Assembly: GCF_015565955.1 (NCBI RefSeq)
Contig: NZ_CP064760.1
Location: 930,001-994,000, forward strand
Direction of reading: 5' to 3'
Origin: Microbacterium schleiferi
Lineage (GTDB): Bacteria; Actinomycetota; Actinomycetes; Actinomycetales; Microbacteriaceae
Length of the DNA: 64,000 nt
Positions 1 through 64,000 of this stretch are shown piece by piece (within the stretch, counting starts at the first letter, position 1; each line of letters begins with the position of its first letter). The position numbers and the translations under genes were made by a program. Under the pieces are notes generated by a model. It had not been told where the DNA came from. It saw nothing but the letters and a program-made list of their open reading frames with translations, and searched no databases.

Positions 1-372
1 GATTTCGAGGACGCGAACGGTCGCCCTATTCACGCGGAGGACATGATCCGGTCTGGTCAGCTCGCGGTGACGGGTCCGTTTGGTGAGCGGCCGATCGAGT
101 ACCCGGCTGATCAGCGGGAGTTCATCAAAACTCAGTCCGCTGCTGACACGGCGGTGGCGAACTATCTCGCGAAGGTGTCGAAGGGTTCCCCGTTGGAGGT
201 TCCGGTCACGTTGACCGTTGACCCTCGGCTGGAGTTCGACGTGGTTACGGTGAACCGTCCCGGTGCTGGTGGGGAACCGGACCCGGCGTTGGCTTTCACG
301 GGCCGGGTGTGCCGGTGGACGATGACGAAGGACCAGCCGATGCAAGCGACGGTGAGGGTCCCGAATGCGTAG
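1..372 (+). CDS. Phage minor tail protein, 5'-truncated by window edge
   Basis: The frame is open from base 1, so this is the C-terminal 123 residues of a longer phage structural protein; the ATG at 43 is internal. The tail of the protein has the beta-rich pattern ending in GRVCRWTM and ATVRVPNA that is seen at the C-termini of actinophage minor tail/baseplate proteins. Its stop overlaps the start of the next tail gene by 8 bases, as in a tightly packed late operon. Wobble positions are richer in T than in the chromosomal genes beyond 9 kb. The tail role comes mainly from the neighbours. Confidence 0.6.
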   Translation, partial: DFEDANGRPIHAEDMIRSGQLAVTGPFGERPIEYPADQREFIKTQSAADTAVANYLAKVSKGSPLEVPVTLTVDPRLEFDVVTVNRPGAGGEPDPALAFTGRVCRWTMTKDQPMQATVRVPNA

Positions 373-1231
373 CCAGGAATGGGTTGCCCGGTCCCTCGCT
401 GATGTGCCGGTGGTCGAGTCGATCGTGGGGGTTTTCGTTTCTCAGGACGGCCCGGTCGCGACGGTCGATGTTGCTGGGCGCCGGTTGTCGGTGAAAGCTG
501 CGACCCAGTTGCGGGTGTTGCCGTCTGACCCGGTCAGGTTGGAGCGGCGCGGCCCGGATCTGGTTGTTGTGGGGCCGACGGTAAACCGGGCCACGTTGGG
601 GAAGGTGACCGTTGACGGTAACCCGGCGACGGTCGAGTACCCGGATGGTTCCGGTGTGACCGCTGAACTTCCCGTGGTTGACGGGCTCACGGTCGAGGTT
701 GATGATCCGGTGATCATTGACTGGTCGTCTGGTGGGACTGTCCTCGCGGTGGTGGCTTCGCCGACAGCGACGGAAACCCCGGATGCGCCTGCGGGTTCTG
801 GGCAGACGGTGACGGTGCAGTTGTTCGCTGACCAGTCCGGGTCGTACGGGTCGTCGTGGTGGACGGATGAGGTGTGGGCGTCGAGTTCGTACGTGGGTGG
901 GTGGTTTTACGGCACGAAGATCAAGGATTCGATTCCGGACGGTGCGGTGATCCTTGCCGCGTCGATCTACCTGCCGGCGAAGTCGACGTTCGGTGACTCG
1001 CCGAACTTCGGTATCCACAACCAGGCTGTCAGGCCAGCGGGTTCGTTGACGGTTTCCTCGACGGTTGCGTTGAGCCCGCGGGTTGGGGAGGTTCCTTTGC
1101 CGACGTCGTGGTTCGACACGTTGAAAGCGTCGGACGGTGGTGTCGGCGTGAATCACGGTGGCAGGAACGTGTACCGCTCGGTTGGGGCGGATGGGAACAG
1201 TGGCCGGCTGACGGTCACGTATAGGACGTAG
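365..1231 (+). CDS. Phage minor tail / baseplate-type protein
   Basis: A 288-residue protein, ATG at 365, overlapping the previous tail gene by 8 bases. Residues 1-70 form a short beta-rich domain (VVESIVGVFVSQDGPVATV onward) resembling the OB-like hub domain common at the start of actinophage minor tail proteins. The rest is Ser/Thr/Gly-rich beta structure and may be an adhesin or carbohydrate-facing part. It has no signal peptide or membrane segment. Its place between two other tail genes and upstream of the lysis genes supports a virion role. The exact position in the tail is not known. Confidence 0.6.
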   Translation: MRSQEWVARSLADVPVVESIVGVFVSQDGPVATVDVAGRRLSVKAATQLRVLPSDPVRLERRGPDLVVVGPTVNRATLGKVTVDGNPATVEYPDGSGVTAELPVVDGLTVEVDDPVIIDWSSGGTVLAVVASPTATETPDAPAGSGQTVTVQLFADQSGSYGSSWWTDEVWASSSYVGGWFYGTKIKDSIPDGAVILAASIYLPAKSTFGDSPNFGIHNQAVRPAGSLTVSSTVALSPRVGEVPLPTSWFDTLKASDGGVGVNHGGRNVYRSVGADGNSGRLTVTYRT

Positions 1232-1240
1232 GAGGCAGGG

Positions 1241-1783
1241 ATGGCCGCTGATGGTACTGCGGGGGCACGGTTGCAGCCCCAGTTTCTGGGGTCTGGTGCG
1301 CCAGCGACGGCTGAGGATCTGAACATCATCTCGGATCACGTCGCGAAGATGGGCAACATCATGGTGTTGTCGACCGCGGATCGTGAAGCGTTCGAGTCGG
1401 ACGGTTGGGAAGGGCTGTACTGTCACGACACCGACGAAAACCTGCTGTATATGCATGACGGTTCCGCGTGGAAAGTTGAAGGGGTGGCGTCACTGCCGCC
1501 CTACAACTCGAGCACCGTTGCTTTCACGGGGGTGCCGTTCATCCGGGGCGGTATCGCGTCGGGAACCACGAGCGGTACTGGTGTTCTGACTCACACGTTC
1601 CCGGCCGCGTTTCCCACCGCGTGCGCGGGTGTGCTGATCATGCCGCACCAGAACTCTGGGTATGCGGCGCAGAATCTTCCCGTGCTGGTTCAATCGTCGG
1701 TTTCGGCGACGGGCTTCCAGACGTTGTGGGCGTCGGCTGCTGGGGTGGCGGTGGCGTTGCCGTACATCGCGTTCGGGTACTGA
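1241..1783 (+). CDS. Phage tail/fibre-associated protein
   Basis: A 180-residue protein with an excellent ribosome site (GGAGG, 1231-1235) just before ATG 1241. Residues about 45-75 (AFESDGWEGLYCHDTDEN) resemble the short module found in many phage tail-tip proteins that ends in a DG-W motif. The C-terminus ends in YIAFGY, like the last residues of Gp53-like receptor-binding fibre domains. It is Gly/Ser/Thr-rich with no membrane segment. Context and C-terminal motif suggest a tail-tip or fibre component; no enzymatic motif is visible. Confidence 0.55.
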   Translation: MAADGTAGARLQPQFLGSGAPATAEDLNIISDHVAKMGNIMVLSTADREAFESDGWEGLYCHDTDENLLYMHDGSAWKVEGVASLPPYNSSTVAFTGVPFIRGGIASGTTSGTGVLTHTFPAAFPTACAGVLIMPHQNSGYAAQNLPVLVQSSVSATGFQTLWASAAGVAVALPYIAFGY

Positions 1784-1785
1784 CC

Positions 1786-2526
1786 GTGGGTGTTTTCGAC
1801 TGGTTCACGAAGTACGAAGTGACGTGCGATTGGGATTGCCACCGTGCTCGCGGGTCTCGCGGCGGTGAGGATCGTCGCCACCCGGTCGGGTCGCCTGTTC
1901 TCGCCCCGTACGACGCGACCGTGACCTACGGGATGTACGACGACGGCGCGAGCTACGTGCAGTTCAAGTACACGAACGGGTACGCGCATCAGGCGATCCA
2001 TGTGCAGAAGGACGGACGTGTCCCGAACGGTTCGCGAGTCGCTGCCGGAACATCGTGCGCGATCACTGACGGGCGCCGGGGAACCTTCGGAGCAGGTACG
2101 TCCACAGGCCAGCATTGCCACTTTCAGGGGCACGCACCGGACGGGACGCGCATTCCGTGGCAGGACGTTCCCGCACCGACAGCGCATCTCGCCAGCATCA
2201 GTTTCCGACCGTTCACGATTCCTGAGGAGATCGACATGACATCGGCACGCATCATCAGCTACGCATCACCGACGCACCGCAACGGGATCGTGCTCGCCGC
2301 GCCGGGGTTCTGGAACCCGTTCACGGGTGAGGAATGGGCGTACTTCTCAGCCACGAACCTCGCAGAAGACATACCGATCCACGTCCCGATCAACGACCGC
2401 GCGTACGACCTGGTGAAGTCGATCTACTCCCCGCAGGGCGTGGACGTAAAAGTCGTTGCTGATAGTGATGCGATCGCGCAGGCGACGGTGCAGGCGCTCA
2501 TCGACCGACTCGGGAAAGCATCGTGA
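1786..2526 (+). CDS. Endolysin, M23-like peptidase
   Basis: A 246-residue protein. GTG 1786 is chosen because it lies two bases after the previous stop; the frame stays open further upstream, but only through low-quality sequence overlapping the previous gene. Residues about 30-125 follow the M23 (lysostaphin-type) plan: APYDATVTYG corresponds to the usual AP-DGTV strand, NGYAHQ to the YAH motif, and GQHCHFQGH carries the HxH zinc pair. The first HxxxD ligand pair is poorly conserved (CH...GGED), so zinc coordination is uncertain. It would cut peptidoglycan cross-bridges at lysis. The C-terminal 90 residues may bind the wall. It overlaps the next gene (GTGA), fitting a lysis cassette. Confidence 0.7.
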   Translation: MGVFDWFTKYEVTCDWDCHRARGSRGGEDRRHPVGSPVLAPYDATVTYGMYDDGASYVQFKYTNGYAHQAIHVQKDGRVPNGSRVAAGTSCAITDGRRGTFGAGTSTGQHCHFQGHAPDGTRIPWQDVPAPTAHLASISFRPFTIPEEIDMTSARIISYASPTHRNGIVLAAPGFWNPFTGEEWAYFSATNLAEDIPIHVPINDRAYDLVKSIYSPQGVDVKVVADSDAIAQATVQALIDRLGKAS

Positions 2527-2807
2527 TCATCGACATTCCTCCCGGCTGGGCGCTGGTCGCTGCTGCTGTAGCTGCCGGAATCCTCACGATCCTTGGGAGC
2601 ATCGTGATCTGGTGGCTACGGCAGCTTGAGAAACGATCCGACACGCAAGAAGCGAGGATCGCCGCGCAGGACGCCCGTATCCAGAAGCTCGAGGCGCGGG
2701 ACCGGAAGTCGTGGATCTACATCCAGTCCCTCATTCTCTTCGCCCACACTCACGCGCCGGGTATCCGGCTACCCGATCCGCCCGACGGGTGGATGGAAGA
2801 CGACTGA
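2523..2807 (+). CDS. Small membrane protein with coiled coil, lysis cassette
   Basis: A 94-residue protein whose GTG start overlaps the endolysin stop (GTGA, 2523-2526), so translation is probably coupled. One membrane segment lies at residues about 8-31 (ALVAAAVAAGILTILGSIV). A charged, heptad-like stretch follows (EKRSDTQEARIAAQDARIQ). This plan, one TM then a cytoplasmic coiled coil, fits holin-like or spanin-like accessory proteins in actinophage lysis cassettes. The function is inferred from position. Confidence 0.6.
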   Translation: MIIDIPPGWALVAAAVAAGILTILGSIVIWWLRQLEKRSDTQEARIAAQDARIQKLEARDRKSWIYIQSLILFAHTHAPGIRLPDPPDGWMEDD

Positions 2808-2824
2808 CCTGGGAGGGTCCACCA

Positions 2825-3121
2825 ATGAACACACGTCAGGATCTGATCCTCGCGACCATCCGCACCGCCATTCCCGGCGCTGTCGGGTGGGTTCTCGCGT
2901 ACCTCATCGCCCGCATCCCCGCAGTCGGGGACGTGATCGCGTACGTCGATGGGATTCTCGCGGAATCCGCACCCGGATACACCGTGTCGGTGATCCTCAC
3001 TGGTGCGTGCGTCGGCGCTGTGATCGCCGCGTACTACTGGGCTGCGCGTGAACTGGGGAAGAAGTGGCCCGCGGTGGAACGGTTCCTGCTGGGTTCCGCG
3101 AAGACCCCGACCTACAACTGA
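2825..3121 (+). CDS. Putative holin
   Basis: A 98-residue protein. ATG 2825 is preceded by GGGAGG (2812-2817); the frame runs further upstream but overlaps the previous gene. Two hydrophobic segments are seen, at about residues 14-32 (PGAVGWVLAYLIARIP) and 52-72 (VILTGACVGAVIAAYYWAA), followed by a basic tail. Size, two membrane spans and position right after the endolysin are typical of an actinophage holin, which would form membrane lesions and release the endolysin. No family-specific motif was recognised. Confidence 0.65.
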   Translation: MNTRQDLILATIRTAIPGAVGWVLAYLIARIPAVGDVIAYVDGILAESAPGYTVSVILTGACVGAVIAAYYWAARELGKKWPAVERFLLGSAKTPTYN

Positions 3122-3143
3122 ACTTCAGAGAGGGAACACCATC

Positions 3144-5855
3144 ATGGGTTTGCCTGCCTACATCCCCACCCGCACGGTCGGTTTCCGCGGCGTCCTCGAG
3201 CTCGAGCAGGGCAAGGGGCTGACCGCGAGGGTGGCTGTTCGTTCGTCGGGTTCGCTGCGGTTGGCTGACACGGGTGAGCTGTTCGAAACCCTCGGTGGCG
3301 TGTTCTCATCCGGGCGGGGAGCGTCGGTCACGTTCGAGCTTCCCGTCACGGACGATGATGGCTGGTTGACCACAGCGAACGAGATCATTGACGTGTCCGA
3401 GGGTGGGGCGTACACCCACACGTACACGGCGGTCGTGACTGTGCTGGACGCGACCGGGCAGCCGGTGGGGGACAAGTACGAGTACGGGCCGTTCGTGGTG
3501 CCGGCGTCTGAGTCGACGCTTTGGCTGGACGAGCTTGAGGAGCAGACCACAACGGCTGGTTCGGTGGTGGCTCGCCCGACTGTGTACGCGGTGAACGGTC
3601 AGGATGGTGAGGTCACGATCACTGCCGCCGGCCTGGGCGCGTACGTGAAGCCCAATACGGGTGTCCCGAAGACGGATCTCGCTGCCGCTGTGCAGACGTC
3701 TCTCGGGAAGGCCGATGATGCGCTGCCGGCGACAGAGAAGGGCGCGGATGATGGTGTCGCCGAGCTCGTCGACGGGAAGGTCCCCGCTGCGCAGACGGAC
3801 ATGGCCGCCATCGCCGCAGCACCTGAACTATCCGCTGCAATAGCTGATGGACTCGCGGTCTTCTCACTCGGCGACGCAACCGAAAACGACACGGATCGGA
3901 TCAACACGGCGCTGACGGCCTGCCGTCTCGCTGGGGGTGGGGTCGTTTACGGGAAGCCGGGTGCGGACTACAAGATCGACGACACGCTCATTATCGGAGC
4001 TGGTACGTTGCTGGACCTTGGAGCCTCTGACCTGACGCTTCTGCCTGGTTCAAACTGCCAGATGGTCACGAACTACAGCGACCGCGTGCCTGTCGGGACA
4101 GCCACTGATGCGGCGGTTACGTCGGGGAGTGCAGTCGTCACGACCAGCCTGGCGTCTGTCGCAGCGGTCGGCATGACCGTCTATGTCGACGGTGCTGGGT
4201 CCAACGGCTACGGCGAACTGATCGGCCTCGTCGGATCGGTTGACACCGGGGCTGGCACGATCACCCTCCACAAGCTGCATGGCACGACAATTCCAGCAGT
4301 AGCAAGCGCTACGGTATCAGGTGCGAACATTCAGCTGTCGAACGTCGATGCCGATGTCCACATCAGAATCCGCAACGCGAAGCGGGGGGCGAACGGCCCC
4401 GACTCCGGCGTTGCTCGCGGCTCGGCTATCGCGGGTCACTCGATCTTCCTACGCGGCGTTCGCCAGTACAGCGTCGAGGTGCAGCGCGCCACATCGACTG
4501 CGGGCATCAGCTTCATCTGGCCGACGAACGCCTCCCACGGCACGGTGCGACTCTGGGATGCCGATGTCCACCGCACGGGGGTGCAGGTCGTCGGCCCAAT
4601 CTTCGATCTCCGCCTGTATGCGCGCGGGCGTTGCACAGACGACCTCGTGAACCTCTGCGGGAACGTCTACCGTGACCAGACCAACACGTCCGGCGATGTC
4701 GTCGGTGTCACCATCGAGGACATCGTCAACTCCGGAACGACCAACGGCTCGGCCTTGAAGATCAACCCTTGCCAGGGGAACTTCGTTGACGGTGTTGTGG
4801 TCGAGGGCCGGATCGGTGGCGTCCGCAACGGCGGAGCAGCATCCCGTATCACGATCATGGAAGACATCGTGGAGGAAGAAACCACAGGCGGTACCTGCGG
4901 CTCGATCGACCTGGGCGTGATTGACTTCCCGGCGTCATCCAGCGGCGTCCTAGGCTTTGGTGGCGTGGCCATACGGTCACTGAAGGCGCATGTGATCGGG
5001 CGTACTGTCCACCCGGTTCGCATCAACCCTGGCGACGGGAACACCACCCCCCCGGTGATTGAATCAGTGGATCTGGCTCTCGACTTCACTGGAGATATCG
5101 GTGAAGGCGTCCAGTTGCTGAACTATGCAACAATCGGCACCCTGAAGCTGCGGGTAAAGAGCTTCACGCCGTCTGCGGACAGATCGTTCCTTCGTATGAA
5201 CTCGGCAAACGCGAGGGTCCGACACCTGATCTTGGACACCCCGCAGATCACTGTTGGTCGGGCCACGACGGTCGGCCTGGTTCGTCTTACGGCAGGGACC
5301 GTCGATCGAGTCTCATTCATCGACCCGAACATCGTTTGGCCCGTCACCACGAACGGTTGCGTATGTGTGCTTCTGGAGGGTGCTACGGTCGGCGGCATCC
5401 TCTTTCGTGATGGCGAGGTCGCGCTGGGTGACTCTGTTGTGCGAGCCAATTCGGGGGCCGTCTCGACAGTTCGATTCGATGGGTTCCGGCACAACGCAGG
5501 TCAAAGACTGTTGCACTCGGGACTCGCGACCGTCGTTCATCTAGACGCCGCCCGTCGGATCGACTGCACCCAGTACGCGCTCTACCCCCAGTCCGCCGCA
5601 GTCGCCCTCACTATCAGGGGAACCGGGGCAGAATCGTCAGGATCAAACAGCACGGGCAACGTGCTTCTCAACACCAACGGTGCCGCTTCAGTGCCGTACT
5701 CGCTTGGTATCCGCGGGGACGCTTCAGTATTCGGCAAGGCGGCAGGCGCAATGATGTGGAACACCAACGCATCGCTAGCGTGTGGTGCTGGTCCGGTAAT
5801 CTCGGACGGGACGAGCTGGAAGAACCTCTACAGTGGCGCGACGTACACGCCCTAA
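3144..5855 (+). CDS. Phage tail fibre / tailspike with beta-helix domain
   Basis: A 903-residue protein. ATG 3144 follows AGAGAGGGA; the frame is open back to 3048 but overlaps the holin. The N-terminal 130 residues are a beta-sandwich attachment-type domain. A linker (ITAAGLGAYVKPNTG) then leads to a right-handed beta-helix opening with DATENDTDRINTALTACRL, the hallmark of the pectate-lyase-like superfamily found in tailspikes. The remainder is rich in Gly, Asn, Val and Thr as expected for stacked coils. It probably binds, and may cut, a host surface polysaccharide. It is the last + strand late gene; its stop overlaps the stop of the convergent glycosyltransferase gene by three bases. Confidence 0.75.
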   Translation: MGLPAYIPTRTVGFRGVLELEQGKGLTARVAVRSSGSLRLADTGELFETLGGVFSSGRGASVTFELPVTDDDGWLTTANEIIDVSEGGAYTHTYTAVVTVLDATGQPVGDKYEYGPFVVPASESTLWLDELEEQTTTAGSVVARPTVYAVNGQDGEVTITAAGLGAYVKPNTGVPKTDLAAAVQTSLGKADDALPATEKGADDGVAELVDGKVPAAQTDMAAIAAAPELSAAIADGLAVFSLGDATENDTDRINTALTACRLAGGGVVYGKPGADYKIDDTLIIGAGTLLDLGASDLTLLPGSNCQMVTNYSDRVPVGTATDAAVTSGSAVVTTSLASVAAVGMTVYVDGAGSNGYGELIGLVGSVDTGAGTITLHKLHGTTIPAVASATVSGANIQLSNVDADVHIRIRNAKRGANGPDSGVARGSAIAGHSIFLRGVRQYSVEVQRATSTAGISFIWPTNASHGTVRLWDADVHRTGVQVVGPIFDLRLYARGRCTDDLVNLCGNVYRDQTNTSGDVVGVTIEDIVNSGTTNGSALKINPCQGNFVDGVVVEGRIGGVRNGGAASRITIMEDIVEEETTGGTCGSIDLGVIDFPASSSGVLGFGGVAIRSLKAHVIGRTVHPVRINPGDGNTTPPVIESVDLALDFTGDIGEGVQLLNYATIGTLKLRVKSFTPSADRSFLRMNSANARVRHLILDTPQITVGRATTVGLVRLTAGTVDRVSFIDPNIVWPVTTNGCVCVLLEGATVGGILFRDGEVALGDSVVRANSGAVSTVRFDGFRHNAGQRLLHSGLATVVHLDAARRIDCTQYALYPQSAAVALTIRGTGAESSGSNSTGNVLLNTNGAASVPYSLGIRGDASVFGKAAGAMMWNTNASLACGAGPVISDGTSWKNLYSGATYTP

Positions 5856-6898
5856 AGGGCAGCCTCGAATACTTCGCGGTGCCGTATCCGCCAGGTGGTG
5901 AGATCGTGGGCCTCGGCCCATTCTCTTGCCACCTGGCGGCGCTCACGTTCTGAGACCGCCAGATCGAGCCCGGCTATCCAGTCACCGTGGACGGGTAACC
6001 CGCCGCTTTGCTTCACGACCCGTCGAAAAGCTGCGACTGACCCGTCAACGACGGCGGGCACTCCGTGCGCAGCGGCCTCCAGCAGTACGTTGTTAGGGAG
6101 GCCCTCACCGGATCCATCTGACGTCATCAAGAGCACATCTGCGGCCTGGTACAGATCCGTCGGGTCCATGAAGCCGAGAATCCTCACGCCCTCACCGTCA
6201 CGAAGCGCTGCTCTCAGAGGCCCTTCTCCTGCAATTAGGAGCTGCCCACGCCACTCTCGGCCGATGCGCATAGCAAGCTCCGGGCGCTTCCCTTTGTCGA
6301 GCCTGCCTACCCAGATCGCGAGAGGGCCATCTGGGTTCACTCCCAAGCGGTCTCGAGCCTCTGCTTTGATGTCTGGATTCGGCGGAGTTATTGAAGAGGT
6401 GTCAACCGGGTTCTCGATGACCACGATCCTGCGCCTGTCGTACACAGTGCCCGTCAGCGACGCGGCAGCTTCCTCGGAAACGCAAATGATCGCTGTGGCC
6501 TCCCTGGAAGCTCGTCTGTACGCGTTGCCGAGCGCGAATCGCATTCGACCGTTGAAGACGCCATGTTCGGTCCACAGCACCGGCATGTCTTGGGCCAGTT
6601 GTCGAGTGAAACCAATCTGCTCGCGTTTGAATTGGACATGCGCGAGGCTGTGATCACGCAGACCGACTGCCGTGTCCAGCCTCTCTTGCTCGCTCCTTAG
6701 TTTCGCCAGTCCGGTGAAGAGCGTTCTTGATCCCCACTTCGGACCAAGGTCTACGTCGACTTGAGGTGCGGCCCACCTTGGAATGGACCCGAAGAGTGTG
6801 CCAGGTATCCCACCATCGCCGTACAGCATTCGCAGGTACTTCTCTGCCCCGCCATCGACGGAAGACTGCGCGACGACGGCGACGTGTGGCCCGGTCAA
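5852..6898 (-). CDS. Glycosyltransferase family 4, prophage cargo
   Basis: A 348-residue cytosolic GT4-type enzyme. The N-terminal Rossmann half has the GGAEKYL acceptor-side motif. The C-terminal half has WVGRLDKGKRPEL, LLIAGEGPL and the EGLPNNVLLEAAAHGVP motif with the donor-binding glutamates. The start is TTG 6898, overlapping the stop of the upstream acyltransferase gene (TTGA). It lies between the tail fibre and the integrase on the opposite strand to the late genes, the usual place for lysogenic-conversion genes. A role in altering a host surface glycan is inferred. The sugar donor and acceptor cannot be told from sequence. Confidence 0.8.
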   Translation of the reverse strand: MTGPHVAVVAQSSVDGGAEKYLRMLYGDGGIPGTLFGSIPRWAAPQVDVDLGPKWGSRTLFTGLAKLRSEQERLDTAVGLRDHSLAHVQFKREQIGFTRQLAQDMPVLWTEHGVFNGRMRFALGNAYRRASREATAIICVSEEAAASLTGTVYDRRRIVVIENPVDTSSITPPNPDIKAEARDRLGVNPDGPLAIWVGRLDKGKRPELAMRIGREWRGQLLIAGEGPLRAALRDGEGVRILGFMDPTDLYQAADVLLMTSDGSGEGLPNNVLLEAAAHGVPAVVDGSVAAFRRVVKQSGGLPVHGDWIAGLDLAVSERERRQVAREWAEAHDLTTWRIRHREVFEAAL

Positions 6899-7203
6899 TC
6901 TTCGATCCCAGTCCCGGACCAGCGCGCAAAGGGAGGGACAGAGCGTGTTACGTGGGAGTCATCCGCGATTGAACAGTTATCTCCCAGCGTGAGTCCCGGC
7001 GCGAAGTCGATTGTCACCCGCCGGCCGATCCTCACTCCGTTCCCGATGACCACACCGTCTCCACCACCAGGCTGAGCGTAAGCGCCAATCGAGGTGCCGC
7101 CGCCGATCGAGACATAGTCTCCGATGATCGTGCGTTGTTCGATTCGCACGCGTCCGCGGAACCTCTCGATCGTGACGTTGCTTCCCTTATGCCTGATCTT
7201 CAT
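6895..7203 (-). CDS. Hexapeptide-repeat acyltransferase, short form
   Basis: A 102-residue protein made almost wholly of imperfect hexapeptide repeats (VRIEQR-TIIGDY-VSIGGG, VVIGNG-VRIGRR-VTIDFA, LTLGDN-CSIADD) that fold as a left-handed beta-helix, as in LbH acyl/acetyltransferases. It is shorter than most of the family (about 170-220), so it may be a minimal trimeric enzyme. It forms a two-gene operon with the downstream GT4 gene (4-base overlap), so the pair may add and then acylate a sugar. A TATTCT box 7 bases before ATG suggests a leaderless transcript. Confidence 0.75.
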   Translation of the reverse strand: MKIRHKGSNVTIERFRGRVRIEQRTIIGDYVSIGGGTSIGAYAQPGGGDGVVIGNGVRIGRRVTIDFAPGLTLGDNCSIADDSHVTRSVPPFARWSGTGIED

Positions 7204-7210
7204 GGCGCAA

Positions 7211-7216
7211 AGAATA
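7211..7216 (-). promoter_or_regulatory. -10 box for the acyltransferase-GT operon
   Basis: TATTCT on the - strand lies 7 bases before the ATG at 7203, the spacing of a leaderless promoter. The -35 is weak (TCGAAC, 17 bases upstream). Confidence 0.45.
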
Positions 7217-7270
7217 TCGTGCGGTCGTTTCGCGTTCGAGACCGCGAAGTTCCGACTAACACACCAATAG

Positions 7271-7307
7271 CTCAGGTTTCCTTGAATCCTGAGCGTGCAG
7301 ATTCAAG
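7271..7307. repeat. Two overlapping inverted repeats
   Basis: CTCAGG (7271-7276) pairs with CCTGAG (7288-7293), and CTTGAATC (7281-7288) pairs with GATTCAAG (7300-7307). The two stems share bases and cannot form together. They lie between the cargo operon promoter and the terminator at 7334, so they could be an operator, an att arm or a switching RNA element. Nothing in the sequence decides which. Confidence 0.5.
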
Positions 7308-7333
7308 CCGATCCCGATCCGCTTGAAACTCAC

Positions 7334-7386
7334 AGAGCCCCCGGCTCGACCCCCTCATACTCGAGGGTGGTCGGGTCGGGGGCTCT
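7334..7386 (-). terminator. Terminator hairpin downstream of the DUF4429-like gene
   Basis: AGAGCCCCCGGCTCGACC and GGTCGGGTCGGGGGCTCT form a long stem with two mismatches, starting 21 bases after the stop at 7408. There is no strong U tract on either strand, so termination efficiency is uncertain. Confidence 0.65.
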
Positions 7387-7407
7387 CTTCGTCGTTCCCT
7401 ACTGCGG

Positions 7408-7731
7408 TCAGCTCAACAGCGCACGGTTGATCGCGTCAGCAACCGCCGCGAACTCATCATTCTTCGACGACTTCGTGAACTGGACCGCGTTCGGGTCGTT
7501 CTGAACCTGATAGTTCTTGTTCGACACGAGGCTAGACCCGCCCTTCACCGCAACCGACCCGGGCACCGTCAACCGGATATACCCGGCGGTGAGGCCCGCA
7601 CGTTTGAACTCGACACCCGTGATCTGCTCCAGAGGGATCGTTTTCGTAGCGCCTTTCGTGGTGATGATCACACCCTTGGGGAGCACCTCGATCGAACCGT
7701 TCCGGGATTCCGCTTTCACACTGTCGGTCAT
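7408..7731 (-). CDS. DUF4429-like (PH-type) protein
   Basis: A 107-residue protein. ATG 7731 is chosen because the sequence upstream in frame is Arg/Pro-rich shadow coding. The pattern NGSIEVLPKGVIITTKG, then IPLEQITGVEF and GYIRLTVPG, matches the beta-strand order of DUF4429 domains, a small PH-like fold common in actinobacteria and their phages. It ends with an amphipathic helix (EFAAVADAINRALLS). There is no membrane segment or catalytic motif. It lies beside the integrase and is followed by a hairpin, so it is probably a lysogeny-expressed accessory gene. Its function is unknown. Confidence 0.65.
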   Translation of the reverse strand: MTDSVKAESRNGSIEVLPKGVIITTKGATKTIPLEQITGVEFKRAGLTAGYIRLTVPGSVAVKGGSSLVSNKNYQVQNDPNAVQFTKSSKNDEFAAVADAINRALLS

Positions 7732-7739
7732 GCCACCGG

Positions 7740-7745
7740 ATCGTA
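7740..7745 (-). promoter_or_regulatory. -10 box for the DUF4429-like gene
   Basis: TACGAT on the - strand lies 8 bases before ATG 7731, as in the leaderless promoters elsewhere in the window. No clear -35 is seen. Confidence 0.35.
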
Positions 7746-7766
7746 CCGGGCTGGCGGTGCGCTCGT

Positions 7767-8549
7767 CTACGCCGCAAGGCGCGATGCTTCCGATGCGCGC
7801 AGCAGGTCGGGTCGTGTGACGTGCACGTAGCGTGCGGTCATCTCGGGGGAGGAGTGGCCGAGGAACTCTTGTGCGACGCGGAGGTCGTGTCCGGTGCCCT
7901 CGTAGACGACGGTCCCGGCCCGGTGTCTGAGGGAGTGGGGGTTTGCGCCGACAGCGCGGCGGATGTGTTCGTAGACGGTGTTGGGGTGCAGGTGCCCGTC
8001 CGTTCCTCCTGGGAACAGGTATCCCGCTGGTGCGCGTTGGATGAGGTGTTGAATCTCGGGGGTGAGGTGCACGACCCGGTGCTTGCCGCCTTTGCCGATG
8101 ACGTGCAGCCATGCTCCGGCTTCGATGTCGTCGGTGTGGACTTTCGCGACTTCGTGCCGTCGGAGCCCGCATTCGGCGGCGAGGCGGATCATCATTTCGG
8201 TTTCCGGGTCGGCGTTCGCGATGCCGGCGAGGATGTCGGTGTCGGTGGCGATCCGTGCGGGTCGACGTTCAACGGTGACGGTTTCGAGTTCGGCGGCTGG
8301 GTTGTCGGAGCGTCGGCCGGAGGCGTGCATCCACCGGAAGAATCCGCGGAGCCCGGATACGGCGGCGTTGAGGGATTCGTCTGCAGTCCAGTGGGTATGG
8401 ACCCACTCGTCGAGCTCGAACAGTGTGACTGTGTACGGGTCGATTTCGGTGAGGAGTCGGGCGATGACGGCGCGGCGTTTGCGGATGGTTACGGGTGCGC
8501 GTCGTCGACGGTGGAGGTAGTCGATGAATTGGTCGAGTAGTCCGTCCAT
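7767..8549 (-). CDS. Tyrosine integrase (prophage)
   Basis: A 260-residue tyrosine recombinase. ATG 8549 is chosen because it follows an AGGTG-type ribosome site and starts a normal SAM-like core-binding domain (FIDYLHRRRRAPVTIRKR). The catalytic domain shows the first Arg in ECGLRRHEV, the beta-strand Lys in GKGGKHRVV, HSLRH with His and the second Arg, HRAG, the late His in LGHSS, and Tyr in ARYVHV, the full R-K-H-R-H-Y set. It is shorter than many phage integrases because it lacks an arm-binding domain, so it resembles XerC/D-type enzymes. It marks the right end of the prophage. Confidence 0.9.
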   Translation of the reverse strand: MDGLLDQFIDYLHRRRRAPVTIRKRRAVIARLLTEIDPYTVTLFELDEWVHTHWTADESLNAAVSGLRGFFRWMHASGRRSDNPAAELETVTVERRPARIATDTDILAGIANADPETEMMIRLAAECGLRRHEVAKVHTDDIEAGAWLHVIGKGGKHRVVHLTPEIQHLIQRAPAGYLFPGGTDGHLHPNTVYEHIRRAVGANPHSLRHRAGTVVYEGTGHDLRVAQEFLGHSSPEMTARYVHVTRPDLLRASEASRLAA

Positions 8550-8576
8550 GGTGCACCTGCCGTTCCGCGTATTTCG

Positions 8577-8604
8577 CCCCGGCACTCGCCGTTGAGTGTC
8601 GGGG
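8577..8604. other. Hairpin upstream of integrase
   Basis: CCCCGGCACTC and GAGTGTCGGGG form an 11-base stem with one G-T pair and a 6-base loop, 27 bases upstream of the integrase ATG. It could be a terminator for the small gene at 8664, an int regulatory element or an att feature. Confidence 0.45.
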
Positions 8605-8616
8605 CTGAGAATCTAT

Positions 8617-8640
8617 CCGAACGGATGTGACCGCGTTCGG
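8617..8640. repeat. Inverted repeat near integrase
   Basis: CCGAAC (8617-8622) and GTTCGG (8635-8640) are separated by 12 bases. The position between int and the prophage edge fits a recombinase or Xis binding site, but no second copy can be compared inside the window. Confidence 0.3.
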
Positions 8641-8663
8641 GCATGCTGGTGACGTGTGTGCCT

Positions 8664-8867
8664 TTACGTGCGCGCTGAGGCGACTAGGCCATCTTCGACG
8701 CTGATCTCGTGGGACCAGCGCTCCGCTCGCGCGGTTTCGCTCGCGCCCTTCGTGTAGTACCGGCGACCTTCCCATCCGCACGAGCAGGACGCCTGCCACG
8801 CCGGACCGATCGCGGTGTGAACTCGGTTCGCTCGTGCCCGGTGCCCGAGCTTCTCGGCAGGAGTCAT
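8664..8867 (-). CDS. Small CxCGW protein at prophage edge
   Basis: A 67-residue protein from ATG 8867, preceded by GGTGGG. The core ASCSCGWEGRRYYT has a C-x-C-G-W motif that recurs in small actinophage proteins and may be half of a zinc site. A charged helix follows (ASETARAERWSHEIS). It sits between the integrase and the rho leader on the integrase strand. I place it in the prophage, but the exact right att boundary is not visible. No function is assigned. Confidence 0.5.
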   Translation of the reverse strand: MTPAEKLGHRARANRVHTAIGPAWQASCSCGWEGRRYYTKGASETARAERWSHEISVEDGLVASART

Positions 8868-8924
8868 CACGCGGCCCACCGTTCGAAGTTGGGTGCGCTG
8901 GACGTGCGTCGCGGACGCAGGTGG

Positions 8925-9177
8925 TACAGTGAAGGAGCACGCGGGGGGTTCCACGTAACTCGTGAATCTGGCCCCCGCCGCATATCTGCGAAGCCTCCGC
9001 AATTCCCTCGAACTCCCGACTCCGGGCATCCCTGCCCGGAAGGAATCGAGGAGAGGCAGATGAGCCCGAGACGCTGAGTCCCGCTCAGCACGTCGAGCCC
9101 GTCGCGGCGGCTTCTTCATCCGTGCGGATCCGCACATCATTCGATTTACCGCACATTAGGTACACAAGGGAGTACTC
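8925..9177 (+). promoter_or_regulatory. rho promoter and structured leader
   Basis: This is the only stretch over 300 bases without a sizeable gene (8868-9177). An extended -10 (TGGTACAGT, TACAGT at 8925-8930) could start a leader of about 240 bases. It holds TCCGGGCA/TGCCCGGA (9021-9028 with 9033-9040) extended by CCTCGA/TCGAGG (9006-9011 with 9046-9051), then AGGAGAGG before a five-codon ORF, then the palindrome GTGCGGATCCGCAC (9122-9135). rho is widely autoregulated by termination in its leader, so these are plausible control elements. The -35 is not recognisable. Confidence 0.5.
9060..9077 (+). CDS. Five-codon upstream ORF in rho leader
   Basis: ATG 9060 to TGA 9077 encodes MSPRR. It has one of the strongest Shine-Dalgarno sequences in the window (AGGAGAGG, 9049-9056), which lies partly in the lower stem of the hairpin 9006-9051. 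It could be a leader peptide whose translation exposes or hides Rho entry sites before rho. No protein function is implied, and the match could be chance. Confidence 0.35.
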   Translation: MSPRR

Positions 9178-11358
9178 GTGGAGTCCATCTCCGAGGTCCA
9201 CACTGACGCGTCCGAGAGCGACGCCGTCGATCAGACCGCCCCCGCGGCCGCCGAGGCCGCCACTCAGACCGAGACCGCTGACGCGGAGGCCCCCGAGGCA
9301 GCGGACGCCGGTGTCGAGGCCCCGGCCGAAGCTCCGGCTGCAGAGGCCGATACATCGGCCGAGGCCGAAGCCGAGGCAGCGGAGCCGTCGACCGCCGACA
9401 CCGCCGAGGTCGGTACTCAAGCCCCTGAGGCCGCCGAGGCAGAGACCGTCACCACTGACGCGGCTGCGGGCGCTGAGAGCGCAGAATCGACCTCCGCCGA
9501 GCAGCGCGAGCCTGCCGCGCCGGCCGAAGCCCCCGCCGAAGCCGCCCCCGCCGAGGAGAAGGCCGCCGAAGCGCCCACCAAGCCTGTCCGCAAGCGGGCT
9601 CCTCGCCGAGCCAAGAGCACTGACATTCCCGCCGACCAGCCCGCCGCAGAGACGCCGGCCGAGCCGAAGGCCGAGGAATCCACGGACGAGGCTGCCGACA
9701 CGAACACGGCTGCCAGCAGCGACAAGCCCGCTGGCCGCGGCAAGTCCGCAGGCCGCCGCAAGGCATCCGACAATGACACGGCTGCTGGCACCGACGAGGC
9801 TGCTGGCACTGACACGGCTGCCGGCACCGACAAGGCTGCTGACAGCGACAAGCCCGCCGAGGCCGCAAAGACCGACGACTCGTCGTCGAGTTCCGAGTCC
9901 GCCGACGATTCGGGCGAGGAATCCACGCCGAACCGCGGCCGCAGTCGCAACCGCAGCCGGAGCCGCAACCGCGCGTCCGGCAACAGTGGCAGTGGCAACG
10001 CAGGCAACGGCAACGCCGGCAACGGAAATGCGGGCGCCTCCGGTGGTGCCGACCAGTCCGCGTCCACGAGCGGCGACGACGAGGGCGGCTCGACCGGCGG
10101 TCGGGGCCGGCAGCGTAACAAGCGTCGCGGCCCCAATCAGAACGACGAGTTCGAGCCCGAGGTCGGCGAGGACGATGTCCTGATCCCCATCGCCGGCATT
10201 CTCGACGTGCTCGACAACTACGCTTTCGTTCGCACGACCGGGTACTTGCCCGGTCAGAGCGACGTGTACGTCTCGCTCGGTCAGGTCAAGAAGTACAACC
10301 TGCGCAAGGGCGACGCGGTCGTCGGTGCCATCAAGCAGCCGCGCGAGGGCGAACAGACTGGCCGCCAGAAATACAACGCGCTCGTCAAGGTGGATGCCGT
10401 CAACGGCCTGTCTGTTGACGACGCCGCGACCCGCGTCGAGTTCAGCAAGCTCACGCCGCTGTACCCCCAGGAGCGCCTGCGCCTGGAGACGGCTCCGGAG
10501 AAGCTCACGCAGCGGATCATCGACCTGGTCGCCCCGATCGGCAAGGGCCAGCGCGGCCTGATCGTCGCGCCCCCCAAGGCGGGCAAGACGATCGTGCTGC
10601 AGCAGATCGCGAACGCGATTGCGACCAACAACCCCGAGGTCCACCTCATGGTCGTGCTCGTCGACGAGCGACCCGAAGAGGTCACCGACATGCAGCGCAC
10701 CGTCAAGGGCGAGGTCATCGCCTCGACCTTCGATCGTCCCGCCGAGGACCACACGACGGTCGCGGAGCTCGCCATCGAGCGCGCCAAGCGCCTCGTCGAG
10801 CTCGGCCGCGACGTCGTCGTGCTGCTGGATTCGATCACCCGTCTCGGGCGCGCCTACAACATCTCCGCCCCGACCTCGGGCCGCGTGCTCACCGGTGGCG
10901 TCGACGCCTCAGCGCTCTACCCGCCGAAGCGATTCTTCGGTGCTGCCCGCAACATCGAGAACGGCGGATCGCTCACGATTCTTGCCACGGCACTTGTCGA
11001 GACCGGGTCCAAGATGGACGAGGTGATCTTCGAGGAGTTCAAGGGCACCGGCAACAGCGAACTGCGTCTGAACCGTCAGCTCGCCGACAAGCGCATCTTC
11101 CCGGCCGTCGACGTCAACGCCTCGAGCACACGTCGTGAAGAGATGCTGCTCTCGCCGGACGAGGTCAAGATCACCTGGAAGCTGCGTCGCGCTCTGGCTG
11201 GCCTGGACCCGCAGCAGGCGCTCGAGGTCGTGCTCGGAAAGCTCAAAGAGACCCAGTCCAACGTCGAGTTCCTCGTGCAGATGCAGAAGTCGATTCCGGC
11301 GCCGACCTCCAACGGCCACGGCGCAGGCGGACACGGTCACGAGAACAGCATCCGCTGA
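9178..11358 (+). CDS. rho: Transcription termination factor Rho
   Basis: A 726-residue hexameric RNA-dependent ATPase that ends transcription. The start is GTG 9178 behind AAGGGAG. Residues 1 to about 315 are an actinobacterial-type insertion: first Ala/Glu/Asp-rich, then short tandem repeats of the type AAGTDx, then an Arg/Ser/Asn tract ([13 protein letters not shown]) and Gly/Asn repeats. The conserved Rho begins near residue 320. The RNA-binding domain is followed by Walker A in [12 protein letters not shown] (about 465-470), Walker B in [16 protein letters not shown] and the Q/R-loop region. The total is about 300 residues longer than E. coli Rho (419). prfA follows after a short gap. Confidence 0.97.
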
Positions 11359-11387
11359 CCGGCGGCATGGAGATGGCAGAGCCGGCG

Positions 11388-12470
11388 ATGTTCGACTCCG
11401 TCCGTACGCTGATCGACGAGCACCGCGAGGTGCAGATCGAACTGTCCGATCCGGCGGTTCACGCAGATCCCGCCCGCGCCAAGCGGGTGAACAGGCGCTA
11501 CGCCGAGTTGAGTCGGATCGTCGCGGCCCATGACGCGTGGGTCGCGGCATCCGATGACCTCACTGCTGCTCGTGATCTCGCGCGCGAAGATGAGGCCTTC
11601 GCTGAAGAGGTGCCGGCTCTCGAGGAGCGCCTCGCGGAGACCCAGGAACGACTGCGTCGTCTGCTGATCCCGCGTGATCCGGATGATGCGCGCGACGTGA
11701 TCATGGAGATCAAGCAGGGCGAGGGCGGGGCAGAAAGCGCCCTCTTCGCTGCAGACCTGCTGCGCATGTACCTGCAGTACGCCGCCTCGAAGGGGTGGAA
11801 GACCGAGATGCTCGAGCGCAACGAGTCGGACCTCGGCGGGTTCAAAGACGTCCAGGTCGCCATCAAGGGTTCATCGAGTGATCCTGCGCAGGGGGTGTGG
11901 GCCCACCTGAAGTACGAGGGAGGCGTCCACCGTGTGCAGCGCGTTCCGGCTACCGAGTCGCAGGGGCGGATCCACACGTCGACGACGGGCGTCCTGGTGT
12001 TCCCCGAGGTCGATGAGCCCGAAGAGATCCACATCGAGCAGAACGACCTCAAGATCGATGTGTTCCGCTCGTCCGGTCCCGGCGGGCAGTCGGTGAACAC
12101 GACCGACTCCGCCGTGCGGATCACGCACCTGCCGACGGGGATCGTGGTGTCGATGCAGAACGAGAAGTCGCAGCTGCAGAACCGCGAGGCTGGGATGCGG
12201 GTGCTGCGCGCCCGACTGCTGGCAAAGCAGCAGGAAGAGCGAGACGCCGCGGCATCCGATGCCCGGCGCTCGCAGATCCGCGGAATGGATCGCTCGGAGC
12301 GTATCCGCACCTACAACTTCCCCGAGAACCGCATCGCCGATCACCGAACTGGCTACAAGGCCTACAACCTCGACCAGGTCATGGACGGCGCGCTCGAACC
12401 GATCATCGCGTCATGCATCGCCGCCGACGAGGAGGAGCGGCTCGCGGCTCTCGGAGCCGACACCGACTGA
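11388..12470 (+). CDS. prfA: Peptide chain release factor 1
   Basis: A 360-residue class I release factor that reads UAA and UAG and triggers peptide release. The codon-recognition tripeptide is PAT in [15 protein letters not shown], and the catalytic GGQ is in [23 protein letters not shown] 11388 (MFDSVRTL) gives the normal family length; ATG codons at 11367 and 11373 would add 5-7 residues and cannot be excluded. It is co-directional with rho and 8-29 bases behind it. The methyltransferase that modifies this GGQ, PrmC, is usually next door in actinobacteria; here it lies 5.6 kb away, past an inserted block. Confidence 0.95.
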
Positions 12471-12583
12471 GCGCGCTATCTCGCCAGGATGGCCAGGCCG
12501 ACGGTTCGTGTTGCCTGTCGTGCGCTCACGGCGTTTGTCGAGTGGTTCAGCACGGCGCCCTGTCGCGGCGGGGACGGACACGC

Positions 12584-12589
12584 TACTGT
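12584..12589 (+). promoter_or_regulatory. -10 box for the holin-like membrane protein
   Basis: TACTGT lies 6 bases before GTG 12596, so the transcript probably begins at or next to the start codon. Confidence 0.5.
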
Positions 12590-12595
12590 CGGGGC

Positions 12596-12997
12596 GTGGT
12601 CATGTTCCTCATCCGCGCGCTGATCTTCGTCCTCTCCGCCGCCGTCGGACTGATTGCCGCCGACCTGCTGCTGCCGGGCTTCCGTATTGACTGGTGGGGC
12701 TTCGTGCTGGCCGTCCTGATCTTCGCGGTGCTCCAGAGCCTTCTCTCGCCGTGGATCGCGACAGTCGCCAAGCGCAACGCCCCGGCACTGCTGGGCGGCA
12801 TCGGCATCATCTCGACGCTCGTCGCGCTGGTCATCGTCGTGGTGATTCCGGCCAGCGGCGTGAGTATCGGAGAGCCGTTCGTGCTCACCTGGATCCTCGC
12901 GCCGGTCATCGTGTGGCTCGTGACCGCGCTTGCTACCTGGCTGTTGCCGATGATCTTCATCAAGAACAAGGTCGAGGAGCGCCGCTCCGAGAAGTGA
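12596..12997 (+). CDS. Phage-holin-family-type membrane protein
   Basis: A 133-residue protein with four hydrophobic segments: FLIRALIFVLSAAVGLIAAD, WWGFVLAVLIFAVLQSLL, LGGIGIISTLVALVIVVV and WILAPVIVWLVTALATWLL, ending in a basic tail. The layout fits the chromosomal holin-4-superfamily membrane proteins common in actinobacteria, which are not phage genes. GTG 12596 is preferred because a TACTGT box sits 6 bases before it; ATG 12602 is the alternative. It begins the block that separates prfA from prmC. Its function is unknown. Confidence 0.75.
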   Translation: MVMFLIRALIFVLSAAVGLIAADLLLPGFRIDWWGFVLAVLIFAVLQSLLSPWIATVAKRNAPALLGGIGIISTLVALVIVVVIPASGVSIGEPFVLTWILAPVIVWLVTALATWLLPMIFIKNKVEERRSEK

Positions 12998-13038
12998 GGC
13001 GCGACGCCGCCACGGGTCGCCGATCAAGGGTGAGAGAC

Positions 13039-14772
13039 ATGGACGTCATCATCACCGCCGGCACCATCATCACGATGGACCCGGAGCGTACCCGCGCCGA
13101 AGCTGTCGCCGTCTCGCAGGGACGGATCGTGGCGGTGGGCACCGTGGCCGACTGTCAGAAGGCGCTGCCGGGTGCGACCAGGCACGACACCGGCGCAGCC
13201 GCGCTGTTGCCCGGATTCGTCGAGCCGCACTCGCACCCGGTTCTCAGCGGCATGGCGACGATGCCGCCCGCCTACTGGATCGCGCCGTGGTTCGCCCCCA
13301 CGTGGGATGACGTCGTCGCAGCCTTCCGGACGGCCATCGCCGAAACTCCGGTCGACCAGCCGCTCGCGTTCTTCGGCTTCGACGGGCTCCTCCAGCAGCA
13401 CGCCGACCCGACCGCTCCCGAGCTCGATGCGATCTTCGGGGACCGCATGGTCATGGTTTTCGGAAACTCGGGTCACACCTCCTATGTGACAACCGCGGTG
13501 CTCGAGCACCTCGGTTGGGTGAAGAACCCGCCCACGGACCCGGTCGGCGGGTTTTTCGGCCGCAACGCCGACGGATCCCTCAACGGTGTGGCCACCGAGA
13601 TCCCCGCGGCGATGGCGCAGGCAGCCCCCGTTCTTGAGGCGATCGCCACGGGGCCGCATCCGCTGCAGGGCGCCGTCGAGTACTACGTGCTCCTGTCATC
13701 GGCGGGGATTACCTCGACCTCGGAGCACACCTACAAGACCGAGCTGAAATCCGCGTACGAAACCCTCGCCTCGCTTCCGAACAGCCCGCTGCGCATCTCG
13801 CTGTACCACATGTCGACCGAGGCTGACTGTGGAGAGCCGTTCACCTCGGCCGTTCCCGAGGACATGCTCCGTAAGCAGGGCATCAAGCTCTGGGCCGACG
13901 GGTCGCCGTGGGTTGGCAATGTGGCGATGAGCTCGCCCTACCTCGACACCGACGTCACCCGCGCCGCGGGGATCGCGCCCGGCATCCCCGGCGAGAAGAT
14001 GATGAACTACACCCGCGACCAACTCGACGCCCTGCTGGAGGCGCACGTCGGCGAGGGGTGGCAGATGGCCTTCCACGCCAACGGCGATATCGCGATCGAC
14101 ATCGTGCTGGATGCCTTTACGACGGTGCTCGGCCGCCACAACCTGATCGACAGTGACCATCGCTGGCGCATCGAGCACATCGGCGGTGCGCGCGCCGACC
14201 AGTTTCCCCGCATGGCCTCCATCGGCGCCGTGCCGTCGATGGGTCCCTTCCAGTTCTACTACTGGGGAGACCTGCTCGATGGGGGCATGTTCGAACCGGC
14301 GGTGGGCGGTTCGTGGCAGCGATTCCGAGACGCCTTCGATGCGGGGCTTCCGGTCTCGTTCCACAACGACGGCTCCGTCACGCCGCCCACGCCGCTGCTG
14401 AACATGCAGGCAGCTGTCACCCGCCGGTGCGCGTCGGGCACCCTGCATGCCCCCGAACAAGCCGCAACTGTCGATGAGGCCCTGCGAGCCCATACCGTCA
14501 ACGCCGCGTTCGCCCTGGGACGCGAGCACGAGATCGGCTCCATCGAGGTCGGCAAGTTCGCGGACTTCGTCGAACTCGACGCGGATCCTTACGCTGTCGT
14601 CCCCGACAAGATCGGCGCCATCGGAGTGCTCGGCACCTGGCTCGGCGGCTCTCGCGTCGACCTCGGGGAGTTCGCAGCGGCATCCCACCAGGTCGACGAC
14701 GCCGCGTTCGCGCAGCTGCGCACGTACGGGGTGCCAGCCTGCTGCCACCTCCCCGCGGCGACGGCATCGTGA
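13039..14772 (+). CDS. YtcJ-like amidohydrolase (amidohydrolase family 3)
   Basis: A 577-residue metal-dependent hydrolase. ATG 13039 follows AAGGGTGAGAG. The N-terminal strand DVIITAGTIITMDP and the C-terminal IGSIEVGKFADFVELDADP form the small composite beta domain. The metal site shows HSHP (EPHSHPVLSG) from strand 1 of the TIM barrel, later His residues in FHANGD and WRIEHIGG, and a final Asp in SFHNDGS. Substrates of this family vary widely (amides, cyclic ureas, formamides), so none is assigned. Its stop overlaps the start of the MFS gene (GTGA), so uptake or export of the substrate by that protein is likely. Confidence 0.85.
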   Translation: MDVIITAGTIITMDPERTRAEAVAVSQGRIVAVGTVADCQKALPGATRHDTGAAALLPGFVEPHSHPVLSGMATMPPAYWIAPWFAPTWDDVVAAFRTAIAETPVDQPLAFFGFDGLLQQHADPTAPELDAIFGDRMVMVFGNSGHTSYVTTAVLEHLGWVKNPPTDPVGGFFGRNADGSLNGVATEIPAAMAQAAPVLEAIATGPHPLQGAVEYYVLLSSAGITSTSEHTYKTELKSAYETLASLPNSPLRISLYHMSTEADCGEPFTSAVPEDMLRKQGIKLWADGSPWVGNVAMSSPYLDTDVTRAAGIAPGIPGEKMMNYTRDQLDALLEAHVGEGWQMAFHANGDIAIDIVLDAFTTVLGRHNLIDSDHRWRIEHIGGARADQFPRMASIGAVPSMGPFQFYYWGDLLDGGMFEPAVGGSWQRFRDAFDAGLPVSFHNDGSVTPPTPLLNMQAAVTRRCASGTLHAPEQAATVDEALRAHTVNAAFALGREHEIGSIEVGKFADFVELDADPYAVVPDKIGAIGVLGTWLGGSRVDLGEFAAASHQVDDAAFAQLRTYGVPACCHLPAATAS

Positions 14773-16343
14773 CCGGGTCCGCCGCTGCGTCGGGAGCAGC
14801 GCCGGGCGCAGCAGCGAGAAAGGCGACCGCTCTCGCTGTGCCCCTCCTGGGGATCATGGGCGGCATTCAGACAGCCGACCCGACGATTGCCAGCACCGCT
14901 CTCGTCGAGTCGGCGAGGGCGCTCCAGATGGATGCGGGACTGCAGGCGATCGCGGCCAGCATTTCGACCCTGATGCTGGCGGCGACGGTGATCACCACGG
15001 GCCTGCTCGCCGACCGTATCGGCAGGCGGCTCCTCCTGGTGCTTGCTCTGGCGCTGTCGGCGCTGGGAGATCTGATCGTTGCTGTCGCCGTCGATCCCGC
15101 GCTGTTCCTCACCGGGCGGGCATTGGCCGGCGTCGGACTCGGCGCCGTGTACGGCGCGTCCTTCGCCTACATCCGGGCGGTCGTTCCGCAGGGCAAGATC
15201 GCCGCGGCGATGGGCTCGTTCGCTGCGTGCAACGCGGTGTCGATGATCGTCGTCAGCTTCATCGGCGGGTCGCTGGCGTCCGTCGACTGGCGGCTCGCGT
15301 TCATCGTGGTCCCGGTGGTGACGCTTATCTCCATCCCGGCCGTGCTCGCGGTTTTGCCGCGGCAACCCCGGAGCGCCAGGGGCCCCGCGGACGTTGCCGG
15401 CCAGGTCGTGCTCGGGCTCGGCATCGTCGGCGTCCTGTACGGAATTTCGCATGCCGGTGCAGGCATGACCTCACCGCTCACGTGGGCCCCGCTGCTGGCA
15501 GGACTCGTGCTGCTGGTGCTGTTCGTCATCGTCGAGAAACGCGGCGCCCACCCGTTCTTCCCCATCGAGTTGTTCCGCAACCCCGGGTTTCTTGCCGCAG
15601 TCGGCATGGGAATCGCCTTCAACTTCGCGCAGGCTGTCGGCATCCTGCAACTCGCCAACATCTGGCAGTACGTCTACGGCTTTTCCACCGTCGAGGTGTC
15701 CTTGGGGCAGCTCCCGGTCACCGTCATTTCGGTTGCCGCCTCGATCTACATCGGCCGCAGGCTCAGTGCGGGTCTCTCGCCCGCGACCGCGATCGTGATC
15801 AGCGGGGGAGCGTCGGTCCTAGGCTTCCTCGCTTTTGCCCTCATCCTGATCTCGCACGAATTCTGGTTCTTCCTGCCGGGCATGCTGCTGATCGGCTTCG
15901 GGATGAGCGGTCTCGTGCCCTACGGCGCCCTCGTGCTGCGGCTGGCTCCGCCGGCGCAGTTCGGCGCGGTGACGTCGTCGCGAACGACGATCGGGCAGTT
16001 CGGCTACGCCGTGGGGCTCTCGGGAAGCATGATCCTTGTCGACGCGATCACGCGTGAGGGCGTCATCCATCGGCTCAAGGATGCCGGAGTCACCCCGGCC
16101 CGCTACGGTGAGGCGCTCGACGCGATCTACGCATATGCGCAGAACGGCACGGTTCCCTCCGGAGACAACGGGACAGCGCTGCTCCAGGGGGCTGCCGCAT
16201 CCTACGAGGTCGCTTTCGTCACGACCATGGTGGTCACCGCCGCCATCGTCGGAGTGCTCTCGCTGCTCACCGTGTTCGCCCTGCGTCGATTCGAGAGGAC
16301 GCTCCCAGCCTCGAAGCCAACCAGCCCGAGTCCAGCCTCCTAG
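14769..16343 (+). CDS. MFS transporter, DHA2-like
   Basis: A 524-residue membrane protein with about 14 hydrophobic segments, translationally coupled to the amidohydrolase (GTGA at 14769-14772). The loop between TM2 and TM3 has the MFS signature GLLADRIGRRLLL, and motif C-like Gly-rich helices occur near residues 120-145 (GRALAGVGLGAVYGASF). Fourteen TMs and motif positions fit the drug:H+ antiporter-2 family. Its gene partner suggests the amidohydrolase substrate or product as cargo. It converges with cysE across a repeat-bearing gap. Confidence 0.85.
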   Translation: MTGSAAASGAAPGAAARKATALAVPLLGIMGGIQTADPTIASTALVESARALQMDAGLQAIAASISTLMLAATVITTGLLADRIGRRLLLVLALALSALGDLIVAVAVDPALFLTGRALAGVGLGAVYGASFAYIRAVVPQGKIAAAMGSFAACNAVSMIVVSFIGGSLASVDWRLAFIVVPVVTLISIPAVLAVLPRQPRSARGPADVAGQVVLGLGIVGVLYGISHAGAGMTSPLTWAPLLAGLVLLVLFVIVEKRGAHPFFPIELFRNPGFLAAVGMGIAFNFAQAVGILQLANIWQYVYGFSTVEVSLGQLPVTVISVAASIYIGRRLSAGLSPATAIVISGGASVLGFLAFALILISHEFWFFLPGMLLIGFGMSGLVPYGALVLRLAPPAQFGAVTSSRTTIGQFGYAVGLSGSMILVDAITREGVIHRLKDAGVTPARYGEALDAIYAYAQNGTVPSGDNGTALLQGAAASYEVAFVTTMVVTAAIVGVLSLLTVFALRRFERTLPASKPTSPSPAS

Positions 16344-16362
16344 ATAACCCTCTTCGTAGGGA

Positions 16363-16421
16363 TCGCAGGATCACGCGAGGTTCGCACGATTGTCGCGGCA
16401 TCCTGCGACGTTCGCACGATT
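16363..16421. repeat. REP-like intergenic repeat
   Basis: In the gap between convergent genes, TCGCAGGAT (16363-16371) is matched by an exact inverted copy, ATCCTGCGA (16400-16408). GTTCGCACGATT occurs twice in direct order at 16380-16391 and 16410-16421, 30 bases apart. The arrangement resembles a paired REP/BIME unit and may also serve as a bidirectional terminator. Confidence 0.6.
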
Positions 16422-16477
16422 CTGCGAAGGTCGGGGCTCCGTTGCGGCGAAGCCCGTGGCTCCGCGACCAGGCATGC

Positions 16478-17056
16478 TCAGATCTGGTAGTCGGGCATCG
16501 TCAGGATGGCGCGGGTATCCATGCCATCCTTGCGTCTGCGGGCCTTGGCCGGGATGCCGGTCAGGACACTGTGGTCGGGTGCGTCGCGGGTGACGACGGC
16601 GTTTGCGCCGACGACGGAGCGGGCGCCGATCGTGATCGGGCCCAGAATCTTCGCACCGGCGCCGACGGCTACCTCGTCGCCGATCGTCGGGTGTCGCTTG
16701 CCGCCCTCGCGCTGACGCCCACCCAGGGTGACCTGGTGGTAGAGCAGCACGTCGTCGCCGATTTCGACGGTTTCGCCGATGACGACGCCCATGCCGTGGT
16801 CTATGAAGAACCGGCGGCCGATCTGTGCCCCCGGGTGGATCTCGATGCCGGTGAGCCAGCGCGCCAGCTGCGACCCCGCTCGCGCGAGGAATCGCGCGTT
16901 GTGAGTCCACAGCCAGTGGTCGACGCGGTGAGCCCAGATCGCGTGCAATCCCGAGTAGAGCACCGCGATCTCCAGGCCGCTCCGTGCCGCGGGGTCGCGC
17001 AGCTTCGCCGCCGCGATGTCTTCACGGATGCGGCCGACGACGTGTCGGACTCCCAC
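16478..17056 (-). CDS. cysE: Serine O-acetyltransferase
   Basis: A 192-residue enzyme making O-acetylserine from serine and acetyl-CoA, the first step of cysteine synthesis. The N-terminal helical part is short (EpsC-like). It is followed by a left-handed beta-helix with the family motif [19 protein letters not shown] and [17 protein letters not shown], which carry the catalytic Asp-His pair and the acetyl-CoA loop. It lacks the long N-terminal domain of E. coli CysE, as is usual in Gram-positives. It lies 2 bases downstream of cysK in the same operon. Confidence 0.93.
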
Positions 17057-17058
17057 CG

Positions 17059-17997
17059 TCAGTCCTCGCGCAGGTGCTCGAACAGCGCCGTTGAGAGATA
17101 GCGCTCGCCGTTGGAGGGGATGACCACCACGATGTTCTTGCCGGCAGCCTCGGGCCGTGCGGCGACCTGCAGGGCTGCCCAGACTGCCGCACCGCTGGAA
17201 ATGCCCACGAGGATCCCGTCCTGGGTGCCGACGGCACGGGCGGTGGCGATCGCGTCGTCGAACTCGACGTCGATGACCTCGTCGATGACATCCTGGTCGA
17301 GGATCTCGGGGATGAAGTTGGGTCCGATGCCCTGGATCTTGTGGGGGCCGGGGTGACCCTCGGTCAGCAGCGGCGAATCCTTGGGCTCGACGGCGACGAC
17401 CTTCACGCCCGGCACGCGCTCCTTGAGTACCTGACCGACGCCCGTGATGGTTCCTCCGGTACCGATGCCGGCAACGAAGTAGTCGACCTTGCCGTCGGTG
17501 TCGCGCAGGATCTCTTCGGCGGTCGTCTTGCGGTGGATGGCCGGGTTGGCTTCGTTGGCGAACTGCTTGGCCAGGACCGCGCCGGGGGTGGCAGCGGCGA
17601 TCTCCTCGGCCTTCGCGACAGCGCCCTTCATGCCCTGGGCCGGGTCGGTCAGGACGAGCTCGGCGCCGTAGCCCTTCAGGAGGAGCTTGCGCTCGGTCGA
17701 CATCGAGGAGGGCATGGCGAGGATGACGCGGTACCCGCGTGCCGCACCCACCATGGCCAGCGCGATCCCGGTGTTGCCGCTGGTGGCCTCGACAATCGTT
17801 CCGCCCGGGGGCAGTTCGCCGGATGCCTCGGCGGCATCCACGATGGCGATGCCAAGGCGGTCCTTGACGCTGGAGGCGGGGTTGTAGAACTCGAGCTTTG
17901 CCAGCACGGTTCCGTCGACGCCCTCGGCGACACGGTTCAACCGGACGAGGGGAGTGTTGCCGAACGCGCTCGTGATGTCGTTGTGGATACCGGTCAT
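17059..17997 (-). CDS. cysK: Cysteine synthase A (O-acetylserine sulfhydrylase)
   Basis: A 312-residue PLP enzyme that turns O-acetylserine and sulfide into cysteine. The PLP lysine is in [11 protein letters not shown] (about residue 45), the substrate loop in [11 protein letters not shown], and the phosphate-binding glycines in [14 protein letters not shown] 17997 follows GAAAGG. cysK-cysE is a two-gene operon with cysK first, so the two enzymes, known to form the cysteine synthase complex, are made together. The promoter region is shared back-to-back with prmC. Confidence 0.95.
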
Positions 17998-18034
17998 TGC
18001 GGGGCCTTTCGGGCGACGTGGGTGACGACCATTT

Positions 18035-18040
18035 AGCCTA
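18035..18040 (-). promoter_or_regulatory. -10 box for cysK-cysE
   Basis: TAGGCT on the - strand lies 37 bases before ATG 17997, leaving room for a short leader with GAAAGG as ribosome site. It faces the prmC promoter at 18093. Confidence 0.4.
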
Positions 18041-18092
18041 GGCGAGCCTCACCGGCACGGGCCCGATTGTGACGAAGAACGTCCCGGGGTCC

Positions 18093-18098
18093 TAGGCT
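18093..18098 (+). promoter_or_regulatory. -10 box for prmC
   Basis: TAGGCT lies 10 bases before ATG 18109, so the mRNA is leaderless or nearly so. Confidence 0.5.
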
Positions 18099-18108
18099 TG
18101 GGGCGCCT

Positions 18109-19004
18109 ATGCCTGCTCACAGCGCCCCCGACGACACGCATCCCCGCGACACGCTCGCCGGGTCCATCGCCGCAGCGGCCGACACTCTCACCGCGGCCGG
18201 CATCCCCGATGCCCGCGTGGATGCCGAGCTGCTGCTCGCGCACGCGCTCGAGGTGGGTCGCGGCGAGCTTCAGGCCGCTGCGCTGCGCGGTGACGCGATT
18301 GAACCGGCATCCGTGGCCCGCTACCGCGATCTCGTGGCGCGACGGGCGACCCGGGAGCCGCTGCAGCACATCACCGGGACTGCACCGTTTCGCCATCTTG
18401 AGCTGCGCGTGGGCCCGGGTGTGTTCGTACCCCGGCCCGAGACCGAGACACTCGTGCAGATCGCCCTGGACGCGCTCCTGGCAGCAGCATCGCCCTCTCC
18501 GATCGCGATCGATCTCGGGACCGGATCAGGCGCGATCGCCCTGGCCCTTGCGACGGAGGCTCCGCACGCGCGCGTTTTCGCCGCTGAGAACGTCGTCGAC
18601 GCCTTCGTGTGGGCCAAGGAGAACTTCGCCCACGTCGGTGCCGACAACGCGACGCTCGCTTTCATCGATCTGGCTCGCGCCTTCCCCGAGCTCGACGGCA
18701 CGGTGTCTGTCGTCGTCAGCAATCCGCCCTATGTTCCGGATGCTGCAGTGCCGCGTGACCCGGAGGTGCGCTGGTTCGATCCGCCGACGGCTCTGTACGG
18801 CGGGACCGATGGCCTGGATGTCGTCCGCGAGGTCAGTGCGACGGCGCTGCGCCTCGCGCACCCCGGGGCCTCGTGGCTATCGAGCACGGCGAGCATCAGG
18901 GCCCGGCGATCCGGGAGCTGCTGGCGGCAGCCGGATGGCGGGCGCCGGCCACCCACATGGATCTCACACGTCGCGACCGGGTCACGACAGCGCTGCATCC
19001 GTAA
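18109..19004 (+). CDS. prmC: Peptide release factor glutamine methyltransferase, frameshifted as sequenced
   Basis: It methylates the Gln of the GGQ motif in release factors. Intact parts show an N-terminal helical domain, FVPRPETETL, the SAM motif IDLGTGSGAIALAL and the catalytic NPPY in VVSNPPYVPDA. Near 18865-18868 (CCCCGGGG) the frame breaks. Restoring one G gives HPGGLVAIEHGEHQGPAIREL and a normal end at TAA 19004, about 298 residues. A single missing base in a homopolymer of a conserved gene points to sequence error. The ORF as read runs on to 19272 with meaningless sequence. Confidence 0.88.
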
Positions 19005-19040
19005 CAGCCAGCCGCTTCCCGCAACTGCTCGCCGCTTCCG

Positions 19041-19046
19041 TAGACT
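19041..19046 (+). promoter_or_regulatory. -10 box for sua5
   Basis: TAGACT lies 9 bases before ATG 19056, the leaderless spacing seen at other genes here. Confidence 0.5.
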
Positions 19047-19055
19047 GGGCAGGCC

Positions 19056-19765
19056 ATGTCCGACGTCTTCGACTGCCGCGACGACGCCCAGCTCTTGCCC
19101 GGCATGCGACAGGCACGCCAGGCAATCGGCCGGGGTGCCCTCGTCGTCCTCCCCACCGACACCGTTTACGGTGTCGCCGCCGACGCCTTCAACACCGCTG
19201 CCGTGCAGCGGCTGCTGGATGCCAAGGGCCGCACCCGCCAATCGCCGCCGCCCGTGCTGGTCGCGGGCGTGACGATGGTGCGCGCGCTCGTGGCCGAGCT
19301 GCCGGAACCCGTCGAGCGGCTCATCGACCGCTTCTGGCCCGGGGGCTCACGATTGTGTTGCCGGCCCAGCCCTCGCTGACGTGGGATCTGGGGGAGACCC
19401 GCGGCACGGTTGCCGTGCGTATGCCCGATCACCGCATCGCTCTCGAGCTCATCGAAGAGACCGGTCCACTCGCGGTATCCAGCGCGAACCTGACCGGAGA
19501 AGCCGCAGCGATCGACATCCTGAGCGCTCACCAGATGCTCGGCGATCGCATCGAGGTCTACCTGGATTCGGGGCCCGTCGCCACCGGCGTTCCCTCCACG
19601 ATCCTCGATGCCACGGGACTTGCTCGTCGCGAGCCCGGCTCCGCTCGCATCCTGCGTGTGGGCGCCGTCAGCGCCGACGAGATCCGCGAGGTGATCGGCG
19701 ATCTGCTCGAGGACCCGCCGGCGGAGCCCGTCGAGGCGGACGCCGACGACACCGGATCCGCGTGA
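19056..19765 (+). CDS. sua5: L-threonylcarbamoyladenylate synthase, frameshifted as sequenced
   Basis: A Sua5/YwlC/YrdC enzyme that makes threonylcarbamoyl-AMP for the t6A modification of tRNA. The N-terminal part shows ALVVLPTDTVYGVAADAF. The frame breaks in the G5 run 19351-19355. Adding one G restores FWPGGLTIVLPAQPSLTW, and the other frame then continues with RMPDHRIALELIEETGPL and SSANLTGEAAA, giving about 237 residues. The stop overlaps the wecA start (GTGA). The gene is normally essential or nearly so, so sequence error is more likely than decay. The acidic C-terminal tail is short. Confidence 0.88.
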
Positions 19766-20841
19766 AGCAGTACCTGTTCGTCGTCATCCTGACCGCGACC
19801 ATCACCCTGGTGCTGGCGTGGGCGGTGTGGCAGCTGAGCATGCGCTACAAGCTCTACCCCGGCATCCGGGAACGCGATGTCCACAAGACGCCCACACCGC
19901 GCCTGGGTGGCATCGCGATGTATGTCGGCATCGTCGCCGCATTCCTGGCGTCCTCGCAGCATCCGTTCTTCTCGATCTTCTGGGCAGATCCCGCGGCAGT
20001 GTGGGCCATCCTCGGCGCGACGACACTGATCGTGCTCGTCGGCGTTGCCGATGACATCTGGGACCTCGACTGGATGATCAAGCTCGGCGCTCAGTTCGCC
20101 GCGGCGGGGATCATCGCCTGGTTCGGCAAGCTGCAGATCCTCTCGCTGCCGATCGGAGGTCTCACCGTCGGCTCCAGCTGGATGAGCTTCGTGCTCACGG
20201 TGCTCTCGATCGTGGTCGTCATGAATGCCGTCAACTTCATCGACGGCCTCGACGGCCTCGTCGCCGGTGTCGCCCTCATCGCCAACGGGGTCTTCTTCGC
20301 GTATTCGTACCTCTTGGTGCGCGATGCCGGGGCGACCACCTACTTCAACCTCGCGTCCTTCATCGCGGCCGCGCTCATCGGAGCGTGTATCGGATTCCTA
20401 CCGCTGAACTGGACGCCGGCGAAGCTGTTCATGGGCGACAGTGGAGCTCTCATGCTGGGACTGCTGATGGCCGTTTCGGCGATCGCGATCACCGGGCAGA
20501 TCACACCTTCGCAACTGGACCCCGACAACTTCGGCAGGTCGCAGCTGCTCGGTGCTTTCATCCCGATCCTGCTGCCGATCACGATCGTGCTGCTCCCGCT
20601 GTTGGACTTCGGGCTTGCGATCATCCGGCGGGTCAGCGCAGGAAAGTCCCCGTTCTCGCCCGACCGCAAACACCTGCACCACCGGATGCTCGACATGGGC
20701 CACAGCGATCGGACTGCCGTGCTGATCTTCTACGCCTGGACGGCGATCATCGGTCTGGCGATGCTGCTGATGTACATCGGAACCGCGTCCGACTGGCCGG
20801 GGAGTACCTCATCGGCGTCGGCTTCGGCGCCCTCGGCGTGA
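19762..20841 (+). CDS. wecA: Undecaprenyl-phosphate sugar-1-phosphate transferase (WecA/TagO type), end probably altered by indels
   Basis: A polytopic membrane enzyme that loads a HexNAc-1-phosphate onto undecaprenyl phosphate, first step of a wall polymer. It has about 11 TM segments and the family motifs VGVADDIWDLDW (DD pair), NFIDGLDGLVAG, PAKLFMGDSGALMLG and the cytosolic HLHHRMLD. GTG 19762 overlaps the sua5 stop. As read it stops at 20841 with SSASASAPSA. Restoring one G at 20799-20802 gives another membrane helix (EYLIGVGFGALGVIACLVV), and one more C at 20868-20872 ends the protein at TGA 20917, overlapping atpI in the local GTGA style. Confidence 0.85.
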   Translation: MKQYLFVVILTATITLVLAWAVWQLSMRYKLYPGIRERDVHKTPTPRLGGIAMYVGIVAAFLASSQHPFFSIFWADPAAVWAILGATTLIVLVGVADDIWDLDWMIKLGAQFAAAGIIAWFGKLQILSLPIGGLTVGSSWMSFVLTVLSIVVVMNAVNFIDGLDGLVAGVALIANGVFFAYSYLLVRDAGATTYFNLASFIAAALIGACIGFLPLNWTPAKLFMGDSGALMLGLLMAVSAIAITGQITPSQLDPDNFGRSQLLGAFIPILLPITIVLLPLLDFGLAIIRRVSAGKSPFSPDRKHLHHRMLDMGHSDRTAVLIFYAWTAIIGLAMLLMYIGTASDWPGSTSSASASAPSA

Positions 20842-20913
20842 TCGCCTGCCTCGTCGTCACCCTCATGCCCCCGAGCGCCGCCGCGCGCCCGTCACAACCG
20901 CCCAGGAGGCCTC

Positions 20914-21381
20914 GTGAGTACCGTGTCCAGCACCCCGATCCTGCGAACGACAGTGATCTGGTCGGCGATCGTGACCGGCGCGCTCGCCGTCGTCGGTGCC
21001 GTCGTCGGCTATCTCGTCGCCGACGAGTCAGGACTGTGGAGCGCTTTGCTCGGTGTGTTGCTCGCGGCGGTGTTCCTCGGAATCACGAGCGTCAGCATCC
21101 TCATCGCCAACCGATGGTTCGGCACCGACCTGTACGTGCCGATCTTCTTCGGAATCGTGCTGGGGGGCTGGCTGCTGAAGTTCGTCGTGTTCCTCGTCGT
21201 GCTGTTCGTGGTTCGCGGCCAGCCCTGGGTCAACGAGATGGTGTTCTTCATCGCGATCGTCGCGGGCGTCCTGGCGTCTTTGGCGGTGGATGTCATCGTG
21301 CTCACCCGGATGCGGTTGCCGTATGCGAGCGACACCACTTTGCCCACGACGGACCCCGATGACACCCCCGTAAGGGAGTGA
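20914..21381 (+). CDS. atpI: AtpI-like membrane protein
   Basis: A 155-residue protein with four hydrophobic segments (about 12-34, 40-63, 75-100, 108-130), from GTG 20914 behind AGGAGG. Size, topology and its place just before atpB fit the i subunit/AtpI family, proposed to help assemble the c-ring or aid Mg uptake. Sequence conservation in this family is low, so the name rests mostly on topology and position. The C-terminal tail is hydrophilic and Thr/Asp/Pro-rich. Confidence 0.7.
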   Translation: MSTVSSTPILRTTVIWSAIVTGALAVVGAVVGYLVADESGLWSALLGVLLAAVFLGITSVSILIANRWFGTDLYVPIFFGIVLGGWLLKFVVFLVVLFVVRGQPWVNEMVFFIAIVAGVLASLAVDVIVLTRMRLPYASDTTLPTTDPDDTPVRE

Positions 21382-21546
21382 CGCGGCGCCGGGACCTCTC
21401 CGGGTTTGCTAATGTGGTCTTGCGCCCGCCCGTTCGCCTGACGAGCGCTGCCGGGATCGCCAACTCATCGCCCATCGTCGCAACGGCTTATCCCCGGTGC
21501 CCCGAAGCTGGAGCCAGCGCTGTTTACTCAAGCTGCGAGCCTAATT
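21382..21546 (+). promoter_or_regulatory. atpB upstream region
   Basis: This 165-base gap before atpB is long for the operon and probably holds the main atp promoter. A -10-like TAATGT is at 21410-21415. No clear -35 or Shine-Dalgarno before GTG 21547 was found. Confidence 0.35.
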
Positions 21547-22615
<1,069 letters not shown>

Positions 22616-22644
22616 TCCGCCTCACCCAGCCTTAAGGAGACAGG

Positions 22645-23199
22645 ATGCTGACCGCTCTTGTCACGTATGCCGCCGAAGAGGGGGCTACGAAAAACCCCCT
22701 CATCCCGGCGTGGTACGACATCATCTGGTCGGGCGTGTGTTTCATCGTCATCCTCGTCCTGTTCTGGGTGTACGCCCTGCCGCGGATGAAGAAGCTTCTC
22801 GACGAGCGTTCCGCGGCGATCGAAGGCAACATCGCCAAGGCCGACGAGGCCCAGCGCAAGGCTGAGGCCGCCCTCGAGGAATACACCGCGCAGCTGGCGG
22901 ACGCCCGCCGCGAGGCCGGTGAGATCCGCGACGCCGCCCGCGAGGACGGCAAGAAGATCGTCGCCGAGGCCAAGGAGAACGCATCGACCGAAGCCGCGCG
23001 CCTCACCGCCGCGGCGCACGCGCAGATCGACGCCGAACGGCAGACTGCGTTCGTGTCGCTCCGCGGCGAAGTAGGCACCCTTGCACTCGATCTCGCCGGC
23101 GGCGTGATCGGCGAGACGCTGTCGGATGACGCCAAGGCCAAGGCCGTGGTCGACCGCTTCCTCGCCGACCTCGAGGCATCCGAGACGGCGGCGAAGTAA
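22645..23199 (+). CDS. atpF: ATP synthase Fo subunit b
   Basis: A 184-residue peripheral-stalk subunit: one N-terminal TM (IIWSGVCFIVILVLFWVYALP) followed by a long charged coiled coil rich in Ala, Glu, Lys and Arg (residues about 50-150), typical of the b dimer. ATG 22645 follows AAGGAGA. It overlaps atpH by one base (TAATG). Confidence 0.96.
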   Translation: MLTALVTYAAEEGATKNPLIPAWYDIIWSGVCFIVILVLFWVYALPRMKKLLDERSAAIEGNIAKADEAQRKAEAALEEYTAQLADARREAGEIRDAAREDGKKIVAEAKENASTEAARLTAAAHAQIDAERQTAFVSLRGEVGTLALDLAGGVIGETLSDDAKAKAVVDRFLADLEASETAAK

Positions 23200-23987
23200 T
23201 GGGCAGCGCGACGAATCAGGCGCTCGCGGAAACGACCGCGGCGCTGGCTGCGGCTCGTGGCGTCGACCTGACCGTCGCCCGCGAGCTCTTCGTCGCCGCG
23301 CGGGAGCTCAGCGAGACCACGCACCTGAGTGGGGCACTCGCTGACTCCGCCGCGGCGCCCGTTGCCCGGACGAAGGTGATCACCGATGTCTTCGGACCCT
23401 CGATGACACCGACGACCGTCGGCTTGCTCAGCAACGCCGTGCAGCAGCGGTGGTCCTCGGCGTCCGATCTCATCGACGGCATCGAAGAACTCGCCGTCCG
23501 CGCGGCAACGATCGCGTCGGATGCTGACGTCGAATCCGAGCTGTTCGAGTTCTCCCGCACGGTAGCGGCGAACCCGGAGCTCGAACTCGCACTGGGGAGC
23601 CGCCTCGGTGACGCCTCGGCGAAGGGCGACCTGGTCGCGACGCTGCTGACGGGCCGCGCGAGCGAGGCGACAGTCCTCGTCGCGTCATCCCTCGTGCAGC
23701 AGCCCCGGGAGCGTCGGGTGCGTCAGCTCCTGTCGCGTGCCGTGCGCGTCGTTGCCGACGAGCGTGGCCGCGCCGTCGCGACGGTCACCGCAGCTGCCCC
23801 GCTGAGCGCGGAACAGGCGGCACGCCTGACCGACCTGCTCAGCCGTCGCTACGGCACCAAGATCTCCCTGAACACCGTCATCGACCCGACAGTCGTGGGT
23901 GGCCTGCGCGTGCAGATCGCCGATGATGTCATCGATATGAGTGTTTCCTCCCGGCTCGCCGACCTACGTCAGCGACTAGCCGGCTAA
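23199..23987 (+). CDS. atpH: ATP synthase F1 subunit delta
   Basis: A 262-residue delta subunit linking the b stalk to the top of F1. The N-terminal helical bundle is followed by the C-terminal motif NTVIDPTVVGGLRVQIADDVID, diagnostic for AtpH. It is longer than E. coli delta (177) because of the extended N-terminal half common in actinobacteria. Its start ATG shares a base with the atpF stop, so the two are translationally coupled. Confidence 0.95.
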   Translation: MGSATNQALAETTAALAAARGVDLTVARELFVAARELSETTHLSGALADSAAAPVARTKVITDVFGPSMTPTTVGLLSNAVQQRWSSASDLIDGIEELAVRAATIASDADVESELFEFSRTVAANPELELALGSRLGDASAKGDLVATLLTGRASEATVLVASSLVQQPRERRVRQLLSRAVRVVADERGRAVATVTAAAPLSAEQAARLTDLLSRRYGTKISLNTVIDPTVVGGLRVQIADDVIDMSVSSRLADLRQRLAG

Positions 23988-24059
23988 CGACACCGCCGAC
24001 AGGCGCAGACTTCGGGTCCGACGCACGGATCCCGCGAAGAACACCAACGAAGGAAGACC

Positions 24060-25697
24060 ATGGCAGAACTCTCCATCAGCCCCGACGTCATCCGTGACGC
24101 GCTGAAAGACTTCGTCGCGGCCTACGAGCCCTCCGGGGCAGCGGCCAACGAGGTCGGCACCGTCATCGACGCCGCCGACGGCATCGCCCATGTCGAGGGT
24201 CTCCCCGGCGTCATGGCCAACGAGCTGGTGACCTTCGCCGACGGCACCGCGGGCTTGGCCCTGAACCTCGATGAGCACGAGATCGGTGTCGTCGTTCTCG
24301 GCGACTTCTCCGGCATCATGGCCGGACAGCAGGTCAGGCGCACCGGTGAGGTTCTCTCCGTGCCTGTCGGCGACGGCTACCTCGGCCGCGTTGTCGACCC
24401 GCTCGGCAACCCGATCGACGGCCTCGGCGAGGTCGTCACCGAAGGGCGTCGCGCCCTCGAACTGCAGGCGCCCGGCGTCATGCAGCGTAAGAGCGTTCAC
24501 GAGCCCATGCAGACCGGCATCAAGGCGATCGACGCCATGATCCCGATCGGCCGCGGCCAGCGCCAGCTGATCATCGGCGACCGCCAGACGGGTAAGACGG
24601 CGATCGCAATCGACACGATCATCAACCAGAAGGACAACTGGGCTTCGGGTGACCCGACCAAGCAGGTGCGGTGCATCTACGTCGCGATCGGTCAGAAGGG
24701 CTCGACGATCGCCTCCGTCAAGGGTGCGCTCGAGGACGCCGGTGCCATGGAGTACACGACGATCGTCGCGGCCCCCGCATCCGACCCCGCGGGCTTCAAG
24801 TACCTCGCGCCCTACACCGGTTCGGCGATCGGCCAGCACTGGATGTACGGCGGCAAGCACGTCCTGATCATCTTCGACGACCTGTCCAAGCAGGCCGAGG
24901 CCTACCGTGCCGTGTCGCTGCTGCTGCGCCGCCCGCCGGGCCGTGAGGCCTACCCGGGTGACGTCTTCTACCTGCACTCGCGTCTGCTCGAGCGTTGCGC
25001 GAAGCTGAGCGACGAGCTGGGTGCCGGATCGATGACGGGTCTTCCCATCATCGAGACCAAGGCCAACGACGTGTCGGCGTACATCCCGACCAACGTGATC
25101 TCGATCACCGACGGCCAGATCTTCCTGCAGTCCGACCTGTTCAACGCGAACCAGCGTCCCGCGGTCGATGTGGGTATCTCGGTCTCGCGTGTCGGTGGTG
25201 ACGCGCAGGTGAAGTCCATCAAGAAGGTCTCGGGAACGCTCAAGCTGGAGCTTGCCCAGTACCGTTCGCTCGAGGCGTTCGCGATGTTCGCGAGCGACCT
25301 GGATGCGGCATCCCGTCGCCAGCTCGCCCGCGGTGCGCGCCTGACCGAGCTGCTCAAGCAGCCGCAGTACTCGCCGTACCCGGTGGAGGAGCAGGTCGTC
25401 TCGATCTGGGCCGGCACCAACGGCAAGCTCGACACGATCGAGGTCGAGGACGTGCTGCCGTTCGAGCGCGAGCTGCTGGACTTCCTGCGTCGCAACACGA
25501 CGATCCTCGACCGTCTTCGCGAGACCAACGTGCTGGATGACGACACCGCCGCCGAGCTCGAGAAGGTCGTCGACGACTTCGTGCTGGAGTTCCGCTCCGG
25601 CAAGGGGCAGGCGATCTCCAAGCCCGGTCACGAAGAGGTCGGCGCCGCTGAGGCAGAAGACGTCAACCAGGAGAAGATCGTCAAGGGTCGCCACTAA
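24060..25697 (+). CDS. atpA: ATP synthase F1 subunit alpha
   Basis: A 545-residue non-catalytic nucleotide-binding subunit. Walker A is [11 protein letters not shown] near residue 175, and the alpha signature [14 protein letters not shown] is near 378. ATG 24060 follows AAGGAAG. The C-terminus has an acidic/basic extension ([21 protein letters not shown]), as seen in other actinobacteria, some 30 residues longer than the E. coli protein. Confidence 0.98.
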
Positions 25698-25719
25698 GGG
25701 CGCGCGAGGGCGATAAACC

Positions 25720-28088
<2,369 letters not shown>

Positions 28089-28090
28089 TC

Positions 28091-28350
28091 ATGCCGCTGC
28101 ACGTCAGCCTCGTCTCCGCCGACGCCGAAGTGTGGTCGGGGAGGCATCCCTCGTGGTCGCCAAGACCGTCGAAGGCGAGATCGGCTTCATGACCGGGCAC
28201 GAGCCGGTTCTGGCGATCCTTGCCGAAGGCCAGGTGCGCATCACGAAGGATGACGGCAGCAAGGTCGTCGCGAACGCTCAGGACGGATTCCTCTCGATCG
28301 AGAGCGATGTCGTGACGATCGTGGCAGGCAACGCCGCGCTGGTCGCGTAG
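28091..28350 (+). CDS. atpC: ATP synthase F1 subunit epsilon, frameshifted as sequenced
   Basis: A small regulatory subunit that sits on gamma. ATG 28091 begins MPLHVSLVSADAEVWSG. The frame then breaks in the G4 run 28138-28141. One extra G restores SGEASLVVAKTVEGEIG and GHEPVLAILAEGQVRI to the stop at 28350, about 86 residues. It is the short actinobacterial form holding only the N-terminal beta-sandwich, without the C-terminal inhibitory helices of E. coli epsilon. As the gene is part of a conserved operon, the frameshift is probably a sequence error. Confidence 0.9.
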
Positions 28351-28403
28351 TTTCAGCATCCGTTCGGCGCTCGGTCTGAACCGGGCCGCACGGACGCAGG
28401 AAG

Positions 28404-28455
28404 AATCGCCGAGGTAGGACGAATGCACCGCCATCCGTCCTCCCTCGGCGATTTT
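28404..28455 (+). terminator. Rho-independent terminator of the atp operon
   Basis: AATCGCCGAGG and CCTCGGCGATT, with inner AGGACGA/TCCGTCCT pairing, form a long GC-rich stem followed by TTTT (28452-28455). It lies 54 bases after atpC and is one of the clearest intrinsic terminators in the window. Confidence 0.85.
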
Positions 28456-28478
28456 GCCTTCCTCGGTGAGGTTCCCTC

Positions 28479-29230
28479 GTGCTGATCCTGCTGCCGCCAT
28501 CGGAGACGAAGCGGCCGGGCGGGGAGGGTGCGCCGTGGGATGCCACCCGTCTGAAGCTTGCTGAGCTGACACCGATCCGCGAATCGGTCATCGAGGCGCT
28601 CGTTCGACTCACCGATGACCCGGATGCAGCGGCCAAGGTGTTGAAACTCGGGGGACCCAGCGTGGTGAGATCGAGGTGAATCGGGCGCTGCGCACGTCGC
28701 CGACCATGCCGGCACTCGACCGGTACACGGGAGTGCTCTTCGATGCTCTGGATTCTGGGAGTCTTGACGCATCGGCCAGGCGCTGGCTCGGCGACCACGT
28801 CCTGATCCATTCCGCCCCGTTTGGGCCGGTCGGGGCGCTTGACCCGATCCCGTCCTACCGGCTGGGCGCAGGCATCCGTCTGCCCGGCCTCGCCTCGCTG
28901 CGGCGGCTCTGGGCCGGTCCCGTCGCTGCAGCGCTCGACCGTCACGCCGACGGGTTCGTGCTTGATCTGAGGTCCGAGGCCTATGTCGCGCTCGGGGCTG
29001 CCCCCGTCGAGCGGAGCGCCTACGTGCGCGTTCTGACGCGCGATGCGAGCGGGGAAACCCGGGCGCTCAATCACTTCAACAAGAACGCGAAGGGCCGGCT
29101 CGCCCGCGCTCTCGCGGAATCCGGTGCCAACCTGTCGGATGCCGCACAGTTCGTGGGATGGGCCAGCGACGCAGGGTTCGAGGCGGACCGCGACGGCCAT
29201 GTCGTGACGCTCATTGTGCCCTCATGCTGA
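28479..29230 (+). CDS. yaaA: YaaA/DUF328 family protein, frameshifted as sequenced
   Basis: The family limits free iron during peroxide stress in E. coli and has a DNA-binding HhH fold. The N-terminus from GTG 28479, MLILLPPSETKRPGGEG, is diagnostic. The frame breaks in the G5 run 28650-28654. One more G gives KLGGTQRGEIEVNRALRTSP and continues to 29230 with DRYTGVLFDALD, DLRSEAYVALG and the C-terminal NHFNKNAKGRLARAL, about 250 residues. The break is another homopolymer deletion. It follows the atp terminator and has its own GAGG ribosome site. Confidence 0.87.
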
Positions 29231-29237
29231 GAATCTG

Positions 29238-29267
29238 CTGACAGCGGCGTCCAAGGATCGCTAGCAT
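29238..29267 (+). promoter_or_regulatory. Sigma-70 type promoter for the DUF5684-type gene
   Basis: CTGACA (29238-29243) and TAGCAT (29262-29267) are spaced by 18 bases, close to the -35/-10 consensus. The leader is about 65 bases with GGGAGGAA before ATG 29340. Confidence 0.65.
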
Positions 29268-29339
29268 GAACGCAACGGGCGAACGCCCCGTCGCGCACCA
29301 ACTCGAGGTGCGAGTCCTGACCGTTCGGGAGGAACGTTC

Positions 29340-30047
29340 ATGTTCGATTTCATAGGCGCGTCGGTCGTCTATTACAACGACGGCGCATCGATCGGCTTGC
29401 TGATCTTTCTCGTCTTCTTCTGGATCATCTTCGCCGCCGCGGGCTATGTCCTTACGTCCTTCTTCTTGATGAGGATCTTCGACAAGGCAGGCGTCCAGGG
29501 CAAGTGGCGCGCGTGGGTGCCGATCTACAACTTCATGATCTTCCTCAAGCTCGGCGACCTCAGCCCGTGGCTGCTTCTCTACGCCCTCGGCGCGTCGATT
29601 CTCCTCGGCTGGATTCCCGTCATCGGCCAGCTCATCGGGCTCGCAGCGTTCGTGCTGACCTTGCTTGCTGCGTGGCGCGTGGGCCTGAAGCTGCAGAAGG
29701 AAGCCGTCTGGCTCATCCTCTACTTCTTCCTGGCGATCGTCTGGCTCGGTATTGCCGCCTTCGACAAGTCGCGCTGGAACACCGCCATCCCCGCAGCACC
29801 GTGGGCAGGCAACGGCTTCCTCGGCGACCGTACCAACTGGCAGAGCATCCCCTCGCAGGTTCCGGCCGGCGGCTACCCCGCCAACCCGGCCACCAACCCG
29901 GCAGCCGGGTATGCAGCGCCGCCGGCGCCCCCGACGGGTTACGCTCCTCCCGCCGCGCCCCCGGCAGCTGCGCCCCAGCCGCCGGCAAGCACGCAGCCGC
30001 CGGCAAGCCCCGAGCCGCCGGCAGCTCCGGAAGAGCCCAAGGCCTGA
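29340..30047 (+). CDS. DUF5684-type membrane protein with Pro/Ala-rich tail
   Basis: A 235-residue protein. ATG 29340 follows GGGAGGAA. Four hydrophobic segments occupy residues about 15-145, with the conserved-looking FDKAGVQGKWRAWVPIYNF between the first two and WRVGLKLQKEAVW before the last. The C-terminal 80 residues are Pro/Ala/Gly-rich (repeats like PPAAPPAA and QPPAS) and probably disordered. The family is common in actinobacteria, and its role is unknown. It has its own promoter and terminator, so it is a single-gene unit. Confidence 0.7.
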   Translation: MFDFIGASVVYYNDGASIGLLIFLVFFWIIFAAAGYVLTSFFLMRIFDKAGVQGKWRAWVPIYNFMIFLKLGDLSPWLLLYALGASILLGWIPVIGQLIGLAAFVLTLLAAWRVGLKLQKEAVWLILYFFLAIVWLGIAAFDKSRWNTAIPAAPWAGNGFLGDRTNWQSIPSQVPAGGYPANPATNPAAGYAAPPAPPTGYAPPAAPPAAAPQPPASTQPPASPEPPAAPEEPKA

Positions 30048-30057
30048 TCTCGTCTGA

Positions 30058-30095
30058 CACGGGAGGCTCCCACCGCACGGTGGGGGCCTCCCGTG
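30058..30095 (+). terminator. Strong terminator hairpin
   Basis: CACGGGAGGC-CCCACCG pairs with CGGTGGG-GCCTCCCGTG around a short loop, 11 bases after the stop of the DUF5684-type gene. There is no long U tract. Confidence 0.75.
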
Positions 30096-30135
30096 CGTTC
30101 ACCGTGGCGCGCTTGTGCGTTCACCGTGGCGCGCT
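30093..30135. repeat. 21-bp tandem direct repeat
   Basis: GTGCGTTCACCGTGGCGCGCT occurs at 30093-30113 and again, identical, at 30115-30135 with a one-base spacer. The first copy overlaps the right arm of the terminator. Two copies are too few for an array; a local duplication is likely. Confidence 0.8.
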
Positions 30136-30253
30136 CGCGCGTTCGCTGACGGCGCACGGGAGAGATTTGCTCCCCGCCGGATGCCGGGCGTAGCGTCAGC
30201 GAGGACGTGTCCGCGGGGAGCTGACCGTCCCTTTCCGGTGGAAGGAACTCCTC

Positions 30254-31987
30254 GTGCTCTGGAACCTCCTGGTGCGCTACCTGCGACCCGCGTGGCCGCT
30301 GATCATCGCCGTCGTCGTCTTTCAGCTCGCACAGTCGATCGCGTCGCTGCTGCTACCCACCCTGAATGCCGACATCATCGACAACGGTGTCGTGACCGGT
30401 GACATCGCCTATATCTGGTCAACGGGCGGCGTCATGCTCATCGTGTCGCTCGTGCAGGTCGTGTGCGCTGTCATCGCGGTGTACTTCGGGTCCCGACTCG
30501 CGATGGGAATGGGCAAGAACCTGCGGGCGGATGTCTTCCACCGCGTGGTCGCTTTCTCGCAGCGGGAGGTGGGCAACTTCGGTGCCCCCTCGCTCATCAC
30601 CCGCAACACCAACGACGTGCAGCAGGTCCAGATGCTCGTGCAGGTGTCGGCGACGCTCATGGTGTCAGCTCCCATGCTCGCCATCGGCGGCGTCATCATG
30701 GCTATCCGCCAGGACCCCGGCCTGTCATGGCTCATGGCGGTGGCCGTTCCGGTGCTGCTGATCCTGGTCTCGCTCATCGTCGTGCGGATGGTCCCCGCGT
30801 TCACGGTCATGCAGGCCCGGATCGACCGCGTCAATCAGATCATGCGGGAACAGCTGACCGGCATCCGTGTCGTTCGCGCATTCGTCCGCGAGGACCACGA
30901 ACAGCGGCGCTTCGACGTCGCGAGCCGCGATGTCATGGCAACGGGGCTTCGCGCGGGGAATCTCATGGCGTTGATGTTCCCGGTGGTCATGCTCGTGCTC
31001 AATGTCTCGAGCGTCGCTGTCATCTGGTTCGGCGCGTTCCAGGTGCAGTACGACGGCGTCGAAATCGGGACGCTGTTCGCCTTCCTGACCTACATCATGC
31101 AGATCCTCATGGGCGTCATGATGGCGACCTTCATGTTCGTCATGATTCCGCGGGCTGCCGTGTGCGCGAAGCGCATCGGCGAGGTGCTGGACACCGAGCC
31201 GTCGGTGGAGCCTCCCGCAGACCCCACCGCGGCGCCCACCCCGCGCGGCAGGGTCGAGTTCTCTCACGTCGACTTCGCCTACCCCGGGGCGCAGGATGCT
31301 GTGCTTCACGACATCACGTTCACCGTCGAACCGGGGACGACGACCGCGATCATCGGATCCACAGGCTCCGGCAAGTCCACACTGATCGGTCTCGTGCCGC
31401 GCCTGTTCGATGTGACGGCGGGCGAGGTGCGCGTCGACGGGGTCGACGTGCGTGCGTACGACCCCGACGACCTCTGGGCGCGGATCGGGCTGGTCCCGCA
31501 GCGGGCGTTCCTGTTCTCGGGAACCGTCGCCTCCAATCTGCGCTACGGGGATGCCGAGGCCGACGACGACAGCCTGTGGCGCGCCCTGGAGCGTGCCCAG
31601 GGGCGCTCGTTCGTCGAGGCATTCCCTCTGGGGCTCGAGGCCCCGATCGCGCAGGGCGGGACGAACGTCTCGGGCGGGCAGCGCCAGCGACTGGCCATCG
31701 CCCGCGCGCTGGTCAAGAACCCCCCGATCTACGTCTTCGACGACTCGTTCTCTGCCCTCGATCTGCGAACGGATGCCGCCCTGCGCCGGGCCCTGGATGC
31801 AGAGCTTCCCGACGCGACGCGGCTGGTCGTTGCCCAGCGGGTGTCGACGATCCAGCAGGCCGATCAGATCGTCGTGCTCGATCACGGGCGCATCGTCGGG
31901 ATCGGCACGCACGATGACCTCGTCGAGACGTGCGAAACGTACCGCGAGATTGTGGATTCGCAGCTCTCGGCGGAGGCGGCAGCATGA
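30254..31987 (+). CDS. ABC exporter half-transporter, subunit 1
   Basis: A 577-residue fused permease-ATPase. Six TM helices fill residues about 15-300, then the ATPase domain shows Walker A GSTGSGKSTLIG, signature NVSGGQRQRLAIA and Walker B VFDDSFSALD with D-loop. The residue after Walker B is Asp (VFDDS), not Glu, so this subunit probably has the degenerate nucleotide site typical of heterodimeric exporters. GTG 30254 follows AAGGA. The partner starts 4 bases inside its end (ATGA). Substrate unknown; drug or lipid export is typical. Confidence 0.9.
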   Translation: MLWNLLVRYLRPAWPLIIAVVVFQLAQSIASLLLPTLNADIIDNGVVTGDIAYIWSTGGVMLIVSLVQVVCAVIAVYFGSRLAMGMGKNLRADVFHRVVAFSQREVGNFGAPSLITRNTNDVQQVQMLVQVSATLMVSAPMLAIGGVIMAIRQDPGLSWLMAVAVPVLLILVSLIVVRMVPAFTVMQARIDRVNQIMREQLTGIRVVRAFVREDHEQRRFDVASRDVMATGLRAGNLMALMFPVVMLVLNVSSVAVIWFGAFQVQYDGVEIGTLFAFLTYIMQILMGVMMATFMFVMIPRAAVCAKRIGEVLDTEPSVEPPADPTAAPTPRGRVEFSHVDFAYPGAQDAVLHDITFTVEPGTTTAIIGSTGSGKSTLIGLVPRLFDVTAGEVRVDGVDVRAYDPDDLWARIGLVPQRAFLFSGTVASNLRYGDAEADDDSLWRALERAQGRSFVEAFPLGLEAPIAQGGTNVSGGQRQRLAIARALVKNPPIYVFDDSFSALDLRTDAALRRALDAELPDATRLVVAQRVSTIQQADQIVVLDHGRIVGIGTHDDLVETCETYREIVDSQLSAEAAA

Positions 31988-34002
31988 GCGCGCCTCGTCC
32001 GGCAGCCGGTGCCGCTCCCGCGCGCGGTCCGATGGGTGGCCCCATGGGTCGCGGGGCCGGGATGCCCGTGCAGAAGGCCCAGAACTTCGGCGCCAGCGCC
32101 AAGCGGCTGCTGGTCCACTTGCGCCGAGAGAATGCACGCCTTGTCGTCGTGATCGTGCTGGGGGTGTTCTCGGTAGCCCTGTCGGTCGTCGGCCCGAAGC
32201 TTCTGGGGGAGGGGACGAACCTCGTCTTCGCCGGATTCGTCTCGCTGCAATTCGCCGACGCTCCGGCGGGCACGACGCAGCAGCAGATCATGGACCAGCT
32301 GATTGCCAACGGTCAGCAAGAACAGGCCGATCTGCTGTCCACGATGACGTTCGCGCCGGGCGCGGGCATCGACTTCGCCGCCCTGGGGCAGCTCCTGCTG
32401 CTCGTGCTCGCCGTCTACATCGGCGCGAGCATCTTCGGATGGTTGCAGGCCCGCATCCTCAACGGCGTGGTCCAGCGCGCGATGCACCGACTGCGCATCG
32501 AGGTGGAGGAGAAGATCCACCGCCTGCCGCTGGCGTACTTCGACCGCGTGCAGCGGGGGGAACTGCTCAGCCGCGTCACCAACGACGTCGACAACATCGG
32601 ACAGAGCCTTCAGCAGACGCTGTCGCAGGTGGTCATCTCTCTCCTGACGGTGATCGGTGTGCTGGTCATGATGTTCGTGATCTCGCCGCTGCTGGCCGTC
32701 ATCGCTCTCGTGACCATTCCCCTCACCATCGTGGTGACGGTCGTGGTCGCGCGCCGCTCGCAAGCGCTGTTCGTCACCCAGTGGCGCGCGACGGGCGTCC
32801 TCAACGCCCGTGTCGAAGAGACATTCTCGGGTCATTCGGTCGTCAAGGTCTTCGGCCACCAGCGCGAGGCCGAGACCGATTTCGCCGCCGAGAACGAGGA
32901 GGTCTATCGCGCGAGCTTCGGTGCGCAGTTCCTCTCCGGCATCATCATGCCGGCGATGATGTTCATCGGGAACCTCGTCTACGTCGCCATCGCCGTCGTG
33001 GGGGGTCTGCAGGTCGCGGGTGGCATGCTCTCGATCGGTGATGTTCAGGCCTTCATCCAGTACTCGCGGCAGTTCACGCAGCCGCTGAGTCAGCTGGGAT
33101 CCATGGCGAACCTGCTGCAGTCGGGTGTGGCAAGCGCCGAGCGCGTGTTCGAACTGCTCGACGAGCCCGAACAGACCGACGATCCCGAGCCCGCTGAGAC
33201 GGTTCCGGCCGAGGCCAGCACGCTGGAGTTCCGCGATGTCTCGTTCCGCTACGTCGCCGACACGCCTCTCATCGACGACCTGAGCCTGCGGGCGGCATCC
33301 GGCAGCACCGTCGCGATCGTCGGGCCCACCGGCGCGGGAAAGACCACGCTCGTGAACCTCGTCATGCGGTTCTACGACGTGGATGAGGGTGGCATCCTGC
33401 TCGATACGGCCTCGGGGCTTCCCGATGGCGGCCTCGACACCCGCCGGATGACGCGCGATGATCTGCGGGCGCGCACCGGCATGGTGCTGCAGGACACGTG
33501 GCTCTTTGCGGGCACCATCCGCGAGAACATCGCGTACGGGAGGCCGGACGCGACCGAGGACGAGCTCGTGGCGGCGGCTTCCGCGGCCTACGTCGATCGG
33601 TTCGTCCATGCCCTGCCGGACGGGTACGACACGGTGCTGGATGACGAGGCGACGAACCTCTCCGTGGGTGAGCGCCAGCTCGTCACGATCGCGCGGGCGT
33701 TCCTCGCCGATCCGCGCATTCTGATCCTCGACGAGGCGACCTCGTCGGTCGACACCCGCACCGAACTCCTGATCCAGCGTGCGATGTCGCGCCTGCGCCG
33801 TGACCGGACCTCGTTCGTGATCGCGCATCGCCTCTCGACGATCCGGGATGCCGACCTCATCCTGGTCATGGAGAGCGGCGCGATCGTGGAACAGGGGACG
33901 CACGACGACCTGCTGCGCGCGCGGGGAGCCTACTGGGCGCTCTACAACGCGCAGTTCGAAGCCCCCGCCGACGACGGCGCCGAGCCAGCTCCGCAGGGAT
34001 GA
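31984..34002 (+). CDS. ABC exporter half-transporter, subunit 2
   Basis: A 672-residue partner of the preceding gene. ATG 31984 overlaps that gene's stop and follows GGAGGCGG. An N-terminal Pro/Gly/Ala-rich stretch (PMGGPMGRGAGMP) precedes six TM helices, with a long loop between TM1 and TM2 (about 70 residues, QADLLSTMTFAPGAG). The ATPase has Walker A GPTGAGKTTLVN, signature LSVGERQLVTIAR and Walker B ILILDEATSSVD with the catalytic Glu, so this half holds the competent site. The pair forms a heterodimer of the TmrAB/BmrCD plan. Confidence 0.9.
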   Translation: MSAPRPAAGAAPARGPMGGPMGRGAGMPVQKAQNFGASAKRLLVHLRRENARLVVVIVLGVFSVALSVVGPKLLGEGTNLVFAGFVSLQFADAPAGTTQQQIMDQLIANGQQEQADLLSTMTFAPGAGIDFAALGQLLLLVLAVYIGASIFGWLQARILNGVVQRAMHRLRIEVEEKIHRLPLAYFDRVQRGELLSRVTNDVDNIGQSLQQTLSQVVISLLTVIGVLVMMFVISPLLAVIALVTIPLTIVVTVVVARRSQALFVTQWRATGVLNARVEETFSGHSVVKVFGHQREAETDFAAENEEVYRASFGAQFLSGIIMPAMMFIGNLVYVAIAVVGGLQVAGGMLSIGDVQAFIQYSRQFTQPLSQLGSMANLLQSGVASAERVFELLDEPEQTDDPEPAETVPAEASTLEFRDVSFRYVADTPLIDDLSLRAASGSTVAIVGPTGAGKTTLVNLVMRFYDVDEGGILLDTASGLPDGGLDTRRMTRDDLRARTGMVLQDTWLFAGTIRENIAYGRPDATEDELVAAASAAYVDRFVHALPDGYDTVLDDEATNLSVGERQLVTIARAFLADPRILILDEATSSVDTRTELLIQRAMSRLRRDRTSFVIAHRLSTIRDADLILVMESGAIVEQGTHDDLLRARGAYWALYNAQFEAPADDGAEPAPQG

Positions 34003-34051
34003 TGGCGCGCCACCGGGCTCGCGCGTCCCCGCCCGAGCTCGGTGGTTCGAT

Positions 34052-34057
34052 TAGTAT
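34052..34057 (+). promoter_or_regulatory. -10 box for the PP2C gene
   Basis: TAGTAT lies 52 bases before GTG 34110, giving a short leader with AGGAAAGG as ribosome site. The -35 is unclear. Confidence 0.4.
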
Positions 34058-34109
34058 GTGACGGGTCGGTGCCTTGCGCCGACACCGACAACGACGAGGA
34101 AAGGGTCGC

Positions 34110-34886
34110 GTGGCCGAGGTTTCCGCCCATTCCCACACCGTCGACCTGACACGCGATCGCCTCGAGCTCGCGTGGGCAGCCGTGACGCACACGGGTCGTC
34201 GACGCGAGGTCAACCAAGATGCCGTCCTCGCGGAGTTCCCGCTCTTCGTCGTCGCCGACGGCATGGGGGGCCACATCGGTGGCGAGATCGCCAGCGCCAG
34301 CGCGGTCGAACGCCTCCACGCGGTCGCCGACACCGGGTCTGTCTCGACCAAGGCGATCGAGAAGGCCCTCGCGCGAGCCGTCAAAGACATCGCGGCTCGC
34401 CCCGAGGCCACGGATGAGGCAACCGGCACGACAGTGACGGGGCTGTTCCTCGATGTCTCGGGGGCCGAGGCATCCTGGGTCGCCCTCAACATCGGCGACT
34501 CACGCGTCTACCTGCTTCGAGCCGGCGCAATCGTGCAGGTCACCACGGATCACTCGGTCGTGCAGGAACTCATCGCCTCGGGGCGCCTCAGCCCGGAAGA
34601 GGCCGAGAACCACCCGTACGGCAACGTCATCACCCGGGCGCTCGGACCGAGCGAGAGCGTCACGCCCGACTACGTGCGACTGGATGTCGTCGATGGCGAC
34701 AGGTTCGTCATCTGCTCCGATGGCCTGACCAAGGAGCTCACTGACTTCGGCATCCAGCACTTCCTCGCCGAACATCCCGAACCCGATGCGGCAGTCGAGG
34801 CGATGCTTGACGCTGCACTGGAAAACGGGGGGCGCGACAACATCTCGATCGTCGTCGTGAACGTCTCCCGCGTTCCGGGCCCCTGA
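34110..34886 (+). CDS. PP2C-type Ser/Thr protein phosphatase
   Basis: A 258-residue Mn/Mg-dependent phosphatase. GTG 34110 follows GAGGAAAGG; the frame is open 36 bases further up. PPM motifs are complete: REVNQDAVL, VVADGMGGHIGGEIAS, GTTVTGLFL, NIGDSRVYLLR, VICSDGLTKELTD and the metal-binding GGRDNISIVVV. Unlike mycobacterial PstP it lacks a TM and an extracellular domain, so it is cytosolic. It lies directly before the EccC/FtsK-like gene, so that ATPase or an FHA partner could be a substrate. No Ser/Thr kinase is in the window. Confidence 0.92.
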   Translation: MAEVSAHSHTVDLTRDRLELAWAAVTHTGRRREVNQDAVLAEFPLFVVADGMGGHIGGEIASASAVERLHAVADTGSVSTKAIEKALARAVKDIAARPEATDEATGTTVTGLFLDVSGAEASWVALNIGDSRVYLLRAGAIVQVTTDHSVVQELIASGRLSPEEAENHPYGNVITRALGPSESVTPDYVRLDVVDGDRFVICSDGLTKELTDFGIQHFLAEHPEPDAAVEAMLDAALENGGRDNISIVVVNVSRVPGP

Positions 34887-34982
34887 CCGAGCACTCCTCC
34901 CCATCGGGCCGCACGGCTCCTCCGTGCCCGGTGCCCGTCGTCGCTCCGATCTAAGGCCCGTCCGGATGCTGGGGTGGGACCC

Positions 34983-37789
34983 ATGCGTTCTTCTGCCGGC
35001 TCCGACCACCGTCGGGCATCCTCCAGGATGCCGCGCCGCCGCACCCCCGGAACAGCAGGTCTTCCGATCCTCGCGACAGCGGTGCCCGTCCTCGGGGCGG
35101 TGGGGCTGTGGGCGGTGACCGGTTCCGTGCTGAGCCTCTGGTTCGCGGCGCTCGCGCCCATGATGGCGGTCGCGGGGTTCGGTGACCGCCTCTGGGCTGC
35201 GCGGCGCGCAGGGCGACGGGATACCGCCGTCGCTCAGCAGGAGGCGGCGGCGTTCGGCGCCGCGGTCGAGCAGCTGGTCGATCGAGAACGGCGCCGTGCG
35301 TGGCGGCGATCGCCCGATATCCGTCGCTTCCTCGACGAGCCGGGAGAGGTGTGGCGGGAGGTGCCCGGTCGCCAGGGGACCCTGCTGCTGGGAAGCGGTG
35401 ACGTGCAGATCGCGCTCGCTCCCGATCAGCTGGCGGATCTGCGTGCGCAGCTCGCGTCCTCCGACACCACCACGCGGACCGCGGAGAAACCCACGCACAC
35501 GATGTCGGATGCTCCCGTTGCGGTGCCCCTGCGCGGCACCCTCGCGGTCGTCGGGCCCGAACCCCTCGTCGCGGGCGCCGTGCGGGCGATGCTCCTGCAG
35601 CTGTGCCTTGTCCATCCGCCGGGCCGGCTCCAGGTCGTCGGACATCTTCCGGACGGCTTCTCGTGGGTGGAGCTGCTCCCGCACCGCGTCACCCCCGGGC
35701 AGCGCCGTGTCGCGCTCGTCACGGCGGAGGGGTGGGACCCTTCCGCCGGAGAGACCGACGCCGCGATCCTCATCGGGAAAGCGGGTGGCGGCGGCGTTCG
35801 CGTTGTCCTGGCCCAGACCGATTCCGGGGCTCCGCGCGCGACGATCGATACGGGCGACGATACGCAGGCGATCTGTCCGCAGGTTCTCTCCGAGGTGCAG
35901 GCGAGGCGTCTGGCCCGTTCCCTGAGCGAGCGGATTGCGCCGACCGTGCCGGATGACGGAGCTCTCGCGCTCGAAGGTCTGATCGACGCGCATCCGGGGT
36001 CGGCTTCCGGCGCCGGGGCCCGCAGCCTAGCAAGCGTCATCGGCCGCTCGGGCGCTGCGCCGTTCTGCCTCGACCTGGTTGCCGACGGGCCGCATGCGCT
36101 CGTGGTCGGAACGACGGGCAGCGGCAAGAGCGAACTGTTGCGCACGTGGGTCGCAGCGCTTGCCGCGCGCTACACGCCCGAGGACGTCGTCTTCGTCCTT
36201 GCCGACTTCAAGGGCGGCACCGCATTCGCGTCGTTGGAGCGACTCCCGCACGTCACCGGTGTGCTCACCGACCTCGATGAGGCCGGTGCATCCCGCGGGC
36301 TGGAGAGCCTGCGAGCCGAGGTGCGCCGGCGCGAGAGCGTGCTTGCGGCAGCCGGCATCCGTGACATCGCGGAGGGCGCGGCGGATCTGCCGCGACTTGT
36401 CGTGGTTGTCGATGAGTTCGCCACGCTGGTGAGTGCCCATGGGGAGCTCGCGAGCCTGTTCGTGGACCTCACGGCGCGGGGAGGGCCCTCGGCATCCACG
36501 TCGTCCTCGGCACACAACGGGCCACGGGGGTCTTTCGCGACGCACTTCTGGCCAATTGCCTGCTGCGCGTCGCGCTGAGGACGGCCGACGCCGCCGACAG
36601 TCGTCTGATGATCGGAGATGACAGCGCCATCCGGATACCCGCGGGCGCGCGGAGCGCCGGCACCGCGCTCGTGAAGCGTTCCGGAGATGACCGGCCGGTA
36701 CCGGTTCGCATCGCCGTAGCGGGAGATGACCTCATCGCCCAGGTTGCGGACCGCTCCACGGGCGCACCGGCCCGTGCGCCGTGGCTCGAACCTCTTCCTG
36801 CGGTAGTGCCGTTCCCGACCCTGCCGGCGGAGGGTGAGAGCCGAATCCTCGTCGGGCTCGCCGACGAGCCGCACCTGCAGCGGCAGGACCCCGTCGGCGT
36901 GGATCGCCGCGCTCGCGGGGTATGCGTGATCGGCACATCCGGCTCGGGCGTAACGACCACGCTGCGGATGCTGGGTTCGCAGATAGACCACATCGATGCC
37001 TGGGTGGGGGCAGGCGACCTTGAGGCGGCCTGGGATGACCTGAACCGGGTCGCCGCCTCGCGCCGGGGCGGGGTCGTGGTGGACGGCGCGGACGCACTCC
37101 TGGCCGCGCTTCCGTCGGAGTATGTGCAAGCCGCCGTCGGTCTGTTCGACGCGATAGCCCGCGCATCCGGGGAGGACAGACCATTCTTGCTCGGACTCGA
37201 GCGCCTCACGGGATCGCTCGCTCGCGTCGCCGACCTGCTGCCGCATCGGCTGCTGCTTCGCCATGCCCAGCGCCCGGACTACCTCGCCAGCGGCGGCGCT
37301 GCGCGTCACCACGACCCGGCCGCCCCGCCAGGGCGGGGCCGACTGGATGGGACGCTCGTGCACGTCTTCCGGATCGAGCCGCCCTCAGAGCTGGCGGAGA
37401 CGTCTCATCCGCCTGTGTGGCAGCCGCCCGTCGGACTCACGTGCTGGGTCACGCGTGCCACGTCCAGCGCCGAGCGGATTCAGGCGCGCTGGCACGACGG
37501 CGGAGTGGAGGTCAGGAGTGCCGATGAGGCGCTCGGCGCGGGCCTGGCGCCGGCACGTGAGCCTGGGCGCTCGGTCATCCTGCGCGCCGAGCCGGAGCAC
37601 TGGCAGAGAATGTGGGCGGCTCTGACGACCCTGCGTGCACAGGGACCGCTCCTGATCGACCCGTCGTGCGCGGGAGAGTACCGCCTTCTCACCGGGCGGA
37701 GGGAGCTTCCGCCGCTGTGTGTTCCTGGCGCCGAGCGAGGGTGGCTCCTCGAACCAGGACGAGACGTGCGCCGGGTGCGACTGGGCTGA
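34983..37789 (+). CDS. EccC/FtsK-SpoIIIE-like membrane ATPase, frameshifted as sequenced
   Basis: About 935 residues after repair. ATG 34983 follows GGTGGGA. Two N-terminal TM segments (residues about 25-65) precede an FtsK-type ATPase with Walker A VGTTGSGKSELLRTW (about 375), FVLADFKGGTAF and Walker B LVVVVDEFATLV. One G restored in the G4 run 36478-36481 gives RGRALGIHVVLGTQRATGVF and joins the second half, which has a second P-loop-like GTSGSGVTTTLRML where Val replaces the Walker Lys. This layout resembles EccC of type VII secretion. No WXG100 or other Ecc gene lies nearby, so the role is open. Confidence 0.82.
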
Positions 37790-37795
37790 ACCGGA

Positions 37796-38785
37796 TCAGA
37801 ACGCCGGCGAGATGACGCCGACGTCCCGTTCGCCGCCGCGTACCCGCAACGGCAGAGCCTCCCGGGCGCGCGAGACATCGGCGGGACTCAGCGCCCCCGC
37901 ACGCTCCAACAGCCGCAGCGAAACGATCGTCGACGCCCGGGCAGAGCCATCGAGCATCTTGAGGGCTGCCGTCGTGCCGTCCGGGGCGACCATGATCATC
38001 ACGCCTTCGGCGCCGCCCTTTGCGAAGACGCCCGTCTCCTGGATCGCGATGGTATCGGGTCGGCCCGGGCCGTCGATCGTCCACGGATGCGCGCGCACGG
38101 CAGCAACGAGCGCCGCCGCGTTCCGATGCAGCGCGAACGGGGACCGCTCCGAGGAGCCTCCGATCCGGTGCGCTGCCTTCGCCAGGCCCGCCAGGGTGAC
38201 AGCGAACACAGGAGCGCCGCATCCATCGACGACGGATGCCTGAACCCGCTCTCCCGTGAGCCGCTCCACGAGTTCGCGGATCTGGACCTGCAGCGGATGC
38301 TCCGCGTCGAGGTAGGTGGCGATATCCCACCCCTGCGCGACGCAGGCCGCGAGCATTGCGGCATGTTTGCCGGAACAGTTCATTCGGAGCCGTTCAGGTT
38401 CCCCGCCGGCGCGGACCAGGGCATCGCGGGTAGCGGTGTCGGAAGGCCACGCTGGCGGGCACTGCAGGCTGCGCTCATCGAGCCCGGCAGCGTCGAGCAC
38501 GTCACGGACGACGGCGACGTGACGGTCGGTGCCGGCATGGCTCGCGGTTGCCAGCGCGAGCGTCTCTCCCGCAAGCGGTGCACCCGCCGCCAGACACGCG
38601 AGCGCTTGGATGGGCTTCAGTGACGATCGAGGAAGGATCGGCGCATCGGCGTCGCCGAACTGCTCGACGACCTGACCGTCCGCGTCCAGAACGATCGCCG
38701 CGCCGGCATGGCGGGATTCCACGAATCCACCTCGTTCGACCCGCGCAAGCTCGACGGCAGCGGCAACAGGGAGGGTCTCAGACAC
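37796..38785 (-). CDS. Asparaginase II family protein
   Basis: A 329-residue protein of the thermolabile asparaginase II family (Rhizobium AnsA type), which hydrolyses asparagine to aspartate. Family signatures are FVESRHAGAAIVLD, PRSSLKPIQALAC, SHAGTDRH, MNCSGKHAAMLA and DGCGAPVFAV; the Ser-Lys of RSSLKPIQ and the Cys and Ser of NCSGKH are the likely catalytic groups. GTG 38785 is chosen because TAGGCT lies 6 bases before it; GTG 38791 would overlap that spacer. It has no signal peptide, so it is cytosolic. Confidence 0.88.
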   Translation of the reverse strand: MSETLPVAAAVELARVERGGFVESRHAGAAIVLDADGQVVEQFGDADAPILPRSSLKPIQALACLAAGAPLAGETLALATASHAGTDRHVAVVRDVLDAAGLDERSLQCPPAWPSDTATRDALVRAGGEPERLRMNCSGKHAAMLAACVAQGWDIATYLDAEHPLQVQIRELVERLTGERVQASVVDGCGAPVFAVTLAGLAKAAHRIGGSSERSPFALHRNAAALVAAVRAHPWTIDGPGRPDTIAIQETGVFAKGGAEGVMIMVAPDGTTAALKMLDGSARASTIVSLRLLERAGALSPADVSRAREALPLRVRGGERDVGVISPAF

Positions 38786-38791
38786 CCCCAC

Positions 38792-38797
38792 AGCCTA
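38792..38797 (-). promoter_or_regulatory. -10 box for the asparaginase gene
   Basis: TAGGCT on the - strand lies 6 bases before GTG 38785, a leaderless arrangement. It is back-to-back with the OsmC promoter. Confidence 0.5.
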
Positions 38798-38825
38798 TCC
38801 GGGCACTCCGCCTGGTACGCGGTGC

Positions 38826-38831
38826 CAGACT
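38826..38831 (+). promoter_or_regulatory. -10 box for the osmC-like gene
   Basis: CAGACT lies 6 bases before ATG 38838. It differs from TAGACT at one base but keeps the leaderless spacing. Confidence 0.4.
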
Positions 38832-38837
38832 GGGCCC

Positions 38838-39320
38838 ATGTTGGGTGAACACGACTACACCGTCCGCGCCGAATGGACCGGAAATCGGGGCGTCGGGACC
38901 GCGGGATATCGCGACTATGCCCGGGACGTGACGCTTCGGATCGAGGGCAAACCGGAGCTCCTCGCCTCCAGTGACAAGCCGTTTCGCGGGGATGCGTCGC
39001 GGTGGAATCCCGAGGATCTTCTCGTCGCGTCCCTGAGCGAATGCCACCTGCTGTCGTACTTGCACGCCGCCGTGCAGGCGGGAGTCGTGGTGGTTTCCTA
39101 CCGAGACACGGCGACCGGGATCATGGTGGAAGACGGCCGGGGTGGGGGCAGGTTCCGTGAGGTGACGCTGAATCCGGTCGTGATGGTCGCGGAGGAGTCG
39201 ATGCGTGGCGCTGCCGAGGCGGCGCACGCGCAGGCCAACGCGTGGTGTTTCATCGCGAACTCGGTGAACTTCCCGGTGCACCACCGTGTGACGACTCTCG
39301 TGGCGGGCGTCGACGACTGA
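38838..39320 (+). CDS. OsmC family peroxidase-like protein
   Basis: A 160-residue OsmC/Ohr-fold protein. The two redox cysteines are in SLSECHLLSYL (about residue 69) and NAWCFIANSVN (about 142), and the conserved Arg-containing N-terminal strand is present. The family reduces organic hydroperoxides as a homodimer, usually with dihydrolipoamide. The spacing and the SECH context fit the OsmC-like subgroup more than Ohr. It is transcribed alone, divergent from the asparaginase gene. Confidence 0.88.
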   Translation: MLGEHDYTVRAEWTGNRGVGTAGYRDYARDVTLRIEGKPELLASSDKPFRGDASRWNPEDLLVASLSECHLLSYLHAAVQAGVVVVSYRDTATGIMVEDGRGGGRFREVTLNPVVMVAEESMRGAAEAAHAQANAWCFIANSVNFPVHHRVTTLVAGVDD

Positions 39321-39329
39321 GCATCCTGC

Positions 39330-40115
39330 TCAGCGGCGCTCGTGGGGCAGCGCCTGCTTGATGCGCTCGATGGGTGACTGCGGCTGGACTTCGTTGTAGG
39401 CACCCGCGAGCTCCTGACCGGAGAGGGCGTGGATGGCGGCCATGATCTCGTCCGTTGCCGAGCGGCGGGCACGACCGGATGAGGACTCGCCGTGATGCGA
39501 CAGGTCCAAGGGCTGACCGAACTTCACCGTGACACGGTGCTTCAGTGAGGGCATCGTCGCTCCCTTGGGCATGACCTTGTCGGTGCCGATGAGACCGACG
39601 GGAACCACCGGAGCACCCGTCTGCAGCGCGAGGAAGGCAACGCCGGTACGCCCCTTGTAGAGGCGCCCGTCAAGCGACCGCGTGCCCTCGGGATAGAGCG
39701 CTACCGCGCTTCCGCTCTCCAGGAGCGTGCGCTGCTGATCGAGGGCGTCGAGGGCGGCTTGGCCGGCGCCTCGGCGTACTGGAATGGCGCCGATCGAGGT
39801 GAAGAACTGTCGCGACGCCCAGCCCGACAGACCGGTGCCTTCGAAGTAGCTGGACTTCGCGAGGAAGTGAACCTGGCGGGGAGCGGCGACGGGAATGGCG
39901 ATCGAGTCGATGAACGAGAGGTGGTTGCTCGCGAAAATGATCGGGCCCGTCTTCGGCACCAGATCCTTGCCCTCGACCCGGGGGCGGTAGACCAGGCGGG
40001 CCAGCGGGGTGATCACCATTCGCCCGAGCGCATATGTGAAGCCCACGCGACGACGGGACGGGCTGTCTTCGGCGGGCGCCCCGTCGGTCGCGGGGGCGTT
40101 GGGTTCGACGGTCAC
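39330..40115 (-). CDS. plsC: 1-acylglycerol-3-phosphate O-acyltransferase
   Basis: A 261-residue PlsC-type enzyme that makes phosphatidic acid from lysophosphatidate. Motif I is SNHLSFIDSIAIP (NHxxxxD), motif II has Arg in FTSIGAIPVRRG, motif III is YPEGTRSLDGRLYKG and motif IV is APVVPVGLIG. A hydrophilic acidic N-terminus precedes a short hydrophobic stretch. GTG 40115 is supported by TAGCCT 6 bases before it. It may instead use another lysolipid acceptor, as several PlsC paralogues occur per actinobacterial genome. Confidence 0.88.
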   Translation of the reverse strand: MTVEPNAPATDGAPAEDSPSRRRVGFTYALGRMVITPLARLVYRPRVEGKDLVPKTGPIIFASNHLSFIDSIAIPVAAPRQVHFLAKSSYFEGTGLSGWASRQFFTSIGAIPVRRGAGQAALDALDQQRTLLESGSAVALYPEGTRSLDGRLYKGRTGVAFLALQTGAPVVPVGLIGTDKVMPKGATMPSLKHRVTVKFGQPLDLSHHGESSSGRARRSATDEIMAAIHALSGQELAGAYNEVQPQSPIERIKQALPHERR

Positions 40116-40121
40116 CCGTCG

Positions 40122-40127
40122 AGGCTA
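40122..40127 (-). promoter_or_regulatory. -10 box for plsC
   Basis: TAGCCT on the - strand lies 6 bases before GTG 40115, leaderless spacing. Confidence 0.5.
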
Positions 40128-40234
40128 CCCCCGATTCCATTCCCGGATCGGAATGGCGCCGGGCGCACGATTCCCAGCCGAGACAGAGGAAGAGTGCGAA
40201 AGGATGGGGAGTCCGCCCACAGCAGAGGATCATT

Positions 40235-41185
40235 GTGCGATCACGTTCCGTTCTTGCCCTGACCGTTGCCGCCACCGCGGCTCTTCTCTTGGCCGGCTGC
40301 ACGTCGTCCTCCGAAAGCGACCCCACCGCGACCACCGCCAACAACGGCGGACTGTGCGCGGCAGCGGCGGACTCGGGGCCCGTCTCGGAGTCGGTGACCG
40401 TCGAGGGAGAGTTCGGGGAGATTCCCACGGCGTCGTTCTCGACCCCCATCGCTGTCGATGCGCTCCAGCGCACCGTTGCGATCACCGGCGACGGTACGGC
40501 GCTGACCGACGGGGCTTACGTGTCATATGCCCTCACCGTCTTCGACGGCGACACCGGGGCGCAGGTGGATGCCGCAGGATATGACGCTGCCGAACCGCTC
40601 GCCCCGATCCCGGTGGCAGCAGGCACGGGCATCGATGAGTTCTTCGGATGCGCGACGGTGGGTTCCCGGATCGTTCTGGCGGTTCCCGGACAGGGCGAAA
40701 CCGCAGCGCAGGTCTACGTCCTCGATGTGCTCGAGGTCACGCCCGCTGATCAGTGGTGCCAGGTCGTGGACCCAGACACCGCCATGCCGACCGTCACGTT
40801 CGACGAGAACGGTGCCCCGACCATCGCGATTCCCGACTCCGGCCCGCCGAGCGGTGTCGTCGTCGATGTCCTTACCGAGGGTGATGGCGCGGTCGTCGAG
40901 CCCGGCGACAGCGTCACCGTCAACTACACCGGCGTGAAGTGGAGCGACGGCACCGTCTTCGACTCCAGCTGGGAGAAGGGCTCACCCGCGACCTTCCAGA
41001 CGACGCAGGTCGTGTCCGGATTCCAGCGAGCGCTGGAAGGGCAGAAGGTCGGCTCCACCGTCCTCGTTTCGATGTCCCCGCTGTGCGGATACGGCGAGGC
41101 ATCCGTGACCAACACCAGTGCGCTGGCCGGCGAGACCCTCGTGTTCGTCGTGGAGATCATCTCCAGCCAGCCTGCAGCCGGCTGA
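40235..41185 (+). CDS. FKBP-type peptidyl-prolyl isomerase lipoprotein
   Basis: A 316-residue secreted lipoprotein. The signal peptide ends in the lipobox LLLAGC (Cys at about residue 22), so it is anchored outside the membrane. A first domain (40-170) looks like a diverged FKBP without a clear active site. The second (about 205-311) has the canonical VTVNYTGVKWSDGTVFDSSWEKG and VSGFQRALEGQKVGS motifs, though the usual GYG flap is CGYGEA. It probably helps fold exported proteins. GTG 40235 is the start. Tandem FKBP domains are typical of actinobacterial homologues. Confidence 0.87.
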   Translation: MRSRSVLALTVAATAALLLAGCTSSSESDPTATTANNGGLCAAAADSGPVSESVTVEGEFGEIPTASFSTPIAVDALQRTVAITGDGTALTDGAYVSYALTVFDGDTGAQVDAAGYDAAEPLAPIPVAAGTGIDEFFGCATVGSRIVLAVPGQGETAAQVYVLDVLEVTPADQWCQVVDPDTAMPTVTFDENGAPTIAIPDSGPPSGVVVDVLTEGDGAVVEPGDSVTVNYTGVKWSDGTVFDSSWEKGSPATFQTTQVVSGFQRALEGQKVGSTVLVSMSPLCGYGEASVTNTSALAGETLVFVVEIISSQPAAG

Positions 41186-41221
41186 CGGGCACCCTGACGC
41201 GGCGCAGCGCGAGGCCCTCGA

Positions 41222-41227
41222 TAGGCT
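41222..41227 (+). promoter_or_regulatory. -10 box for dxr
   Basis: TAGGCT lies 6 bases before ATG 41234, leaderless spacing. Confidence 0.55.
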
Positions 41228-41233
41228 GAGCGC

Positions 41234-42318
41234 ATGCGCCGCGTCATCATCCTCGGTTCGAGCGGGTCGATCGGGACGCAGGCACTCGATGTGATTCGAG
41301 CGAACCGCGATCGCTTCGAGGTCGTGGGCCTGGCGACCGGGAGTCAGCGAGACGTGCTCGAGGAGCAGGCTCGTGAGTTTGGCGTGGAAGACACGGCTGT
41401 CGGCATCCACGAGGCGGAGCAGCTCGTCCGGGACACCGACGCCGATGTCGTCCTCAACGGCATCACGGGCTCGGTCGGCCTCGGGCCGACGATCGCTGCG
41501 CTGGAGTCCGGACCCGTGCTTGCGCTCGCGAACAAAGAGTCGCTCATCGTCGGTGGTGAGCTTGTCACGGCGCTCGCCCGGCCCGGACAGATCGTCCCGG
41601 TGGATTCGGAGCACTCCGCGATCGCACAAGCGCTGCGGTCCGGTGAGCACGCCGAGATCCGCCGCCTCGTCCTCACCGCATCCGGGGGCCCTTCCGCGGT
41701 CGCTCCCGTGAAGCGCTCACGACCGTCACGCCCGGCGAAGCGCTCGCGCATCCGACGTGGACCATGGGACGGGTCGTGACGACGAACTCGGCGACCCTGG
41801 TCAACAAGGGCCTCGAGGTCATCGAGGCCCATCTCCTCTTCGATGTGCCGTATGCGCAGATCGACGTCGTGGTGCACCCGCAGTCGGTCGTGCACTCGAT
41901 GGTCGAATTCAGCGACGGGTCCACGATCGCGCAGGCCTCGCCGCCCGATATGCGCCTCCCGATCTCGCTCGGCTTGGACTGGCCGCACCGCGTCGCCGGG
42001 GTTGGCGCCCCCATCGACTGGAGCGTCGCAACGACCTGGAGCTTCGAGCCGCTGGACGAGGTCGCCTTTGCTGCCGTTGCGCTGGCCAAACGAGTCGGGC
42101 GTGCCGGCGCAACCTATCCCGCGGTGTTCAACGCGGCCAACGAGGTCGCCGTGGATGCCTTCCACGACGGTCACCTCGGGTTTCTCGGCATCCTCGATAC
42201 CGTCGAGCGGGTCGTGGAAGCCCACGAGCCCCCCGCGGCCCTCACGCGTGAGAGCCTCGCCGACGCCGAAGACTGGGCCAGGCGCACCGCGACGGAGGTT
42301 CTGCGGCGGGAGAACTAG
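41234..42318 (+). CDS. dxr: 1-deoxy-D-xylulose 5-phosphate reductoisomerase, frameshifted as sequenced
   Basis: The second enzyme of the MEP isoprenoid pathway, making MEP with NADPH. The N-terminal Rossmann motif is [17 protein letters not shown]; the metal and substrate site shows [11 protein letters not shown] and [10 protein letters not shown]. The frame breaks in the G5 run 41684-41688. One more G gives [19 protein letters not shown], and the downstream part has [17 protein letters not shown] and [15 protein letters not shown] sequence, about 361 residues in all. ispG of the same pathway lies 9 kb downstream, so the pathway is in use and the break is most likely a sequence error. Confidence 0.92.
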
Positions 42319-43127
42319 AAGGTCGTCAGGCCGCGGGCGCGGAACTGCTGGCGAACCCGCTCGATCAGCTCCGGTTCCGGGGCCCTGGTCCCGGCGAGAG
42401 AGTAGGCGCGCCCGAGGCGCTCCCACTTGGAGGCGCCCATCTGGTGGAAGGGGAGCACCTCGACGCGCTGCACGTTCGGCCACTGCGAGACGATCTCCGC
42501 GACGGCGTCGACGTTCTCTTCGGCATCCGTGAGCCCCGGCACCAGCACGAAGCGGATCCATACCGGGATGTCGCGGGCTGCGAGGCGATCGCCGAAGTCG
42601 ATGGTCGGCTGCAGGTCGCGACCGGTGACGGCGCGATAGGTCTCGGGGATGCCGGATTTCACATCCAGCAGGACGAGGTTGACGTCGTCGAGCATCGTGT
42701 CGGTCGCGTTGCGACCGAGGTAGCCTGACGTGTCGATGGCGGTGTGGATGCCGGCATCCGCCGCTTCGCGAAGGATGCGCGCCACGAACGCGGGCTGCTG
42801 CAGCGGTTCGCCACCCGAGATCGTGAGCCCGCCGCCGGTCGCCCGGAAGACGCCGGCGTAGCGGCGGATCCGGGTGACGATCTCGGTCAGCGTCGTCGGC
42901 GTGCCGTCCTTCTGAACCCACGTGTCGGGGTTCTGGCAGTACTGGCAGCGCAACGGGCAGCCAGACAGGAACAACGTCATCCGAGTGCCGGGCCCATCGA
43001 CGGCGGTCACCAGCTCCCAGGAGTGGACGCTTCCCATCTCGCCGGCGCGGGCCGCCTCCAGACGCGCGTGGTGCGTCTCGAGGCGGCCCGCGTGGACCGT
43101 CGGCTGCGGGAGCGCGACGGCGGCCAT
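42315..43127 (-). CDS. pflA: Pyruvate formate-lyase activating enzyme
   Basis: A 270-residue radical SAM enzyme that installs the glycyl radical on PflB. The 4Fe-4S cluster motif is GCPLRCQYC (Cys 57, 61, 64), followed by the SAM-binding GGGLTISGGEPLQQP. A 30-residue N-terminal extension precedes the usual start-like MGSVHSWELVT; ATG 43127 is retained because it follows GGGAG and lies one base after pflB. The pflB-pflA order and strand match the classic operon. The cluster is oxygen-sensitive, so it acts under low oxygen. Confidence 0.94.
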   Translation of the reverse strand: MAAVALPQPTVHAGRLETHHARLEAARAGEMGSVHSWELVTAVDGPGTRMTLFLSGCPLRCQYCQNPDTWVQKDGTPTTLTEIVTRIRRYAGVFRATGGGLTISGGEPLQQPAFVARILREAADAGIHTAIDTSGYLGRNATDTMLDDVNLVLLDVKSGIPETYRAVTGRDLQPTIDFGDRLAARDIPVWIRFVLVPGLTDAEENVDAVAEIVSQWPNVQRVEVLPFHQMGASKWERLGRAYSLAGTRAPEPELIERVRQQFRARGLTTF

Positions 43128-43128
43128 G

Positions 43129-45399
43129 TCACACTCCCGCGTGGAAGGTGCGGCTGATCACGTCGAGCTGCTGCTCGCGCGTGAGGCGGACGAAGTTGAC
43201 GGCATAGCCGGAGACCCGGATGGTCAGTTGCGGGTAGTTCTCCGGGTTCTCCATCGCGTCCTCGAGCGTCTCGCGGGAGAGCACGTTGACGTTGAGGTGG
43301 TATCCACCGGCGGCCATCTGGGCATCCAGCAGTCCGACGAGGTTGGTCACGCGCTCCTGCTCCGTCCGACCCAGGCCCGCGGGAACCACGGTCGTCGTCA
43401 GCGAGATGCCGTCCTGCGCCTGCTCGAACGGGAGCTTGGCGACCGAGAGGGTCGCGGCCAGCATCCCGTGCGTGTCCCGTCCGTTCATGGGGTTGGCACC
43501 CGGGGCGAAGGGAGCGCCGGCGCGGCGTCCGTCGGGCGTGTTACCCGTGGCCTTTCCGTAGACGACGTTGGAGGTGATGGTCAGCACCGACTGCGTGTGA
43601 ACCGCGTTCCGGTACGTCGGGTGGGTGCGCAGCATCTCCATGAACTCGGTCATGAGCTCGCGGGCGATGTCATCGACCCGGTCATCGTCGTTGCCGTAGA
43701 CCGGGAACTCCCCGTCGACGAGGTAGTCGACGACGAGACCCGTCTCATCACGCACCGGTGTGACCGTCGCGTACTTGATCGCCGACAGGGAGTCGGCTGC
43801 CACCGACAGTCCGGCGATGCCGCAGGCCATCGTGCGGAGCACCTCACGGTCGTGGAGAGCCATCTCGAGCCGCTCGTACGCGTACTTGTCGTGCATGTAG
43901 TGGATGCAGTTCAACGCGTCGACGTAGGTCGCCGCGAGCCACTCCATCATCGTTCGGAACTTTGTCCGCACGTCGTCGTACTCGAGGACATCTCCTGCCA
44001 CCGCGGGCATGACCGGTGCGATCTGCTTTCCGGTGACCTCGTCACGCCCGCCGTTGATGGCGTACAACAGCGTCTTGGCGAGGTTCACGCGGGCGCCGAA
44101 GAACTGCATCTGCTTGCCGACGCTCATCGGGGAGACGCAGCATGCGATCGCCGCGTCGTCGCCGCACAGGCCGCGGATGAGGGAGTCGGACTCGTACTGG
44201 ATCGAGGAGGTGTCGATTGAGACCTTCGCGCAGAACTCCTTGAATCCCTCGGGCAGATCATTGGACCACAGCACCGTGAGGTTCGGTTCGGGCGCGGGAC
44301 CCAGGTTGTACAGGGTCTGCAGGAACCGGAACGCGGTCTTGGTCACCAGGGTGCGCCCGTCAACGCCCGTGCCCCCCAGCGACTCGGTCACCCAGGTCGG
44401 GTCGCCGGAGAACAGGGCGTCGTACTCGGGCGTGCGCAGGAACCGCACGATCCGAAGCTTGATGACGAGGTCGTCGATGAGTTCCTGCGCCGCGGTTTCG
44501 TCCAGGATGCCGGCGGCAAGGTCCCGCTGGATGTAGACATCCAAGAACGCGGTGTTGCGCCCGAAGCTCATCGCCGCGCCGTTTTGCTCCTTCACAGCGC
44601 CGAGGTAGGCGAAGTAGAGCCACTGCAGAGCCTCGCGGGCGTTGGCGGCGGGACGCGCGATGTCGTAGCCGTAGGACTCGGCCATGCGCGTAAGTTCCTG
44701 CAGCGCGCGGATCTGCTCCGCGTTCTCTTCCCGGTCTCGGATGATGTCCTCGGTCGAGAAGTGCATGTCGAGCTCGGCGTGCTCGGCCTTCTTCGCGTCA
44801 ATGAGTGCCGTCGTGCCGTACAGCGCAACGCGGCGGTAGTCGCCGATGATGCGACCACGACCGTAGGCATCCGGCAGCCCCGTGATGAGGTGACTGCTGC
44901 GAGCACGACGGACAGCGGGAGGGTAGACGTCGAAGACGCCGTCGTTGTGGGTCTTGCGGTAGGTCGTGAAGATCTTCTCGAGATCCTGGGGCACCTCGTA
45001 GCCGTAGGTTTCCAGGGCTCCCTTGACCATCCGCCAGCCGCCGTACGGCATGATCGCGCGCTTGAGCGGCGCATCCGTCTGCAGACCCACGATCAGCTCG
45101 TCCTCGCGGGCGATATAGCCCGGCGCGTGCGCGGTGATCGTCGAGGGGGTGGTGGCGTCGACGTCGTAGACGCCACGCTCGCGTTCGGCGGGGAACATCG
45201 CCGTGAGCGTCTGCCAGACGCGCTGCGTGCGCTCGGTCGCGCCCGTCAGGAACGACGCATCACCGCCATAGGGGGTGTAGTTGCGCTGGATGAAATCGCG
45301 GACGTCGATGGCATCCTGCCAGGGGCCGGCGACGAATCCATCCCAGGCCGCGGGGATCGCGTCAGCCTGGTCGACGGGGGTGGGGGTGACGGTGCTCAT
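43129..45399 (-). CDS. pflB: Formate C-acetyltransferase (pyruvate formate-lyase)
   Basis: A 756-residue glycyl-radical enzyme converting pyruvate and CoA to acetyl-CoA and formate. The two active-site cysteines are adjacent in [12 protein letters not shown] (about residue 415), and the radical glycine is in [10 protein letters not shown] (Gly about 731 of 756, as in E. coli). ATG 45399 follows AAGGAGAT, a strong ribosome site. PFL allows mixed-acid fermentation. It is notable in a group often thought of as aerobic. Tandem operator-like palindromes lie about 140-180 bases upstream. Confidence 0.97.
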
Positions 45400-45518
45400 A
45401 GTGACGCATCTCCTTCGTGGGTGTCGAAGTGTCGGTCACTCGTCTCGGCGACGGATGACGACGCCGCGGGAGTGCTTGTGACACCGACGTTAGCCCTGCG
45501 TCGACGTCCCGTCGGAAA

Positions 45519-45538
45519 GATGCACGAATCCCTGCATC
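45519..45538. promoter_or_regulatory. Inverted repeat upstream of pflB
   Basis: GATGCA and TGCATC flank 8 bases (45519-45538), next to the tandem operators. A second regulator, perhaps CRP/FNR-type by geometry, could bind here, but the half-site is not a known FNR sequence. Confidence 0.35.
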
Positions 45539-45540
45539 CA

Positions 45541-45578
45541 TGTGGTCTGACCACACGATCGTTTGTGGTCAGACCACA
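45541..45578. promoter_or_regulatory. Tandem GntR/FadR-type operators upstream of pflB
   Basis: TGTGGTCTGACCACA (45541-45555) and TGTGGTCAGACCACA (45564-45578) are two perfect 15-bp palindromes apart from the central base, which is T in one and A in the other; centres are 23 bp apart. Each contains TGGTCNGACCA, which fits TNGTNNNACNA, the published binding pattern of the FadR-type regulator LldR of Corynebacterium. The second site overlaps the last codons of the glsB-like gene. It probably controls pflBA in response to lactate, pyruvate or a related acid. Confidence 0.75.
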
Positions 45579-45847
45579 AGGTGTGAGCTGCGCTTGCGTC
45601 CGAAGATGAGCCCGAACAGCAGGAGCACGACGATCGAGCCGATCAGCGCGAAGACCCAGCCCGAGAAGTTCCAGAACGTCGTGTAGACATCGAGTCCGAA
45701 CAGCCCGGCGATCCATCCGCCGACCATGGCGCCGAGCAGACCCAGCAGTATCGCGACGAACCAGCCGCCGACGTGTTTGCCGGGCAGGATGATAGGGGCG
45801 ATGATGCCCGTCAGGATGCCGAGAATGGCGAAGGCGAAAAACCCCAC
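45569..45847 (-). CDS. GlsB/YeaQ/YmgE-type membrane protein
   Basis: A 92-residue protein from GTG 45847; sequence upstream in frame is murE shadow. Three hydrophobic Gly-rich segments (FFAFAILGILTGIIAPIIL, GGWFVAILLGLLGAMVGGWI, WVFALIGSIVVLLLFGLIFG) and the basic tail GRKRSSH are typical of this transglycosylase-associated/stress-response family, whose role is unknown. The last codons lie inside the pfl operator at 45564-45578, so pfl regulation may extend to read-through from here. Confidence 0.8.
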   Translation of the reverse strand: MGFFAFAILGILTGIIAPIILPGKHVGGWFVAILLGLLGAMVGGWIAGLFGLDVYTTFWNFSGWVFALIGSIVVLLLFGLIFGRKRSSHLVV

Positions 45848-45881
45848 GGGGTGATCGTCTCGAGTCGGGATACCGCGGCGT

Positions 45882-47528
45882 TCAGTCGGGGTAGGGAACC
45901 GGCCAGCGCGGCTCGGGAACGGGCCAGCCGGCGTCGCGCAGTGCGCGGCGCGACAGCTCCCGGGCCGAGTAGGGGGTGCGCTCGCCGCGGATGTCGCGGT
46001 AGTCCTGGTGACCGGGACCTGCCCAGAGGATGGCATCGCCGTCGCCGACCAGCGCGACAGCCTCGACGATCGCCCGCTCCGGCGGAGAGTATTCGTGGAT
46101 CTCGGCATCTGGGCGTGCTCGCCGCGCGCCCTCCAGCAGCGTCGCCCGGATGGAGTCGGGGTTCTCGAACCGCGGGTGGTGGTCGGTGATGACAAGGATG
46201 TCGCTGCCCTCGACGGCGGTGCGACCCATATCGTGCCGTTTGCTCTTGTCGCGGTCGCCGTCGGCGCCGAAGAGCATGAGGACCCGGCCCGGTGTGACAC
46301 GTCGCACGGCAGCGAGCGTCTTCTCGAACGCGTCGGGGGAGTGGCCGAAATCGACGTAAATCGCAGGGCCGGAGGCACCGGAGAGAAGCTCGGTGCGACC
46401 CGGCAGGTAGGCGCGGATGACGCCCTGATCGAGGGCCTCGGAGATCCGACCCCAGTCGTAGCCGGCCTCGGTGATCATGACGATCGCCTGGGCGGCATTG
46501 GCAGCCATGTGGCGCCCGATCACGGGAACCGTGGTGGTCAGGGTGCGGCCCGCCGGTCCGGACAGGCGGAACCGCGTGCCGTCCGGCTGCTCGTCGACGA
46601 TCTCGACCGTCCAGTCGGCCGCTGCTGCGGCATCCGGATCGGCGGCGATCGCCGGGGTTCCGATCGTCACGTACGGGACCTCGCAGGCGTCGACGACGTC
46701 CGCGCCCGAGGCCGAGTCGAGGCAGATCACGGCGCGGCGGGAGCGGTCGGGACGAAACAGCGGCACCTTCGCCTGGAAGTACTCCGCCATGTCTGCGTAG
46801 TCGTCCAGGTGATCGTGCGAGAGGTTGGTGAACCCGGCGACGTCGAACACGATGCCATCCACGCGCTGGCGGCTGAGGGCCTGAGCGCTCACCTCGACGG
46901 CTACGGCCTCGACGCCGCGCTCGCGCATGAGGGCCAGCAGTGCGTGCATCTCGTAGGCTTCGGGCGTTGTCAGACGGGAGACGATGACATCACCGGCGAT
47001 GTGACGCTCCGCCGTGGAGGAGAGTCCGGAGGTGACGCCGAGTTGGGTCAGGATGCCTTCGAGCAGGTGCGACACGCTCGTCTTGCCGTTCGTGCCGGTC
47101 GTCCCGAACAGGATCGGGAGCGCGTCCCCCGGTCCGGTGGCGTAGATCCAGGCCGACAGCGCCCCGAGACACCCCCGCGGGTCGGGGACGACCAGGGTCG
47201 GCAGTCCGCTCGCAAGGGCGCGCTCACGCCCCGCCGCATCCGTGACAACCGCCACGGCGCCGCGGGCCGCTGCATCGCCGGCGAACTCCGCACCATGGCG
47301 CGTCCCGCCCTGGACGGCGACGAACAGGTCGCCGGGGCGAAGGTCGGCGGTAGCGAGGGTGAGGCCAGTCACGGGTGCCGAGGGGTCGGCTCCCACATCC
47401 GTGGCGTCTGCGTCGACGGGGTGGTGCTCGATCGGCGCTCCCAGGTGGGCCGCGAGGTCCGCGAATCGGTGCACGGGCGGATTCTCCGGCCGGAGCACGG
47501 GCGGCAGGTTCGCGGGATCTGTCGTCAT
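45882..47528 (-). CDS. murE: MurE-type Mur ligase, atypical
   Basis: A 548-residue ATP-dependent ligase adding the third amino acid to UDP-MurNAc-Ala-Glu in peptidoglycan synthesis. The N-terminal UDP-binding domain is followed by the ATP loop GTTGTNGKTSVSHLL, the substrate region SRLTTPEAYEMH and the C-terminal YVDFGHSPDAFEKTL and GADGDRDKSKR. Two motifs deviate: DYAHTPD is DFGHSPD, and the amino-acid-selecting DNPR is DHHPRFENP. It lies away from any dcw genes, so it may be a second paralogue or an enzyme adapted to a non-DAP residue, as in B-type murein. Confidence 0.8.
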   Translation of the reverse strand: MTTDPANLPPVLRPENPPVHRFADLAAHLGAPIEHHPVDADATDVGADPSAPVTGLTLATADLRPGDLFVAVQGGTRHGAEFAGDAAARGAVAVVTDAAGRERALASGLPTLVVPDPRGCLGALSAWIYATGPGDALPILFGTTGTNGKTSVSHLLEGILTQLGVTSGLSSTAERHIAGDVIVSRLTTPEAYEMHALLALMRERGVEAVAVEVSAQALSRQRVDGIVFDVAGFTNLSHDHLDDYADMAEYFQAKVPLFRPDRSRRAVICLDSASGADVVDACEVPYVTIGTPAIAADPDAAAAADWTVEIVDEQPDGTRFRLSGPAGRTLTTTVPVIGRHMAANAAQAIVMITEAGYDWGRISEALDQGVIRAYLPGRTELLSGASGPAIYVDFGHSPDAFEKTLAAVRRVTPGRVLMLFGADGDRDKSKRHDMGRTAVEGSDILVITDHHPRFENPDSIRATLLEGARRARPDAEIHEYSPPERAIVEAVALVGDGDAILWAGPGHQDYRDIRGERTPYSARELSRRALRDAGWPVPEPRWPVPYPD

Positions 47529-47580
47529 GGCGCATCCATCTTCTCACCCGCGCGCTGGGCTGACTCCAAGGCAGAGCCGA

Positions 47581-47586
47581 TAGCGT
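47581..47586 (+). promoter_or_regulatory. -10 box for rseP
   Basis: TAGCGT lies 6 bases before GTG 47593, leaderless spacing; divergent from murE. Confidence 0.5.
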
Positions 47587-47592
47587 GGCGGC

Positions 47593-48909
47593 GTGGATCT
47601 GGTCGCCTTCATCGTCGGTGTCGTCGTGCTCGTGGTGGGCCTGGCGATCTCGATCGCGCTGCATGAGATCGGTCATCTCGTTCCTGCGAAGCGCTTTGGG
47701 GTGCGGGTCGGCCAGTACATGGTTGGTTTCGGACCCACGCTGTGGTCACGTCGCCGAGGTGAAACCGAGTACGGCGTGAAGGCGATTCCTCTGGGCGGCT
47801 ATATCTCGATGGCGGGGATGTACCCGCCCTCGCCGGCGGCCCGCGGTGCGGCGGACGGTTCCGGGGCGCCGGGTCGAGCGGGCGGCGGCTTCTTCGCAAC
47901 GATGGTCCAGGACGCCCGCGCGGCCAACGACGAGACGCTGGATAGTGCCGACGACAACCGCGTCTTCTACCGGCTGCCGGTCTACAAGCGCGTCATCATC
48001 ATGCTCGGTGGTCCGCTCATGAACCTCGTGTTCGCGCTCGTGCTGATGACACTCGTGCTCAGCGGCATCGGTGTGCAGACTGTGACGAGCACCGTCGCGT
48101 CGGTAAGTGCCTGTGTTCCCGCGCAGGCTGCGCAGGAGTGCCAGGCAGGCGATCCGCCCTCACCGGCAGCGGCAGCAGGCATCCAACCCGGTGACGTCAT
48201 CGTGTCGGTTGACGGTCAGGACGTCGCGGACTTCGCCGAGGCTGCAACGCTCATCCAGGCGGCACCGGGTCAGAGCGTGCCGATCGTGGTCGATCGCGAC
48301 GGCCAGAGCGTGTCCCTCACGGTGACGCCCGACACCGTGACCCGTCAGATCGTGGATGAGAACGGCCAGACCGTCGACTCGGAGGTCGGGGTCATCGGCG
48401 TCACGGGGACGGTCGACTACGTGCGTCAACCGATCTGGTCGGCTCCGGTCGCGGTCGCTGAGAACGTCGGCGCCGTTGCCGGGCTCGTCGTGCAGCTTCC
48501 GGTGAAGGTCTACGAGACTGCCGCGACGCTCGTGACGGGTGAGCAGCGTGATCCCAACGGTCTGCGAAGCATCGTCGGCGCCGGCGCGATCGCCGGGGAG
48601 GTCGCCGCAACCGATGCGCCCGTCGTGAACCGGGTGGCCGTCATCCTGTCGCTCCTGGCAGCGCTGAATATCTCGCTGTTCGTGTTCAACCTCATCCCGC
48701 TGCTGCCGCTGGACGGCGGGCACATCGCCGTCGCGCTGTGGGGCGGCATCCGCAGCTGGTGGGCGCGGGTGCGTGGCAAAGCCCAACCCGCTCCGGTCGA
48801 TGCGACCAAGCTCGCGCCGCTGACCTTTGTCGTGGTGATCGCCCTGGTCGTGATGGGCGGCATTCTGATCATCGCCGATCTCGTGAACCCGATCTCCCTC
48901 TTCGGTTGA
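47593..48909 (+). CDS. rseP: Site-2 protease RseP (M50B)
   Basis: A 438-residue intramembrane zinc metalloprotease that cuts anti-sigma factors and leftover signal peptides. TM1 holds ALHEIGHLVPAKRF (HExxH, about 24-28), a periplasmic PDZ domain spans about 190-265 (GIQPGDVIVSVDGQDV), and the last part carries NLIPLLPLDGGH with the third zinc ligand. An extra loop after TM1 (PPSPAARGAADGSG) is Pro/Ala/Gly-rich. In actinobacteria it is usually followed by ispG as here, though a 2-kb PhzE-type gene on the other strand and a 2TM gene intervene. Confidence 0.93.
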   Translation: MDLVAFIVGVVVLVVGLAISIALHEIGHLVPAKRFGVRVGQYMVGFGPTLWSRRRGETEYGVKAIPLGGYISMAGMYPPSPAARGAADGSGAPGRAGGGFFATMVQDARAANDETLDSADDNRVFYRLPVYKRVIIMLGGPLMNLVFALVLMTLVLSGIGVQTVTSTVASVSACVPAQAAQECQAGDPPSPAAAAGIQPGDVIVSVDGQDVADFAEAATLIQAAPGQSVPIVVDRDGQSVSLTVTPDTVTRQIVDENGQTVDSEVGVIGVTGTVDYVRQPIWSAPVAVAENVGAVAGLVVQLPVKVYETAATLVTGEQRDPNGLRSIVGAGAIAGEVAATDAPVVNRVAVILSLLAALNISLFVFNLIPLLPLDGGHIAVALWGGIRSWWARVRGKAQPAPVDATKLAPLTFVVVIALVVMGGILIIADLVNPISLFG

Positions 48910-48924
48910 GAGGTCCGAGCGAGA

Positions 48925-50850
48925 TTACGCGGGGCCGAGGGCCCACGCGATGAGTTGGTGCAGCGTGGCCATTCCGTCGCGCGAGAGGATCGATTCCAGG
49001 TGCCCCTGCACGGAAGCGAACCCCGCACCACGCAGGGCATAGACATCGCCGGTCGCCGGGTCAGCCGCGATTTCCACACCCGCGATCGTCGTCCCGGGGG
49101 TGCTGCGCGCCGTGAAGGTGTTGTAGAAACCGATCGAGGCCGGCTGCCCGAAGACATCGACCGTCAGCTGCAAGCCCTGGTGGGGTTGCGCCAACGGAGC
49201 GAGCTCGATACCGAGTTCGCTGGCGAGGATCTGGTGGCTGAGGCACACCGCGAGCAGCGGGGCGGATGCTGCCCGCCGCCGCGCGATGATCTGCCGCAGG
49301 CGCGCCATCCGTGCCGAGGCGACATCGAGCGGATCGCCGGGGCCGGGGCCCGAGACGAGCAGCTCTGCCGCGTCGACCTCGTCGTCGGTGACGGCGTCCC
49401 AGGGGACGATGGAGACATCCAGGCCCAGATGGCTCAACTGGTGCGCGAGCATCGTGGTGAAGCGATCCTCGGCGTCAACGACCAGCGCGCGACGCCCCGC
49501 GAACGGGCCGGAACCGGTTGGAGCCTGAGGATTCAACCAGAACGGCGCGAGCCGCGCGTTGCGCGATTCCAGCAGCGCGGCGATCGTCGGATCGTCAGCC
49601 AGGCGCCGCGGCTCCGGCGTCGGCGCGTCCTCGTCGAGGGAGAGTGCCTCCGGTCGGGCCCCGCGCGGGATCGCTCCGATAGCGCCCAGCACCCCCGCGG
49701 CCTTGCCGTGCGTTTCGCTGACCTCGCCGTACGGGTCCGAGTGGCGCACGAGGGTCGCGCCGACGGGCACCCGAAGCCGGCCGTTCTCGATGTACGCCGT
49801 GCGGATGAGGATCGGGGCGTCGAGATCGTGGGTGACGGCATCTGATGCGGCGCCGGGCACGATATCTGTGCGGGGCGTGAACAGGGCAGCGACTCCGGAG
49901 TAGTACCCGCGCGGCGTCGTCTCGTGACGGGTGATCACCGTACAGGCGTTCTGCATGGGGGAGCCGGTGACCGTCGGTGCGAACATCGTTTCGCGCAGGA
50001 TGTCGCGGGGGTCGAGTCTGCTCGAGCCCCGCAGCATGTACTCGGTGTGCGTGAGTCGGGACATCTCCTTGAGATGCGGACCGGTGATGCGCCCACCGTC
50101 GGTGCACACGGCGCTCATCATCTTGAGCTCTTCGTCGACGACCATGAACAGTTCCTCGGTCTCCTTCGTGGAGCGCAGGAACTCACTGAGGTTGTCGACG
50201 GTGGCCCCTTCGTCCGGGTGACGGAACGTTCCCGAGATCGGATTCATCGTGACGATGCCGGCCTCGGCGCTGACGTGTGCCTCGGGGCTCGCCCCGACGG
50301 CGATGTGATCGGCGGTCACGACAGCGAACGTCCAGTAGGCGCCGCGCTCGTGCTCGAGCAGGGCCCGGAACCAGGCCAACGCTGCGACGCGCGGGTCCGC
50401 GTCGACGTCAGCCGTGAAGTCACGACGGATGACGAAGTTGGCGCCTTCGCCGCGTCCGATTTCGTCGGCGATGACGCGGCGGACGATGTCGGCGTACGCC
50501 TCGTCGTCGATGTCGAAACCGGCGTCCCGCAGCGGGATGTCATCGTGCGGGAGAACCGCCAGAGCCTCGTCACGCGGGTAGGTGGCACGCTCCGTGATGA
50601 CCAGGCACCGCAACGGGGCGTTGTCATCGAGGCAGGCGAATCCGCGCTCGCGGACCTGGCGGAAGGGAACGAGCGCGAGCACCTCGCGCGGCGTTCCATC
50701 GGTTGCCAGCAACGGAATGTCCCGCAGCAGTTCCACGTCGACGATCTCGCCGGTGAGCACCTCCACCGTGTCGGCATCGCGGGCGAGGATCGCGAACGGG
50801 AGGTCGCTGGTTGCGAGCCCAGCGAGCGGGGGAAGCAGGGTGCCGGTCAT
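48925..50850 (-). CDS. Fused anthranilate synthase, PhzE type
   Basis: A 641-residue chorismate enzyme with its glutamine amidotransferase in one chain. Residues 1 to about 410 are the synthase (MNPISGTFRHP, ETEELFMVVDEELKMM, LTHTEYMLRGSSRLDPR, GYYSGVAAL). Residues about 445-641 are the GATase: Cys in AVCLSHQILA and the His-Glu pair in QGHLESIL. The order and motifs match PhzE (aminodeoxyisochorismate synthase) and similar fused TrpEG proteins. The trp-type attenuator in front says its product feeds tryptophan or a tryptophan-sensed pathway. No phenazine gene is nearby. ATG 50850 follows GAAAG. Confidence 0.85.
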   Translation of the reverse strand: MTGTLLPPLAGLATSDLPFAILARDADTVEVLTGEIVDVELLRDIPLLATDGTPREVLALVPFRQVRERGFACLDDNAPLRCLVITERATYPRDEALAVLPHDDIPLRDAGFDIDDEAYADIVRRVIADEIGRGEGANFVIRRDFTADVDADPRVAALAWFRALLEHERGAYWTFAVVTADHIAVGASPEAHVSAEAGIVTMNPISGTFRHPDEGATVDNLSEFLRSTKETEELFMVVDEELKMMSAVCTDGGRITGPHLKEMSRLTHTEYMLRGSSRLDPRDILRETMFAPTVTGSPMQNACTVITRHETTPRGYYSGVAALFTPRTDIVPGAASDAVTHDLDAPILIRTAYIENGRLRVPVGATLVRHSDPYGEVSETHGKAAGVLGAIGAIPRGARPEALSLDEDAPTPEPRRLADDPTIAALLESRNARLAPFWLNPQAPTGSGPFAGRRALVVDAEDRFTTMLAHQLSHLGLDVSIVPWDAVTDDEVDAAELLVSGPGPGDPLDVASARMARLRQIIARRRAASAPLLAVCLSHQILASELGIELAPLAQPHQGLQLTVDVFGQPASIGFYNTFTARSTPGTTIAGVEIAADPATGDVYALRGAGFASVQGHLESILSRDGMATLHQLIAWALGPA

Positions 50851-50889
50851 GGTCGGTCTTTCGTCGTGGGGCGGCCACCCTCACAAAGA

Positions 50890-50909
50890 AGACCGCCCGG
50901 GGGCGGTCT
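50890..50909 (-). terminator. Attenuator terminator of the anthranilate synthase gene
   Basis: On the - strand AGACCGCCC and GGGCGGTCT form a 9-bp stem with a 2-base gap, followed by TCTTTGTG. It lies between the leader peptide stop and ATG 50850. Its left arm can instead pair with GGCGGT of the preceding segment. Confidence 0.75.
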
Positions 50910-50933
50910 ATGCGTCAACGCGAGCACACCGCC

Positions 50934-50969
50934 TCAGACGGTGGGCCACCATGCGGTGCTCGCGAACAT
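50934..50969 (-). CDS. trp-type leader peptide MFASTAWWPTV
   Basis: An 11-codon ORF from ATG 50969 to TGA 50934 with two consecutive Trp codons (TGG TGG). Its RNA can fold as CGCGAGCAC/GTGCTCGCG (stem 1:2; + strand 50956-50964 with 50919-50927), as GGCGGT/ACCGCC (2:3; 50928-50933 with 50902-50907), or as the terminator 3:4 (50890-50909). This is the standard ribosome-mediated attenuator: stalling at Trp codons frees the gene, fast translation stops it. A GATAGT box 8 bases before the ATG suggests a leaderless leader. Confidence 0.8.
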   Translation of the reverse strand: MFASTAWWPTV

Positions 50970-50977
50970 GGGCCGAA

Positions 50978-50983
50978 ACTATC
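50978..50983 (-). promoter_or_regulatory. -10 box for the trp-type leader transcript
   Basis: GATAGT on the - strand lies 8 bases before ATG 50969. The -35 is weak. Confidence 0.35.
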
Positions 50984-51035
50984 ACAGCGCCGGACCGACG
51001 CGCGGAGTGTCTAGTGCTCGGGGCCCTGCTCGCAA

Positions 51036-51041
51036 TACATT
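51036..51041 (+). promoter_or_regulatory. -10 box for the 2TM gene
   Basis: TACATT lies 6 bases before ATG 51048, leaderless spacing. Confidence 0.5.
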
Positions 51042-51047
51042 CGAGAC

Positions 51048-51332
51048 ATGACAGATCCTCAGGGTATGGGCGGTTCCGACGAGCTCCGCCAGCGCGCGGT
51101 CGCCAGCCTTCGGGCCAAGCAGGGCTTTTGGTACACACTCGCGACGTGGGTCGTGCTCTCCATCTTCTTCGTCGTGATCTGGGCGCTCACCGGGATGGGC
51201 TACTTCTGGCCGGCCTGGCCGATCGCGGGAATCGCGATCGGCGTGGCCTTCTCCGGGTTCAATGCGTACGGTCCCTCACGCGGTGCCCTGAACGAAAGCA
51301 AGATCCAGGACGAGATGCGTCGACTGCAATAG
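51048..51332 (+). CDS. 2TM domain protein
   Basis: A 94-residue protein with a charged N-terminal helix (ELRQRAVASLRAKQG), two membrane segments (FWYTLATWVVLSIFFVVIWAL and YFWPAWPIAGIAIGVAFSGF) and a charged tail. The W/F-rich pair with FWPAWPI is typical of the 2TM domain family often fused to histidine kinases; here it stands alone. It lies between the PhzE-type gene (other strand) and ispG. Its function is unknown. Confidence 0.7.
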   Translation: MTDPQGMGGSDELRQRAVASLRAKQGFWYTLATWVVLSIFFVVIWALTGMGYFWPAWPIAGIAIGVAFSGFNAYGPSRGALNESKIQDEMRRLQ

Positions 51333-51379
51333 CAGCGGCGCACCCCCGCGGCATCGGCCTGGTCCTCAGCTGAACTGCG

Positions 51380-51385
51380 TAGGCT
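51380..51385 (+). promoter_or_regulatory. -10 box for ispG
   Basis: TAGGCT lies 7 bases before GTG 51393, leaderless spacing. Confidence 0.55.
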
Positions 51386-51392
51386 GGATGCT

Positions 51393-52544
51393 GTGCCAGC
51401 TGTGAACATCGGGATGCCGAAGGTCCCTGAAACCCTCGCTCCGCGCCGCAAGAGCCGCCAGATCAAGGTGGGCAAGGTCCTCGTCGGCGGAGACGCCCCT
51501 GTCAGCGTGCAGTCGATGACGACGACGCCGACGACCAACATCAACGCGACCCTGCAACAGATCGCCGAATTGACGGCATCCGGCTGCGAGATCGTGCGCG
51601 TTGCTGTGCCGTCTCAAGACGATGCGGATGTGCTGCACATCATCGCGGCCAAGAGCCAGATCCCCGTGATCGCCGACATCCATTTCCAGCCGAAGTACGT
51701 CTTTCAGGCGATTGACGCCGGGTGTGCAGCGGTGCGGGTGAACCCGGGCAACATTCGCAAGTTCGACGACCAGGTGGGGGCGATCGCGAAGGCCGCGCAG
51801 GCGGCGGGCGTGTCGCTGCGCATCGGGGTCAACGCGGGATCGCTCGATCGCCGCCTGTTGGAGAAGTACGGCAAGGCCACTCCGGAGGCTCTCATGGAGA
51901 GCGCTGTCTGGGAGGCATCTCTGTTCGAGGAACACGACTTCCACGACTTCAAGATCTCGGTCAAGCACAACGACCCCGTCGTCATGGTCAAGGCCTATCG
52001 CCTGCTGGCCGAGCGCGGCGATTGGCCCCTGCACCTCGGTGTGACCGAGGCTGGCCCCGCCTTCCAGGGCACCATCAAGTCGGCGACGGCGTTCGGCATC
52101 CTGCTGGGCGAGGGGATCGGCGACACCATTCGCGTCTCGCTGTCGGCACCGCCCGCCGAAGAGGTCAAAGTCGGCCACCAGATCCTGCAGTCCCTCAATC
52201 TGCGTGAGCGCAAGCTCGAGATCGTGTCGTGCCCGTCGTGCGGGCGCGCCCAGGTCGACGTGTATTCGCTTGCCGACAACGTCACCGAAGGACTCAAGGA
52301 CATGACTGTCCCGCTGCGCGTCGCGGTCATGGGATGCGTGGTCAACGGGCCCGGTGAAGCGCGGGATGCCGACCTCGGCGTCGCGTCCGGGAACGGCAAG
52401 GGGCAGATCTTCGTGAAGGGCGAGGTCATCAAGACCGTGCCCGAATCAGAGATCGTGGCGACCCTGATCGAGGAAGCTAACCGCCTCGCAGACGAGATGG
52501 GGCCCGACGCGCCCCTCGGCACTGCGCAGGTCCTCACGAGCTAG
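51393..52544 (+). CDS. ispG: 4-hydroxy-3-methylbut-2-enyl diphosphate synthase
   Basis: A 383-residue 4Fe-4S enzyme of the MEP pathway converting MEcPP to HMBPP. The TIM-barrel part starts with [20 protein letters not shown]. The cluster cysteines are in SCPSCGRAQ and [10 protein letters not shown], and the third ligand region [12 protein letters not shown] is present. It is the single-domain bacterial form with no plant-type insertion. GTG 51393 is supported by the -10 box. dxr is also in the window; the two are not in one operon. Confidence 0.95.
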
Positions 52545-52596
52545 CGCGCCGGTCACACCGGCGCGTCGAGCGAACCCGCGACGCAGCGCCGGGCGC

Positions 52597-54077
52597 TCAG
52601 GTGTTCGCGACCCGCTCCAGGGCCTCGAGCGGAATCGACACCCAGGTGGGTCGGTTGCGTATCTCGTACATGACCTCGTACACGGCCTTGTCAGCGACGT
52701 AGGCGTCAAGCAGCACCCGGCTCGCGCCCGTGAGCTGCGCCGAGGCGGTGTCGTCCCCGGCATCGGATGACGCACCACCGGCATCGGATGCCGCTTCACC
52801 GTCATCGGATGCCGCAGCCGTGACGTATGCGTCCACGAAGTGCTCGCGCGCACGGGCCGACCACTCACGGGCGCGCTCAGCGCGCAGGGCGTGCCCCTCG
52901 TCGACCTCGGCGTCCGTCGCCCACGACATCTCGATCATCGCCGCCGCGTAATCGAACGAACGCAGCATCCCGGCGACGTCCCGCCAGGGGGAGTCAGGAA
53001 GTGACCGCTGCGCGAACGGCCGACCCGGTTCGCCCTCGAAGTCCACGATGCGCCAGCCGTGCGACGTGCGCAGCGTCTGGCCGAGGTGCAGGTCGCCGTG
53101 CACGCGCTGGATGTCCAGCTCGTCCAGCGCCGCCACCGCGTCATAGAGGCGCTGGAGCTGCGGGACGCTCGGCTCCAGGCCCGGGACGGACCGACGGGCG
53201 TAGTCGAGGCGATCGCGCATCGTGCTGGCCAGTTCGGCTGTGGTCTCTGCTCCGCGGCTCTCGGCGGGAAAGCGTGACCGCATCAGGGCGTGGATGTTCG
53301 CCAGGGCCTCGCCCAGACGCGCAGCCTCGCCGGCAAAATCCCCGCCCGAGTCTTCGACGTTCTGCTCGGGATCCGCAAGCAGCGTGCGAACGCTCGCGAC
53401 CGCGAGTTCGAAGCCGTCGGTCGCCGTGGCGAGGAATTCCTGGAGCATCGCCGTCTGCAGCAGCTCGCCGTCGACATCGATCTCCACCCAGCCGTACAGC
53501 TGCGCGATGTGCTCGGAGCCGCCGCGCGTGAGCTCCTCGTGGATCTCGATGTCGGGATTGATTCCGGGGCTCACCTTGCGGAAGAGCTTCATGATCGCGG
53601 TGTCATCGAAGCGCGCCGACGAGTTGGACTGCTCGCCGGTCATCGGTGACGAGACGAGCGTGTCATCGAGAGGGTCCCCGCCGGGCACGCGACGGAAGCG
53701 GAGCCGGTCGATCTGGGAGGTGCCCGTCGTCTCCGCAGCGATGAAGCCGTCCAGCCAGATGCGCATAGCTTCGCGATCGTGCACGGCGTCGTAGAGGTGC
53801 ACGAGGCCGCCGTCGGTGTCGATCGCGCCGACATAGGCGTGGCTGATCCGCTCTTCGATGTCGTCGTACCCGCTCAAGGGCACCTGGTACAGCTCGCTGC
53901 CGGCATCCTCGTCGCTGTAGGTCACGGTGACGAGGTACACCGTGAGGGACGGCCTACCCTGGTGCGCGGGCACCTCGGCGATGCTGCGCACGTGGTCGAC
54001 CTCGAATGGGCGACCTTTCCCTCCGAACCATCGGGTGCGTACCAAGTAGCTCTCCAGGAGAGCGGCGTCGGGCGTGG

Positions 54078-54081
<4 letters not shown>
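52597..54081 (-). CDS. mak: Maltokinase
   Basis: A 494-residue kinase forming maltose 1-phosphate from maltose and ATP, feeding GlgE-type alpha-glucan synthesis. The N-terminal cap has [14 protein letters not shown]. The kinase core has the phosphate/catalytic [14 protein letters not shown] with the HGD motif, and [15 protein letters not shown] with the metal Asp. GTG 54081 overlaps the treS stop (GTGA). An acidic/Ser/Ala stretch near residues 420-450 ([18 protein letters not shown]) is an imperfect repeat in DNA and protein and looks like a variable linker before the last helices. Confidence 0.9.
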
Positions 54082-55844
<1,763 letters not shown>

Positions 55845-55951
55845 CTGTTCCTCCCGTGGTTCGGGATAGCGGCGGGGGCGTGGCCCGCTCGGTCGTCTGC
55901 CTAACCTGCCATAGGTCCCTGCGTGATGCTATCCCCTTGCGCTCGGGCGGC

Positions 55952-56971
55952 TCAGTTCCATAGACGCCAGTAGGCGTTGATCGCGGGCTGGCCGCCGAGG
56001 TGCGCGTAGAGCACGGTCGAGTCCTGCGGAATATCGCGACTGCGCACGAGGTCGACGAGTCCGGCCAGGGACTTTCCCTCGTACACGGGGTCGGTGATCA
56101 TCGCCTCGAGCTGGGCGCCGAGCGCCATCGCCGCCATCGTCGATTCGACCGGGATGCCGTAGAGATCACCGGCCCAGCCCTCCAGGACCTCGATCTCGTC
56201 GTCGCGCAGGTCTCGGCCGAGTTCGATGAGGCTGGCGGTGCTGCGCGCGATCCGGGCTACCTGGTCACGGGTCTTCTCCAGCGTCGCGGACGCGTCGATC
56301 CCGATGACCCGCCGTCGCACTCCCGTGAGGTACTCGAGCGCTGCGAAACCGGCGATCATGCCGGCGTGGGTCGACCCGGTCACAGTGCAGACGATGATCG
56401 TGTCGAAGAAGACGCCGAGCTGCTTCTCCTGCTCCGCGACCTCGAACGCCCAGTTGGCAAACCCTAGGCCGCCCAGGGGGTGCTCGGAAGCGCCGGCGGG
56501 GATCGGATACGGAACACCGCCGGCGTCCTCGACCTCCTGTAGCGCGGTCTTCCACGAGTCGCGGATGCCGATGTCAAAGCCGGCGTCGTCGAGGCGGGAG
56601 TCGGCGCCCATCATCCGGGACAGCAGGATGTTGCCGACCTTGTCGTTGGTGGGGTCTTCCCAGGGGACCCACTTCTCCTGGACGAGTCGGGCTTTCAGCC
56701 CGAGGTGGGCGGCAACGGCGGCGACCTGCCGCGTGTGGTTGGACTGGTACCCGCCGATCGAGACGAGGGTGTCGGCGCCTGACGCAAGGACGTCGGGGAC
56801 GATGTACTCCAGCTTGCGCACCTTGTTTCCGCCGTAGGCGAGGCCGCTGGAGACATCCTCTCGCTTGGCCCAGACCTGTGCACCGCCCAGGTGCATGCTC
56901 AGCCGCGCGAGGTGGTGGACCGGGCTCGGCCCGAAGGTGAGCGGGTGGCGGGGGAAGTCATGGAGCTTCAT
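55952..56971 (-). CDS. acdS: 1-aminocyclopropane-1-carboxylate deaminase
   Basis: A 339-residue PLP enzyme that opens ACC, the ethylene precursor of plants, to 2-oxobutyrate and ammonia. The PLP lysine is K50 in [12 protein letters not shown], and Ser77 in [12 protein letters not shown] is present. The residues that separate true ACC deaminases from D-cysteine desulfhydrases are right: Tyr271 (DLYGIP), Tyr297-Glu298 (DPVYEGKS) and Leu325 (LYAHLGGQ). The length matches (about 338). It is the second gene of a GntR-acdS operon (4-base overlap). It suggests a plant-associated life, by inference. Confidence 0.93.
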
Positions 56972-57681
56972 GCGCGAGGGTCCTCGTTCTGCTGGGTAGT
57001 GTGCTTCTCGGCACCGGAGGTGTCGGGGACATCGGTGTCGAGATCGGTAACGAGGTGGGTCCAGATGGACTCGGCGACCTGCGCGGCGCCGATCGCGTCA
57101 CCGCGGGCGCACCGAGCGATGAGCAGGTTATGCCGCACCGTCGATAGTTCGGCGAGCTTCGACGAGAACTGTGCGCGCTCGGCACGCAGCAGGACGGGCT
57201 CGTAGAGCCGCAGGACCGTCCGGACGGCGTCGTTGTCGGCGAGTTCGACCAGGACGCCGTGAAAGAGCTCGTCAGCCGCATGCGCGCCGTCGATATCGCC
57301 GCAGCGGTGCGCGGAGGTGAACGAGCGGTTTGCTGCCCGCATCCGCTCGATCGCGTCCTCGTCCAGACGCGGCACCGCGGCAAGGGCAGCCAGTCGATGC
57401 ATGGCCGCGACGACATCCCGCGCTTCGCTGATGGCCCGAGGCTCGATCGGCGAAATGATCGTCGCTCGACCCGGCTTGGTGTACACCAAGCCGGCGTGCG
57501 CGAGGTCCAGCAGGGCCTCACGAACCGGGGTGCGACTCACGCCCAGCCAGTGTGCGATGTCGACATCCCGGACCTGTTCTCCCGGGGCGAGGGTGCCATC
57601 GACGATTGCGGCGCGCAGGCGCGCTTGCACTTCTTCGCGAAGGAGAGGACGGTGCGTACCCGCAACCGAGGGGACCGGCAT
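56968..57681 (-). CDS. GntR/FadR-type (FCD) regulator of acdS
   Basis: A 237-residue repressor-type protein. The N-terminal winged HTH ([15 protein letters not shown], then [21 protein letters not shown]) is followed by the all-helical FCD ligand domain with metal-site His/Asp residues ([33 protein letters not shown]). ATG 57681 is chosen because a TTGACA/TGCAAT promoter gives 7-base leaderless spacing. The palindrome TGCAATATATTGCA overlaps that -10, so the gene probably represses itself and acdS. The effector is presumably ACC or a related amino acid; this is inference. Confidence 0.9.
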
Positions 57682-57694
57682 GCAATATATTGCA
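57681..57694. promoter_or_regulatory. Palindromic operator of the GntR-acdS operon
   Basis: TGCAATATATTGCA is a perfect 14-bp palindrome. Its last base on the - strand side is the A of the regulator's ATG, and it overlaps the -10 element. It is markedly AT-rich for this genome, as operators of FCD regulators often are. Confidence 0.8.
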
Positions 57695-57717
57695 GCTGAT
57701 GAGGCACCCCCTGTCAA
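57682..57717 (-). promoter_or_regulatory. Promoter of the GntR-acdS operon
   Basis: On the - strand TTGACA (57712-57717) is followed after 17 bases by TGCAAT (57689-57694), then 7 bases to ATG 57681. It is the best -35 in the window and predicts a leaderless mRNA. Confidence 0.75.
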
Positions 57718-57742
57718 CTCCCGCGCTGGCTCGTCCCGCGCT

Positions 57743-58381
57743 TCAGTGCACGTGACCGGACGGGATCTCGAGGTCGCGGGTGCGCGCGAGCGTTGTGCGG
57801 ATAGCACTGTCGATCGCGTTCGCGATCGTCGCGTGGGGGAGCGATGCCACGCCCGCCGGGGCGTTCTCGGTGTCCCAGGGAACATGGATGAAGCCCGCAC
57901 GCAGCCCCGGTGTCGTGGTGCTCAGGTGCGCGATCGCGAAGAAGACGTCATTGCAGACGAAGGAGCCGGCGGACAGCGACACGTGGGCCGGGATGCCGCG
58001 CGCCGCGAGTTCGTGAGCGATCGCGGTGACCGGAAGCGATGACGCGTAGGCCAGGGGAGCCCCCGGCACGCAGGGGGCGTCGACGGGCTGGGAGCCGGCG
58101 TTGTCGGGGATGCGAGCATCGCGGAGGTTGATGGCGATGCGCTCGGGGGTGATGGCACCGCGTCCACCGGCTAGACCCGTCGCGATGACGATGTCGGGTG
58201 CTGCCTGGCGAACGAGCTCGCCCACGAGCTTCGCGGCGCGATCGAACTCCACGGGAAGGATCGCTGTGAGCAGCTCTGCCGGTCCGTCCCACTCGGCCGC
58301 GACGCGCGTGACGGCATCGCCGGACGGGTTGGTCGGATCGCCGGCGAACGGTTCGAAGCCGGTCAGCAGAACGGTCGTCAT
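57743..58381 (-). CDS. pcp: Pyroglutamyl-peptidase I
   Basis: A 212-residue C15 cysteine peptidase removing N-terminal pyroglutamate. The N-terminus VLLTGFEPFAGDPTNPSG is the family signature. The catalytic Cys is in LSAGSFVCNDVFF and the His in AGFIHVPWD; the Glu is in ATGLAGGRGAITPERIAIN. ATG 58381 has TAGCGT 6 bases before it. It is divergent from the sucrose phosphorylase gene. Confidence 0.94.
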   Translation of the reverse strand: MTTVLLTGFEPFAGDPTNPSGDAVTRVAAEWDGPAELLTAILPVEFDRAAKLVGELVRQAAPDIVIATGLAGGRGAITPERIAINLRDARIPDNAGSQPVDAPCVPGAPLAYASSLPVTAIAHELAARGIPAHVSLSAGSFVCNDVFFAIAHLSTTTPGLRAGFIHVPWDTENAPAGVASLPHATIANAIDSAIRTTLARTRDLEIPSGHVH

Positions 58382-58387
58382 CTCTTC

Positions 58388-58393
58388 ACGCTA
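58388..58393 (-). promoter_or_regulatory. -10 box for pcp
   Basis: TAGCGT on the - strand lies 6 bases before ATG 58381, leaderless spacing. Confidence 0.5.
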
Positions 58394-58407
58394 GACGGCG
58401 CGCCCGG

Positions 58408-58413
58408 TAGACT
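58408..58413 (+). promoter_or_regulatory. -10 box for sucrose phosphorylase
   Basis: TAGACT lies 70 bases before ATG 58484, giving a leader of about 60 bases with GGAG as ribosome site. A second candidate, TAGCGT, is at 58428-58433. Confidence 0.4.
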
Positions 58414-58483
58414 GTGCTGACACGATTTAGCGTACGGGCGCGATTCGCCGTGATCCCTACGCACCCACCTCCGGAGTGCTCCC

Positions 58484-59971
58484 ATGGTCCATCCGATCCA
58501 GCTCATCGCCTACGCCGATCGCCTGGGCGGCACGATCCCGGCGCTCGGGTCTCTCGTTCGCCAACGGTTGGACGGGGCTTTCGGAGGCGTGCACATCCTG
58601 CCGTTCTTCACGCCCTTCGATGGCGCGGATGCCGGCTTCGACCCCGACGACCACACCACGGTGGATCCGCGGCTGGGCAGCTGGGACGACGTGAAGGAGC
58701 TTTCGCGCGACCTGGACGTGATGGTCGATGTGATCGTCAATCATGTGTCGGCCCGCTCGCCTCAGTTCCGCGACGTGATCGAGCACGGTGAGGACTCGGC
58801 CTACGCCTCGATGTTTCTCACGATGGGGTCGGTGTTCCCCGACGGGGCAACGGAGGCAGAGCTGTTGCAGATCTACCGCCCGCGTCCGGGACTGCCGTTC
58901 ACTCCGTATCGGTGGGGTGACGGCACGCGGTTGGTGTGGACGACCTTCACCCCCGCGCAGGTCGACATCGACGTCCGCAGCGATGCCGGTGCGGCCTACC
59001 TGGTCTCCGTCCTCGACACGCTGCGGGACGCGGGGGTGCGGATGATCCGCCTCGACGCGGTCGGCTACGCGGTGAAGACGCCCGGAACATCATCGTTCAT
59101 GACCCCGGAGACGTTCGCCTTCATCGACGAGCTTGCAGAGCTCGCCCACGATCGCGGGCTCGAGGTGCTCGTGGAAGTGCACTCCTTCTACCGGCGCCAG
59201 ATCGAGATCGCTGCGCGCGTCGACCGCGTCTACGACTTCGCCCTGCCGCCCCTCGTGCTCTTCGCGGCGGCGACCGGGGATCACGGGCCGCTTGCCCGCT
59301 GGATCGGCCAGCGCCCTGTCAACGCCGTCACGGTGCTGGACACTCATGACGGAATCGGGATCGTCGACGTGGGGCCCCACCCCGACAGCGGCGAGCCCGG
59401 ACTGCTGGATGCTGCGCAGCTTGACCTGCTCGTCGAGGCGATCCACGAGGCGACGGGCGGAGACAGTCGAGCTGCGACAGGGGCTGCCGCCTCAAACCTC
59501 GACATCTACCAGGTCAACAGCACGTTCTATGACGCGATGGGTCGGCGCGATCGTGCCTATCTGGCGGCACGGGCGGTGCAGCTCTTTCTGCCCGGCATCC
59601 ACCAGATCTACTACGTCGGGGCGCTGGCCGGACACAACGACCGGGAGCTTCTTGCGCAGACAGGAGTCGGTCGCGACATCAACCGTCACATCTACAGCGA
59701 CGCCGATCTCGAGCGCGATCTCCACCGCCCCGTCGTCGCGGCGCTGCTTCAGCTGTGTCGTTTCCGCGTCGATGCCCCGGGTTTCGACGGGACCTTCCGT
59801 TCGGAGCTCGACGAGCACGGTTGGCTGCGGTTGCGGTGGGAGTCGGAGTCCGGCTGGTCAGAGCTTCGGGCTCGACTGGACCGAGGCGAAGCGCACCTGC
59901 GCTGGGCGCGAGCCGGCGGCCCCGAGCACGCGACTGACGATCTGCTGGCGAACCCGCCCGCTCACGCGTGA
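58484..59971 (+). CDS. Sucrose phosphorylase (GH13_18)
   Basis: A 495-residue enzyme splitting sucrose with phosphate to glucose 1-phosphate and fructose. It follows the bifidobacterial enzyme closely along its length: QLIAYADRLGG, GVHILPFFTPFDGADAGF, SVFPDGATEAEL, ASNLDIYQVNST and the C-terminal DDLLANPPA. Catalytic residues are Asp191 (IRLDAVGY), Glu231 (VEVHSFY) and Asp289 (LDTHDGIG), matching 192/232/290 of the known structure. Glucosylglycerate phosphorylases of the same family are less similar in these motifs, so sucrose is favoured. Confidence 0.92.
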   Translation: MVHPIQLIAYADRLGGTIPALGSLVRQRLDGAFGGVHILPFFTPFDGADAGFDPDDHTTVDPRLGSWDDVKELSRDLDVMVDVIVNHVSARSPQFRDVIEHGEDSAYASMFLTMGSVFPDGATEAELLQIYRPRPGLPFTPYRWGDGTRLVWTTFTPAQVDIDVRSDAGAAYLVSVLDTLRDAGVRMIRLDAVGYAVKTPGTSSFMTPETFAFIDELAELAHDRGLEVLVEVHSFYRRQIEIAARVDRVYDFALPPLVLFAAATGDHGPLARWIGQRPVNAVTVLDTHDGIGIVDVGPHPDSGEPGLLDAAQLDLLVEAIHEATGGDSRAATGAAASNLDIYQVNSTFYDAMGRRDRAYLAARAVQLFLPGIHQIYYVGALAGHNDRELLAQTGVGRDINRHIYSDADLERDLHRPVVAALLQLCRFRVDAPGFDGTFRSELDEHGWLRLRWESESGWSELRARLDRGEAHLRWARAGGPEHATDDLLANPPAHA

Positions 59972-60014
59972 TCGGCGCGTTAGGCCGGCGCCGGGAGCGC
60001 CCCGCATCGCGGCC

Positions 60015-60020
60015 TAGACT
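60015..60020 (+). promoter_or_regulatory. -10 box for proS
   Basis: TAGACT lies 8 bases before GTG 60029. It also overlaps an in-frame TTG (60020), which is rejected as the start for that reason. Confidence 0.5.
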
Positions 60021-60028
60021 TGACGCTC

Positions 60029-61825
60029 GTGGTCACCCGTCTTTCGCACTTCTTCCTCCGCACGCTTCGCGAGGACCCCGCTGACGCCGAGGTTACGAGT
60101 CACAGGCTCCTGGTTCGCGCCGGCTACATCCGGCGCCAGGCTCCCGGCATCTTCGCCTGGCTGCCACTGGGACTACGGGTGAAGGCGAAGATCGAGCAGA
60201 TCATCCGCGACGAGATGGCGGCCGCGGGAGCGTACGAAGTCCACTTCCCGGCGCTTCTGCCCCGCGAGCCCTACGAAGCGTCGGGCCGCTGGGAGTCCTA
60301 TGGTGACAGCATCTTCCGTCTGCAGGACCGGAAGGGTGCCGACTACCTCCTCGCGCCGACCCACGAGGAGATGTTCACGCTGCTGGTGAAGGATCTCTAT
60401 TCGTCCTACAAGGATCTGCCGCTGGCGATTTACCAGATCCAGGACAAGTACCGCGACGAAGCGCGCCCGCGTGCCGGGCTGTTGCGGGGGCGTGAGTTCA
60501 CGATGAAGGATGCCTACTCCTTCGACTACACGGATGCCGGCCTCGAGGTCTCGTACCAGACGCAGCGGGATGCCTACGAGCGCATTTTCCAACGGCTCGG
60601 ACTCGAGTACGTCATCGTCAACGCCGACAACGGACTTATGGGCGGAGCCCGCAGCGAGGAGTTCCTGCACCCCACGCCCGTCGGGGAGGACACCTTCGTC
60701 CGCAGCGCCGGGGGATACGCAGCGAACGTCGAGGCGTTCACGACAGTCGTTCCTGCGCCGCTCCCGATCGACGGCCTTCCCGAGCCGGTGATCTTCGACT
60801 CGCCCGATACCCCGACCATCGCCACCCTCGTCGATCACCTCAACGCGAACCAGGCGCCTCCGGCTCCGGGTGTCGCCGGTCCGGCCACCGACGGCGAGGC
60901 GACGTGGACGGCAGCTCACACGCTGAAGAACGTGGTGCTGGCCTTGACGCACCTCGACGGCACGCGCGAGATCGTCGTGGTCGGCATCCCCGGGGACCGG
61001 GACATCGACGACAAGCGCGCCGAGGTCGCCTTCGCCCCCGCCGCTGTGGAGGCTGCAGCCGCTGAGGACTTCGAGAACAACCCTCTCCTCGTGAAGGGGT
61101 ATATCGGGCCCTGGTCGCAGACCGGCGCGGTTCTCGGCGAGGAGTCGGCGACCGGCATCCGGTACCTCCTCGACCCGCGGGTCGTGGACGGAACGTCCTG
61201 GGTCACGGGCGCGAACATCGACCAGAAGCACGTCCACTCGCTCGTGGCTGGCCGCGACTTCACCGGCGACGGCTTCGTCGAAGTAGCCAACGTTCTGCCG
61301 GGCGACCCCGCCCCGGACGGGTCGGGGCCCGTTGAGCTCGCGCGCGGCATGGAGATCGGCCACGTCTTCCAGCTCGGCCGGTTCTTCGCCGAGACACTGG
61401 GGCTCAAGGTACTCGACGAGAACGGCAAGCTCGTCACGGTGACGATGGGCTCCTACGGCATCGGTGTCACGCGAATCCTCGCGATTATCGCGGAACTCAG
61501 CAACGACGAGAAGGGTCTCGTCTGGCCCTCAGCGGTGGCTCCGTTCGATGTGCACATCGTTGCCACGGGAAAGGATGCCGTCGCCTTCGACCTTGCCGAG
61601 CAGGCCAGCGCCAGCCTCGAGGATGCCGGACTGGAAGTCGTGTATGACGACCGGCCCAAGGTCTCACCCGGCGTCAAGTTCGGCGATGCGGAACTGATCG
61701 GTGTGCCGCGCATCCTCGTGGTGGGCCGAGGCGCCCCGAACGGCGAGGTCGAACTCTGGGATCGCCGCAGCGGTGAGCGCGAGACGATGGCGCTTCACGA
61801 AGCCATCGCTCGCCTCACCGCGTGA
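60029..61825 (+). CDS. proS: Prolyl-tRNA synthetase
   Basis: A 598-residue class II synthetase of the bacterial type. Motif 1 lies in [20 protein letters not shown], motif 2 in [25 protein letters not shown] and motif 3 in [14 protein letters not shown]. The insertion (residues about 220-390) between motifs 2 and 3 is the YbaK-like editing domain that clears Ala-tRNA-Pro, and the C-terminal anticodon domain ends at residue 598. GTG 60029 is preferred on the -10 box. The stop lies in the palindrome 61823-61834. Confidence 0.96.
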
Positions 61826-61834
61826 GAGCTCTCA
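61823..61834. repeat. Palindrome with stop codons on both strands
   Basis: TGAGAGCTCTCA is a perfect 12-bp palindrome. Its ends supply the TGA of proS (+) and the TGA of the small ORF at 61832-61957 (-). It could also work as a weak shared terminator. Confidence 0.6.
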
Positions 61835-61957
61835 GTAGCTGATCTTCGCGTGCCGGACGATGTCGTCATCCGGGGTGTCGCGGGTCACGAGTGCCGTGAG
61901 CATGCCGGCGGCCTGCTCGATTCGATTCTGTCCGGGTTCCCAGGAGGGGATTGACAC
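61832..61957 (-). CDS. 41-residue small ORF, unknown
   Basis: GTG 61957 to TGA 61832, starting 3 bases after the stop of the DUF1206 gene on the same strand, so it could be translated by coupling. The protein begins VSIPSWEPGQNRIEQAAGML and continues with TALVTRDTPDDDIVRHAKIS. The codon use is like that of neighbouring genes. RIEQAAGML and a later HA recall part of an ANTAR helix, but the match is short. An internal ATG exists at residue 19. It may be a real small protein or a relic. Confidence 0.4.
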   Translation of the reverse strand: MSIPSWEPGQNRIEQAAGMLTALVTRDTPDDDIVRHAKISY

Positions 61958-61960
61958 TGC

Positions 61961-62770
61961 TCACAGGTCCGCGTAGCGAACCCGGAAGAAGCAGAAGACG
62001 CCGTACGCGGCGAATCCGGCCCCCACGCCCATCACGATCGCCGGGCCGGCCGGAAGATCCAGGAGGGACTGGATCGCCGCATCCAGCCCGCCTGCGGTCT
62101 CGGCATCGACGGTCACGGCAGCGATGCCGACGAGGATACCCACGACGCCGAGCGCGAGCCCCTTCGCGACGTACCCGATGACGCCGAGTGCGGTGACCGT
62201 CGTGCCGAGCACGCCGGCGGGAAGCGTCATCTTCTTCCGGAAGTCCCGCCTCACTCCGATGACGGCGTATGACACCCCCGCGACGAGAATGCCGAGGCCG
62301 ACAGCGCCGAGAAGGATGCCGCCGCCGGGGATCGAGAGCACGCCGCGACTGGCCTCTTCGGCGCTGTCGTCGCTTTGGGGCCGCGCGCCGACGGCGATGG
62401 ATGCCGCGAGACCGGCCAGCGCGAGGTACACGATTGCGCGCCCCCATGCCGAGAGTCTGGCCCGCCACCGGGCGGCGGCATCCGACTCGCGCACGACCAC
62501 ACCGTTGACGAGCTGGTAGGCCCCGAGAGCTGCCAGCAGGGCCGCGACGATCCACACCAGGACCACCCCGAACGGCGCGCCGGCGAGAGCCTCCATGGCG
62601 CCGCTCTGGCTCGTCTGCCCGCTCGCGCCGCCGAGGGCCACCGCGACCACGAGTCCGCCGAGGAGGAGATGGACGAGGCCGGTTGCCGCGTACCCGCCGC
62701 GGGCGAGCGCCCGAACAGCAGGATTCGACTCCGCCGCGCGGGCGGCATCCTTCACCGTGTCGTGATCCAC
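61961..62770 (-). CDS. DUF1206 membrane protein
   Basis: A 269-residue protein with six hydrophobic segments in three repeated pairs. Each pair starts with a Gly-rich helix near an Ala-Arg-x-Gly motif (ALARGGYAATGLVHLLLGG, SAWGRAIVYLALAGLAA, GYVAKGLALGVVGILVG). That threefold repeat is the DUF1206 pattern, common in actinobacteria and of unknown function. GTG 62770 has TACTGT 6 bases upstream. Confidence 0.83.
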   Translation of the reverse strand: MDHDTVKDAARAAESNPAVRALARGGYAATGLVHLLLGGLVVAVALGGASGQTSQSGAMEALAGAPFGVVLVWIVAALLAALGAYQLVNGVVVRESDAAARWRARLSAWGRAIVYLALAGLAASIAVGARPQSDDSAEEASRGVLSIPGGGILLGAVGLGILVAGVSYAVIGVRRDFRKKMTLPAGVLGTTVTALGVIGYVAKGLALGVVGILVGIAAVTVDAETAGGLDAAIQSLLDLPAGPAIVMGVGAGFAAYGVFCFFRVRYADL

Positions 62771-62776
62771 GCGACG

Positions 62777-62782
62777 ACAGTA
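62777..62782 (-). promoter_or_regulatory. -10 box for the DUF1206 gene
   Basis: TACTGT on the - strand lies 6 bases before GTG 62770, leaderless spacing. Confidence 0.5.
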
Positions 62783-62837
62783 GTGGGAGCTATCCGCATC
62801 TCAGACCCGCTTGACGCGCCCGCTCGTCAATGCAAGG

Positions 62838-62851
62838 GGGCGGCGCCGCCC
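62838..62851. terminator. GC palindrome downstream of the HExxH lipoprotein gene
   Basis: GGGCGGCGCCGCCC is a perfect 14-bp palindrome 31 bases after the stop at 62882 (- strand). There is no U tract, so it is only a possible terminator. Confidence 0.4.
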
Positions 62852-62881
62852 GGCGGGTCGTGTGGCTCCGCTCGCGACCGA

Positions 62882-63714
62882 CTACAGGCCGAACGCGGCC
62901 CGCACGTGGTCGCGAATCTCGACGTACTCGGGTCGATCCCAGAAGAAGAGGAGCTTGCGCGCGATCACCGTGTCGCTGTCGGGCTCGGGTTCCAGCACGA
63001 ACGTCATGAAGCTCTCGGCGAAGTCCTCGACGACATTGGTCGCGGCGTAGTCGCTGACGAAATCGTCCTCGTGATCGAGGTAGAACTCATAGGCGAGGTC
63101 AGCGTCCGCGTTGGCCGCATCCGGAGCATCCGACCTGTACGCTGCCCAGAATTCCTGATCGAACGCCCAGAGCGCCGAGTCGGGTTCCGCGCACCCCTCG
63201 TCCAACTGAAGCGTGTCGCAACTCCACGCGTCGGGATCGGTTTGGCCCGGCGACAGGCTCAGGATATGGGCGTACTCGTGAATCAGCGTGGACAGGAGCA
63301 GGTCTTGGTCCGACGCGTAGGCGAGGTTCACGACGAGCGTCCACTGCTGCGGGTCGTCAGTCTGTGAAACGTACGCGAGGGTGTCGCTGGACTCCGAGTC
63401 TCCGACGCGGAAGTCTCGGATGACGCTGCCGGCGACCTCGGGGTCACGATCTTCACGAACATGTCCCAGACCGACTCGGTCGTGTCGTCACCGGCGGGTG
63501 TGAGCGACGCATCCGGCTCGACGGCGTACACCTCGACGATGCCGAGGTCCTCATCGTCCTCGGTGTAGACCTGGCCGTCGCCGTCGTCCCCGAAGCCGTC
63601 GCTCTGATCGATCGTGCCGATGTCGGGGAAGGCTGTCAGAGAGCAGCCCGATATCGCCACGAGCAGACCGACGAGAACGCTCGAGACGGCGAGGGCTGTC
63701 CGGTGATGGGTCAC
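62882..63714 (-). CDS. HExxH lipoprotein, putative zinc peptidase, frameshifted as sequenced
   Basis: About 277 residues after repair. GTG 63714 overlaps the stop of the upstream symporter gene (GTGA). The signal peptide ends in the lipobox LVAISGCS, so it is anchored outside. The next stretch is acidic (DGFGDDGDG, TEDDEDLG). The frame breaks in the 4-base homopolymer 63440-63443; one base more joins it to DDPQQWTLVVNLAYASDQ. That second part has the zincin motif LIHEYAHILSL and later NVVEDFAESFMTFVL, where a Glu may be the third ligand. The family is not named; peptidase activity is inferred from HEYAH. Confidence 0.72.
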
Positions 63715-64000
63715 TGCTGCGCTCCGTGGAGGTGATCGCGGTGCTTCTGAGACTGGCGCTTCTTCGTGATGAGATCGAGCGGACCGGTGACGGTGAGTTC
63801 GTCCTCCCAGCACTCGATCCCGGTGACACCGGGAAGCAGATCCCGTGTGAAGACCGGATCGCGTCCTTCTCGGCGCTGGCGCGTGTAGTCCCGCAGGAGG
63901 CGGAACGCAATGCCCGAGAGCAGCGCAATGGCCACGAGGTTTATCAGGGCCATGAGCCCCATGACACCGTCGGCGAAGCTCCACACCAGGTCGGCGGAGG
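63711..64000 (-). CDS. Alanine/glycine:cation symporter (AgcS) C-terminus, cut by window edge
   Basis: The frame is open to the window end, so this is the last 96 residues of a longer protein. VWSFADGVMGLMALINLVAIALLSGIA matches the last membrane helix and flanks of AgcS-type sodium:alanine symporters, which end in a similar ADxxMGLMAxxNLVAI motif. The cytosolic tail (DPVFTRDLLPGVTGIECWE) is basic to its end. It probably imports alanine or glycine with Na+. Confidence 0.75.
   Translation of the reverse strand, partial: SADLVWSFADGVMGLMALINLVAIALLSGIAFRLLRDYTRQRREGRDPVFTRDLLPGVTGIECWEDELTVTGPLDLITKKRQSQKHRDHLHGAQQ

Follow-up and report, generated by a model that had tools for sequence, protein, structure and literature searches.

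The fused gene and its leader region

A short leader ORF, the arms of three possible stems and a gene for a fused anthranilate synthase (TrpE-TrpG, hereafter TrpEG) lie in this order on the minus strand of the window, which is the whole 64-kb stretch of DNA that was analysed. The leader ORF, with hairpins and a U-rich tail behind it, lies 83 nt upstream of the fused gene (50850..48925). The features are as follows.

50976..50981, minus strand: -10 promoter box TAGTTT, read from the sequence, 6 nt ahead of the leader ATG
50934..50969, minus strand: leader peptide ORF trpL, MFASTAWWPTV, from sequence and conservation
50946..50951, minus strand: tandem Trp control codons TGG TGG, invariant columns in the 41-sequence alignment
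50953..50964, minus strand: segment 1, pairs with segment 2 (fold and covariation alignment)
50919..50933, minus strand: segment 2, pairs with segment 1 or, via GGCGGT, with segment 3 (folds and alignment)
50902..50909, minus strand: segment 3, the 5' arm of the terminator, of which 50907..50902 also pair with segment 2
50883..50897, minus strand: segment 4, the 3' arm of the intrinsic terminator (50897..50890) with the U-rich tail (fold and terminator scan)
48925..50850, minus strand: fused anthranilate synthase TrpE-TrpG, 641 aa, with Chorismate_bind at 116-383 and GATase at 456-632 (Pfam)

The codons of trpL, read from 50969 to 50934, are ATG TTC GCG AGC ACC GCA TGG TGG CCC ACC GTC TGA. The first-pass annotation had described a complete trp-type attenuator with this leader peptide and its two adjacent Trp codons, and the sequence, the folds and the comparison with relatives all confirmed it. 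The TAGTTT box (50981..50976) was absent from that annotation, and its distance of 6 nt from the ATG suggests leaderless translation.

The 1:2 stem comprises 9 bp (CGCGAGCAC/GTGCTCGCG, 50964..50956 with 50927..50919), a length that 4% of 200 shuffled versions of the 3' arm also reached, and it appeared in the minimum-energy fold in a nearly identical bulged form. The 2:3 stem comprises 6 bp (GGCGGT/ACCGCC, 50933..50928 with 50907..50902); both lengths agreed with those first proposed. The terminator had been given as 9 bp and was corrected to 8 bp, because the longer version would leave a loop of 2 nt. This 3:4 stem (AGACCGCC/GGCGGTCT, 50909..50902 with 50897..50890) encloses a 4-nt loop and is followed by TCTTTGT, and a terminator scan returned the same hairpin as the fold. 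The whole leader folded into the 1:2 hairpin and the 8-bp 3:4 terminator (z = -2.81, 3 of 200 shuffles as low). An RNA starting just past the Trp codons folded instead as the 2:3 antiterminator; in this fold the last part of the leader pairs additionally with the 3' arm of the terminator. Three mutually exclusive stems in the textbook order, as originally described, were thus all found, and the folds of the whole and the shortened RNA alternate between them. A short ORF with TGGTGG, a stop codon and a terminator occurred in combination only once on both strands of the window, and the same combination was seen in none of 200 windows simulated with an order-2 Markov model (both strands) and in none of 40 single strands.

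The nearest genes scanned around trpEG encode an M50 peptidase, a 2TM protein, IspG and a Mur ligase. The fused gene is followed by a convergent gene (47593..48909, plus strand) and is therefore a single-gene unit. Positions 50982-51047 form a short divergent intergenic region common to the trpL promoter and the plus-strand gene of the 2TM-domain protein. Elsewhere in the window, 43129-45399 (minus strand) encodes a pyruvate formate-lyase-like glycyl radical enzyme in Microbacterium (PFL-like 693.6 bits, Gly_radical 119.2 bits).

Conservation and covariation of the leader

Comparison of the leader in related genomes, which had been suggested as a check, showed that the short ORF with tandem Trp codons is conserved and that the complementarity of the terminator stem is kept. 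The Trp-Trp leader was present in 57/57 loci with enough upstream sequence from sampled Microbacterium genomes (58 loci, one of them cut at a contig end), in 78/78 such loci from named actinobacteria (80 loci, two of them cut) and in 17 of 18 further Microbacteriaceae loci, by a more lenient count that allows every possible start codon. The named set is mostly Microbacterium and also spans Agromyces, Plantibacter, Jiangella, Blastococcus, Embleya, Kitasatospora, Kutzneria, Streptomyces and others, and it overlaps in species with the genus sample. The single exception, L183, lies in a 1.4-Mb Microbacteriaceae genome and encodes a TrpEG with the proline at the marker position described below; attenuation was apparently lost in this small genome.

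A TAnnnT box stood 6 or 7 nt ahead of a possible leader start in all leader-bearing loci of the three sets (57/57, 78/78 and 17/17) and in 74/74 non-redundant leaders. The same spacing was found in four of six loci from the wider order, chosen because the covariance model matched them, and not in the other two. No Shine-Dalgarno-like site was found among 135 leaders. In Streptomyces lividans, according to the accessible part of the source, the mean distance between -10 box and start site is 6.3 nt, and trpL1 (MFAHSTRNWWWTAHPAAH) is leaderless and precedes a monocistronic trpE (PMC8079986). The spacing of 6 or 7 nt therefore fits a leaderless transcript.

Covariation was assessed in an alignment of 41 Microbacterium-type leaders out of the 74 non-redundant ones. 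The other 33 were removed by hand, namely 29 from outside Microbacterium and four Microbacterium leaders with unusual spacing (L027, L050, L058 and L101). The terminator helix was 98.5% paired with five both-side changes, and its covariation score was equalled in none of 500 shuffles. The 1:2 structure covaried in part. Overall it was 71.6% paired; its outer helix of seven pairs was 82.5% paired, three of these pairs had changed on both sides and the covariation score was equalled by 5 of 500 shuffles, while the number of both-side-changed pairs in 1:2 was not above chance (404 of 500 shuffles as high). The inner pairs were poorly kept (63.8% for helix 3, 25.6% for one pair). In single relatives, the best 1:2 helix had a mean length of 7.0 against 5.4 after shuffling, and in many of them it was no longer than in shuffles. 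The 2:3 helix was 96.3% paired and showed no covariation signal in these 41 leaders, because it is nearly invariant. Such near-invariance is expected of an arm used by two alternative helices, yet it provides no positive evidence for them.

The Rfam model RF00513 (Trp_leader) matched at the right place and on the right strand with 21.8 bits (E = 0.045), below its gathering threshold of 41. With our own covariance model, no second copy of the attenuator was found in the genome: the next best matches scored 21.5 bits against 92.2 bits here, the latter being high by construction since the window was included in the model, and one of the two 21.5-bit matches was the opposite strand of the same hairpins. 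A scan across the order returned matches in 107 of 198 genomes at E <= 0.01. Because these were mostly weak and only 17 of the 35 kept loci hold TrpEG (two of the 17 being this window), the scan was not used to describe the distribution.

A different kind of leader was noticed by eye on the minus strand in the middle of three loci from other families of the order. L207, L209 and L211 carry Ile-Ile near the leader end (VAHQAHTQLIIG, VAHHWHTQLIIC and MSVATATVIID), followed by a hairpin, a U run and then a gene; in L207 this gene is HMGL-like and includes a LeuA-dimer domain. The L207 gene is a candidate citramalate synthase-like gene, and the three leaders are candidate isoleucine attenuators.

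Identity of the fused enzyme

The first-pass annotation had called the gene PhzE-like and proposed that a phenazine-type enzyme stands under tryptophan control. The fused Chorismate_bind and GATase domains are indeed a feature shared with PhzE/ADIC synthases. The best solved relative of the protein was 3r74 (512 bits, aligned over residues 27-637), which carries the PDB name anthranilate/PABA synthase component I and which we take to be PhzE of Burkholderia. Among the best 120 of 8000 matches, many orthologues are named PhzE or phenazine-specific and others anthranilate synthase family protein; this list was kept out of the tree because its members, where named, are near relatives. To this extent the likeness to PhzE stood, whereas the clade, the neighbours and residue 346 place the protein with the actinobacterial TrpEG enzymes.

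For comparison, 16 of 33 plasmid-borne relatives were fetched; these are the PhzE-type loci. By annotation, an isochorismatase gene stands immediately upstream in 13 of them, and 7 have PhzA/B, PhzF or PhzG nearby; L233 is without annotation, and L235 is without isochorismatase or phz neighbours. A Trp-Trp leader was absent from all 16. When 51 proteins were placed in a tree, a branch with support of 100/99 separated the 16 PhzE-type proteins from the 34 leader-bearing ones and L183, the leader-bearing side including Streptomyces and Kitasatospora; the program warned of long branches (L231, L232, L183 and L235) and odd composition. Among the genes nearest to trpEG, there is no phzD-type isochorismatase, DAHP synthase, phzF or phzG. 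A profile search for the PhzA/B family gave no match in the genome. The same search matched none of 14 control genomes, and a positive control was therefore added, in which three of three phenazine-type plasmids were matched. Phylogeny, neighbourhood, the PhzA/B search and residue 346 thus speak against tryptophan control of a phenazine-type enzyme, and the gene probably has no phenazine function. Identity with TIGR01815 (TrpE-clade3), presumably the rhizobial type of fused TrpE, was rejected as well, the score being 121.1 bits against a curated cut-off of 739.15; it represents a different fusion lineage.

Under the limits set, residue 346 was the sole alignment column that separated the two groups, with proline in 34 of 35 proteins on the leader-bearing side and alanine in all 16 of the PhzE type; proline was found in 128 of the 129 TrpEG loci that have this stretch. 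The residue adjoins the chorismate-binding IRTA motif. Alanine occupies the aligned place both in 3r74 and in the solved canonical TrpE 5cwa, so pyruvate removal does not in general require proline. Why PhzE stops at ADIC is not evident from the sequences, according to the accessible part of PMC5958127. Judged from its position, Pro346 could help to decide between anthranilate release and a stop at ADIC, or else be only a clade marker; it is a marker and not proof of mechanism.

Furthermore, we searched the genome (3.3 Mb, one contig, 95% complete by estimate) for trpE and trpG, as had been recommended. Three chorismate-binding (PF00425) proteins were found, namely TrpEG, a PabB-like protein and an isochorismate synthase-like protein (232.9 bits against an NCBIfam cut-off of 224.75). 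The PabB-like protein scored 320.0 bits, just under the NCBIfam pabB cut-off of 328.4, and 267.1 bits with the trpE model, whose cut-off is 517.7. A separate TrpG/PabA-type glutaminase is present (TIGR00566, 175.9 against 121.05 bits; L004, the one GATase match of this genome that was classified) and is expected to serve PabB. Because the PabB-like protein stays below its cut-off and this glutaminase exists, some anthranilate from the pair is possible.

TrpE was not found in the genome, nor in the slot between hisI and trpC, while trpD, trpC and trpB are present. The gene order at the trp locus is hisG, a His_biosynth gene, hisI, Trp_oprn_chp, a small ORF, trpC and trpB. In the ten best-scoring TrpE loci of Microbacteriaceae, hisI and trpC flanked trpE in every case, and no Trp-Trp ORF was listed in the hisI-trpE gap, as judged from positions. 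At trpB (1560212-1561353 of the genome; L074, 418-1887), the family match is spread over two frames and breaks near profile position 342 of 385, towards the 3' end of the gene; this could be either an assembly indel or a real frameshift.

Of 59 sampled Microbacterium genomes, this one included, 58 carry the fused gene, a few copies being in pieces or with an internal stop; the lone genome without it (G044) is split over 650 contigs. TrpEG occurred in 20 of 150 sampled Microbacteriaceae genomes, of which 8 are without TrpE (both Microbacterium genomes among them) and 12 have both, which means that TrpEG does not act as the sole anthranilate synthase in every genome. TrpE was counted in 131 of the 150 at E <= 1e-110, a limit picked after viewing the list, as E <= 1e-85 admitted weaker, PabB-level or partial matches. 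The model NF010086 (TrpE) was uninformative as a presence test, being above its cut-off in 0/59 genomes of the genus and also in 0/14 controls. These counts indicate that TrpEG displaced TrpE in Microbacterium, whereas other genera keep both. Six Microbacteriaceae genomes (G073, G078, G119, G131, G158 and G193) showed neither TrpE (E <= 1e-85) nor TrpEG (E <= 1e-60); they may be tryptophan auxotrophs, incomplete assemblies or carriers of a further enzyme type.

The missing TrpE, the presence of trpD, trpC and trpB, and the occurrence in nearly all sampled genomes of the genus strongly favour the earlier suggestion that the gene may be the cell's real anthranilate synthase. The alternative of an unknown anthranilate-derived product is not needed. 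Most likely, as read from these sequences, the gene encodes the anthranilate synthase of the cell and is controlled by ordinary Trp attenuation of the type known from Streptomyces. By clade and predicted product, the attenuator thus controls a tryptophan biosynthesis gene.

Proposed mechanism and relation to known systems

We hold it very probable that a ribosome-mediated transcription attenuator makes the expression of this organism's own TrpEG depend on charged tRNA-Trp. The basis consists of the leader, its stems, their covariation and conservation, the enzyme clade and the absence of trpE from its usual slot, all read at the sequence level. RNA polymerase would start at or beside the leader ATG, and the leader would be read leaderlessly. 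With ample Trp-tRNA, the ribosome would reach the UGA and block segment 2, the 3:4 terminator would form and transcription would stop. When Trp-tRNA is scarce, a ribosome stalled at UGG-UGG, as in the established trp paradigm, would cover segment 1, segments 2 and 3 would pair and trpEG would be transcribed. Without translation, 1:2 and 3:4 would form and transcription would stop. Termination is thus predicted to depend on both tryptophan and leader translation. The fused TrpEG, with anthranilate rather than ADIC as its predicted product, would be the anthranilate synthase of the tryptophan pathway, replacing the separate TrpE in Microbacterium. In a wider scenario, to which we give little probability, Microbacterium lost trpE from an ancestral hisI-trpE-trpC slot, an attenuated leaderless TrpEG took over, and residue 346 could set the product.

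A true PhzE-type ADIC synthase, controlled by tryptophan so as to divert chorismate to a phenazine or another secondary metabolite, would account for 3r74 as the best solved relative and for the many PhzE or phenazine-specific names among the best 120 of 8000 matches. However, on this reading no recognised anthranilate synthase would remain in the cell despite the kept trpD, trpC and trpB, and the M50 peptidase, 2TM, ispG and Mur ligase neighbourhood and the PhzA/B search offer it no phenazine genes. The plasmid loci of the PhzE type, with their upstream isochorismatase and no leader, fall in the other clade, and a gene carried by nearly every sampled genome of the genus also argues against this reading, which we regard as very improbable.

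Slightly less improbable, though still quite unlikely, is a leader whose main effect is exerted on translation or through Rho-dependent termination, as has been suggested for terminator-less actinobacterial leaders. Some actinobacterial amino-acid leaders are without obvious intrinsic terminators, as the accessible part of PMC1262725 describes; against this, the GC-rich 8-bp hairpin with its U-rich tail is kept and covaries, the tail being short and interrupted (TCTTTGT). That a short ORF and hairpins came together by chance has a negligible probability. Hairpins are common in a GC-rich genome, and the 1:2 stem alone does not exceed shuffles in every relative, but the simulated windows did not reproduce the combination, and conservation and covariation in relatives already refute chance. 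Transcription attenuation of TrpEG remains the preferred reading.

The Microbacterium case is a Streptomyces-type trp attenuator, an already known kind, ahead of a fused anthranilate synthase: tidy but ordinary. Through it, the attenuator known from Streptomyces is now also documented in Microbacteriaceae, with support from covariation. The new points are minor, namely the clean displacement of TrpE by fused TrpEG in one genus and a residue that tells two fused enzyme classes apart. In addition, a common database label is corrected, as the PhzE and phenazine-specific names on Microbacterium proteins wrongly suggest phenazine production.

No literature on attenuation of a Microbacterium anthranilate synthase was found, as judged by title. 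Lin, Paradkar and Vining (1998) reportedly described a trp attenuator in front of an anthranilate synthase gene of Streptomyces venezuelae; the attenuated gene is presumably the fused one, and a fused S. venezuelae enzyme is named in a paper title. The Rfam Trp_leader family shares the order of elements with the Microbacterium leader, which differs in its score below gathering, its leaderless start and its single gene in place of an operon. Tryptophan-dependent attenuation is experimentally supported in Corynebacterium glutamicum and S. venezuelae, according to the accessible parts of PMC4833913 and PMC1262725. TIGR01815 proteins share the fused domains with TrpEG and are likewise classed as anthranilate synthases, at a score of TrpEG far below the cut-off. 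PhzE (solved as 3r74-3r76) likewise shares the fused chorismate-binding and glutaminase domains, whereas TrpEG belongs to a different clade, is without phz neighbours, has proline instead of alanine at residue 346 and is preceded by a Trp leader. The S. lividans trpL1-trpE region, as far as described in the accessible part of PMC8079986, combines a leaderless short ORF, tandem Trp codons, two hairpins, a uridine-rich stretch and a monocistronic gene; its leader has three Trp codons in 18 residues, compared to two in 11 in Microbacterium. In Streptomyces locus L153, a leader of the same kind (MFAQTTQNWWWTAHPAAR) also precedes the fused gene; unlike Streptomyces, Microbacterium apparently has no anthranilate synthase other than the fused enzyme.
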